The notes under the pieces: generated by a model | What the model was told of the DNA's origin: nothing | What the model saw: the letters and a program-made list of their open reading frames with translations, nothing else | The model's database searches: none | Origin: Archaeoglobaceae archaeon | Lineage (GTDB): Archaea > Halobacteriota > Archaeoglobi > Archaeoglobales > Archaeoglobaceae | Reading direction: 5' to 3' | Length of the DNA: 39,045 nucleotides | NCBI GenBank assembly: GCA_026988525.1 | Contig: JALSLC010000030.1 | Location: 1 to 39,045, forward strand | Position numbers and translations under genes: made by a program | Shown: positions 1-39,045 of the stretch, one piece after another | Numbering within the stretch: the stretch's first letter is position 1 | Layout of the letters: each line of letters opens with the position of its first letter

Positions 1-2
1 TT

Positions 3-401
3 GGTAGAGAGTATGCAAGACAGATTGTAAAAAATGCCAAAGCTCTTGCTGAGAGTTTATATGAGCTTGGGTTTAAAGTTGTTGGTGAAAGTAAGGGATT
101 TACTCAATCTCATCAGGTAGTTTTTGAGGGAAATGAAACTGAGAAAATAGAGCTTGAAAAATCAAACATATTTGTAAATATTTGGCCATCTACAAACCTA
201 CTAAGAATTGGAGTTCAAGAAGTTACAAGGCTGGGAATGAAGGAAGGGGAGATGAAGGAAATAGCTCAACTGATCTATAAATGCTTGAAAGGGAAAAATG
301 TAAGAGAAGAGGTAAAAGCTCTAGCATCTGAGTTTTCTGAAGTGAAGTATGGATATACGCATCCCATGTTTTCAAAGTGTAGATTGTATGAATTATTTTA
401 A
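3..401 (+). CDS. glyA: Serine hydroxymethyltransferase, C-terminal part (partial)
   Basis: This open frame enters from the left edge and gives about 132 residues, the small C-terminal domain of PLP-dependent serine hydroxymethyltransferase. The enzyme interconverts serine and glycine with a pterin C1 carrier, tetrahydromethanopterin-type in many archaea. The visible signature is the run RIGVQEVTRLGMKEGEM, typical of the SHMT C-terminal domain, preceded by SHQVVFEG. The lysine that binds PLP lies upstream of the window. The frame ends in TAA at 399-401 and overlaps the convergent pyrK stop by four bases. Identification rests on motif recognition of the C-terminal domain only. Confidence 0.88.
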   Translation, partial: GREYARQIVKNAKALAESLYELGFKVVGESKGFTQSHQVVFEGNETEKIELEKSNIFVNIWPSTNLLRIGVQEVTRLGMKEGEMKEIAQLIYKCLKGKNVREEVKALASEFSEVKYGYTHPMFSKCRLYELF

Positions 402-1114
402 ATAAAATCTTTTTCACTTACATCAGTACCCTTGAAAGTAGGCCCATCTCTACACACCCTTGCCCCACTTTCTGTTACACATGAGCCACACAAACCAATA
501 CCACACCTCATATAGTTTTCTAAGGAAACTTCCAGTGATTCAAGTTTTCCCAATTTTTTCATAATTTTATACAAGCTAAGAAGCATGGGCTTTGGTCCGC
601 AAGAATAAACTCTAAATTCTTCTTTAAAATCAGCAAGTTTTAGAAATAATTCTACAGCATTGCCTCTAAAACCTACACTACCATCTTCTGTTGCAACTTC
701 TGGATAATCGTATATCAATTCTTCCTTTGTTTTAACACCATGTATTGCTATAACTTCAATCTCATCTTTGAAGTATTCATATAAATAGTTTAGAGGGGCT
801 ATACCAATACCTCCAGCTATTAAGTATATTTTTTCTACATCTGGGTAACTGAATGGTCTGCCAAAGGGACCTCTAATCCCAAAAACATCGCCTTCCTTAG
901 TATTTACAACTCTGTTGGTTGTTTTGCCAACATTTTTCACTGTTATAGTTTTTGGAGATGAAAGGCTAAGAGGTATTTCTTCAAATCCAAAAACGTTGAG
1001 CATAATAAATTGTCCGGGATACCCTCTAATTTCCCTATCGAACTCTATTATCGCAATATTATTAAATTTCTTGACCTTTTTTACGCTTAAACAGTACAAA
1101 TTATACACCTCCAT
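398..1114 (-). CDS. pyrK: Dihydroorotate dehydrogenase electron-transfer subunit PyrK
   Basis: This is the FAD/[2Fe-2S] subunit that moves electrons from the class 1B dihydroorotate dehydrogenase to NAD+ in pyrimidine synthesis. An N-terminal ferredoxin-reductase-type beta-barrel is followed by a NAD-binding segment with AGGIGIAPL. A C-terminal cluster domain reads MRCGIGLCGSCV and then VCRDGP, giving the expected four cysteines for the 2Fe-2S centre. I choose ATG at 1114, preceded by AGGAG, over an in-frame TTG at 1120. The gene follows pyrD on the same strand and overlaps its end, as expected for a translationally coupled PyrD-PyrK heterotetramer. Length of 238 residues is normal for the family. 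Confidence 0.93.
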   Translation of the reverse strand: MEVYNLYCLSVKKVKKFNNIAIIEFDREIRGYPGQFIMLNVFGFEEIPLSLSSPKTITVKNVGKTTNRVVNTKEGDVFGIRGPFGRPFSYPDVEKIYLIAGGIGIAPLNYLYEYFKDEIEVIAIHGVKTKEELIYDYPEVATEDGSVGFRGNAVELFLKLADFKEEFRVYSCGPKPMLLSLYKIMKKLGKLESLEVSLENYMRCGIGLCGSCVTESGARVCRDGPTFKGTDVSEKDFI

Positions 1115-1991
1115 GTGCAACTCCTATTAGATCTTTTACCCTTTCATTTTTTGAGTAAAGGTAATCTTCTAAACTTTTCACAATTCCTTCAATCGTCCTT
1201 AGACTGTTGTAAAAAGCTGAACCTATTTGGACAAAACTTGCACCAGCCATTATGAATTCAAGAACGTCAATCCAATTGCTGATTCCACCGCATCCAATTA
1301 TAGGTATATCTAAGACTTCATATAAATCCCAAACACATCTAAGAGCTATAGATTTTATAGCTTTGCCACTAATCCCACCTACAATATTGCTTAAGACTGC
1401 TTTTTTGCTATAAATATCTATTGAAATAGCTTTTAATGTATTTACAGCCACTACTGCATCAGCACCCCCCTTCTCAGCAGCAAGTCCAATTTTTGTTATG
1501 TCTGTTACGTTTGGAGTTAACTTTGCAAAAACTGGCTTATCTGTAGCATCCTTTACCGCTTTAACGCAACTTTCCACAGCTTTCTCATCAACCCCTATGG
1601 ACATACCAAGTTTTTTAGCATGAGGACAGGAAAGATTCAACTCAAAAGCAGATGCAAAAGGAAAGTAATCTACAAGTAATGCAAAATTTTCAGGATTTGG
1701 TGCAAACAGACTAACTATCAAAGGTTTTTTTATTGAAATTTCTTTCAACTCCTCTGAAAACACCTTAGCTCCGGGGGAAGCTAACCCAACTGCATTTATC
1801 ACTCCGCATTTCTGGTTTATCACGCAGGGGTTTTTGTATCCTTCTCGTTTTTCTATTCCAACGGATTTTGTTACTACAGCTCCAGCGAATTTGGCAATCT
1901 CAACTAAAGACGATTTTTTACTTCCGAGAATTCCACTTGCAAGTGCTACAGGATTTTCAAGTTTTAAACCTGCAACTTCAACGCTGAGCAT
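1101..1991 (-). CDS. pyrD: Dihydroorotate dehydrogenase, class 1B catalytic subunit
   Basis: This is a 296-residue FMN-binding TIM barrel that oxidises dihydroorotate to orotate. Visible family features are the N-terminal NPVALASGILG, the catalytic-loop cysteine in ELNLSCPH (class 1 enzymes use Cys here as the base), FAKLTPNVTDI, AVNTLKA, GGISGKAI and the phosphate-binding end IIGCGGISNW...MAGASFVQIGSA. The overlapping pyrK directly downstream fixes it as class 1B rather than the fumarate-linked 1A type. The start ATG at 1991 faces the divergent YkgJ-family gene across about 50 bases, which must hold both promoters. Confidence 0.95.
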   Translation of the reverse strand: MLSVEVAGLKLENPVALASGILGSKKSSLVEIAKFAGAVVTKSVGIEKREGYKNPCVINQKCGVINAVGLASPGAKVFSEELKEISIKKPLIVSLFAPNPENFALLVDYFPFASAFELNLSCPHAKKLGMSIGVDEKAVESCVKAVKDATDKPVFAKLTPNVTDITKIGLAAEKGGADAVVAVNTLKAISIDIYSKKAVLSNIVGGISGKAIKSIALRCVWDLYEVLDIPIIGCGGISNWIDVLEFIMAGASFVQIGSAFYNSLRTIEGIVKSLEDYLYSKNERVKDLIGVAHGGV

Positions 1992-2043
1992 TAATGTACC
2001 CTAAACGTGTACTGTTTTAAATCGATTCTGATATCTTCTATTA

Positions 2044-2424
2044 ATGGAAGTTAAAATGAGGTGTTTGGATATAAAATGTAGTAAATGTTGTTATGAAACT
2101 GAAATGCCGTTAAGTGAGAAAGACATAAAGAGAATTGAAAAACTTGGATACAGTAGAGATGAATTTAGTTTAATTAAAGACGGGATTAGAGTATTAAAAA
2201 ATATAAATGGACACTGCTTTTTTTTAAAAAATGGAAAATGTTTTATATATAAGTATAGACCTGAGGGGTGCAGGTACTATCCGGTTATATACGATGTTGA
2301 TAAAAGAAAAGCTACAGTTCACGATTTTTGTCCTTTAGCAAGTGAATTAAAAATTTCAACAATAAAAAAAGTTGAGAGATATCTTATTAGGCACATTAAA
2401 AGTATATACGGCGAATTACCATAG
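2044..2424 (+). CDS. YkgJ/UPF0153-family cysteine-cluster protein
   Basis: This small protein of 126 residues has the cysteine pattern of the YkgJ (UPF0153) family: CSKCC near the N-terminus, then HCFFLKNGKCFIYKYRPEGCRYYP and a final DFCP. These cysteines are thought to bind a metal or an Fe-S cluster, and no enzymatic role is established for most members. A second ATG twelve bases downstream (MRCLDIKCSKCC) is a possible alternative start because no clear Shine-Dalgarno is seen before either. The gene is divergent from pyrD and followed at 40 bases by purP; shared transcription with purP is possible but not shown. Confidence 0.8.
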   Translation: MEVKMRCLDIKCSKCCYETEMPLSEKDIKRIEKLGYSRDEFSLIKDGIRVLKNINGHCFFLKNGKCFIYKYRPEGCRYYPVIYDVDKRKATVHDFCPLASELKISTIKKVERYLIRHIKSIYGELP

Positions 2425-2464
2425 TATATTAACCTTTTTTAATCACTAAAATAGATTTTGGGCT

Positions 2465-3523
2465 ATGGATAGAGAAGAAATTTTGGAAATATTGAGAGGA
2501 TATAAAAACATAAAAATAGCAACTCTTGGAAGCCACTCAGCTCTAAACATCTTAAAAGGTGCTAAGGATGAGGGATTTAGTACAATTTGTCTTTGTAGAG
2601 AAAAAGAACGCATAATTTACGAGTCATTTGGGGTAGCAGACGAAATCTTAGAATTAAAAGATTACTCGGACCTTTTTAATATTCAGGAAGAATTGATAGA
2701 AAAAGAAGTATTGCTAATTCCTCATGGAACTTTTAACGCTTACATTGGTAAGCTTGACAAACTGAGGGTACCGATATTTGGGAATAGAGTATTAATGGAG
2801 TGGGAAACAGATAGAGAAAAACAGAAGCAGTGGCTATTAGATGCTGGTTTGAATTTACCTCGAACTTACAAACCTGAGGAGATAGATGGATTGGTAATAG
2901 TAAAGTATCCGGGAGCTAAAGGGGGAGCGGGATACTTTATTGCAACATCTAAGGAAGATTTTTATGAAAAATCAAAAAAGATGGTAGAATCGGGAATTAT
3001 AAGCGAAGAAGATTTAAAAAATGTTTTTATTCAGGAATATATAGTCGGTGCTAACGTATATCTCACGTTTTTCTATTCACCAGTATTAAACAGAGTGGAA
3101 CTTTTGTCCATAGATAGGAGATACGAATCAAACGTAGATGGTATTGGTAGAGTTCCTGCAAAAGACCAATTAAAAGTCGATCTAAACTTAACTTACACAG
3201 TAGTTGGAAACTTCCCTGTGGTGTTAAGAGAGAGCTTACTTTCTAAAGCTATAAGAGCCGCTATAAATGTTGTAGAAGCATCCAAAAAAATAGCATATCC
3301 TGGTATGGTTGGACCTTTTTGCTTAGAAACTGTATTCGATGAAAAAACAGACATGTATGTTTTTGAAATATCTGCAAGAATCGTTGCTGGCAGTAATGTA
3401 GGAATACCTAATTCACCATACAGCTATATTTTGTTTGGAGAACCCATGTATGTGGGTAGAAGGATAGCAAGAGAAGTAAAAATGGCTATCAAAAAATCTA
3501 TGCTCGATGAACTTGTTTGGTGA
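2465..3523 (+). CDS. purP: FAICAR synthetase PurP (formate-dependent)
   Basis: This 352-residue ATP-grasp enzyme of archaeal purine synthesis makes FAICAR from AICAR, formate and ATP, replacing the folate-dependent transformylase. Recognisable family segments are ATLGSHSALNILKGAKDEGF near the N-terminus, LIPHGTF, the central PGAKGGAGYF phosphate loop, FFYSP, RYESNVDGIGR and the C-terminal EISARIVAGSN with the metal-binding glutamate. Length matches the family. The stop is four bases before the ATG of nadX, so the two are probably co-transcribed. An archaeon using tetrahydromethanopterin rather than folate would be expected to need this formate-dependent enzyme. Confidence 0.93.
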   Translation: MDREEILEILRGYKNIKIATLGSHSALNILKGAKDEGFSTICLCREKERIIYESFGVADEILELKDYSDLFNIQEELIEKEVLLIPHGTFNAYIGKLDKLRVPIFGNRVLMEWETDREKQKQWLLDAGLNLPRTYKPEEIDGLVIVKYPGAKGGAGYFIATSKEDFYEKSKKMVESGIISEEDLKNVFIQEYIVGANVYLTFFYSPVLNRVELLSIDRRYESNVDGIGRVPAKDQLKVDLNLTYTVVGNFPVVLRESLLSKAIRAAINVVEASKKIAYPGMVGPFCLETVFDEKTDMYVFEISARIVAGSNVGIPNSPYSYILFGEPMYVGRRIAREVKMAIKKSMLDELVW

Positions 3524-3527
3524 TAGT

Positions 3528-4292
3528 ATGATTAAAGTTGGTTTGCTTGGGTGTGGTGCAATTGGAAAAACCATAGCTGAAAGTTCTGGGCGTGAATACA
3601 CAATTTTTGCCGTTTACGACAAAAACTTTGAAAAAGCAAAATTTTTTGGAGATAATTACAATTCCAAAGTTGCAAGTAGTTTTGAAGAGTTTGAAGAAAT
3701 GTGTAGTGAGTGTGATTTAATAGTTGAAGCTGCTTCTCAGCAGGCTGTTAAAGATTGCGTAAAATTACTGAAATATGCTGATTTATTGATAATGTCTTCT
3801 GGAGCTTTGAGTGATTATGAATTACTAAAAGAACTTGTAGATACCGCTAAAAAATATTATAGGAAAATATACATACCTTCTGGAGCAATAGCCGGAATAG
3901 ATGCTTTAAAAGCTGTCAAAAATTGCACGAATGAAGTTATTTTGACAACGATAAAACATCCAAGTAGCCTCGGATTAAATTTAAACGAGAAGAAAGTTAT
4001 ATTTGAAGGGAGTGCTCTTGAAGCGGTTAAACTTTATCCTAAGAATGTAAACGTTTCAGCTACACTAAGTCTTGCTTGTTTGGGCTTTGAGAATACAAAG
4101 GTTAGAATAATAGCCGATCCAAAAGTTAGTGAAAACATTCATGAAATTGTTGCAAAAGGAGATTTTGGCGAATTGTATATAAGAGTTAAAAATAAGAAAC
4201 ATCCAGATAATCCAAAGACAAGTTATCTTGCTGCTTTATCAGCTATAAGACTTATAAAATCTTTTTCAGACGTATTAAAGGTGGGAACGTGA
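3528..4292 (+). CDS. nadX: L-aspartate dehydrogenase
   Basis: This is an NAD(P)-dependent L-aspartate dehydrogenase, which produces iminoaspartate for quinolinate and NAD synthesis in place of NadB. The Rossmann motif GLLGCGAIGK lies at the very N-terminus when translation starts at ATG 3528, which is why the longer in-frame start at 3507, inside purP, is rejected. Other family signals are SSGALSDYELL, PSGAIAGIDALKA, KHPSSLGLN and the C-terminal IADPKVSENIHEI with KHPDNPKTSYLAALSA; the histidine in ENIHEI is the probable catalytic one. About 254 residues, normal length. It overlaps nadC by four bases (GTGA), supporting a NAD-synthesis operon. Confidence 0.93.
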   Translation: MIKVGLLGCGAIGKTIAESSGREYTIFAVYDKNFEKAKFFGDNYNSKVASSFEEFEEMCSECDLIVEAASQQAVKDCVKLLKYADLLIMSSGALSDYELLKELVDTAKKYYRKIYIPSGAIAGIDALKAVKNCTNEVILTTIKHPSSLGLNLNEKKVIFEGSALEAVKLYPKNVNVSATLSLACLGFENTKVRIIADPKVSENIHEIVAKGDFGELYIRVKNKKHPDNPKTSYLAALSAIRLIKSFSDVLKVGT

Positions 4293-5116
4293 CATTCAAA
4301 ATACCCAAACCTTTGTTAAGGAAGTATGCTTTAAAGTATATAGAAGAGGATGCTTTTTATGGAGATGTAACACCAACTCCTGAAAGAAATATTAATGCAG
4401 TTGTATTGGCTAAGGAAGATTTTGTACTATCTGGTATGGAGTTAGCTAAAACATGCTTTGAAGTTTGTGGTGCTAAAGTAAAGGTGAAAGTAAGAGATGG
4501 GGAAATTGTTAGGAAGAACGATGTGCTTATGGAAATTGAGGGCTTATCTTCAGACATTTTTATTGCAGAAAGAACTGCTTTAAATGTAATACAAAGAATG
4601 AGTGGTATTGCTACAGCGACTAAAAAGCTTGTAGACATCGTTAGTGAATTTGGTGTAAAAATTTCTGCAACGAGAAAAACAACACCCGGATTTAGAATTT
4701 TTGAAAAACTTGCAGTAATTCATGGTGGTGGAGACCCTCACAGAATGAGTTTATCTGACTGCATTCTAATAAAAGATAATCACATAGCAGTTGCTGGAGG
4801 AATTGAAAAAGCAATAGAATTCGTAAAGGCATCATTCACAAAAAAAGTAGAAATTGAAGTTAGCAATATAGAGGATGCTTTAAAAGCTGCACTTGCGGGA
4901 GTTGATATAATTATGTTTGACAATATGAATGCTGATGAAGTAAGATTAGCTGTTAAAAAAGTAAGAAAGATGTCTGATGTAATATTGGAAGCGTCTGGAG
5001 GAATAACTCCTGAAAATGTGTTAGATTATGCAAAAACTGGTGTAGATATAATATCATCTGGCTGGATAACTCACTCCTCAAGGGCAGTTGATGTTAGTAT
5101 GAGGGTGGTAGATTGA
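4289..5116 (+). CDS. nadC: Nicotinate-nucleotide pyrophosphorylase (quinolinate phosphoribosyltransferase)
   Basis: NadC decarboxylates quinolinate and joins it to PRPP to give nicotinate mononucleotide. The product is 275 residues and starts at GTG inside the nadX stop. Key family stretches are present in order: EDAFYGDVT, ERTALNVIQRMSGIAT, SATRKTTPGFR with the substrate-binding arginine and lysine, KLAVIHGGGDPHRMSL, DNHIA, EIEVSN, DIIMFDNM, EASGGITPENV and the closing GVDIISSG. The adjacent L-aspartate dehydrogenase supplies the iminoaspartate branch; quinolinate synthase NadA is not in the window. The following unknown gene overlaps its end by four bases. Confidence 0.95.
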   Translation: MTFKIPKPLLRKYALKYIEEDAFYGDVTPTPERNINAVVLAKEDFVLSGMELAKTCFEVCGAKVKVKVRDGEIVRKNDVLMEIEGLSSDIFIAERTALNVIQRMSGIATATKKLVDIVSEFGVKISATRKTTPGFRIFEKLAVIHGGGDPHRMSLSDCILIKDNHIAVAGGIEKAIEFVKASFTKKVEIEVSNIEDALKAALAGVDIIMFDNMNADEVRLAVKKVRKMSDVILEASGGITPENVLDYAKTGVDIISSGWITHSSRAVDVSMRVVD

Positions 5117-5526
5117 TTAGGGTTAATGTTTTTAGACCTATAGAAAAACTCGATTTACCTTTCGTTTTATATCCTATGAGAGCCTATCATTTAAGACTTA
5201 AGTTTAGAAGGTTGGGTATGGCTGATAAAGTTATGGATTACTTTGCTTACGTTGATTGTGTTAGAGCTGGAATAGAAAGAGGCAACAGTATATTGCCTGT
5301 GGAGGAGTGGACTGTTGATGAAAAACTCATTATGAAGGAAAATGTTGATGAAGAAGAGGCATTAAAAATAGCAATTGAAGGCGCTAAGAAGTGGGGAAAT
5401 TCCATGGTTGTTAGTTGGTGGAATCCAAAAGTAGATGTTATCGAAAAAGTAAAGGCGTACAAAGTATTTTGGATTGATAAAAAAATTATAATCGATAGTT
5501 TAACTTGTGAGAGATTCAGAGTTTAG
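5113..5526 (+). CDS. Conserved hypothetical protein of the NAD operon
   Basis: This is a 137-residue soluble protein without a motif I recognise. It starts at TTG overlapping the nadC stop (TTGA), which argues for translational coupling and therefore for a real gene. The sequence is charged, with a WSWWNPK-like aromatic patch (VVSWWNPKVD) and a basic HLRLKFRRLG segment near residues 25-35. The 3' end overlaps the convergent THUMP-SPOUT gene by 27 bases. Its position after nadX-nadC suggests, without proving, a link to NAD metabolism. It may be a lineage-specific Archaeoglobales protein. Confidence 0.7.
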   Translation: MIRVNVFRPIEKLDLPFVLYPMRAYHLRLKFRRLGMADKVMDYFAYVDCVRAGIERGNSILPVEEWTVDEKLIMKENVDEEEALKIAIEGAKKWGNSMVVSWWNPKVDVIEKVKAYKVFWIDKKIIIDSLTCERFRV

Positions 5527-6513
5527 TATCTCAATTAACACACACAAGATGGATGGTATTGTATGCTCTGTTGCAAAAGTTATATTTGGTGATAGATCAA
5601 CTACAAAATCTGCAAATCTAAAAATACCCTTTGGTATTCCGTGCCTACTTCCGGCTAAAACGACTATTTCATTGCAAAAGCTTATTTTCTTTCTTAATTC
5701 TTCTTTAATGTTGTAAACTGGTTCTCCGGCGGGATCTGTAACTATTATGACGTTTTTCTTTCTCCTTTTATCTCTAACACATTGAAAGAGATCTTGAAGA
5801 AGCACTTTTGTTTCTCTTACCTCCCTTGAGTATGCTTTTTTCTGGATATTTAATCTACTTTTTTGACCGACTCTGACACCTCTAATAAATTCCTCCAATT
5901 CAAAAGCATCAACATATCCGTAGGGGGCTATAATTAATTCCTTTACTTCAAAAGCTTGTGCTGCCCTTCCAATAGCCTCTCCGAATTCATAAGCTTTTTT
6001 TTCTAAGTAAGGTGTTTGAACTATTACTGTTTTACTAAATATTTTTGTAGAATCGAATTTACCAAGATACTTTCTGTGTTCAAAAACACCTTTTATAAAT
6101 CCAATGTACGCTTTTTTCCCTATGATTTCAACGCATACTGTTACGTCTGGAGATATCCAGTCTAACTTGTAATTTTCCATTAACTTTTCGCTAACCAAAT
6201 TTGAAACGTCTCTACTTTTAAAGTTGTGTTTTCCTCTCACTTTCGCTCTTACATCAAATGTTTTGACATCTTTTAGTTGTTCAATTATTTTTTCTGTAGC
6301 TTTGGCTATTTCATCTAAGTTCGCATCACATTCGACTAAAATTGGAACATAGCTTTCCACCTCTGGTATAGAAAGTTGGCTCTCATCACCTTCCACTATT
6401 AAAAGTCCAAGAAAACCAGAAGGCCTGATTTCTATTACGTTGGCACCCAAATCTTTTAAACGGGATGCAGTTATGTATTCCATTCCTAACAATGTTTTAA
6501 CAACGAATTTCAT
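5500..6513 (-). CDS. THUMP-domain SPOUT-class RNA methyltransferase (predicted)
   Basis: The 337-residue protein joins an N-terminal THUMP-like RNA-binding part (TFDVRAKVRGKHNFKSRD...KAYIGF, about residues 90-160) to a C-terminal SPOUT knot. The latter is recognisable from VIIVTDPAGEP, VVLAGSRHGIPKG and the closing stretch FADFVVDLSPNITFATEHTI, the usual SAM-binding deep-knot signature. A methyl-transfer reaction on tRNA or rRNA is the likely role; the target base cannot be read from sequence. It is convergent with the NAD operon and divergent from mcm, sharing a 97-base promoter region. Length and domain order fit an archaeal-wide family of predicted SPOUT RNA methylases. Confidence 0.8.
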   Translation of the reverse strand: MKFVVKTLLGMEYITASRLKDLGANVIEIRPSGFLGLLIVEGDESQLSIPEVESYVPILVECDANLDEIAKATEKIIEQLKDVKTFDVRAKVRGKHNFKSRDVSNLVSEKLMENYKLDWISPDVTVCVEIIGKKAYIGFIKGVFEHRKYLGKFDSTKIFSKTVIVQTPYLEKKAYEFGEAIGRAAQAFEVKELIIAPYGYVDAFELEEFIRGVRVGQKSRLNIQKKAYSREVRETKVLLQDLFQCVRDKRRKKNVIIVTDPAGEPVYNIKEELRKKISFCNEIVVLAGSRHGIPKGIFRFADFVVDLSPNITFATEHTIPSILCVLIEILNSESLTS

Positions 6514-6610
6514 CTTTTAAAACTTAAAGCTACTTTTTTAAATTTTGAGGTTAAACTAGATAAAAATTCAACCGCACAACGTATATACTCAAAGCACAAT
6601 TTAAGCTTTG

Positions 6611-8710
6611 ATGCTGTCATCTTCTCAAATATGGAAGGAATTCTTTGAAACGTACTATAGAGATGAATTAAACAGGTTAGCTGATGCTATTGAATTTGGT
6701 GGAAACAAGTCTTTGTATGTTGATTATTTGAGAGATCTTTCAATATTTATGGAGGGAAGACTTGGAGAAGAACTACTTGAAAAACCCGATGTTGTTATAG
6801 CTCATGCAAATGAAGGTTTAGCTTTAACTGAAAATATATATGATGTTAGCTTAGAGGGATGTTACGTTCGTTTCTATAACTTGCCAACATCTAAGAGAAT
6901 TCTTATAAGAAATTTAAGAAGTGAACACATATCAAAATTTGTAGCAGTTGAAGGAATAGTAAGAAAAGTTACAGAAGTTAGACCAAGAGTTGTTAAGGCT
7001 GCTTTTTCTTGTACAAAATGCGGGAAAGTTGTTGAAGTAATTCAGGATGATGAAGCAACACTTAAACAACCGTATGAATGTCCCGCTTGTAAGAATAAGA
7101 GGTTTATTTTCCTTCCAGATGAAAGTTTAAGTATAGACAGTCAGAGAATAAGAATTCAAGAATATCCAGAAAATTTGAGAGGAGGAGAACAACCACAGCA
7201 GATAGATGTTATACTTGAGGGAGATTTAACTGGTAAAGTAAATCCGGGAGATAGGGTTATTGTTAATGGCATAATAAGAGCAAAACCGAGGAAACTTGGT
7301 AGTAGGCAATTGCAACATATGGATATACATATAGAAGGAAACTCTATTGAGATTTTACAGCAAGAATATGAGGAATTTGAAATAACTGAAGAGGATAAAA
7401 AAAGAATACTTAAGCTTGCTGAAGATGAAAATTTATTTGAAAAAATTGTTGCATCCATTGCCCCTTCAATTTATGGACACGAAGATATAAAACTTGCAAT
7501 AGCTCTACAGCTTTTTGGTGGAGTTCCAAAAAAATTGCCTGATGGCATAGAGATTAGAGGTGATATTCACGTACTGTTAGTTGGTGATCCAGGAGTAGCA
7601 AAATCCCAAATATTGAAATATGTCCACAGAATAGCGCCCAGAAGCGTATATACAACAGGAAAAGGCACAACTACTGCTGGTCTAACAGCAACAGCGACAA
7701 GAGATGAATTTGACGGAAGATGGACGCTTGAAGCCGGAGCATTGGTTCTTGCAGACAAGGGTATTGCTCTTGTAGATGAAATAGATAAGATGAGAAACGA
7801 AGATCGCTCAGCTTTACATGAGGCTATGGAACAGCAAACTGTAAGTGTTGCTAAGGCTGGAATTAATGCAGTATTAAGAGCGAGGTGTGCATTACTTGGA
7901 GCGGCAAATCCAAAATATGGAAGATTTGATAAATATACACCAATTGCTGAACAAATAGACTTATCCCCAACCCTACTTTCGAGGTTTGATTTAATATTTG
8001 TTTTGACAGATGATCCGGATGAAGTTAGGGATAGAAAGTTAGCAGAGCACATACTTAGAGCTCATGAAATTGGTGAAAAACTTGAAAAGTTAAGAAATAT
8101 AACTTCTGTGGAATACACGAGAGAAGATCTGGATAGGGAATCTGAACAGGCGAAAATAATTCCTGCCATAGATCCAGAATTGCTTAGAAAGTACATAGCT
8201 TATGCTAAGAAAACAGTTTTTCCTGTGTTGAGTGAAGAAGCAAAAAATAGAATAATAGATTTTTATATAAGCTTAAGGTCCAGAGCAAAAGATAATTCAG
8301 CCGTTCCTGTTACAGCGAGACAACTTGAAGCATTAATAAGATTGGCAGAAGCGTCTGCAAGACTGAGGTTGAGTGATGTTGTAAGTGTGGAGGATGTTGA
8401 TAGAGTTATAAAAATAGTTAAGAAGAGTCTTGAACAAATAGCAGTGGATCCCGAAACGGGAGAAATTGATATAGACTATGCTTTTACTGGTACCTCCAAA
8501 TCTCAGAGAGATAGAATACTAATACTAAAAAGAATAATTGAAGAACTTGAATCGAACTATAGTAAAGGTGCACCGGAAGAAGAAATTCTGAGAGCGGCTC
8601 AGGAAGAAGGTATTGATGAAGTAAAGGCTAGGGATTTGCTTAGAAAGATGAGAGAAATGGGCGATATATATAGTCCAAGAGAAGGCTACTACAAATTGGC
8701 AGTTAAGTGA
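6611..8710 (+). CDS. mcm: Replicative helicase MCM
   Basis: This is the ATP-driven ring helicase of archaeal DNA replication, 699 residues from ATG 6611; the TTG three bases earlier is less likely. Order of parts: N-terminal domain; a C4 zinc-binding site (CTKC at about 135 and CPAC at about 158); the OB fold; then the AAA+ core with Walker A GDPGVAKS (about 326), Walker B LVDEIDKM, sensor-1 [10 protein letters not shown], the arginine finger SRFDLIF and a C-terminal winged helix. The AAA+ motifs run without interruption, so there is no intein at the usual insertion point. No Cdc6/Orc1 gene or origin-like repeat is adjacent. Confidence 0.97.
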
Positions 8711-8744
8711 CAGCTTTTTAAACCAAGTAGTTTCTCAACTTTCT

Positions 8745-9668
8745 GTGAAATGCTCTCACTGTAGAAGAGAGGCTATATACTTTCAAAGACACTCTGGAAG
8801 ACACCTATGTAAAAAACACTTTCTGTATGACTTTGAAAAAAGAGTTAGATATGCGGTAAAAAAGTATAGGATGATAGAAAGTGGAGATAGAATAGCAATA
8901 GCTCTCAGTGGAGGGAAAGATAGTGTTGCTTTAACACACGTTTTAATGAATCTCTATGGTAGTAGAAAAGATTTGGAGTTTTTTGCAATAACCATAGATG
9001 AGGGTATAAAAGGATACAGACCACCAACTGTAAAAATAGCTAAGAAAATTACAAAAGAGCTAGGTATAGATCATGTTGTTGTATCTTTTGAAGAGAACTT
9101 TGGAATGACTCTTGATGAAATGGTAAAGCTTGGAGACAAAAAACCTTGTACTTACTGCGGTGTGTTTAGAAAATACTTGCTCAACAAAACAGCAAGAGAG
9201 ATGGGTGCCAATAAATTAGCTACAGCTCACAACCTTGATGATGAAACACAAACAATTTTACTCAACTTTTTGCAGGCGGACATTGAGAGACTGGCTCGAT
9301 TAATCCCCCAGAGGGTTCAAAAAGGGTTGGTTATGAGAATAAAACCTTTTAGAGAATTATATGAAAAAGAAATTCTTATATATTGTATTGTCAATTCACT
9401 ACCAATAGATATGAATGAGTGTCCCTATAGTCACTTTCCAGTTAGAGCAATGGTTCGAGACTTTCTCTACGATTTTGAGAATGCGTATCCCGGTAGAAAA
9501 TTCTCTGTTATGAGAAGTTTTGAGACTCTAATACCGTGCTTGAGGGAAATGTTTCCTCAGATAGACTTAAACAAATGCGAAAAATGTGGTGAGCCAACAC
9601 CTTCAAAGGTTTGTCAAGCTTGCGTTTTACTTGAAGAACTAAAAAAAGCTAAGGATTCCAATTCTTGA
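8745..9668 (+). CDS. Ncs6/TtuA-family tRNA thiolation ATPase
   Basis: This 307-residue PP-loop enzyme adenylates tRNA for sulfur transfer. It carries an N-terminal zinc site (CSHC near residue 3 with C22 and H25), the PP-loop SGGKDS at 55-60, ATAHNLDDETQTILLN, a central CTYCG pair and a C-terminal zinc ribbon (CEKCGEPTPSKVCQAC). This matches the group that includes archaeal NcsA (2-thio-U34) and TtuA (2-thio-T54); which position is modified cannot be decided here. The start is GTG at 8745, giving MKCSHC. It lies 34 bases after mcm. The C-terminus overlaps the convergent glycosyltransferase by 20 bases. Confidence 0.88.
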   Translation: MKCSHCRREAIYFQRHSGRHLCKKHFLYDFEKRVRYAVKKYRMIESGDRIAIALSGGKDSVALTHVLMNLYGSRKDLEFFAITIDEGIKGYRPPTVKIAKKITKELGIDHVVVSFEENFGMTLDEMVKLGDKKPCTYCGVFRKYLLNKTAREMGANKLATAHNLDDETQTILLNFLQADIERLARLIPQRVQKGLVMRIKPFRELYEKEILIYCIVNSLPIDMNECPYSHFPVRAMVRDFLYDFENAYPGRKFSVMRSFETLIPCLREMFPQIDLNKCEKCGEPTPSKVCQACVLLEELKKAKDSNS

Positions 9669-10725
9669 CTTTTACTTTTTTTCCAGATAATTTTAATACT
9701 AAAACCCTTAAAAGAGCGACAAATGAGATTAACATCCAAATTGGGGAATAAAAAAAGTAAAAAATAGGTAAAAGTAGGTAGCTAATTTTCCATTTAAGTT
9801 TTACAGAAACAAAAATCTCAATTAACATCCAGACGATAAAAGTGGTAATTCCAACTACTATGTTCTTTAACAACCTTTCTTGAAATAAGATAAAAAGTAT
9901 TATTAATAGTAGTTTTTGTGGTAAAATGATTATAATAGGTAGAAGCAAATATATTATTTTTACTAGTATATTGCCAGTTATCAGGTTATTTAAAATAAAA
10001 AGCACTATTGCTGGGAAAACTAAATAAATGGCTGGAATCCAAAGCAGAGGCTTTTTTATTAGTTCTGGAAAAGCGTCAAGTATTGCCTCTGCACCACCGG
10101 TAGCCCACCTTTCCCTCTGCACCAACCAATCTTTGAAGCTCTTTGGAGATTCTGTTTTTGCTTTGCCTACAGTTCCAAAACTATAACCCTTTAAACTTAT
10201 CCTCAGTCCAAGATCTGTATCTTCATTTACAACGTTTCTAAATCCATTTAGTGAGAAGAATACATCTCTTTTTATTGCAAAAGCAGCTCCATTTACACCT
10301 AAGCAACTGTTAAATTTCTCACATAACTTAGCTACTGTAAACATGTTTAGGTAATCTATATTTACGAGTTTTTCTATTATTTTTTTACCCATAATTTCTT
10401 TTCTTATCTCTACAACATCATATTTTTGAAGAGCTTTTATTATATCTTCTAAGCTACATTCTAAAATCGTGTCAGAGTCTATAAAGAGTAAGTACTTTCC
10501 TTTGGCTAATTTTGCAGCTTCATTCAAAGCCCTCCATTTTCCCCTTCTTGAACTGCTAAAACACCTTAAAAAAGAGTACTTTCTTGCAATAAAGAGAGTT
10601 TTACTATCTGGCTCATCGGCAGCGAGTATAAACTCACATTCTACATTGCTCTTTTTTAGTCTTAAATAATTTTTTTCAACATACCCCGGAGATTTATAAA
10701 CAGCAAATATTACTGAAACGAGCAC
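9649..10725 (-). CDS. Family 2 membrane glycosyltransferase
   Basis: The 358-residue protein begins with a GT-A fold: SVIFAVYKSPG, then the nucleotide-sugar DxD motif in FIDSDT (83-85), VNEDTDLGLR and QRERWATGG, the last being the Q/RxxRW-type motif of processive family 2 enzymes. The C-terminal third is very hydrophobic, with about four membrane spans. It would transfer sugars at the cytoplasmic membrane face to a lipid or a growing polysaccharide; donor and acceptor are unknown. The start is GTG with no evident ribosome site, possibly a leaderless message. DUF373 lies 46 bases upstream on the same strand. Confidence 0.85.
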   Translation of the reverse strand: MLVSVIFAVYKSPGYVEKNYLRLKKSNVECEFILAADEPDSKTLFIARKYSFLRCFSSSRRGKWRALNEAAKLAKGKYLLFIDSDTILECSLEDIIKALQKYDVVEIRKEIMGKKIIEKLVNIDYLNMFTVAKLCEKFNSCLGVNGAAFAIKRDVFFSLNGFRNVVNEDTDLGLRISLKGYSFGTVGKAKTESPKSFKDWLVQRERWATGGAEAILDAFPELIKKPLLWIPAIYLVFPAIVLFILNNLITGNILVKIIYLLLPIIIILPQKLLLIILFILFQERLLKNIVVGITTFIVWMLIEIFVSVKLKWKISYLLLPIFYFFYSPIWMLISFVALLRVLVLKLSGKKVKVKNWNP

Positions 10726-10771
10726 ACAACTAAGGTTGTATTAGATTATAAAGTTTTTTCTATAGAATTTA

Positions 10772-11854
10772 CTATGTTTTTTGTTCAGACGTTGCTTTCA
10801 TTACTGTTATAGATAGTGTTGCTATAATCATAGAACCTAAGATAGAATAAACTAAGTATTGTATGGGAGAATACTTCAATCCAAGTTTAATATTTGCCGA
10901 AAGAATGAATACGCTTGCACCCCATAAAACCAAACCAGCTGATACGAGCATAAATGGCATAATTATATACTTTTTTACTGATTTTTTCTCTAATATGCTA
11001 TCTATTAACTTTCCAAGAGAGGCAGCAATTCCTCCTGCAACTACCCACCATATAGCTCCATATATAAACGCAGTTATTAGTGTAATTATTCCCGGAGCAA
11101 TCTTTCCATTGTATATATTCCAAACAAGATTTATACCTTGAATTGTACCTATAATTATTAAAATAGCTGAAATTATGTAAGCTACAAAAGATAATCTACC
11201 TTCCATAAGTGCTTTTTTCAATGTTGAGAAATATTCTTCTATAACATCTTCTAAACCGTAAGCTTTTATTAGGAAATATAAACCAATTGTTAGAATTATT
11301 GCTCCAGAACCCCATTCTGGATATCTGGCTAAGAGAAAAACTGAATAAACAACAAATATGATTCCCAGTGGTGTTAAAGTCATTTTTGCTATTTTTGGAT
11401 CATCGAGCATCTTTTTTATAAGGAAATAAGTGCCTTCAAGTGTTCTGCTTTGTTTAACTATAATTCTATTAACTGCGTCTATTTTGAATCTACTTGAAAT
11501 TAAAGGCATTATGTACTCATCTTCACCTCCATCAGTTACAACCACAACTTTTTCGGCATTTAAATTACTTTTTAGCCAGTCAAGTTGTTCTGCGATTTTT
11601 GAATCAGATATTATTCCAACTCTTTCATCTCCGCAAACAGTTACGATTTCTACGTCTTCTCCATTTTTTTTCAATTCATCGTATATTTTTACAGCACCGA
11701 ACATTGTGTTTACATCTGATTCTTCTGGATCTGCTATTGCAAGTTTTACTGCAGCTTCAATATTGGCTCTTCTGCCAATAACAGGAGAACGAATTCCAGT
11801 TTTTTTTCCAAGATCATCATCTCTATCAATTGCAATAACTAGTTTCTTAGTCAT
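10772..11854 (-). CDS. DUF373-family membrane protein
   Basis: This is an archaeal DUF373 protein of 360 residues. The N-terminal soluble part shows AIDRDDDLGKKTGI, VIGRRANIEAAVKLAIADPEESD, VTVCGDERVG and VVTDGGEDE, a conserved acidic pattern found in the family. From about residue 150 there are roughly six membrane spans. The biochemical role of DUF373 is not known to me; the acidic motifs suggest metal or nucleotide binding (inference). The divergent neighbour at 54 bases is an RNA m5C methylase. Confidence 0.88.
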   Translation of the reverse strand: MTKKLVIAIDRDDDLGKKTGIRSPVIGRRANIEAAVKLAIADPEESDVNTMFGAVKIYDELKKNGEDVEIVTVCGDERVGIISDSKIAEQLDWLKSNLNAEKVVVVTDGGEDEYIMPLISSRFKIDAVNRIIVKQSRTLEGTYFLIKKMLDDPKIAKMTLTPLGIIFVVYSVFLLARYPEWGSGAIILTIGLYFLIKAYGLEDVIEEYFSTLKKALMEGRLSFVAYIISAILIIIGTIQGINLVWNIYNGKIAPGIITLITAFIYGAIWWVVAGGIAASLGKLIDSILEKKSVKKYIIMPFMLVSAGLVLWGASVFILSANIKLGLKYSPIQYLVYSILGSMIIATLSITVMKATSEQKT

Positions 11855-11908
11855 TTGAGTTAATTACTTACCGAGAATATATAAAACTACTCTCAAAGAT
11901 ACTTCAGT

Positions 11909-12826
11909 ATGAACGAGTTTATCCAAATAAATCCAGAGTTTTATAAAAGATATTCTTCAGTAGATGGAAGTAAAGAATTTTGGGAATACATGTCCAAGCC
12001 AATGAGGCAGAGTATTAGGATAAATACACTTAAAGGTGATTTTGAAGATATTATCGAGACACTTATAGAGAGTTATGGAAATGTTTTTGAAAAAATATCT
12101 TGGTGTAAGGAAGGTTTTTTTGTAAATGGAGTAGAAATTAGTGGATCAAGTCTTGAACATCAGCTGGGTTTGATATTTATTCAGGAAGCATCATCTATGA
12201 TACCACCAGTTGTTTTGGAAGCTGAGAAGAATTCAAAAATTCTCGATATTGCTGCTGCACCCGGAGCTAAGACTACCCAGATAGCTCAATACGTTGAAAA
12301 CGATGCTTTGTTGGTTGCAAATGATGTGAAGAATGAAAGAGTAAATATATTGATCTCTAATTTACAAAGATGTGGAGCTATAGCTCATGTAACTATGTGT
12401 GATGGGAGAATGTTTAGACGTTATCCTGAGTCTTTTGACTATGTATTACTTGATGCTCCATGCAGTAATGTTGGAATGGCTAGAAAAAATTACAAATATG
12501 CAAAAATATGGAGTATTAGAGATGTTTATGCTCTCTCCCGTTTACAAAAACAGCTAATTCTTGCAGCTTACGAAACTCTTAAAAGCGGCGGTACTATGGT
12601 TTATTCTACTTGCACTCTTGACCCACTTGAGAATGAAGAAGTTGTAGATCATCTTCTATCGAATACGAATGCAGAACTTGAAAAAATTGATATAAAATCG
12701 TGCTTAAGGCCAATTTTAAAATTTGGTGAAAGAGAATACTCAAATGAAATAAAGAAGTGCCTCAGAATTCACCCTCAGTGTTTCGATACGGAAGGCTTTT
12801 TTGTTGCAAAAATTAGAAAACCATAA
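11909..12826 (+). CDS. RsmB/NOP-family RNA m5C methyltransferase
   Basis: This 305-residue SAM-dependent cytosine-C5 methylase acts on rRNA or tRNA. The SAM motif LDIAAAPGAKTTQIA sits at 112-126. The two catalytic cysteines are in the expected places: C185 in LDAPCSNVG (motif IV) and C235 in YSTCTLDPLENEE (motif VI, nucleophile). FFVAKIRK is the standard C-terminal strand. The substrate cannot be told from sequence among the several archaeal paralogues. The stop lies five bases from the convergent ACT-domain gene. Confidence 0.92.
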   Translation: MNEFIQINPEFYKRYSSVDGSKEFWEYMSKPMRQSIRINTLKGDFEDIIETLIESYGNVFEKISWCKEGFFVNGVEISGSSLEHQLGLIFIQEASSMIPPVVLEAEKNSKILDIAAAPGAKTTQIAQYVENDALLVANDVKNERVNILISNLQRCGAIAHVTMCDGRMFRRYPESFDYVLLDAPCSNVGMARKNYKYAKIWSIRDVYALSRLQKQLILAAYETLKSGGTMVYSTCTLDPLENEEVVDHLLSNTNAELEKIDIKSCLRPILKFGEREYSNEIKKCLRIHPQCFDTEGFFVAKIRKP

Positions 12827-12831
12827 AAAAT

Positions 12832-13251
12832 TTAGGAATTCTTGTATAGAACCCCTTCTTTTTCCAATATTTCTGCTGCTTTTTCTATATCATCTACTCT
12901 TAATATTATTAGAGCTTTATCTCCTCCGTATGTAAAAGCGTAAACGTACTCTATGTTTATTCCTTCTTCTCCAAGAGCTTTGGCTATTTTGTATAAACCA
13001 CCCGGTTCGTCAGCCACTTCTACACCCAAAACTCTTGTAAGTGTTACAGTAAATCCAGCATTTTTTAAAGAGCTGTAAGCTTCCTCAGTTCTATCAACGA
13101 CCATTCTTATTATTCCAAAATCTCCAGCTTCGGCAATTGTAAACGCTCTTATGTTTATTTTCTTGTCATATAAAATTTTAGTTACAGCAGCAAGTCTTCC
13201 GGGTTTATTTTCTACAAATACTGAAAGTTGTTTAATAACCCACTCACCCAT
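12832..13251 (-). CDS. ACT-domain regulatory protein
   Basis: The 139-residue protein consists of two ACT-type ligand-binding modules: LSVFVENKPGRLAAVTKIL at residues 9-27, and VLGVEVADEPGGLYKIAKAL in the second half. ACT domains usually bind amino acids. It follows the phenylacetate-CoA ligase gene by 15 bases on the same strand and starts with a good GAGGTG ribosome site. ACT proteins beside phenylacetate-CoA ligase are a recurring archaeal and bacterial pair, often with indolepyruvate:ferredoxin oxidoreductase, which is absent here. A role in sensing aromatic amino acids is inference. Confidence 0.87.
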   Translation of the reverse strand: MGEWVIKQLSVFVENKPGRLAAVTKILYDKKINIRAFTIAEAGDFGIIRMVVDRTEEAYSSLKNAGFTVTLTRVLGVEVADEPGGLYKIAKALGEEGINIEYVYAFTYGGDKALIILRVDDIEKAAEILEKEGVLYKNS

Positions 13252-13266
13252 CTTCTACACCTCTAA

Positions 13267-14565
13267 CTATATTTTCCTTCTGTCAATAACTCTTTTTGCT
13301 TTTCCTTCAAATCTTTGTAGCGTTCCCGGATTTACTACTTCTACTTTTGCTGTTACATTTAGAACTGATTTTAACTTTTCAGCTATCCTCTTTTCTAACT
13401 CCAGTATATCTGAAACTTTATCTATCTCTGCTTTCTCACTCAACTCTACTTGTATTGTCATAACATCCAGCCCATTTTCTTCTCTATCGAGTATTATTAG
13501 GTAATGTTCTCCAACTTCTGGTATCTGCATTAATACATGTTCTATCTGAGATGGGAAGACGTTAACACCTCTGACAATTATCATGTCGTCAGCTCTTCCA
13601 AGTATTCTCATAATTCTTGGATGTGTTCTACCACAAGCACATTTTTCGTTTTCGAGAATAGTTATATCCCCCGTTCTCCATCTTATTAGAGGTAAAGCCT
13701 CTTTACTCAAAGTTGTGACAACGAGTTCCCCTTTTTCACCTTCACCAACTTGTTCCCCAGTCTTTGGATCTATAATTTCTACTAAGAAATGGTCAGCCCA
13801 GATATGAATTCCACATTTTTCTGTACATTCTGTAAAAAGAGGACCACTAAGCTCAGAAGTACCATACACGTCGTAAGCATCAATTCCCGTTTTTTCTTCA
13901 ATTCTCTTCCTAGTCTCTTCACTCCAAGGCTCAGCACCAAATATACCTCTTTTCAGATTAGTCTCTTTAAGATCTACACCCGTTTTATATGCATATTCAG
14001 ATAAGTAGAGCATGTAAGATGGCGTACATGCTATAACTGTCGTTTTTAAATCTTTCATAAGCTCTATCTGTCTTGCTGTATTTCCTGCGGATGTTGGAAG
14101 GACTGTAGCACCCACTTTCTCAGCAGCATAGTGAAAGCCCAATCCACCAGTAAATAAACCATATCCATACGATATTTGAACAACATCTTCTCTTGAAACC
14201 CCGCATGATACAAGACCTCTGCATAAACACTCTACCCACATATCTATGTCATTGGCAGTATATCCGACTACTGTTGGTTTGCCAGTAGTTCCACTCGATG
14301 CGTGAAATCTTACTACCTGTGATATTGGAACTGAGAACATTCCAGTTGGATATGTATCTCTTAAATCTTGTTTTTTTGTAAACGGAAGCTTGGTTAAATC
14401 TCTCAATCCAGAAAAATCCCATGGATTTATCCCAGCTTCTTTTAATCTTTTACGATAAAATGGTGAATGGTTGTAAACTCTAAATATCAGGGCTTTTAGT
14501 TTTCTTTCCTGATACTCTTCAAGTTCTTTTTCAGGCATTCTTTCAATTCTTGGATCCCAGAACAT
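13267..14565 (-). CDS. paaK: Phenylacetate-CoA ligase
   Basis: This 432-residue AMP-forming ligase activates phenylacetate or a related aryl acid with CoA. Adenylation motifs are clear: FHASSGTTGKPTVVGYT (A3), DVYGTSELSGP (A5), WRTGDI (A7), GRADDMIIVRGVNVFPSQIE (A8) and a C-terminal RFEGKAKRVIDRR that contains the catalytic lysine region. Length is typical for PaaK. Together with the downstream ACT protein it probably handles arylacetates from aromatic amino-acid breakdown or salvage. No ring-cleavage genes are present, so full phenylacetate catabolism is not indicated. Confidence 0.93.
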   Translation of the reverse strand: MFWDPRIERMPEKELEEYQERKLKALIFRVYNHSPFYRKRLKEAGINPWDFSGLRDLTKLPFTKKQDLRDTYPTGMFSVPISQVVRFHASSGTTGKPTVVGYTANDIDMWVECLCRGLVSCGVSREDVVQISYGYGLFTGGLGFHYAAEKVGATVLPTSAGNTARQIELMKDLKTTVIACTPSYMLYLSEYAYKTGVDLKETNLKRGIFGAEPWSEETRKRIEEKTGIDAYDVYGTSELSGPLFTECTEKCGIHIWADHFLVEIIDPKTGEQVGEGEKGELVVTTLSKEALPLIRWRTGDITILENEKCACGRTHPRIMRILGRADDMIIVRGVNVFPSQIEHVLMQIPEVGEHYLIILDREENGLDVMTIQVELSEKAEIDKVSDILELEKRIAEKLKSVLNVTAKVEVVNPGTLQRFEGKAKRVIDRRKI

Positions 14566-14599
14566 AACTCGTAGTCAGATTAGTGTAATAAAACGTTTT

Positions 14600-14848
14600 T
14601 CAATAATCATAGTAATCTTCATAATCTCCTTCTAATTCTTCTTCTTCAAGCTCTTTTTCTGTCTCATCTTTATTACTACTTGCCAGCTCTTCAAGTTCAA
14701 ATTCTTCATTAGTTTCCATTATGTGTAGTTTTCCGTTTTGATAGACAATTGTATATCCACATAAACTGCACGTTATTTCCATTCCTTCGTACAAATCTTT
14801 TAAAACTATCTCTTCACCACAAGATGGGCATCTAATGATTTTTATCAT
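14600..14848 (-). CDS. Small zinc-ribbon protein with acidic tail
   Basis: The 82-residue protein has a four-cysteine zinc ribbon (CPSCGEEI at 7-14 and CSLCGYTI at about 27-34) followed by a tail that is more than half acidic and ends in tyrosines (GDYEDYYDY). The ribbon resembles LysW-type amino-group carrier proteins, but the C-terminal EDWGE motif that carries the substrate in LysW is missing, so I do not assign that role. It lies 34 bases upstream of paaK on the same strand and is divergent from the S3Ae gene. Function unknown; nucleic-acid or protein binding is possible. Confidence 0.72.
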   Translation of the reverse strand: MIKIIRCPSCGEEIVLKDLYEGMEITCSLCGYTIVYQNGKLHIMETNEEFELEELASSNKDETEKELEEEELEGDYEDYYDY

Positions 14849-14962
14849 CTTGCTTCGAGAAATTTTTATTAAACTTAAATTTTTCCCCTGAATAATAGGG
14901 AGGAAAAAATTTATTAATTGCCCTGACTTGCTGTGAATACATCACGTTCATGGGGATCAGAT

Positions 14963-15601
14963 ATGGCGAGAAAGAGGAGACATGCAAGGGTTAAGGATAA
15001 GTGGGCTATGAAAAAATGGTACACTTTGATTGCTCCAGAGTACTTTGGAATGGCTGAAATAGGTGAAACTCCCGCGGATGATGCAAGCAAAGTTGTGAAT
15101 AGAACTGTGGAAGTAACTTTGGCTGAGCTCACAAACGATTTCTCGAACCAGAATCCATACAAGAAACTGATATTCAAAGTATATAGAGTTGCAGGAGATA
15201 ACGCATATACAAAGTTCCATCGCTTTGAGCTAACAAGGGATTATCTAAACAGTTTAATTAAGAGAAGGACAAGCAAAATTGACGATGTAATTGATGTAGT
15301 TACGGCTGATGGTTACAAGCTGAGAGTAAAACCTGTTGCTTTTACTATAAAAAGATGTAAATCTTCTCAGAAAAGGGCTATAAGAGCAATAATGAGGGAG
15401 ACTGTTCAGCAATTTGCAAAAGATAAGAACTTCGTTCAATTTTTGCAAGAATGCGTTCTTGGAAAGATACCTTCGGAAATTTACAAGAGAGCAAAGAAAA
15501 TATATCCACTTAGGAGAGTAGAAATAAGAAAAATAGAGTTACTCTCTGAACCAAAGATTGTTGAAGTTCAGGAAACACCTACAGCAGAAGCTACAGCCTA
15601 A
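14963..15601 (+). CDS. rps3ae: 30S ribosomal protein S3Ae (eS1)
   Basis: This archaeal/eukaryotic small-subunit protein eS1 has 212 residues. The start at ATG 14963 gives MARKRRHARVKDKW; the in-frame GTG at 14933 would add ten residues with no family support. Recognisable stretches include KKWYTLIAPEYFG, GRT-like NRTVEVTLAEL, LTRDYLNSLIKRRTSKID, and KRAIRAIMRETVQQFA. The gene stands alone after an AT-rich 114-base region that separates it from the divergent zinc ribbon. Confidence 0.96.
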   Translation: MARKRRHARVKDKWAMKKWYTLIAPEYFGMAEIGETPADDASKVVNRTVEVTLAELTNDFSNQNPYKKLIFKVYRVAGDNAYTKFHRFELTRDYLNSLIKRRTSKIDDVIDVVTADGYKLRVKPVAFTIKRCKSSQKRAIRAIMRETVQQFAKDKNFVQFLQECVLGKIPSEIYKRAKKIYPLRRVEIRKIELLSEPKIVEVQETPTAEATA

Positions 15602-15655
15602 CTTCAATTTTTATTTAGAGAAAGTATTATATTCTGGCAGATATAATTTGATTTC

Positions 15656-16201
15656 GTGAAGATAACAGTAGATATACCACCAGATATAGAACAGGCTTTA
15701 ATCGAAAAATGTGAAAAGTCAGGAGTATCCCCTTCTGAATTTATATTATCTTTGTTAGATTGGTACTTTCTTAAAAGAAAAAAGGAAACTGGAAAAATTT
15801 CTGAGTTTCTAAGAATAGCAAATCAATGTGCTATCGAGAGAATAAAGTACTGTAAGTATAGTGATGGCAGACATTGTGCAAGAGAAGTTTTCAGTGATTT
15901 GTTTGAGGAAAAAGAACCAGAACCAATAGTACCCTACAAGTGTCTGTTTTGTCCATACTATGTTGATAGGAGAGAAGAAAAAATCAAGAAAATAGAGGAA
16001 GATTTTGTGGATAAAACATATGATTTGGCAAGATTAGCTGCAAAATTGGTTGTTCAGATGTATGGAGATAGACTTGGTTACAGACCTGGTGTTTTTAATG
16101 ATATTGAAAAAGAAGTTGAAAATAGTGGAGTATTAGATATTGAAGAAGAAGGAGTCAGAAAAAAATTCTCAACTAACGTTAAAAAGCTTCTTGATTGGTA
16201 A
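15656..16201 (+). CDS. Ribbon-helix-helix-like protein with cysteine cluster
   Basis: The 181-residue protein opens with a ribbon-helix-helix pattern (KITVDIPPDIEQAL...SGVSPSEFILSLLDWYF, residues 2-42), usual in DNA-binding CopG/MetJ folds. The middle holds six cysteines (NQC, YCKYSDGRHC, YKCLFCPYYVD), suggesting a metal or Fe-S site. The C-terminal part is helical and charged. GTG start; it ends directly against the ATG of the next gene (TAAATG), so the two are coupled. A metal-responsive regulator is one reading, but I recognise no named family. Confidence 0.65.
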   Translation: MKITVDIPPDIEQALIEKCEKSGVSPSEFILSLLDWYFLKRKKETGKISEFLRIANQCAIERIKYCKYSDGRHCAREVFSDLFEEKEPEPIVPYKCLFCPYYVDRREEKIKKIEEDFVDKTYDLARLAAKLVVQMYGDRLGYRPGVFNDIEKEVENSGVLDIEEEGVRKKFSTNVKKLLDW

Positions 16202-17032
16202 ATGAGGCTTGAAATTAATGTTAACTGGAGCAATAAGTTTAGTGAGAAAGATATTCTGAAAATAGTTGATCTAATTGAAAAAAGCAGATTAAATAAGATA
16301 TGGGTCGGAGACTTTCATCTATTTAGAAATCCCATTGATTTAGTTAAGCTAATTGAGGAAAATTTCTCTATTGAAGTGGGTTTAATAGTAAAACCACAAA
16401 AAGCTATGATTTTTGCAAAAAAATATGATGTTTGTTTAATTCCGGGGAATAGTGGTAAAGAGGCTGTAAAAGAAGTCTTGAAACGTTTGGAAAAACTTAA
16501 AAGAGAAAACGTTTGCAAAATATATGTAGGTTGTTCCGGTAGAATTATGGCTAAAAAAGCATTTAATGTTCACAATAAAATTGGAATTATGCCAAACTAT
16601 GTAAAAAAAGAGTTCGTTGAATGGTTAATTCAAGATCTTGATTGGGTAGAAGTATTGCCCATAGGCCCATCTTTAATTCTTCCGAGTGATAAGAAAGATG
16701 AATTGTTAATAGCTGCTATTTTAGTTGCTCTGAGTAATCAATCTTTCGCAAAAAGCTTTGGATTTGATAAGGAGTATAATGATCTAAGTTCTGTAGATGT
16801 TTATGGTATGATTGCAAACTCTCGCCTTTATAGAAATGAAGCTATAAATAAACTTGAAAAGTTTTTATTAAATAATTTTACAGTTAGCGGCTCAATAGTT
16901 GACGTAGCTAAAAAAATAAAATCCCTATCTAAATTTGATGGATTCATATTAGCTGATCCTTTTTTCAGGGATTTAAAATCTTTAATTAAACTCAAAGAGC
17001 TTAAAAAACTATTATTGACCGTTAAAACTTAA
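16202..17032 (+). CDS. Divergent luciferase-like (F420-type) TIM-barrel protein
   Basis: The 276-residue protein weakly resembles luciferase-like/F420-dependent flavin-fold enzymes such as methylene-H4MPT reductase: [17 protein letters not shown] near the N-terminus parallels the WVGDH-type strand, and the C-terminal [26 protein letters not shown] parallels the usual end, where a G-S-x-x-x-V/I-A-x-K/R-I pattern precedes a barrel strand. The middle is poorly conserved. I see no safe cofactor-binding residues, so catalysis is uncertain. It is coupled to the preceding ribbon-helix-helix gene and overlaps convergent aIF1A by 11 bases. Confidence 0.5.
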
Positions 17033-17309
17033 GATAACCTTTTCTCTCTAACCACTCTACTTGAGGATTCGTATATCTCCAGACTACATCAGCTCTTTCA
17101 TCCTGAAATGGCCAAGGAACTATTATAACGACATCTCCTTCTCTTATCCATATTTTTTTCCTCATTTTACCCGGAATTCTCGCTAATCTTTCTTTTCCAT
17201 CTTCACATCTAACTTTTATATGTCCGGCCCCCATCATTGATTCTACAATCCCAAACATTTCATTTTTTTCTTTTTTTGGCAATCTAACTCTTATTACATC
17301 CTCACTCAA
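17022..17309 (-). CDS. eif1a: Translation initiation factor aIF1A
   Basis: This is the 95-residue OB-fold factor that binds the 30S A site and helps start-codon selection. [30 protein letters not shown], the run to [23 protein letters not shown] and KADVVWRY-like DVVWRY are family signatures. The start is TTG, overlapping the tyrS stop as TTGA, with a strong GGAGGTGAT ribosome site inside the last tyrS codons. This makes it the distal gene of a tyrS-aIF1A unit and a case of a translation factor made from a non-AUG codon. Confidence 0.95.
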
Positions 17310-18274
17310 TTAATCACCTCCTTCAATCTTTTTCTTGGTTTTTCTAACAACTTATTTAAATACTTCGCAGTTGCATCTTTTAAATCGAGAGGGTGTAACT
17401 TCCCCGCCTCAAAATCTCTTGCTAAATCATCAAAACTCGTGTATTCTATATCTCCTCCAAATTTTTCATCCCTTTCTATAATAACTTTCTCAAATCGTGG
17501 AAATATATGGTATCTCATTATATCTATGATTGGATTATCTTCAACCTTTTTTGCGGGGCAGTACGCTTTTTTTATCTTCTTTTTTATTTCTTCCTCACTA
17601 TCTTTTATGGATATGTAGTTACCTTTGGATGAGCTCATTTTTTCACCATCCAATCCAAGTAAAATAGGTGTATGCAAACACACAGGGGAATAATAACCGA
17701 GTTTTGGTAAATTCTCTCTTGCAAGCATGTGAATCTTTCTTTGATCAATACCTCCAACTGCCAGTTTTACTTCAAGGTGAGCAATATCCATAGCTTGCAT
17801 TAGTGGATATATCATCTGAGAAACAACTGGATCTTCTTTCCTTCTACTAACTTCGTCCATGCTTCTCCTTGCCCTTTTTAGAGTTGTAATTCTGGCAAGT
17901 TTTAAAACATCGAGAATGTAATCTTTTTCAAGTTGATAACTGCTACCAAGTATAAACTCCGTTTTACTATCGTCCAATCCTAAAGCTACAAAAGCCATCT
18001 TGTTATATTTAGCTATTTTTTCGATTTCATCAAAATTGCCCTTCTCGTTTAAGTATGCATGAACATCAGCCAGTAACACTTTCACTTTAAATCCAGCATT
18101 CTGTAAATCTATTAGTTTATTCACAGTCATCAAGTGACCGAGATGAATTTCTCCACTGGGTTCATAACCTACGTATGCAATAGGTCTTTCTTCATTTTCA
18201 ACTAAGGATCTGAGCTCTTCTTCTGTAACGATCTCCACAGCATTTCTTTTGATTAGATTAATTTTCTCTTCCAT
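17306..18274 (-). CDS. tyrS: Tyrosyl-tRNA synthetase
   Basis: This is an archaeal-type class I TyrRS. The HIGH-like motif reads HLGHL and the KMSKS loop reads [20 protein letters not shown] and the segment [22 protein letters not shown] contain tyrosine- and ATP-site residues. I take ATG 18274 ([11 protein letters not shown]), 322 residues, over the ATG nine bases upstream. It is coupled to aIF1A and divergent from the archaeosortase operon, with only about 70 bases between them for both promoters. Confidence 0.96.
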
Positions 18275-18344
18275 ACTTACCATAGCAATTGCTCTCCGAA
18301 AAAGTATTAAGGATTTTACGATGTTGAAATCATTGGGTGAAACA

Positions 18345-19136
18345 ATGATTAATAATTCCGAGTTTCCATTTCATCCGGGTTTCACGTTAATAGCTTGTGT
18401 ATCTCTCTTACTTATGCTAATCTTTGTTTATACTAGAAGGAGAAAGATAGGTTCGCTTGCTTGGTTTTTGTTTGGAGTAGCATGGCTATTTAACATACCT
18501 CACTTTATTTCCATAGCTGATTACTATAATACTGCCATAATGATTGGAGCTTTTGTTTTATTCACTCTGATTTCTCTTTCAATATTTAAAACAAAAAAAC
18601 TTGAAGTTTTTATTGAAACTACATCTTTTTCAGCTCTTTCAATAGCCGTTTACTTCCTATTTGCTTTTACACCTCTTGGTAAAATTCTAATAAACTTGGT
18701 TGCAAAGCAAAGTGCTTTTGTAGGCAGACTACTTGGTTACGATTTATATGCTGTTGGTAACAGAATATACATGGATGGTAGGCATGTCACACTAATCTTA
18801 GCATGCACTGGAATTCAGAGTATGGCTCTTTTTGCTGGTGCAACTCTCGGTATAAAGGCAGAGTTAAAAAGAAAAATCAAAGCTTTTTTAGTTTCAGTGC
18901 CAGTAATTTATTTTTTAAATTTGCTTAGAGATGCATTTGTGACCGTAAGCTATGCTGAATCTTGGTTTGGGGAGAACAGTTTCTATATAGCTCACAACGT
19001 AATTTCAAAAGTATTAGCTACTATAGCACTTTTTGCAATAGCTTATACAGTATTCAAAATATTGCCAGAGCTCGAAGAACTTATATGGTCTTTAATAGAT
19101 GAACTGAGAAATACTGTTAAGGGTGGAGGTAAATGA
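18345..19136 (+). CDS. artA: Archaeosortase A
   Basis: This multi-spanning membrane transpeptidase (263 residues from ATG 18345) is the archaeal counterpart of exosortases. ArtA processes C-terminal PGF-CTERM signals and joins secreted proteins such as S-layer glycoproteins to lipid. The catalytic triad is visible: C154 in ILACTGIQS, R195 in LNLLRDAFV and H217 in IAHNVISK, with about seven hydrophobic spans around it. I choose ATG 18345 because GGGTGA lies five bases before it; upstream in-frame starts at 18321 and 18249 are weaker and the latter runs into tyrS. It overlaps the decarboxylase gene by ATGA, and the three-gene lipid block is the known functional partnership for ArtA. Confidence 0.9.
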   Translation: MINNSEFPFHPGFTLIACVSLLLMLIFVYTRRRKIGSLAWFLFGVAWLFNIPHFISIADYYNTAIMIGAFVLFTLISLSIFKTKKLEVFIETTSFSALSIAVYFLFAFTPLGKILINLVAKQSAFVGRLLGYDLYAVGNRIYMDGRHVTLILACTGIQSMALFAGATLGIKAELKRKIKAFLVSVPVIYFLNLLRDAFVTVSYAESWFGENSFYIAHNVISKVLATIALFAIAYTVFKILPELEELIWSLIDELRNTVKGGGK

Positions 19137-19711
19137 TAGAGAGCAGTTGTAGAAAAATAATAGCTATTGAAGTTATAGCCTCTATATTTTTATCTTTCAT
19201 TAACCTGTATGTTTCTTTGTTATCTTTTGCTTTTACAGCAATTACAGCTTTCTTCTTTAGAGATCCTCCAAGAGTGATTGAAGAGGGTGTAATCTCTCCT
19301 GCAGATGGTAAAATCGATTTTGTAAGCGAAACGAGAATGGAAGTATTTATGAATATTTTTGATTGTCATGTTAATAGAAGTCCGGTGAGCGGGAAAGTAG
19401 TAAAAATAAATTACATACCCGGAAAATTTCCACCAGCATTCATAAGAAATAGAAGTGTAAAAACTGCTGAAAGAAATGAGATATGGATTGAAAACGAAGA
19501 TGGTGTTTTTAAAGTTACTCAAATTGCAGGTTTTTTAGCCAGAAGAATAGTATGTTACGTAAAAACCGGAGATTTTGTTGAAAAAGGGCAAAAAATAGGT
19601 ATGATAAGGTTTGGATCAAGAGTTGTTTTGGAAGTACCAAAATCGTATAAGATAGTAGTAAAAAAAGGTAGAAAAGTATTTGCCGGAGAAAAAGTAGCAG
19701 TAAAAAGGTGA
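19133..19711 (+). CDS. psd: Archaetidylserine decarboxylase (phosphatidylserine decarboxylase proenzyme)
   Basis: This short-form decarboxylase (192 residues) turns archaetidylserine into archaetidylethanolamine. Two N-terminal membrane spans are followed by FFRDPPR, VISPADGKIDFV, FMNIFDCHVNRSPVSGKV and AERNEIWIE, all family markers. The self-cleavage site is RFGSR, with G161-S162 producing the pyruvoyl group from Ser162; it is the short-form GS version of the LGST motif. It overlaps artA (ATGA after GGTGGAGGT) and the synthase gene downstream. In haloarchaea this lipid pathway is required for ArtA substrate processing, which explains the arrangement. Confidence 0.93.
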   Translation: MIESSCRKIIAIEVIASIFLSFINLYVSLLSFAFTAITAFFFRDPPRVIEEGVISPADGKIDFVSETRMEVFMNIFDCHVNRSPVSGKVVKINYIPGKFPPAFIRNRSVKTAERNEIWIENEDGVFKVTQIAGFLARRIVCYVKTGDFVEKGQKIGMIRFGSRVVLEVPKSYKIVVKKGRKVFAGEKVAVKR

Positions 19712-19716
19712 AACAA

Positions 19717-20334
19717 ATGAACATTTTTAAAAATCTAAGCTACGCAGATGTTTTTTCGCTTGCAAACTTAATTTCTGGATTCATGGGTCTTATTACTTGC
19801 AATATTCAATTTTTAATCTTATCTACTGTTTTTGATGGTCTTGATGGATTTTTAGCAAGATTTAAAGGTGGAAGCAGTATGGGTAAAGAATTGGATTCCT
19901 TAGCAGATTTAGTATCTTTTGGTGTTTTACCCTCTTTTTTTCTTGTTTTTAAATCTAACAATGTATTAGCTTATACTTCAGCTTTTATCTATGTTATTTG
20001 CTCTGCTTTAAGATTGGCAAGATTTAATGTAATTAAAACAGAAAATTTTATTGGATTACCTGTTACAGCATCAGCACTAATACTCTTTTGTCTTTTTAGA
20101 CTTAGATTATCTAAATTCTTGATTTCAATTTCAGCTTTACTTCTTTCCTTGATTATGGTTAGTACTGTTCACTATCAAAAAATTAGGAATACAAAACTTT
20201 TAATAATTGGTGGAATTGCAGTAGTTGTATCTATGATTAGTAAATTTGGTTGTTTGTTATTGCTGTCTTTATCTTTACTCTATCTAATATCTCCTATACT
20301 ACCTTCGGGGTGTATAAGATGTTTGATGAAATAG
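19717..20334 (+). CDS. pssA: Archaetidylserine synthase (CDP-alcohol phosphatidyltransferase)
   Basis: This membrane enzyme joins CDP-archaeol and serine. The CDP-alcohol phosphotransferase motif is intact: DGFLARFKGGSSMGKELDSL followed by AD, satisfying DGxxAR...G...D...D, in a protein with about six hydrophobic segments. I prefer ATG 19717 (MNIFKNLSYAD), which follows a GGTGA ribosome site, over GTG 19708; that gives 205 residues. The C-terminal codons overlap the start of mptD. It completes the pathway whose second step is the neighbouring decarboxylase. Confidence 0.9.
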   Translation: MNIFKNLSYADVFSLANLISGFMGLITCNIQFLILSTVFDGLDGFLARFKGGSSMGKELDSLADLVSFGVLPSFFLVFKSNNVLAYTSAFIYVICSALRLARFNVIKTENFIGLPVTASALILFCLFRLRLSKFLISISALLLSLIMVSTVHYQKIRNTKLLIIGGIAVVVSMISKFGCLLLLSLSLLYLISPILPSGCIRCLMK

Positions 20335-20690
20335 ATAAAATAAATTTAGTAGCAAAAGCTGGATTTGAGGCTGGAATAAAACTTGGAGCGGCTTTTCATC
20401 AATTTATAGGGTTGCCAATTAGTGAAAGTAATGTGGATATAGTTGAAATGATGATTGAAAGTTGTGTGAGATTACAACCTTATGTGGAAGATGTAAAAGT
20501 TGAAATAGATAGAGATGTTTTAAAAGACAGTATTTCAAGTTTTGGTTACACTACTTTATCTCCTGAAATGCTGAAAATGGAAGTTCAAGTTTTAGTAGAA
20601 AATATAGAAGGTCATTGTAGATTAAAAGCTAAGTTAGAGTGGGACGGGGATTATCCTTTGATGTATATTAAAGAGGTGGAATTACTTTGA
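20319..20690 (+). CDS. mptD: Archaeal dihydroneopterin aldolase MptD
   Basis: MptD cleaves 7,8-dihydroneopterin to 6-hydroxymethyl-dihydropterin, a step of tetrahydromethanopterin synthesis. The 123-residue product from ATG 20319 has the family core KAGFEAGIKLGAAFHQFIGLPIS and a C-terminal YPLMYIKEVE. A longer frame from 20250 lies inside the synthase gene and is rejected. It overlaps both neighbours (16 bases with the synthase, four with the HemK2-type gene). Presence of MptD agrees with the methanopterin-using metabolism implied by the formylmethanofuran dehydrogenase subunit further on. Confidence 0.85.
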   Translation: MFDEIDKINLVAKAGFEAGIKLGAAFHQFIGLPISESNVDIVEMMIESCVRLQPYVEDVKVEIDRDVLKDSISSFGYTTLSPEMLKMEVQVLVENIEGHCRLKAKLEWDGDYPLMYIKEVELL

Positions 20691-21220
20691 AAGTTTATCC
20701 ACCTTCTGAAGATTCAGAGCTTTTGTTAGAAGCTGTAAAAAAAGAATTAAAGCCGGATGATGTTTTTTTGGAAGTTGGGACAGGTAGTGGTTTTGTTGCT
20801 AAAAATATATTGGGTATGTGTAAAAGGGTAGTTGCTACAGATATTTCTCCTTTTGCAGTTAGAGAAGCTAAAAAGAAAGGGTTAGACGTCATTTTAACAG
20901 ATTTATTTTCTGGATTGAAAAGAGTTTTCACTCTTGTGGCTTTTAATCCACCTTATCTGGAGTTAGAGCACTGGGAAAAAAAGCAGGATTACATGGATTT
21001 AGCACTTGATGGAGGTAGAGGGGGAATTGAAGTTGCATTGAGATTTGTTGATAGATTGGATGAAGTTATTGTTGATGGTGGTAGAGCAATTATAGTACTG
21101 TCTTCACTATCAAACATACGTGAATTTTTGGATAGATGTAGTAAAATAGGATACGAAGTTAAAGCAATAGGTTACAAAAAGCTATTCTTTGAAGAATTGT
21201 TTGCATATTTAATAAGATAA
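20687..21220 (+). CDS. HemK2/Mtq2-type glutamine N5-methyltransferase
   Basis: This 177-residue class I SAM methylase starts at TTG overlapping the mptD stop. The N-terminal YPPSEDSELLLE, SAM motif LEVGTGSGFVA (28-38) and catalytic NPPY (87-90) are diagnostic of the HemK2/Mtq2 group, which methylates the GGQ glutamine of release factor aRF1 and other proteins, usually with Trm112. It is the last gene of the artA operon; the next 460 bases hold only an insertion-sequence remnant. Confidence 0.88.
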   Translation: MKVYPPSEDSELLLEAVKKELKPDDVFLEVGTGSGFVAKNILGMCKRVVATDISPFAVREAKKKGLDVILTDLFSGLKRVFTLVAFNPPYLELEHWEKKQDYMDLALDGGRGGIEVALRFVDRLDEVIVDGGRAIIVLSSLSNIREFLDRCSKIGYEVKAIGYKKLFFEELFAYLIR

Positions 21221-21264
21221 TTATTTAATAAAATAATTTAAATTTTTAATACAGAAAAAAATAT

Positions 21265-21675
21265 TAGGGTGTCTCCGAACTCACCACTCAGCCAGCCTCT
21301 GCAAAATCTTTTTTCCCTGAATCCAAGTCGAATGAGGATTGCTATGAGAAGTACGTTAGCATAAACGAACTTAACGACAGATCTTTGTCCATAAAGAATT
21401 CATGCTTCTCCAATTTAAAGACGTCTTCTACTTCCGATCTCTCAAATTTAACCTCATCTACTCTCTTCAAAAAGCTAACAAGAATTTTTACGAGCTTTTT
21501 GAAGAACAACAGTTCTTTCATATTATTCTTCAGAAAACAGCTTAGAAGAGTTGAGATCATGTTTAAAAGCTTGCTTATGTTCTTCTTTTTATACTTCTTT
21601 AAAGCTATGCTGTAGTTGTAATATGAGCAGGCTTGTTGAATTATTATTGTAGTGGGGTTAAAAAGAAGACCCTAA
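21265..21675 (-). mobile_element. Decayed insertion sequence with inverted ends and an 8-base target duplication
   Basis: This 411-base unit begins TAGGGTGTCTCC and ends, inverted, TAGGGTCTTCTTT (21662-21675 on the other strand). It is flanked on both sides by AAAAATAT (21257-21264 and 21676-21683), which reads as a target-site duplication, with the caution that the area is AT-rich. Inside, the minus strand encodes a broken protein: NPTTIIIQQACSYYNYS near the right end, continuing through MKELLFFKKLVKILVSFLKR, then after a frameshift near 21375 FVYANVLLIAILIRLGFREK. The pattern resembles part of a DDE transposase of the IS4-like kind, but I cannot fix the family. It sits directly upstream of the small gene at 21755. 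Confidence 0.68.
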
Positions 21676-21754
21676 AAAATATATGTCTAATCTAACCGAA
21701 AAATTAAAATACTCTTTGTATGAATATATATTCAAAAAAAAGGAGGTGATGTTA

Positions 21755-21970
21755 ATGCCGAGGTATCCCGGATTTGGTCCTTGGAGCCATTTACCACCAT
21801 GGGAGAGACCGGGCTGGAAGTTTGGTAGAGGTAGAGGCTGGTGTTGGTGGTGGTATTACTACTCTAACGTTGACAGAGATACTGAAATAAGAATGCTTGA
21901 GGAGGAAGCTGCTTACCTTGAAGATAGATTAAGAGAAATAAGAAGACGATTGGATGAACTAAGAAAGTAA
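21755..21970 (+). CDS. Small Gly/Trp/Arg-rich protein with C-terminal coiled coil (DUF5320-like)
   Basis: The 71-residue protein has a low-complexity aromatic N-terminal half (RYPGFGPW, GRGRGWCWWWYYY) and a C-terminal helix of heptad-like charge (EEEAAYLEDRLREIRRRLDELRK). Small proteins of this build, DUF5320-like, occur in archaea and anaerobic bacteria beside redox genes; their function is unknown. The start at ATG 21755 is fixed by an almost ideal ribosome site, AGGAGGTGAT at 21741-21750, so the longer frame from 21683 is rejected. The insertion-sequence remnant ends 79 bases upstream and may have displaced or supplied its promoter. Confidence 0.75.
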   Translation: MPRYPGFGPWSHLPPWERPGWKFGRGRGWCWWWYYYSNVDRDTEIRMLEEEAAYLEDRLREIRRRLDELRK

Positions 21971-21999
21971 TTCTTAGGCTTTTTATTTTTTGTACGTTT

Positions 22000-22824
22000 T
22001 TAAGAGTATATTGTATTTAGTTTGCTATTGTTGCTCCATGGCCATCCGCTACTGTTGTACGTTATGCTTCCATTACCGTTAGCATTACCCCAGCTTATAG
22101 CAGTTGCAGTTCCATTAACTTTCCAATCACTTACGCTCCAGTTGTGCACACCGTTGCTTAGAGTTACTGGGTTAGTTATGTTTACTGTAAATTCAAGACT
22201 TCTCTTGTGTTTCCAGACTATCTTAACAGCAACGTGAGTGTGGCAAGCAACACAAGCCTCATTAGCTCCTCTCAAAGTTGAGTCGTTTATCGCCTCTAAC
22301 ACGAACATTTTATGAGCAGCCATACTTCCAGTATCTTCCGGATAAGGGGTTAAACCAAAACCTCCGGCGATTACGTATGATGACGTAGCTACGATCGGAT
22401 TTCCGTGACATGTGTAGCAAGTGGTTGGACCAAGCTTTAAGTAATAACCGACGTGGGCGGTATTGCCATACGCTCCGTGACAAGTCAAACACCTTACTGT
22501 TGAAGCTGCATGGGCTTGCTTTCCCGGATAATAACTCGTTATCGCACTGTTGTTAACAGTCGCATACGTAAAACCGGAAAAAGCAGTTCTATGACACAAC
22601 TGACACTGGAAAACGTAACCAGACTCACCCGTATGTGGGCCTACTTGCAAGCGCATTTCTTCATAAACATCGGCATGACATTTCTGGCATGGGACTTGAT
22701 TTCCATTCCCACTTATGTTGTACCACCAGTGCTGCCCGGCGAAAAGCGAAGCTGTTTGAGGCATTACAATTAATCCCGTTGATATAAATACTATTATAAG
22801 CAGCACTGGTTTTACATTTTGCAT
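22000..22824 (-). CDS. Exported five-haem c-type cytochrome
   Basis: The 274-residue protein has an N-terminal signal or anchor (VKPVLLIIVFISTGLIVMP) and five CxxCH haem sites at about 46, 74, 112, 136 and 191, with extra histidines (H64, H105, H124, H171 and others) able to serve as distal ligands. The last 70 residues have no haem motif, are Asn/Ser/Thr rich with several N-glycosylation sequons, and look like a beta-type surface domain. It would act outside the membrane in electron transfer, for example to extracellular iron or a partner cell, or as a filament subunit; these roles are inference. It is a single gene with no cytochrome-maturation genes nearby. Confidence 0.9.
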   Translation of the reverse strand: MQNVKPVLLIIVFISTGLIVMPQTASLFAGQHWWYNISGNGNQVPCQKCHADVYEEMRLQVGPHTGESGYVFQCQLCHRTAFSGFTYATVNNSAITSYYPGKQAHAASTVRCLTCHGAYGNTAHVGYYLKLGPTTCYTCHGNPIVATSSYVIAGGFGLTPYPEDTGSMAAHKMFVLEAINDSTLRGANEACVACHTHVAVKIVWKHKRSLEFTVNITNPVTLSNGVHNWSVSDWKVNGTATAISWGNANGNGSITYNSSGWPWSNNSKLNTIYS

Positions 22825-22899
22825 AATTTCTTTTTGTTATACTTGGATTTATCTTTTATTATTTTTGTTGTTTGATGATAATGTAAGAATTTTAATATC

Positions 22900-23778
22900 A
22901 TGAGTACCACAAGTCAAAATATGGCTGAGTACTTTGAGCTGGGTGAATTAAAAACTAAAGCTCCAAAGTTATTTGGAATACCTACTGGAACTAAGCTGGA
23001 TGAAATGTTCTATAAAGTAGAAGTTAGTGAAGATGGTAAGTTTGTAAAAAAACCTCTTGGTGGAATACCCTACCTCTCTATTATGAATTTAACTGGCGTT
23101 CCAGATAGTGGTAAGAGTGTGTTAGCTGAACAGTTTGCTGTAACACAAGCAGGAAATGGATATAAAGTTTTATTTGTAACAGTTGAAAGTCCAGCTAACT
23201 TCCTTTATACAGCTTTGAAGCAAAAAAGTATAGCTTTGGGTGTTGATTTTTCAAAATTGGAGGAAAACATAGTTGTAATTGATGCCTCTCAAAGTGAAGA
23301 ACTTAGGGAAAATCCAAGAGCTTTACTTGATACTATGGCTTATGCAATAAAAGAGAAAAAGATAACGAACGTAATAATAGATAGTATTACTGGATTGTAC
23401 GAGCATAGAGAAATGATGGCAAGGCAAATAGTCAGACAGTTTTTTAACTTCTTAAAGAAGTGGAAGCAAACAGGATTGTTTGTCTCTCAAAAAAGAAGTT
23501 CTCAAGGCAGTGATACTGCAGAAGCTGCTGGTGGATTGGCAGTTGCACACATAGTTGATGGTACTATTGTGCTTGATAAAAAAATAATAGACAACAGATG
23601 GGATGTAAGTCTTTATGGCTTACCAATTGGTAGTGTTTTAAGAACGATTCGTATAGATGGATGCAGGCTCTGTGGACATGACTCAAGAACTTGGGTTTTC
23701 GAGATAACAGAGATGGGAACTATCGATATCATTTGCCCACTGCATGAATTTATAAAAAAGATGGGAAAGAAGGAATAA
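22900..23778 (+). CDS. KaiC/RadA-like ATPase, archaeal type
   Basis: This 292-residue single-domain RecA-fold ATPase has Walker A GVPDSGKS at 66-73, ESPANFLYTALK, and Walker B NVIIDSITGLYEHRE. A C-terminal zinc-like pair (CRLCGHD and ICPLHEF) is unusual for RadA and fits an archaeal KaiC subfamily, probably the one typified by AF_0795. It opens with LFGIPTGTKLDEMF, also typical. KaiC-like archaeal proteins are linked to signalling and motility, but the role of this subgroup is unknown. It is divergent from the cytochrome and convergent with cgi121. Confidence 0.82.
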   Translation: MSTTSQNMAEYFELGELKTKAPKLFGIPTGTKLDEMFYKVEVSEDGKFVKKPLGGIPYLSIMNLTGVPDSGKSVLAEQFAVTQAGNGYKVLFVTVESPANFLYTALKQKSIALGVDFSKLEENIVVIDASQSEELRENPRALLDTMAYAIKEKKITNVIIDSITGLYEHREMMARQIVRQFFNFLKKWKQTGLFVSQKRSSQGSDTAEAAGGLAVAHIVDGTIVLDKKIIDNRWDVSLYGLPIGSVLRTIRIDGCRLCGHDSRTWVFEITEMGTIDIICPLHEFIKKMGKKE

Positions 23779-23787
23779 TTTCTTAAT

Positions 23788-24255
23788 TTATTTTTCTATA
23801 TCAAATAGAATTATTCTTTCTCTAACAAGTAGTGGCAGTTTATTTACACCAACTAAGTTTAACTCTTCCTTTGGAATTTTGTAGAATTCAGATATTCTTT
23901 TTATTTTTTCTTCATCATCAATTTTTAAAACCTCTTTTTCTTCAAAATTTTCTATTTTAAAGTCTTTTTCAAATAGAACACATACAACTTCGTTAATGCC
24001 TTCACGAATTCCAAGTTTCGTAGCGTCTTTTATTTGTCTTGTTGCAGCAACATAAAGTAATACTTCAAGGGGTAAGGATTTAGCAACATTTCTTCCTTTT
24101 TTCCAAGAATCTATTGCTTTTTTAACGGCAAAATAAACTTGATTTTCATCAATAATGTAATTTGCATCAAGAAATACTGCTTTTTTTCCGTATTTTGACA
24201 GAAACTCATCTAATTTTTCAACTTTTACTATTCCTTGTATTACTTTGAATTCCAT
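23788..24255 (-). CDS. cgi121: KEOPS complex subunit Cgi121
   Basis: Cgi121 binds Bud32 in the KEOPS complex that makes the t6A37 tRNA modification and helps present the tRNA 3' end. The 155-residue protein has FLDANYIIDENQVYFAVKKAI followed by a small basic stretch and SLPLEVLLYVAATRQI, then KDATKLGI, the family hallmark; the rest is a compact alpha/beta domain. It lies 11 bases downstream of fwdB on the same strand, so it is probably read from the same transcript although it is functionally unrelated. Confidence 0.88.
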   Translation of the reverse strand: MEFKVIQGIVKVEKLDEFLSKYGKKAVFLDANYIIDENQVYFAVKKAIDSWKKGRNVAKSLPLEVLLYVAATRQIKDATKLGIREGINEVVCVLFEKDFKIENFEEKEVLKIDDEEKIKRISEFYKIPKEELNLVGVNKLPLLVRERIILFDIEK

Positions 24256-24266
24256 TCAAGTCTCTC

Positions 24267-25562
24267 CTACATTTCTTCTACTTTTTCTAATATTCTTTTA
24301 AGAATTTCTTCATCACTTAGTATTCCTTCTGGTGGATCAACTATTTTTTTCAACCTAAGTGGGATAGAATCCATTCTATAGGCTGATCCTTCTACTTCTA
24401 CGCCTGCTATTGCTGATGGAATAAGAATATTTGCAATTTTTGCTGTTAAACTCATAAAAGGATCAACTACTATTAGGGGTATCTTTTTTATATATTCAAC
24501 TGTAGTTTTTGGAAAGTGAGCTACCGGATCACCTCCAAGTACGAACATAGCATCTGTATCTCTTCTACTTAAAATACTATTGGCATCTGTTTCTCCCGGA
24601 TTGTACCAAGGATACCCTTTAGTAAAATCTACAGCAAATGGAAATCCGGTTTCCCAAGCACAAACTTCATTAAATCCTGTAACATTGTAGTGTCCTCTCA
24701 TAGGTATAATTCCAAACTTTGTAAATTTGTACAGGTCTTTTACCAAGCTTATAGCTTCGCTTATATTCCAGTAATTTCCAATTGAATGTGTTAATCCCAT
24801 ACCAAAAAATATTACTCCAAATTTACAGTTTTTCATCATTTCTGCAAGTTCTTTTAGTTTGTTAATATCTACACCTCCAACACTCTTAACATTGCATTCA
24901 CCAGTATTTATTATCGTTCTCAAAGCATTTAGAACTTCGTAATCTTTTCCGGGCTTTACTTGTATAAAAATATCTGCAAGTTTTGAGCTCTCAGTTGGTC
25001 TAACATCAACAACAACAACTTTTCTTCCAATTCTGCTTTTGGAAAATCTACCACTTGGAAAAACGGAGTATCTTGACATGTGTCTTGGGTGAGCATGCAT
25101 TGGATTGCAACCCCAGAATATAATTAAATCAGCTCTATTTTTTACCTCACCCAATGTAAAACTTGGTACACCAACTTCATGAACAGCTAATATTGTTGGG
25201 CCATGGCAGACTGAGGATGTACAATCTATAACTCCCCCTACTTTTTCAGCCAATTCTATTGCTACTTCCTGAGTTTCGCAGGTTGTAGAAGAGAAGCCAT
25301 AAAAAAGCGGTTTTTTTGATTTTACAAGTATTTTTGCACATTCTTCTATAGCTTTTTCAAGTGAAGTTTCCTTCCCATAAACTTTTGGTGTAAGGACTCT
25401 ACCGTGATTTCTTGCGAGAATTTTTGAGGTACCGAGAATACATGCATTTTCAACTTTAATTTCTTTTTCGTCAGTTTCTACTATTAAATCATCGCATAAT
25501 GCTCCGCAAAAAGGACATACGTAGTTATACACAATTTTAATTTTTTTTTGTTTTGCAATCAT
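24267..25562 (-). CDS. fwdB: Formylmethanofuran dehydrogenase subunit B
   Basis: This is the Mo/W-pterin catalytic subunit that reduces CO2 (via formate) for transfer to methanofuran, or runs in reverse during C1 oxidation. At 431 residues it has the N-terminal [4Fe-4S] site (C16, C19, C23, C41 in CPFCGALC and NACILG) and the metal-ligand cysteine C119 in SSVCHGPT, encoded by cysteine rather than selenocysteine. Pterin-binding segments such as FWGCNPMHAHPRH and VLGGDPVAHFP are intact. No fwdA, C, D or F genes are adjacent, so this is either a separated subunit or a paralogue. It follows the CdhB-ferredoxin fusion by 35 bases. Confidence 0.93.
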   Translation of the reverse strand: MIAKQKKIKIVYNYVCPFCGALCDDLIVETDEKEIKVENACILGTSKILARNHGRVLTPKVYGKETSLEKAIEECAKILVKSKKPLFYGFSSTTCETQEVAIELAEKVGGVIDCTSSVCHGPTILAVHEVGVPSFTLGEVKNRADLIIFWGCNPMHAHPRHMSRYSVFPSGRFSKSRIGRKVVVVDVRPTESSKLADIFIQVKPGKDYEVLNALRTIINTGECNVKSVGGVDINKLKELAEMMKNCKFGVIFFGMGLTHSIGNYWNISEAISLVKDLYKFTKFGIIPMRGHYNVTGFNEVCAWETGFPFAVDFTKGYPWYNPGETDANSILSRRDTDAMFVLGGDPVAHFPKTTVEYIKKIPLIVVDPFMSLTAKIANILIPSAIAGVEVEGSAYRMDSIPLRLKKIVDPPEGILSDEEILKRILEKVEEM

Positions 25563-25597
25563 ATCGAGATTTATCAGTATTTATGGTGATAAAAATT

Positions 25598-26311
25598 TTA
25601 CTGTTTTAAAGTTATGTAAACGTTCTCCAAAAGTTCTCCAAGCATTAATTTATGTAAAAGTTCTCCTTTCTCAAATATTATAGCATTTCTACTGCAAAAT
25701 TCTGCACAAAGACCACATCCTATGCACAAACATGGTTTTATGTATATCTTACCTCTAACTACGTTTATTGCCAAACCCTTAGACATTGTTTTGCAGACTG
25801 TTACACAATCCCCACATCCAGAGCATAAGCTATCTTCTATCGCCATTGCCATTGCTGAAAAGCTATAGTCTGCATTTGGTTGATAGTATTCATCTAAACT
25901 TAGTGTTTTTATATTTGAAAAATGCCTCAAAGATGATAGAACTCTGGAAAGGTAGTACGGTTGTATCCCAAGAAAAACTATTAAATCAAACTTTCTAAGT
26001 TTACGCCACTCTCCGTCTTCTATGAACTGGATTATGTGATGTAGTGTGTAACTTTTTGTTACGGGTTTTACACCCCTCTCTAATAATGGTTTGGATGAAG
26101 CTCCGGTAGCTATAACAGGCATAATATTGCTCAGTTCTACCGCAAAATCAACGAGGTACTTCTTTTCAAGTAGTAACCCACCTGTAACAAGAACAGCTCT
26201 TGATGACATTATTATTTTAGCTGCCTCAGAAGGGGTAACACAAACAGCCCTATCACATTGTAGTTCTGATTGTTTATAGCTACGAGGAATATATACCCAG
26301 CGTCTCACCAA
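25598..26311 (-). CDS. CdhB-like (ACDS epsilon) domain fused to a 2[4Fe-4S] ferredoxin
   Basis: Residues 1-150 match the epsilon subunit (CdhB) of the acetyl-CoA decarbonylase/synthase complex: IMSSRAVLVTGG, MPVIATGASSKPLLERG, KFDLIVFLGIQPYYLSRVLSSLRHFSN and DEYYQPNADYSF. Residues 160-210 add two [4Fe-4S] sites, CSGCGDCVTVC and CIGCGLCAEFC. Free CdhB has no ferredoxin part. The fusion could pass electrons from a CO- or C1-oxidising partner; the adjacent fwdB is a natural candidate partner. No cdhA/C/D/E is in the window. The domain call is strong; the function is inference. Confidence 0.83.
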   Translation of the reverse strand: MVRRWVYIPRSYKQSELQCDRAVCVTPSEAAKIIMSSRAVLVTGGLLLEKKYLVDFAVELSNIMPVIATGASSKPLLERGVKPVTKSYTLHHIIQFIEDGEWRKLRKFDLIVFLGIQPYYLSRVLSSLRHFSNIKTLSLDEYYQPNADYSFSAMAMAIEDSLCSGCGDCVTVCKTMSKGLAINVVRGKIYIKPCLCIGCGLCAEFCSRNAIIFEKGELLHKLMLGELLENVYITLKQ

Positions 26312-26346
26312 TTTTAAGCAATTACTTCATTTTTTAAATTTTTTGT

Positions 26347-27009
26347 TCACAAAAACTTAGAAGCAAATGTTTCAGTTTTACTATTGCATATTTCATTATA
26401 TTTGCAATTTTTACATTTATTTGATTTTTCTTTTTCTGGTAAGAAATTGTTTTTCAATTTTCTAACTCTATCTATTGCTTTTAAGACAACTCTTTTATCT
26501 TTAATTCTAACTCTGTAATCCTTCAAAATTCCCGAACGACAATAGTATATATATCCTTTATCAATTTTTAGCATTATACAAAAAGCAGATAATTTAATTC
26601 TATCTTTGTACCATATTTCGTTATCTGGGGCTTTAAATCCCAATATTAATGGTAATTTTTCATTAAATGATTCAACAACCTCATCTAATACGCCTATAAG
26701 TTTTAATTTATCACTTCTTACTTCTACCTCTGTTTCTATGCTTTTTAAATTGTTTAGTTCACTTGAGAATTTAAAATTCTTTATTGCTTTTTTAAATAAA
26801 TCTAAGTTTTCTTTACCATATATTGCAAGAAATCTACTTTCTGCTTTAGATTTCCAATCTTCTCCGTAGTTTCTCCAACTGAAGTATATTTCTTTCATAG
26901 CTTGAAATTCAGAAACTTGAGATTCAAGGGGAAAGTGTAAGTTGAAGTAACAGTACCTCTGACAAAAGAGTAAAGATGCTATATCGCTAACTCTGACAAA
27001 CTCATTCAT
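26347..27009 (-). CDS. Cas4/RecB-like protein lacking catalytic residues
   Basis: The 220-residue protein has the Cas4 layout: one cysteine near the N-terminus (C16 or C20 in FCQRYC), a nuclease-like core, and a C-terminal cysteine trio [10 protein letters not shown] (C199, C202, C208) that would complete a [4Fe-4S] cluster. The core keeps GVLD (D109), but the following (D/E)xK is GFK (G124, K126) and the usual Q of the QxxxY-type motif is K139. Nuclease activity is therefore doubtful. It is coupled to UPF0212 and herA, with no CRISPR or cas genes in the window. A structural or DNA-binding partner of HerA is one possibility. Confidence 0.75.
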
Positions 27010-27362
27010 TCCTTTAGCTCCTCTATTTCTAAAACTTCGAGAGGTACTTTTCTCAATCTTCTACCTATTTCATACTTTGCTATCCTAGCAGCATGTTCTT
27101 TACTTTCTGCATTAAATACTTTCATTTCAAAAGTCAATCCAACAAGAGCTAAACCAGCAACCATAAATGCACTTTTGAGGGCCTCTCCACACTTGGGGCA
27201 TTCCACATATCCTACATCTATTTCTACAAAGTCTAAGTCAGGATTTAATCTTTTACCAGCCTCAGCAACTGCTATATTCATAGCGTCTTCAACACTCTTC
27301 GCATTTCTGACTATCCAAGCTCCTTGTAGAACAACGATATAATCCAATTTACTCACCTCCAA
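27006..27362 (-). CDS. UPF0212 (DUF555) family protein
   Basis: This 118-residue archaeal protein has [40 protein letters not shown], a single CPKCG pair, and [21 protein letters not shown], which together identify the UPF0212/DUF555 family. The function is unknown; the cysteine pair suggests a metal. It sits six bases after herA and overlaps the Cas4-like gene by four (ATGA). Confidence 0.9.
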
Positions 27363-27368
27363 AATAGT

Positions 27369-29012
27369 CTAAAAACCAAACAACTTCCTGAGAATACTTT
27401 TATCTTTTTTCTCATCTTTATTGGCTTCTTCAACTTCTTCAAACTCCGTTTTTATGTCCTTGGTTCTTAATTCAGCTTTTGTTTTTAAATCTTTTCCTTC
27501 TTTTGATTCGTTTTTCGAACTTTTTGACTTGTTAAAGATTTTAATTTTCTCCTTCTTTTTACTTTCAACAACATTTACTGCTGTTCCACCATGTTTACTC
27601 TTTCTAACTCTTATCTCTACTATTATTGGTTTCTCTAATTCTGGGCTTACGACCATTGCAGTTCCCGGAGGTAATCTTCTGATCTCATCGACCATTTCGG
27701 AAGTTAGACCTTCAACACCCTTCTTTATTGCATTTATATCGTTTGGATTTGTAACTCTCAGTATTATTTGTGTGTTGCACTGGCTTATTACATTTTTATC
27801 AACTCTTGCAGGTCTTTGGCTTATAACCATTAGCCCAAGACCAAATTTTCTACCTTCGCTTGCAATAGTTCTTAGTATCTGAGTAGAAACTGTTTTTCCA
27901 AATCCTCTTTCTGGAATAAAGTTATGAGCTTCTTCTATAACTATCATTCCAGCTGGTATTTCGTTTAATTTTCTTAATTCAAATAATTCACTACATATTC
28001 TTGAAACGATTAAATCCTGATGTTCTGGAGGTACACCTCTCATATCCAGTATGGTAACTTTTCCTTTTTGAAGTAAGAGTTGTATGGGTGTTGGATTTTC
28101 ATCAAATAATCCCGCTTCAGTTATTTTTTCTAAACTCCCAAGAACAGTCCATTTTGAATTATGCTTTATTTTTTCAACTTCATTTATTACATCTTCTACA
28201 GTATAACTCCCACTTTTTTTTAAATTTTTTACAGCTTGATAAACAAGAGCTTGTGAAGAATTGCCAGTTATTCCCGCTAATTCTATTAATTCCTCTGCAG
28301 ATAGATTTCTACCATCAAGTTTCAAAACACCATCTGCTACTTCTGCAAATGGCGAATTTGGTGGGACATATACTACAACGTTTTCGTAACCCTTAGGTTT
28401 AATTCCAAAATATTTCATTTTACTTAAATCAAATTCATCATCATTTGGATACTTTAAAGAAGAGTACTCTCCATGCGGGTCTATTATAAATAGGGGTACT
28501 TCTCTTTCTATTAATTCTTCTACAATAACTCCTGCCGTATAACTTTTACCACTTCCTGTTTTAGCGAGTATGCAGCAATGTTTTTGTACGAGTGAATTTA
28601 TATTTATTTTGACTTTTATGTTTGTATCTTGTAAGTATCCAAGGTATGCTCCATCTCTCTTTAATCCAAGCACATCTATTATTAGTTCTTCTTCTGCTTT
28701 GAATACACTTTCTCCCGGAACAAACGGTGTTTTTGGAACTCTGAGCATACCCTCTTCATCTCTTCTACCAACGACTATTGCCTTAGCTATGTACAGCTCT
28801 TTTTCTACATCCCTTCCCTCAAGAACATCTAAACTTTTTAAATCAGCTGTAGCTTTTACTTCTACTACTTGGGCTATGACCCATCCTTCTACATCGTTCC
28901 ACACTTTTACGTAGTCTGTCCTTCTTACTTCTCTTGGATCAAATACAACAAAGTTGAATTCAGTTGAAGTAGCTTCCCCATAAATTCTGCCCACTGCACC
29001 TTTTGTTCTCAT
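27369..29012 (-). CDS. herA: HerA-family hexameric DNA translocase
   Basis: The 547-residue protein opens with a HAS-barrel (residues 1-90, AVGRIYGEATSTEFNFVV), followed by the FtsK/HerA ATPase core with Walker A AKTGSGKS (150-157), FIIDPHGEYSSL, Walker B MIVIEEAHNFIPE, and SQRPARVDKNVISQCNTQIILR. The last 80 residues are a lysine/glutamate-rich, probably disordered tail. HerA normally works with nuclease NurA and Mre11-Rad50 in end resection. None of these is adjacent; instead UPF0212 and the Cas4-like protein follow. A non-canonical HerA paralogue is possible. Confidence 0.88.
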   Translation of the reverse strand: MRTKGAVGRIYGEATSTEFNFVVFDPREVRRTDYVKVWNDVEGWVIAQVVEVKATADLKSLDVLEGRDVEKELYIAKAIVVGRRDEEGMLRVPKTPFVPGESVFKAEEELIIDVLGLKRDGAYLGYLQDTNIKVKININSLVQKHCCILAKTGSGKSYTAGVIVEELIEREVPLFIIDPHGEYSSLKYPNDDEFDLSKMKYFGIKPKGYENVVVYVPPNSPFAEVADGVLKLDGRNLSAEELIELAGITGNSSQALVYQAVKNLKKSGSYTVEDVINEVEKIKHNSKWTVLGSLEKITEAGLFDENPTPIQLLLQKGKVTILDMRGVPPEHQDLIVSRICSELFELRKLNEIPAGMIVIEEAHNFIPERGFGKTVSTQILRTIASEGRKFGLGLMVISQRPARVDKNVISQCNTQIILRVTNPNDINAIKKGVEGLTSEMVDEIRRLPPGTAMVVSPELEKPIIVEIRVRKSKHGGTAVNVVESKKKEKIKIFNKSKSSKNESKEGKDLKTKAELRTKDIKTEFEEVEEANKDEKKDKSILRKLFGF

Positions 29013-29066
29013 TAAGATCCACCTAAAAAATTATATTAAAATAGTAAAAATATCAAAATAAAAAAG

Positions 29067-29375
29067 TTACGTTTTTATTCTATCTGGGTTAAAACCTTTT
29101 TTAACGAGGAGCTCTTTAACTCTATTTACGTGATTTCCTTGCAACTCTATGGTACCGTTTTTAACGGTACCACCACATGCAAGTTTCGACTTTAAAAAAC
29201 GAGCAAGCTCTTCAAGATCTATCTCTCCACTATCTATACCCTCGATAACTGTAACTTCTTTACCGTATCTTCTTCTATTTATTTTTATAATAATCTGTTG
29301 CTGCTCCTTTGCGACCTCTTCACAAACACACAAGTCTTTGGGTAAACCACAGATGCTGCATATATCTGGACTCAT
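29067..29375 (-). CDS. Translation initiation factor aIF1 (SUI1)
   Basis: The 102-residue factor consists of an N-terminal CxxC...CxC zinc site ([13 protein letters not shown]) and the SUI1 fold: [41 protein letters not shown] and a final GHVN-type [14 protein letters not shown]. It promotes accurate start selection on the 30S subunit. The first in-frame start is ATG 29375; a GGAGGT lies 11 bases before it, and an out-of-frame ATG touches that site. It heads the minus-strand run that continues with herA. Confidence 0.95.
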
Positions 29376-29479
29376 CCTCTGGCATTACCTCCTTTTTTTA
29401 TAAATAATTACAACTGGAATTATTAAAGTTTCGGTAAATTAATTTGAGCCGAGTAAACATTTCAATAGCTTCATGATAC

Positions 29480-29579
29480 TTTATATACTTCAATAAAAAT
29501 ACTTCATAAATAGTGGGCATAGAGAAAAGATTATATATTGATAATCCATCCATGCTAAAAAAGTAAAAAAGGTGATGGA
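29480..29579 (+). promoter_or_regulatory. glnA promoter region and ribosome site
   Basis: Two archaeal TATA-like elements precede glnA: TTTATATA at 29480-29487 and TTATATAT at 29531-29538. The second would place the RNA start about 17 bases before GGTGATGG (29571-29578), which lies directly before the ATG and may act as ribosome site. No GGAA-N6-TTCC NrpR operator was seen. Two promoters for nitrogen control are possible but unproven. Confidence 0.5.
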
Positions 29580-31034
29580 ATGTCTGAGGAAGCTGTAAAC
29601 GAGGCGATAAAACTACTTAAAGAGAACAATATAAAACAAGTTCTCTGTACTTTTTGTGATGTAAGGGGATACATGCAGCAATTCTCGATTCCAGCAAGAG
29701 AATTTACAGAAGGAAGTGGTTTTGAGGGAATAGGTTTTGATGGATCTTCTATAAGAGGATTTAAAACGATAGACCAGAGCGACATGGTCTGGAAAGCAGA
29801 CCCATCTACAATAAGAATTATTCCTTGGATAGATGACCCTGTTCAAAAAACTGCTATAATGTTTGGAGACTGTTGTGAAGCATGGGGTGAAGAAATAGCT
29901 GATTGCGACCCAAGAGGTTACGTTGCAAAGAGGTTGCAGAAGAAGTTAGCAGATGAAGGGATGTCCGCAATATTTGGTCCTGAAATAGAGTTCTTCGTAT
30001 TCGATTCTGCAGACCCAACAAAGCTTGCTTACGACCTTTGGGTCTCTCCAAACGGTGGTGCTGGAGACAGTTGGGGTCCGCCAAGAGTAATGCCTGATAG
30101 TCCAGAATTAACACCGGGTGGATTTGTAATAAGGCCAAAGGAAGGTTACTTCAGAGCACCTCCAGAAGATACGACTGTTGAGTATAGAAATGAACTTGTT
30201 GATAACTTGGAGAAGCTTGGTGTGTTTGTGGAGTACCACCATCACGAAGTCGCTACTGCTGGGCAAGTTGAATTGGACTTCAAGCCCAAGCAACTGGTTG
30301 AGGTTGGAGATTCATTCTACTTGTACAAATTTGCAGCTAAGAACATAGCTGCCATGTACGGCATGATCGCAACTTTCATGCCAAAGCCACTTTACTTGGA
30401 CAACGCGAGTGGTATGCACACTCACCAGTCTCTGTGGAAGGGTGAGCCTTTTAAGGGTGAAGCTCTGTTTGCAGACCCTGACGACGAGTTTATGCTCAGT
30501 CAGACCGGCAGATACTACATAGGTGGATTGTTAGAGCACGCCAAAGCTTTAACTGCTCTTTGCGCACCAACTGTAAACTCTTACAAGAGACTTGTTCCCG
30601 GATTTGAGGCTCCGATTTACATATGCTGGAGTCCGAGGAACAGGTCTGCCTTGGTTAGAGTACCCATGTACTTGAAGAAGCCAGAAGCGATAAGGTGTGA
30701 ATACAGAGGTGCTGATCCAAGCTGTAATCCATACTTAGCATTCTCAGCAATGCTTGCAGCTGGACTGGACGGTATAAAGAAGAAAATTGATCCAGGAGAT
30801 CCGCTGATGAAAGACGTTTACGAGCTTTCACCAAAGGAGAAGAGAGAATTTGGTGTTGGAGAACTGCCAACCACTCTTAGAGATGCTATAGAGTGTTTGC
30901 AGAGTGATGAGGTAATACAGGAAGTGCTTGGTAGCCACATATTTGACGCTTTCGTTGAAATAAAGACGGACGAGTGGAACCAGTACTGCCTCTACATAAC
31001 TCCGTGGGAGTTCATGAAGTATCTTGACATCTAA
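29580..31034 (+). CDS. glnA: Glutamine synthetase, type I
   Basis: The 484-residue enzyme makes glutamine from glutamate, ammonia and ATP. Active-site segments are intact: GFDGSSIRGF, FGPEIEFFVF, EYHHHEVATAGQVELDF, SGMHTHQSLWKGEP, the NSYKRLVPGFEAPIYICWS loop with ATP-site residues, and RCEYRGADPSCNPYLAFSA. This is GS type I; I did not find the usual tyrosine adenylylation loop, in keeping with archaeal GSI. Base use is somewhat richer in GC than the neighbours, as often seen for highly expressed genes. It is the last ordinary core gene before the mobile region. Confidence 0.96.
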   Translation: MSEEAVNEAIKLLKENNIKQVLCTFCDVRGYMQQFSIPAREFTEGSGFEGIGFDGSSIRGFKTIDQSDMVWKADPSTIRIIPWIDDPVQKTAIMFGDCCEAWGEEIADCDPRGYVAKRLQKKLADEGMSAIFGPEIEFFVFDSADPTKLAYDLWVSPNGGAGDSWGPPRVMPDSPELTPGGFVIRPKEGYFRAPPEDTTVEYRNELVDNLEKLGVFVEYHHHEVATAGQVELDFKPKQLVEVGDSFYLYKFAAKNIAAMYGMIATFMPKPLYLDNASGMHTHQSLWKGEPFKGEALFADPDDEFMLSQTGRYYIGGLLEHAKALTALCAPTVNSYKRLVPGFEAPIYICWSPRNRSALVRVPMYLKKPEAIRCEYRGADPSCNPYLAFSAMLAAGLDGIKKKIDPGDPLMKDVYELSPKEKREFGVGELPTTLRDAIECLQSDEVIQEVLGSHIFDAFVEIKTDEWNQYCLYITPWEFMKYLDI

Positions 31035-31117
31035 ATTTTTTATTTTCTTCAGTCTTTTTAATAACTTTTAAAACAGGATTCTGTTAACTTATTGTTGGTG
31101 AGACGAAAAATAAAAAA

Positions 31118-31950
31118 TTACTGAGTTTCCACCTCCGCCCCATTAGAAACAAACTTTGTCAACTTAATTTTGTAATAACTTGCCTCTCTTATCAAATCTT
31201 TCCAACTGTTTTCTATTTTTAAATTGATTCCACAAACTTCAGCGAGTGTTTCACCTTTCAAGCTTAAATTAAGAATTTGTAATAAACAAACCAACAATCT
31301 CACCAAATCTTAGCCGTTTTTTCACTTTTCAAACCCCTTAAATGTTTTAACCTATCCTTTAAGTTCCTTTCAACAACATTGTTTGTTTCTCCTGCTTTTA
31401 TTTCAGTTCTTCTCACAAATTTAACTCTATGTTCTTTATACCTACTATAGAAAACTTTTTTGAAACCTTTTTCATAAGCCCGCAAAACATCTACAACGTT
31501 TGATAACTACCTCTATTGTTTTTTCTCCAGATATGTGAATGGCAATTAAAAATTTAGTATTAGCATCAATTATTTCCCAGAACTGTTTGTACTCACCATC
31601 ACATTTTATCATAGTTTCATCAACATGGGATTTTCCACTTAATCTAACTTTGGGATTATCAACAAATTCTTTAACCAACACTTAGAATACTTCGTTACTA
31701 TTTCCAAATTGTTACTTAGCTAATATTAACTCCAAATGTCCTTGCTATTTATCTTTGAACTCTTCTAACTTATAAGCCTTCAAAATACAAATCCAAAGCA
31801 GTAACTATGACTTTATCCTTAATTCTCATTTTAACAAAAGTTCCATTATCAACAAACTTGTGTTTACAATCATTGCACAAGTGGCTTTCCTTTACTTTTT
31901 CCGTATTTGATTACATTTTTTGAGCCAAAGTATTTGCACGTATTAATATA
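31118..31950 (-). pseudogene. IS6-like DDE transposase, multiply frameshifted
   Basis: Read from 31950 downwards on the minus strand, the fragments rebuild one transposase. First comes a zinc-ribbon start (CKYFGSKNVIKYGK), then HLCNDCKHKF and the helix-turn-helix part KMRIKDKVIVTALDLYFEGL. The catalytic part follows, with VDETMIK (31472-31681), WEIIDANTKFLIA and NNVVERNLKDRLKHLRGLK (31300-31485), supplying the three DDE acidic residues. The end is SLKGETLAEVCGINLK (31118-31306). At least four frameshifts or stops separate these pieces, so it is dead. The layout matches IS6-like elements of thermophilic archaea. I could not find convincing terminal inverted repeats. Confidence 0.75.
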
Positions 31951-31961
31951 TTATCATAAGG

Positions 31962-32045
31962 ATGAAAACGGTATTCAACATACCAGATGGAACTTGGGAA
32001 ATAATCGAAAAAGAACTTAAAGGGAAGAATGGAGAAGGGTTTTGA
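31962..32045 (+). pseudogene. Truncated ribbon-helix-helix-type gene start
   Basis: A 27-codon frame, preceded by AAGG, reads MKTVFNIPDGTWEIIEKELK and stops soon after. It looks like the first strand and helix of an Archaeoglobus-type ribbon-helix-helix protein whose remainder has been lost. It lies between the transposase remnant and the radical SAM gene. Identification is from a short stretch only. Confidence 0.4.
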
Positions 32046-32118
32046 AGATAATATGAAATATTGTTCTGGCTTATTTATCTGGGAAAGGTTATTTGGAAAA
32101 GAAAAAGTGAAGCATAAG

Positions 32119-32913
32119 ATGGAAATCATCAAAATTAAGGCTAAAAAAGCTTTCACTCCGACTAAAATTCCAGGAGCAGATTATGTAATTAATCAGTATG
32201 TTGGTTGCGAGCATGCTTGTTTATACTGCTATGCTAAGTTTATGTGCAAATGGTATAGCTATGGAAAATGGGGTTCTTGGGTTGTGATTAAAGAAAATAT
32301 TCCAGAGCTTGTTAAAAAAGAAAATGTGAAAGGCGAAGTTTACATGTCAAGCGTTAGTGATCCTTACCAGTCAATTGAGAATAAACTGAAACTCACGAGA
32401 AAAGTTTTGAAAAATATGAATAAAAATATTAAATTAGGTATTTTAACCAAATCCGATTTGGTTTTAAGAGATATAGATGTTTTTAAAGAGTTTAAAGATG
32501 TAGAGGCAGGTTTAACGATCAATGGTTTTGATGGTATATTGAAAAAAGAAATAGAGCCGTTCTCCCCAAGCAATGAAAAAAGAATAGAAGCACTGAAAGC
32601 GTTTTATGAAAATGGTGTAAAAAACTATGCGTTTATTTCACCGATAATTCCAAATTTGGTTGATGTAGGACAATTGATCAAAGAAACAAAAGGCTTTGTG
32701 AGTTTTTACTGGTTTGAGTTTTTGAATTTAAGAGCGAGTGGCAAGGAGTTTAGAGAGTGGTTAAGGCAGAATTATCCTGAAAGCTACGATGTAATTTCGG
32801 ATAAATCTAAATTCGAAAAATATCTAAAAGAAATTGTAAGTACAATAAAAAAGAACAACATTCGATGCAAAGGTATTTGCATACATTATCCAAAACTAAT
32901 GGTAGTAAGATGA
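32119..32913 (+). CDS. SPL-family radical SAM protein
   Basis: The 264-residue protein starts at ATG 32119 (MEIIKIKAKKAFTPTKIPG). Its radical SAM cluster motif is CEHACLYCYA, three cysteines in CxxxCxxC spacing that bind the [4Fe-4S]-SAM centre. Later GEVYMSSVSDPYQSIE and LGILTKSDLVLRD follow the spore-photoproduct-lyase-like pattern. This family is common in archaea near mobile DNA; its substrate is unknown, and DNA photoproduct repair is not shown. The longer frame from 32029 overlaps the truncated gene before it and is rejected. A small gene (now broken) overlaps its stop by ATGA. Confidence 0.82.
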   Translation: MEIIKIKAKKAFTPTKIPGADYVINQYVGCEHACLYCYAKFMCKWYSYGKWGSWVVIKENIPELVKKENVKGEVYMSSVSDPYQSIENKLKLTRKVLKNMNKNIKLGILTKSDLVLRDIDVFKEFKDVEAGLTINGFDGILKKEIEPFSPSNEKRIEALKAFYENGVKNYAFISPIIPNLVDVGQLIKETKGFVSFYWFEFLNLRASGKEFREWLRQNYPESYDVISDKSKFEKYLKEIVSTIKKNNIRCKGICIHYPKLMVVR

Positions 32914-33018
32914 GAATGACAAAAGAAAAAAGAAGTTAAGGAACTTAAAGAGAAAATTGAATTATTGGATGATATGCTATCAGCTTTGGCTGAACTACTT
33001 GAAGAAAAAGGGTTTTGA
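32910..33018 (+). pseudogene. Small coiled-coil partner of the radical SAM gene, frameshifted
   Basis: ATG 32910 overlaps the radical SAM stop and gives MRMTKEK, then a one-base shift in a run of A leads to a premature stop. The other frame continues EVKELKEKIELLDDMLSALA and LEEKGF. The rebuilt product is a short leucine/glutamate coiled coil that looks truncated at its C-terminus. Coupling by ATGA suggests that it once formed an operon with the radical SAM gene. Confidence 0.5.
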
Positions 33019-33086
33019 AGGATGAAGCGTGAGAAAAGAAGATTTAAGAGAAGATAAAGGAAAGTAGTAAATTGAAAAGGATTTAG

Positions 33087-33838
33087 TCAAAGTAAATAAG
33101 CAAGTTTTTTGATATCTTTATTAGCTACATATGTGTAAATCTGAGTTGTTCTCAAGCTTTTGTGTCCTAATAGTTGTTGAATGTATCTTATATCTGCTCC
33201 AGCTTCAAGCAAATGTGTGGCAAAGCTGTGCCTCAAGGTGTGTGGTGTTACCTTCTTTTTTATTCCTGCTTTTCTTGCAGCATTTTTAACTATTTGCTGG
33301 ATTGTTCTTTCATTGTATTTTTTACCTCTTTCTGAAATCAAGATAAAACCAGACCTTCTTATCCCGTATTCCCCCAGTAATTTTTTCAATTCTCTATGAA
33401 GAAAAACAACTCTTTCCTTTTCCCCTTTTGTCCCTTTCAAAATCAATATCCTGCCATTTTAAATTTATCACTTCGCTCAAACTTATGTTAGTTGTGACTT
33501 CAAAGAGTTTTTAAATTTCACTCCTATTAAGAACAACAGGTAATTTTTGTTTTGATTTTGCCAAAGGCAAGCTTTCATCAAATTTCTCGTTCAAAACATT
33601 TTCATGAAAGAATTTCAAAGCGAAATAAACACTTCTTATTGTTGACCTGCTCTTGTTCGAATATGAAAGGAGAAAATCTCTTGGAGTTTTTCCAGATTTT
33701 AGGAATTTGATTACAATATCTCTGTATTTCTTTCCGGTTCTATAGGAGTATTTTCTTAGCTTGAGTTCTTCAATTAGTTTGCCAACAAGCTCATAGTTGC
33801 TAAGTTTTTTTATGTTCTTTTTGCATAGCCTTAACCAT
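33087..33838 (-). pseudogene. XerA/XerC-like tyrosine recombinase, inactivated
   Basis: The minus strand encodes a full-length tyrosine recombinase with several lesions. From ATG 33838 (MVKAMQKEHKK) one extra A shifts the frame into LSNYELVGKLIEELKLRKYS, the SAM-like core-binding domain. RSEI is followed by an in-frame TAA (33511-33513). The next segment runs FEVTTN directly into [16 protein letters not shown], so the helix holding the first catalytic arginine is deleted. A frameshift then leads to [13 protein letters not shown] and the catalytic end, which is intact: H69xxR72 in PHTLRHSF, H95 in LLGHKS and Y104 in TTQIYTY (counted from 33446). No IntI-specific extra helix is seen before HxxR. 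It points away from the cassette array, whose first border is 75 bases from its start. Confidence 0.82.
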
Positions 33839-33888
33839 GGAAAAGAAAGATTTAGATATTTCGCTTGCTATACTTAATTCAGTAGTTT

Positions 33889-33920
33889 CCCGAAAACATT
33901 GCGGAAATTTGAGTTATATA
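33889..33920 (+). other. Left border of cassette array (attI-like or decayed attC end)
   Basis: The first cassette border is G^TTATATA at 33913/33914, identified because GTTATAT is the exact reverse complement of ATATAAC at the left box of the first attC-like site (34205-34211). Just before it, CCCGAAAACATTG (33889-33901) closely resembles the CCCGCAAAACGTTG end of that same site, so an older attC end may be decaying here. Lying between a divergent recombinase and the first cassette, this is where an integron attI would be; function is inference. Confidence 0.5.
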
Positions 33921-34277
33921 AAATTCCACTGCTCAAAACTAAAAGATTTATGTATTACTAATTTATCGTTAGAGGAGGTGAAAATATGAAAAGTAAATTG
34001 AAATGTCCCAAATGTGGCCATGAATTTGTGTATGAATGGGTCCTTTCGCCTCTTTTACAAGCATAAGATGGGGGAAGAAAAGATATATGCGATGCCCAAA
34101 ATGTCATAAATGGTCTTGGTTCAATGTATGGGACACAAGAATTAGCAATAAAAAATAAACGAGCAGTGGAACTCTGCGGTGCTACGCACCTTACCCTACA
34201 GGTCATATAACAGCGGGTATGCTGTTCGTTCACCCAAATGCTCAGCAAAGCCTCGCACTTCACATACCCGCAAAACG
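33914..34277 (+). mobile_element. Integron-like cassette 0 (zinc-ribbon gene)
   Basis: This 364-base unit is bounded by GTT cleavage triplets. Its two ends are inverted complements: GTTATAT (33913-33919) with ATATAAC (34205-34211), and TTCCACTGCTC (33924-33934) with GAGCAGTGGAA (34161-34171), 11/11. Circularised, these would pair outside the attC core, as in integron cassettes. It holds one short, frameshifted zinc-ribbon gene. TATATAAA just inside the left border is a good archaeal TATA box. Confidence 0.78.
33986..34158 (+). pseudogene. Small double zinc-ribbon protein, one-base frameshift
   Basis: A strong ribosome site (GAGGAGGTG, 33972-33980) precedes ATG 33986. The frame reads MKSKLKCPKCGHEFVYEWV and stops at 34064. 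One missing base near 34042 would restore PFASFTSIRWGKKRYMRCPK and CHKWSWFNVWDTRISNKK, ending at TAA 34156-34158, giving about 57 residues with two CPxC knuckles. It is either a recent one-base deletion or a sequencing error. Function unknown; such short ribbons may bind nucleic acid. It is the sole gene of its cassette. Confidence 0.65.
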
Positions 34278-34283
34278 TTGTCC
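34205..34283 (+). repeat. attC-like recombination site A
   Basis: Left box ATATAAC (34205-34211) and arm GCGGGTATG face arm CATACCCGC (34263-34271) and right box GTTGTCC (34277-34283). Between them is an imperfect region with CACCCAAAT and CTTCACATACCCGCAAAACG, shared with sites B and C. The arms can pair (GCGGGTATG with CATACCCGC, 9/9). The predicted cut is G^TT after 34277. The last six bases belong to the next cassette, as in integrons. Confidence 0.82.
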
Positions 34284-34312
34284 GAAATTCGGCTCGGCGG
34301 CTTATCAATAGA

Positions 34313-34320
34313 TTTAAAAG
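34313..34320 (+). promoter_or_regulatory. Putative TATA element of cassette 1
   Basis: TTTAAAAG lies just inside the cassette left border. Archaeal spacing would start RNA near 34343, immediately before GGAGAG (34344-34349) and ATG 34357. This suggests that the cassette brings its own promoter. Prediction from sequence only. Confidence 0.4.
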
Positions 34321-34356
34321 GCTGGAACCAATTATGGTATTATGGAGAGACCAATC

Positions 34357-35649
34357 ATGAACCAAGAGACTAAAACCAAAGGAGAAATAATGTTAGAAAA
34401 AGCAGAAAAAATTGGTAGTTTCTGGGCATTCAAAGAGGAACCTTTATCTAAGGATAAACAACTATTGCTCTTTGATAATGTGCAATTTATCTATGAACTT
34501 GCACTTGCTCAACTGGAATTAAAAGCTTTAGGTGTGGAATTTGAGGTAACAAATGGGCTTAGAGAGTTTAGGCTCCTGAAAGACCCTGAAGATGTAGAAA
34601 CTCTTAAAAGAAAACTTGCTTATTTCAAATTGATAAAGGGAGAATATACTGATTATTTTTACATCGTAAGGAAAAACCGAACAAGGTCTGTAAATCAGTA
34701 CCTAACACATTGGATATATCCTTATAAGGGAAAATTTCACCCTCAGATGATTAGAGCATTACTTAATATTATAGGATTAAACAGAGGAGATACTGTATTG
34801 GATCCCTTTATTGGAAGCGGGACAACAGCAGTAGAAGCTCAATTATTGGGTATTAATTGTGTAGGAATTGATATTTCTCCTTTATGTGTTCTTCAGAGTA
34901 AAGTAAAGACTGAATCTATAGAAGTTTTACCTGAAATATTGGAATGGAAAGACGAAATATTAAGTAAAGTTGGAGTAAATCTATTCAATCTTGATGATAA
35001 AGCGCTTGATAAAGTAATAGATACCATACCAAACGAAAAGGTAAGAAACTTTTATCTTATGGCAAAACTGGTTGCTGTAAGTGATAACGCAAGGAGAAAA
35101 AAAGACTTTACTAAGGCTTTCAGAAAAAATCTGGATTTAATGATTGCATCAGTAAAAGATTATATTGATATTGTGGAAGAACTTAACCTAAAACTTGGAA
35201 AAGTGAATATTAAGGTCGGAGATTCCAGAAACTTATCTTTAGATGATAATAGCATTGATGGTATAGTAACATCTCCCCCTTACTCTATTGCCTTAGATTA
35301 TGTTTCTAATGATGCTCATGCACTAAAAACATTAGGATATGATTTAAAAGAGTTAAGAGAAGAATTCATCGGAGTAAGAGGTAAAGGGCAGAGAAGAATA
35401 GATCTTTACAATGAAGATATGAAAAGGAGTTTAGAAGAAATGTATAGGGTTTTAAAACCCGGAAAATATGCCGTTATAGTGATTGGAAATGCCACATATC
35501 AAGGGAAGGAGATAAAGACGGTAGAGTTCATTATAGACTATGCAGAGAGAATAGGGTTTAAACTCGTGAAAAACATAGATAAGATAATTTTTGGGCTTTA
35601 CAATGTGATGCAAAAGGAAAATATTTTAATATTTAGAAAGGAGGTTTGA
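34357..35649 (+). CDS. DNA methyltransferase of cassette 1 (N4-C or N6-A type)
   Basis: This SAM-dependent DNA methylase has about 430 residues. The SAM motif DPFIGSGTTAVEA comes first (about residue 150), followed by GINCVGIDISP, and the catalytic TSPPYS about 155 residues later, so the motif order is I before IV. SPPY favours N4-cytosine or N6-adenine. I take ATG 34357, which follows GGAGAG and a TATA box at suitable spacing; ATG 34342 and 34390 (after GGAGA) are alternatives. The stop overlaps the next small gene's leader. It presumably protects host DNA from the nuclease encoded two genes on. Recognition sequence unknown. Confidence 0.86.
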   Translation: MNQETKTKGEIMLEKAEKIGSFWAFKEEPLSKDKQLLLFDNVQFIYELALAQLELKALGVEFEVTNGLREFRLLKDPEDVETLKRKLAYFKLIKGEYTDYFYIVRKNRTRSVNQYLTHWIYPYKGKFHPQMIRALLNIIGLNRGDTVLDPFIGSGTTAVEAQLLGINCVGIDISPLCVLQSKVKTESIEVLPEILEWKDEILSKVGVNLFNLDDKALDKVIDTIPNEKVRNFYLMAKLVAVSDNARRKKDFTKAFRKNLDLMIASVKDYIDIVEELNLKLGKVNIKVGDSRNLSLDDNSIDGIVTSPPYSIALDYVSNDAHALKTLGYDLKELREEFIGVRGKGQRRIDLYNEDMKRSLEEMYRVLKPGKYAVIVIGNATYQGKEIKTVEFIIDYAERIGFKLVKNIDKIIFGLYNVMQKENILIFRKEV

Positions 35650-35651
35650 AC

Positions 35652-36107
35652 ATGAATGGAAATCCATGTAATAACTGTCAGAATAGTCCTTGGGTTCAAA
35701 GAGCAAATCGCTTTATAAGCAATAGTTCAAACCCACAGGAACAAATAGAAACCGTTAGATTTTTACTCCAAAATGGTCATTGTGGTATAAGTAATCGAAC
35801 AAGTATAGAGAGTATATTAAGCCATTTAAGGAATCTAGGAATTAATTTAAATCGAGAAGAATTTCAGAATACTGTTTTAACCGAACTCAAAAGAGCGGGG
35901 ATTGTGGCCACGCTGGTATATCCCGGACCTCAGGGAGGTGTATTTATTCCATGTGATGCTTCAGAGATAAGGGAAGTAGCCACGCAAGTCTTAGATAGGA
36001 TTATCCAAGAATTGAGAAACCTTGAAGGAACTGCTACCCAGACGCAAATTGAACATATTGTTTCCGTTCTAAGAGAATTAGTAGAATTGTTAAAGGGGTT
36101 GATATAA
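35652..36107 (+). CDS. Unknown small protein between methylase and nuclease
   Basis: The 151-residue protein begins MNGNPCNNCQNSPWVQR after the ribosome site GGAGGTTTG and ends in a leucine-rich amphipathic helix. A CNNC pair lies near the start. The middle (HLRNLGINLNREEFQNTVLT...ELKRAGIVATLVYPG) reads like a helix-turn-wing, so a DNA-binding or regulatory role (for example controlling nuclease expression) is possible. I do not recognise the family. It follows the methylase by two bases and overlaps the nuclease start (TAATG). Confidence 0.7.
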   Translation: MNGNPCNNCQNSPWVQRANRFISNSSNPQEQIETVRFLLQNGHCGISNRTSIESILSHLRNLGINLNREEFQNTVLTELKRAGIVATLVYPGPQGGVFIPCDASEIREVATQVLDRIIQELRNLEGTATQTQIEHIVSVLRELVELLKGLI

Positions 36108-36796
36108 TGGATGATAAAGAAAATATGGAAAGAATGAAAGAATATCAGAAGGTTATAAGGGAAATATTGTCCGCTTTTGAAGGAGTGTCTTTTCCTGTAA
36201 TAGTTGAATCATCAACAGGCTACAAAGTTCTAAGTATTGATAAAAAAAGAGATGCTGACTTAATTGAAGATTTATCTACTATCGCCAGAATAATAACAAA
36301 TCGCTATTATAAAACTCCTATCACGAGGGATACATATAGATTGGTTATTGGGAAAAAACCTAAAGCTTTTAGACCAAATGAAGTTGGAAGAATTTTGGAA
36401 TATGAAATATATAATACCCCTAAGAACTTTAAAGTTATTTCAAGAGTCCAACCATTAAAACAGGTTGGTTATCCAGATGTAAAAATTATAGAAAAAACTG
36501 GAAGAATCTCATTTGTAGACATTAAGGCAACAACAAGACCAGATGTGGGTTCTCCCAGAGATTTTTATTATTCCACCAAGGAGAAAACCCTTGAAAAAAT
36601 CAATTCGGATGGCTTTCATTTACTTCTTGGTTTCATCATTAAAGAAACAGAACCTGAAAAATTCATAACTATTGGTTGGAAACTTGTTGATCTCTCAAAA
36701 ATAAAAGTTAGTATAAAAGCAGAATTTAATGCAGATAATTTGGAAATTTACAAACCAGAAGCAATAATTAAAGAGGAATGGTTGGAGAAATTATAA
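36107..36796 (+). CDS. PD-(D/E)xK restriction endonuclease of cassette 1 (predicted)
   Basis: The 229-residue protein carries a textbook nuclease core: GYPDVKII with P123-D124, then RISFVDIKATTRPD with D138-I-K140, a 13-residue gap typical of PD-(D/E)xK restriction enzymes; E98 or E100 upstream may complete the metal site. The remainder is not similar to a family that I can name. Its position in a three-gene overlapping set with a DNA methylase makes a type II restriction enzyme the best reading. The stop (36794-36796) lies four bases before the inverted arm of the next attC-like site. Confidence 0.72.
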   Translation: MDDKENMERMKEYQKVIREILSAFEGVSFPVIVESSTGYKVLSIDKKRDADLIEDLSTIARIITNRYYKTPITRDTYRLVIGKKPKAFRPNEVGRILEYEIYNTPKNFKVISRVQPLKQVGYPDVKIIEKTGRISFVDIKATTRPDVGSPRDFYYSTKEKTLEKINSDGFHLLLGFIIKETEPEKFITIGWKLVDLSKIKVSIKAEFNADNLEIYKPEAIIKEEWLEKL

Positions 36797-36845
36797 TGAC
36801 GCCGCCGAGCCGAACTCTCCGCTTCGCTTCGGTGCTATCGCACTC

Positions 36846-36942
36846 GGACAACAAGCGGGTATCTGGCTCCGTGCCTTCGGCACTACGCCCAAATCCTTCG
36901 CCCTTCGGGCTCAGGACTTCAGATACCTGCCAAACGTTATAC
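36846..36942 (+). repeat. attC-like recombination site B
   Basis: Left box GGACAAC (36846-36852) and arm GCGGGTATCTG face TTCAGATACCTGC (36918-36930) and right box GTTATAC (36936-36942), cut predicted after 36936. Inside are small hairpins, GTGCC-TTC-GGCAC and GCCC-TTC-GGGC. The stretch GCCCAAATCCTTCGC and GCTCAGGACTTCA is identical to site C. Outside the left box a further arm (36801-36814) extends the fold in the circular form. Confidence 0.85.
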
Positions 36943-36956
36943 GCCATCTCGCAAGA

Positions 36957-36964
36957 TATAAATA
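36957..36964 (+). promoter_or_regulatory. Putative TATA element of cassette 2
   Basis: TATAAATA lies 21 bases inside the cassette border and about 30 bases before the nuclease start codons, so RNA would start close to ATG 36985 or 36994, giving a nearly leaderless message. GGTGA at 36981-36985 is an alternative ribosome site if transcription starts further upstream. Confidence 0.45.
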
Positions 36965-36993
36965 AGGAAAAACGGTTATAGGTGATGAGCAAA

Positions 36994-37875
36994 ATGCTAT
37001 GGAATAGAGATGAAGAATATAAGTTCTTCAAGAAAACGCTTGAAATCGCCACTCCTGAACAGCTGTTCTATTTGACAGAGGATGGACGATATTTAGCATA
37101 TTGGCCTAAAAAATATAAAGGAAAGAAAACTACTCTCCAAAGTAGAAATGCCTTTATTGGAAGTTATACCGAAAAATGGGTTAAAAATTTGTTAACTCCA
37201 CTTGCAAAAGAATTTGATGCCCATGCGATCCATAATGTTGTTTGTGAGGATATTGGTATTAGTGAGCGTTCTCCAGCAGATGTGGCAATAGTAAAGACTC
37301 CTCAACGTATCCAGAAACCCGAAAATATTCTTCTCTTAGTAGAGGTTAAGATGTCCATTGTGTGGAATTGGGAATATATTCCAACTACTGGAGAAATAAA
37401 ATGTATAGGAGACTATACAACGCATCAAGGAAACCCAGGATTATTGCGTTCTGATACAATGTTAAAAGCTATTGGAAAAAGCATAAATATAAGGGTTTCT
37501 GGATATGAGTCTTCTAAGATTCCTATTGTAATTATGGGGAACACACCAATCACTAAGATATATTACAACAAGGTAGATTTTCTAAAAAAAGCGGGAATTA
37601 TTCAGAGGTTTTATTCAGTAAATCCAAATCCTCTGGACAAACCAAGCCTAAATAACATTAAAAACACTCCCGAAAAGGGATTTTTAAGAATAGACGAAAT
37701 TAGTGAATTATATGATGACCTTCGCCGCGTAATCAAGGAGGATAAAGAGTTCTTTTCTTCCATGCTTCCAAAGAAAGAGCTTGGTAGAATTATAGAAATA
37801 GCAAACAAAGAACTAACATACGAGAAAAAAGCAGAGAAATTTTTAAGACTGCTTCGGGGGATTGAAAATGAATAA
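36994..37875 (+). CDS. PD-(D/E)xK restriction endonuclease of cassette 2 (predicted)
   Basis: The 293-residue protein has a nuclease-like core: SYTEKWVKNLL with E60, RSPADVAIVK with D96 and ILLLVEVKMS with E117-V-K119, fitting the E...D...ExK metal site of PD-(D/E)xK enzymes. The C-terminal half includes a helical, charged end. ATG 36994 (MLWNRDEEYKFF) is chosen over ATG 36985 because GGTGA lies seven or more bases before it. It overlaps the methylase gene by eight bases. The pairing with a DNA methylase, not clear homology, supports the restriction-enzyme call. Confidence 0.7.
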   Translation: MLWNRDEEYKFFKKTLEIATPEQLFYLTEDGRYLAYWPKKYKGKKTTLQSRNAFIGSYTEKWVKNLLTPLAKEFDAHAIHNVVCEDIGISERSPADVAIVKTPQRIQKPENILLLVEVKMSIVWNWEYIPTTGEIKCIGDYTTHQGNPGLLRSDTMLKAIGKSINIRVSGYESSKIPIVIMGNTPITKIYYNKVDFLKKAGIIQRFYSVNPNPLDKPSLNNIKNTPEKGFLRIDEISELYDDLRRVIKEDKEFFSSMLPKKELGRIIEIANKELTYEKKAEKFLRLLRGIENE

Positions 37876-38818
37876 AAAAAGAAAAAGTACAAAAACAAGT
37901 AAGTTCGGAGTACCTGGCAGGATAAATCATGATTCGAGCGAATTTTATGCAAGTAGGTTATACGATGATTTTCCTACTGAGAGAAATGTCAAGTATGTAG
38001 AGAACTCTATTCCAAATGATTGTCTAAACAAAATTTTCTGCAAAAGTAGCGAAAATATGGAGGAGCTACCCGATAATAGCGTCCATCTGATGGTTACTTC
38101 GCCCCCATATAACGTAGGAAAAGAATATGACCAAAATCTCTCTTTTAGGGAATATAGAGAGTTTTTAAAAAGAGTCTGGGAAGAAGTTTATAGGGTCTTG
38201 GTTCCTGGTGGTAGGGTTTGTATAAATGTTGCTAATCTGGGAAGGAAACCCTATATCCCGCTTCACGCTTTTATAATTAAAGACATGTTAGATATTGGAT
38301 TTCTTATGAGAGGAGAAATTATCTGGAATAAGGGATCAAGTGCCAGCCCATCCACTGCCTGGGGTAGCTGGTTATCTGCTAAAAACCCTACTTTGAGAGA
38401 CATCCACGAATACATCCTTGTTTTTTCAAAAGACACCTTTAAAAGGGAGAATCCTCAAAGAAGAGAAAGCACAATTTCAAAGGAAGAATTTTTAGAGTTT
38501 ACAAAAAGCGTATGGACATTTCCGGCAGTTTCAGCGAGAAAAATAGGGCATCCTGCTCCATTTCCCGTAGAGTTGCCGTATAGGTGCATCCAATTATATA
38601 CATTTAAAGGAGAGGTTGTTTTAGATCCATTTATGGGAAGTGGGCAGACTGCAATAGCCGCTATAAAAACAGGAAGATATTATGTTGGATACGAGATAAA
38701 CGAAGAATACATCAAACTGGCAGAAAAACGAATCAAAAATTTTCTACACGAATTCAAAGCACCTAAGCTCTTTGATTATCTTAGGGAGGAAGAGATTGAT
38801 GTACGAGACGGCGTATAA
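37868..38818 (+). CDS. DNA methyltransferase of cassette 2 (beta-class order)
   Basis: The roughly 316-residue methylase has the catalytic TSPPYN motif at 77-81 before the SAM motif DPFMGSGQT at about 253, the reverse of the methylase in cassette 1, so it belongs to the beta-like group. KSVWTFP, HPAPFPVELPYRCIQ and YYVGYEINEEYIKLA are standard for the N4-cytosine/N6-adenine family. ATG 37868 is used rather than TTG 37862. The stop codon (38816-38818) lies inside the left box of attC-like site C, so gene and recombination site overlap. Confidence 0.9.
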   Translation: MNKKRKSTKTSKFGVPGRINHDSSEFYASRLYDDFPTERNVKYVENSIPNDCLNKIFCKSSENMEELPDNSVHLMVTSPPYNVGKEYDQNLSFREYREFLKRVWEEVYRVLVPGGRVCINVANLGRKPYIPLHAFIIKDMLDIGFLMRGEIIWNKGSSASPSTAWGSWLSAKNPTLRDIHEYILVFSKDTFKRENPQRRESTISKEEFLEFTKSVWTFPAVSARKIGHPAPFPVELPYRCIQLYTFKGEVVLDPFMGSGQTAIAAIKTGRYYVGYEINEEYIKLAEKRIKNFLHEFKAPKLFDYLREEEIDVRDGV

Positions 38819-38905
38819 CAGCGGACATACGGCTACAGGGCTATGCCCTTCCGCCCAAATCCTTCGCTAACGCTCAGGACTTCACATACCCGCAAAACGT
38901 TATAT
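38813..38905 (+). repeat. attC-like recombination site C
   Basis: Left box GTATAAC (38813-38819) and arm beginning GCGG face CACATACCCGC (38883-38893), AAAAC and right box GTTATAT (38899-38905), with the cut predicted after 38899. Internal hairpin AGGGC-tat-GCCCT. The core GCCCAAATCCTTCGC and GCTCAGGACTTCA match site B exactly. The arms pair less well than in site A. Confidence 0.82.
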
Positions 38906-39045
38906 CAACAACAATTTAGTAGAGTCTCTAAAACAGAAAAATTTAAAAAATTAAAGTAGTATTATATTAAGCCCAATGGCTTTTCTAAGCTGCCTTAGTC
39001 AGCTTGGTTTCATTGAGGAGGTTTGACCATGTTAGGTATGGAAAG
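38900..39045 (+). mobile_element. Start of integron-like cassette 3 (partial)
   Basis: Sequence after the cut in site C should belong to a fourth cassette that runs out of the window. It begins TTATATCAACAAC; if the model is right, its own attC will contain GATATAAC, probably within GTTGATATAAC. It holds an AT-rich leader, a 16-codon open frame (38976-39026), a perfect six-base stem AAGCTG/CAGCTT (38987-39005) and the start of a gene at 39029. Confidence 0.65.
39029..39045 (+). CDS. Start of an unknown gene in cassette 3 (partial)
   Basis: ATG 39029 lies eight bases after GAGGAGG (39015-39021), a strong ribosome site, and only MLGME can be read before the window ends. The stop of the preceding 16-codon frame is two bases upstream. 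No function can be given. Confidence 0.45.

Follow-up and report, generated by a model that had tools for sequence, protein, structure and literature searches.

A Cas4-fold protein with iron-sulfur cysteines and without the canonical nuclease residues shares an operon with a second HerA paralogue in some Archaeoglobaceae

A Cas4-like protein that carries an iron-sulfur cysteine set and lacks the residues for canonical nuclease activity was found encoded beside a HerA-type DNA translocase in an archaeal genome of 1.43 Mb. The name Cas4L is our own label for this family, and the window is contig C30 of the genome, 39,045 nucleotides long. Comparison by HerA-A (the HerA paralogue of the window) gave Archaeoglobaceae as the nearest named relatives. 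The explanation that we favour, with moderate confidence, is that Cas4L is a nuclease-dead, iron-sulfur, Cas4-fold DNA-binding housekeeping protein, which in one family has been recruited to an operon whose translocase is probably membrane-tethered. The cutting residues are lost phylum-wide, the iron-sulfur cysteines are kept and the operon is shared with a DNA motor, so that Cas4L probably grips DNA instead of cutting it. No wet-lab data on HerA-A, UPF0212 or Cas4L were found in open-licence papers.

The open reading frame coordinates place three tightly packed genes on the minus strand between positions 26347 and 29012, in the order herA, UPF0212, Cas4-like gene:

27369..29012, minus strand: herA paralogue HerA-A, 547 aa, with a HAS barrel and an FtsK/HerA ATPase domain containing an intact Walker A motif
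27006..27362, minus strand: UPF0212 / DUF555, 118 aa, with a ferredoxin-like fold and a CPxC knuckle
26347..27009, minus strand: Cas4-like protein Cas4L, 220 aa, with a Cas4/RecB fold and iron-sulfur cysteines, without a canonical active site

The spacing between herA and UPF0212 is 6 bp, and the UPF0212 and Cas4L genes overlap by 4 bp (ATGA). An earlier note on this DNA, made from the sequence, had described the three genes as coupled; its coordinates and gene order were right, and Pfam and NCBIfam agreed with its gene names. The UPF0212 protein matched Pfam DUF555 with an E value of 1.3e-49 and was modelled by AF2 with a pLDDT of 86. A search with this model returned no PDB homologues at E<0.001, and the matches to its fold were generic ferredoxin-like ones that pointed to no convincing function. 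Elsewhere in the window, fwdB (formylmethanofuran dehydrogenase B, 24267-26311) adjoins a gene in which a CO-dehydrogenase epsilon-like protein and a ferredoxin domain are fused, and this pair is kept in genomes G001 and G002, near or downstream of Cas4L. Beside glnA, at 31118-31681, there are short minus-strand open reading frames in differing frames that resemble the remnants of a transposase gene.

The assignment of Cas4L to the Cas4 group by sequence profiles was close to the detection limits. The match to Pfam Cas_Cas4 gave a weak signal (E=3e-5), and the score of 64.8 bits against TIGR00372, the cas4 equivalog, fell just below the curated cut-off of 65, with the same profile matching 28/28 of the Cas4L members that were scanned. 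The alignment-based AF2 model of Cas4L had a pLDDT of 93.8, and Foldseek identified Cas4 (8d3l) as its best PDB match with an E value of 2e-8 and a probability of 1.0. Further Foldseek matches were to Dna2 and 4r5q, both with a probability of 1.0, and to MGME1 and Pcal_0546, and the model with these matches confirmed the Cas4/Dna2 nuclease fold. The genes cas1 and cas2 are absent from the neighbourhood of Cas4L in the window; cas1 of this genome is located on contig C36, and the genome encodes a second Cas4-like protein that keeps the D and E-V-K residues.

A set of 71 Cas4L proteins sampled throughout the phylum was examined at the active site, with counts that are not independent as the genomes are related. 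They were compared with 12 Cas4 controls taken from these or related genomes, consisting of seven CRISPR Cas4 proteins encoded beside cas genes such as cas1/cas2, three solo-Cas4 proteins, of the kind whose genes divergently adjoin Cas4L, and two further Cas4 proteins. The positions concerned are, in the window:

26962..26964, minus strand: C16, first cluster cysteine, invariant in 71/71
26386..26415, minus strand: C199, C202 and C208, the other cluster cysteines, invariant in 71/71
26683..26685, minus strand: D109, retained RecB-motif Asp, D in 63/71
26638..26646, minus strand: I122-L123-G124, site of the lost E-x-K motif, as aligned jointly with the solo-Cas4 and CRISPR-Cas4 controls
26593..26604, minus strand: D136-R-I-K139, possible reconfigured site on the following helix, D/E at 136 in 67/70 rows

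The four iron-sulfur cluster cysteines that the earlier note had recognised as kept are thus present in every homologue. An acid at the ExK position was found in 0/71 Cas4L proteins and in 12/12 controls, which indicates that its loss is not due to chance; almost every Cas4L member has I, V, L or F in this column. The controls retain D-(D/E)-x-K in 12/12 cases. The note had placed the residues G124-F-K126 at the catalytic site and concluded that the acid was missing. The missing acid was borne out but the pairing was shifted by two residues, since alignment with solo-Cas4 and CRISPR-Cas4 gave I122, most likely, as the acid column and G124 as the Lys column, with K126 falling at a variable position. 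The conclusion is unchanged, and whichever way the ExK strand is aligned it has no catalytic acid. Migration of the acid within the strand was considered and rejected, as none of the 71 members has an acid elsewhere in it. The substitution of Lys for the usual Gln was identified correctly as K139, a genuine Cas4 from a sister genome having Q at this position (KMQL). Beyond these earlier observations, the motif-I His was found in 0/71 Cas4L proteins, being replaced by Y42 in the window protein, and the RecB-motif Asp was found to be kept as D109. Cas4L proteins of the sampled methanogens often still have the strand Lys, or an Arg in its place; those of Archaeoglobaceae have lost it and carry a Lys or Arg at the Gln position. 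The alignment shows, at the level of sequence, that Cas4L has lost the canonical PD-(D/E)XK chemistry, namely the His, the Glu/Asp and usually the Lys, and Cas4L is predicted to be inactive as a nuclease. The description of the protein as a cluster-bearing, non-cleaving relative of Cas4 is well supported by sequence, and across the phylum.

Restriction enzymes of the Cfr10I/NgoMIV type have an ExK acid that migrated, and a comparable rearrangement could allow Cas4L to cut, if the acid and base had moved to the next helix as D136 and K/R139, acting together with D109 and with E40, a helix acid. The acidic residue at 136 is specific to the clade, is positioned at the start of this helix and is missing from the real Cas4 controls; position 139 is mostly K, R or Q and is basic in most rows, and in Archaeoglobi the basic residue appears as the strand Lys is lost. 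A reconfigured nuclease nevertheless appears fairly unlikely, as D109 is lost in 8/71 proteins, E40 is often replaced by Gln or another residue, several methanogens have Q, H or P at position 139 and the motif-I His is lost in all Cas4L proteins.

In a maximum-likelihood tree Cas4L formed a single clade, separated from the controls with support of 98/93, and the tree broadly followed taxonomy, showing at the sequence level that inheritance has been mostly vertical. With a threshold of E <= 1e-8, 187/197 genomes of the phylum gave a match to the Cas4L profile, although some of the weakest of these 187 matches, mainly in distant families, may be other Cas4 proteins. The homologue sequences support well a loss of the active site that is phylum-wide and not local. 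No universal partner gene was identified across approximately 50 Cas4L neighbourhoods, and outside the three-gene arrangement Cas4L is a lone gene whose neighbours vary and in some cases are orc1/cdc6 or pcn. In genome G172 it divergently adjoins the PCNA gene (L319:889-2583), with herA-A about 3 kb away. In five Archaeoglobaceae genomes a solo-Cas4 whose H-D-E-K site is intact divergently adjoins Cas4L, forming a predicted pair of active and inactive Cas4-fold proteins:

L040:5435-6001, solo-Cas4 beside Cas4L
L041:6902-7465, solo-Cas4 beside Cas4L
L046:2583-3158, solo-Cas4 beside Cas4L
L306 and L307, also with solo-Cas4 beside Cas4L

The Cas4L gene contains several in-frame stops in two Archaeoglobaceae genomes, at L048 (genome G017) and L064 (genome G019), where it is apparently broken or affected by assembly errors.

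The gene order herA-UPF0212-Cas4L was found in the genus of the window, in G010, G021 and L318, and in G017, where, as noted above, in-frame stops interrupt the Cas4L gene. As the triad occurs in several genera of Archaeoglobaceae, the order is not unique to the window genome, the point on which the earlier note had proposed a check; it is confined to some genera of this family. The linkage of herA to UPF0212 is wider, with HerA-A adjoining UPF0212 directly or one small gene apart across Archaeoglobi, Methanocellales and Methanosarcinaceae, although not in every genome, UPF0212 being missing for example from the ANME-2 and Methanoperedens loci. The recurring order is dphB, herA, DUF357, UPF0212, pfkB or dph6, where dphB was assigned from its tetrapyrrole-methylase domain and by eye. 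A link between DUF357 and DUF555 is already known (PMC6393860, PMC9425974). These arrangements show herA-UPF0212 to be part of an older linked unit (dphB-herA-DUF357-UPF0212), whose operon Cas4L joined within Archaeoglobaceae.

The suggestion in the earlier note that Cas4L is a DNA-end sensor or adaptor for HerA fared less well. In its strongest form Cas4L would bind HerA and replace NurA as the DNA-end module, which is consistent with the tight operon and its 4-bp overlap, with the triad in several genera and with the similar C-terminal tails of HerA-A and many Cas4L proteins described below. Of the genomes containing both genes, only 6/87, together with additional members of their genera, have the triad spacing of about 1-2 kb. 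Three more, outside Archaeoglobaceae, have the genes within 10 kb, which favours an association; against it, in 78/87 the two genes lie on separate contigs or at a distance above 10 kb. Cas4L also persists in many genomes without HerA-A, and this pattern of presence and absence rules out an obligate dependence. A dedicated adaptor is regarded as improbable. Since Cas4L has no constant neighbour and is kept without HerA-A, the link to HerA may be incidental. Another reading is that Cas4L has a housekeeping role unrelated to the operon, such as a replication-linked one, and landed behind UPF0212 by accident. Its neighbours differ from one part of the phylum to another and include Cdc6/Orc1 and PCNA genes, which fits such an accident, but despite other rearrangements the order has been kept in at least three or four Archaeoglobaceae genera, and we regard hitch-hiking as the least probable of these readings. 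Recruitment of a housekeeping protein within one family remains the preferred explanation.

HerA-A contains the HAS-barrel, DUF87 and HerA_C domains of Pfam, and its Walker A sequence GSGKS is invariant in 24 orthologues; the HAS barrel, the Walker A motif and the conserved ATPase core place it in the FtsK-HerA superfamily. Orthologues with roughly 46–86% identity were found in 98/197 genomes. The identity to HerA-B, the NurA-type paralogue, is only about 32–36%, and the score of HerA-A on NF040819, the equivalog for HerA of the HerA-NurA repair system, is 165 bits against a curated cut-off of 970. By sequence, HerA-A is shown to be a second HerA paralogue, distinct from the NurA type. Contig C22 of the window genome carries HerA-B and contig C32 carries NurA, both separate from the window contig, and nurA is not beside HerA-A. 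It is close to HerA-A in G008, G019 and G011, and in G019 and G008 herA-A directly adjoins mre11-rad50-nurA-(157 aa)-herA-B (L337:7564-16180; L338), placing two HerA paralogues in one repair cluster. The position beside mre11-rad50-nurA in these two sister genomes fits a role in repair as well as any role at the membrane.

The C-terminal ends of HerA-A and Cas4L contain the following features:

27372..27401, minus strand: HerA-A tail KSILRKLFGF, amphipathic and resembling the membrane-targeting end of MinD
27402..27581 (approximate), minus strand: HerA-A linker from the ATPase core to the tail, variable, charged and of low complexity
26350..26370, minus strand: Cas4L tail TFASKFL, conserved, of low model confidence and probably flexible

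The linker measured in HerA-A orthologues has a length of 18–116 aa with a median of 54. The tail pattern [GS]-h-[LF]-x-K-h-F-G was found in about 90/95 distinct HerA-A proteins, 83 by the strict pattern and 7 by eye, and in 0/20 of the HerA-B proteins examined. It is nearly identical to the end of E. coli MinD (KKGFLKRLFGG), and its mean hydrophobic moment is 0.75, compared to 0.44 for shuffled sequences and 0.78 for MinD. The C-terminal end of MinD is an amphipathic membrane-targeting helix, a single copy of which binds weakly and works on dimerisation of MinD (PMC8155659). The HerA-A tail has the sequence of an amphipathic helix of the MinD type, and HerA-A is probably tethered to the membrane.

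The last ten residues of Cas4L have a pLDDT of about 61, and many Cas4L proteins have [ST]-[FL]-x-S-[KR]-F-[FL] as their final residues. Cas4L tails outscored other proteins by far on the HerA-A tail profile with p=4e-27, a value that ignores relatedness, and 41% of them lay beyond the 99th percentile given by 433 background ends. The likeness is clearest in methanogens and weak in Archaeoglobaceae, including the window protein, where the Cas4L tail has few positive charges. A shared docking site or a shared membrane affinity would explain the likeness. The tail was also considered as a PCNA box, but on our own reading its spacing is h-x-x-x-F-F and not L-x-x-F-F, so that it is not a canonical PIP box. 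A more ambitious reading, that HerA-A is a membrane-tethered translocase doing the job of FtsK in these archaea while a dead iron-sulfur Cas4 clamps DNA ends or junctions through a related tail, is regarded as doubtful.

In the favoured explanation, a Cas4-fold iron-sulfur ancestor would have lost the canonical PD-(D/E)XK chemistry early and then been retained as a housekeeping DNA-binding protein. Its cluster-locked nuclease fold may grip single-strand/double-strand junctions or DNA ends without cutting, positioned by the conserved flexible C-terminal tail. Six weak helices would hold the HerA-A hexamer at the membrane, and Cas4L would, in the genus of the window, be co-produced as a DNA-engaging accessory of this motor.

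Cas4 proteins of both CRISPR and solo types (COG1468 / PF01930 / TIGR00372) share with Cas4L the fold, the four cluster cysteines and the RecB-motif Asp, while Cas4L lacks the motif-I His, the ExK acid, usually the Lys, and cas1/cas2 neighbours, and has its own C-terminal tail. Conserved motifs led Hudaiberdiev et al. (2017) to suggest that all Cas4 proteins are active, and the nucleocapsid protein of TTV1 is described as an inactivated Cas4 derivative (both PMC5704561). That protein resembles Cas4L as a Cas4-like nuclease whose activity is lost, but it has a role in a viral capsid, whereas Cas4L is cellular, vertically inherited and retains the iron-sulfur cysteines. Cas4L isolates the Fe-S/Cas4 fold as a predicted DNA-binding module. 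The nuclease-like domain of RecC is also an inactive PD-(D/E)XK fold that lies beside a DNA motor and engages DNA. In contrast to Cas4L it has no iron-sulfur cluster, is fused to a helicase-like protein and belongs to a different operon.

FtsK and CedB/CedD resemble HerA-A as FtsK-HerA ATPases at the membrane, a location that is predicted for HerA-A, but they use transmembrane segments (for CedD, PMC11868833), while HerA-A has only the C-terminal amphipathic tail. The likeness to E. coli MinD is confined to the C-terminal GFLKRLFGG on a charged stretch, as MinD is a dimeric Walker ATPase of cell division and HerA-A belongs to a DNA translocase family. The missing archaeal counterpart of FtsK, and HerA as a suggestion for it, were stated previously (PMC2958812), and HerA-A with its MinD-like tail offers a concrete, testable candidate. 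The HerA of the HerA-NurA complex has the HAS barrel and ATPase core in common with HerA-A, which differs in being usually beside UPF0212 and not NurA, and in having the MinD-like tail in place of one of the RLFWDE type. Most HerA-B proteins of Archaeoglobaceae end in this other conserved tail, (K/R)LFW(D/E), which is RLFWDE-like (L325, L327-L336, L339 and others).
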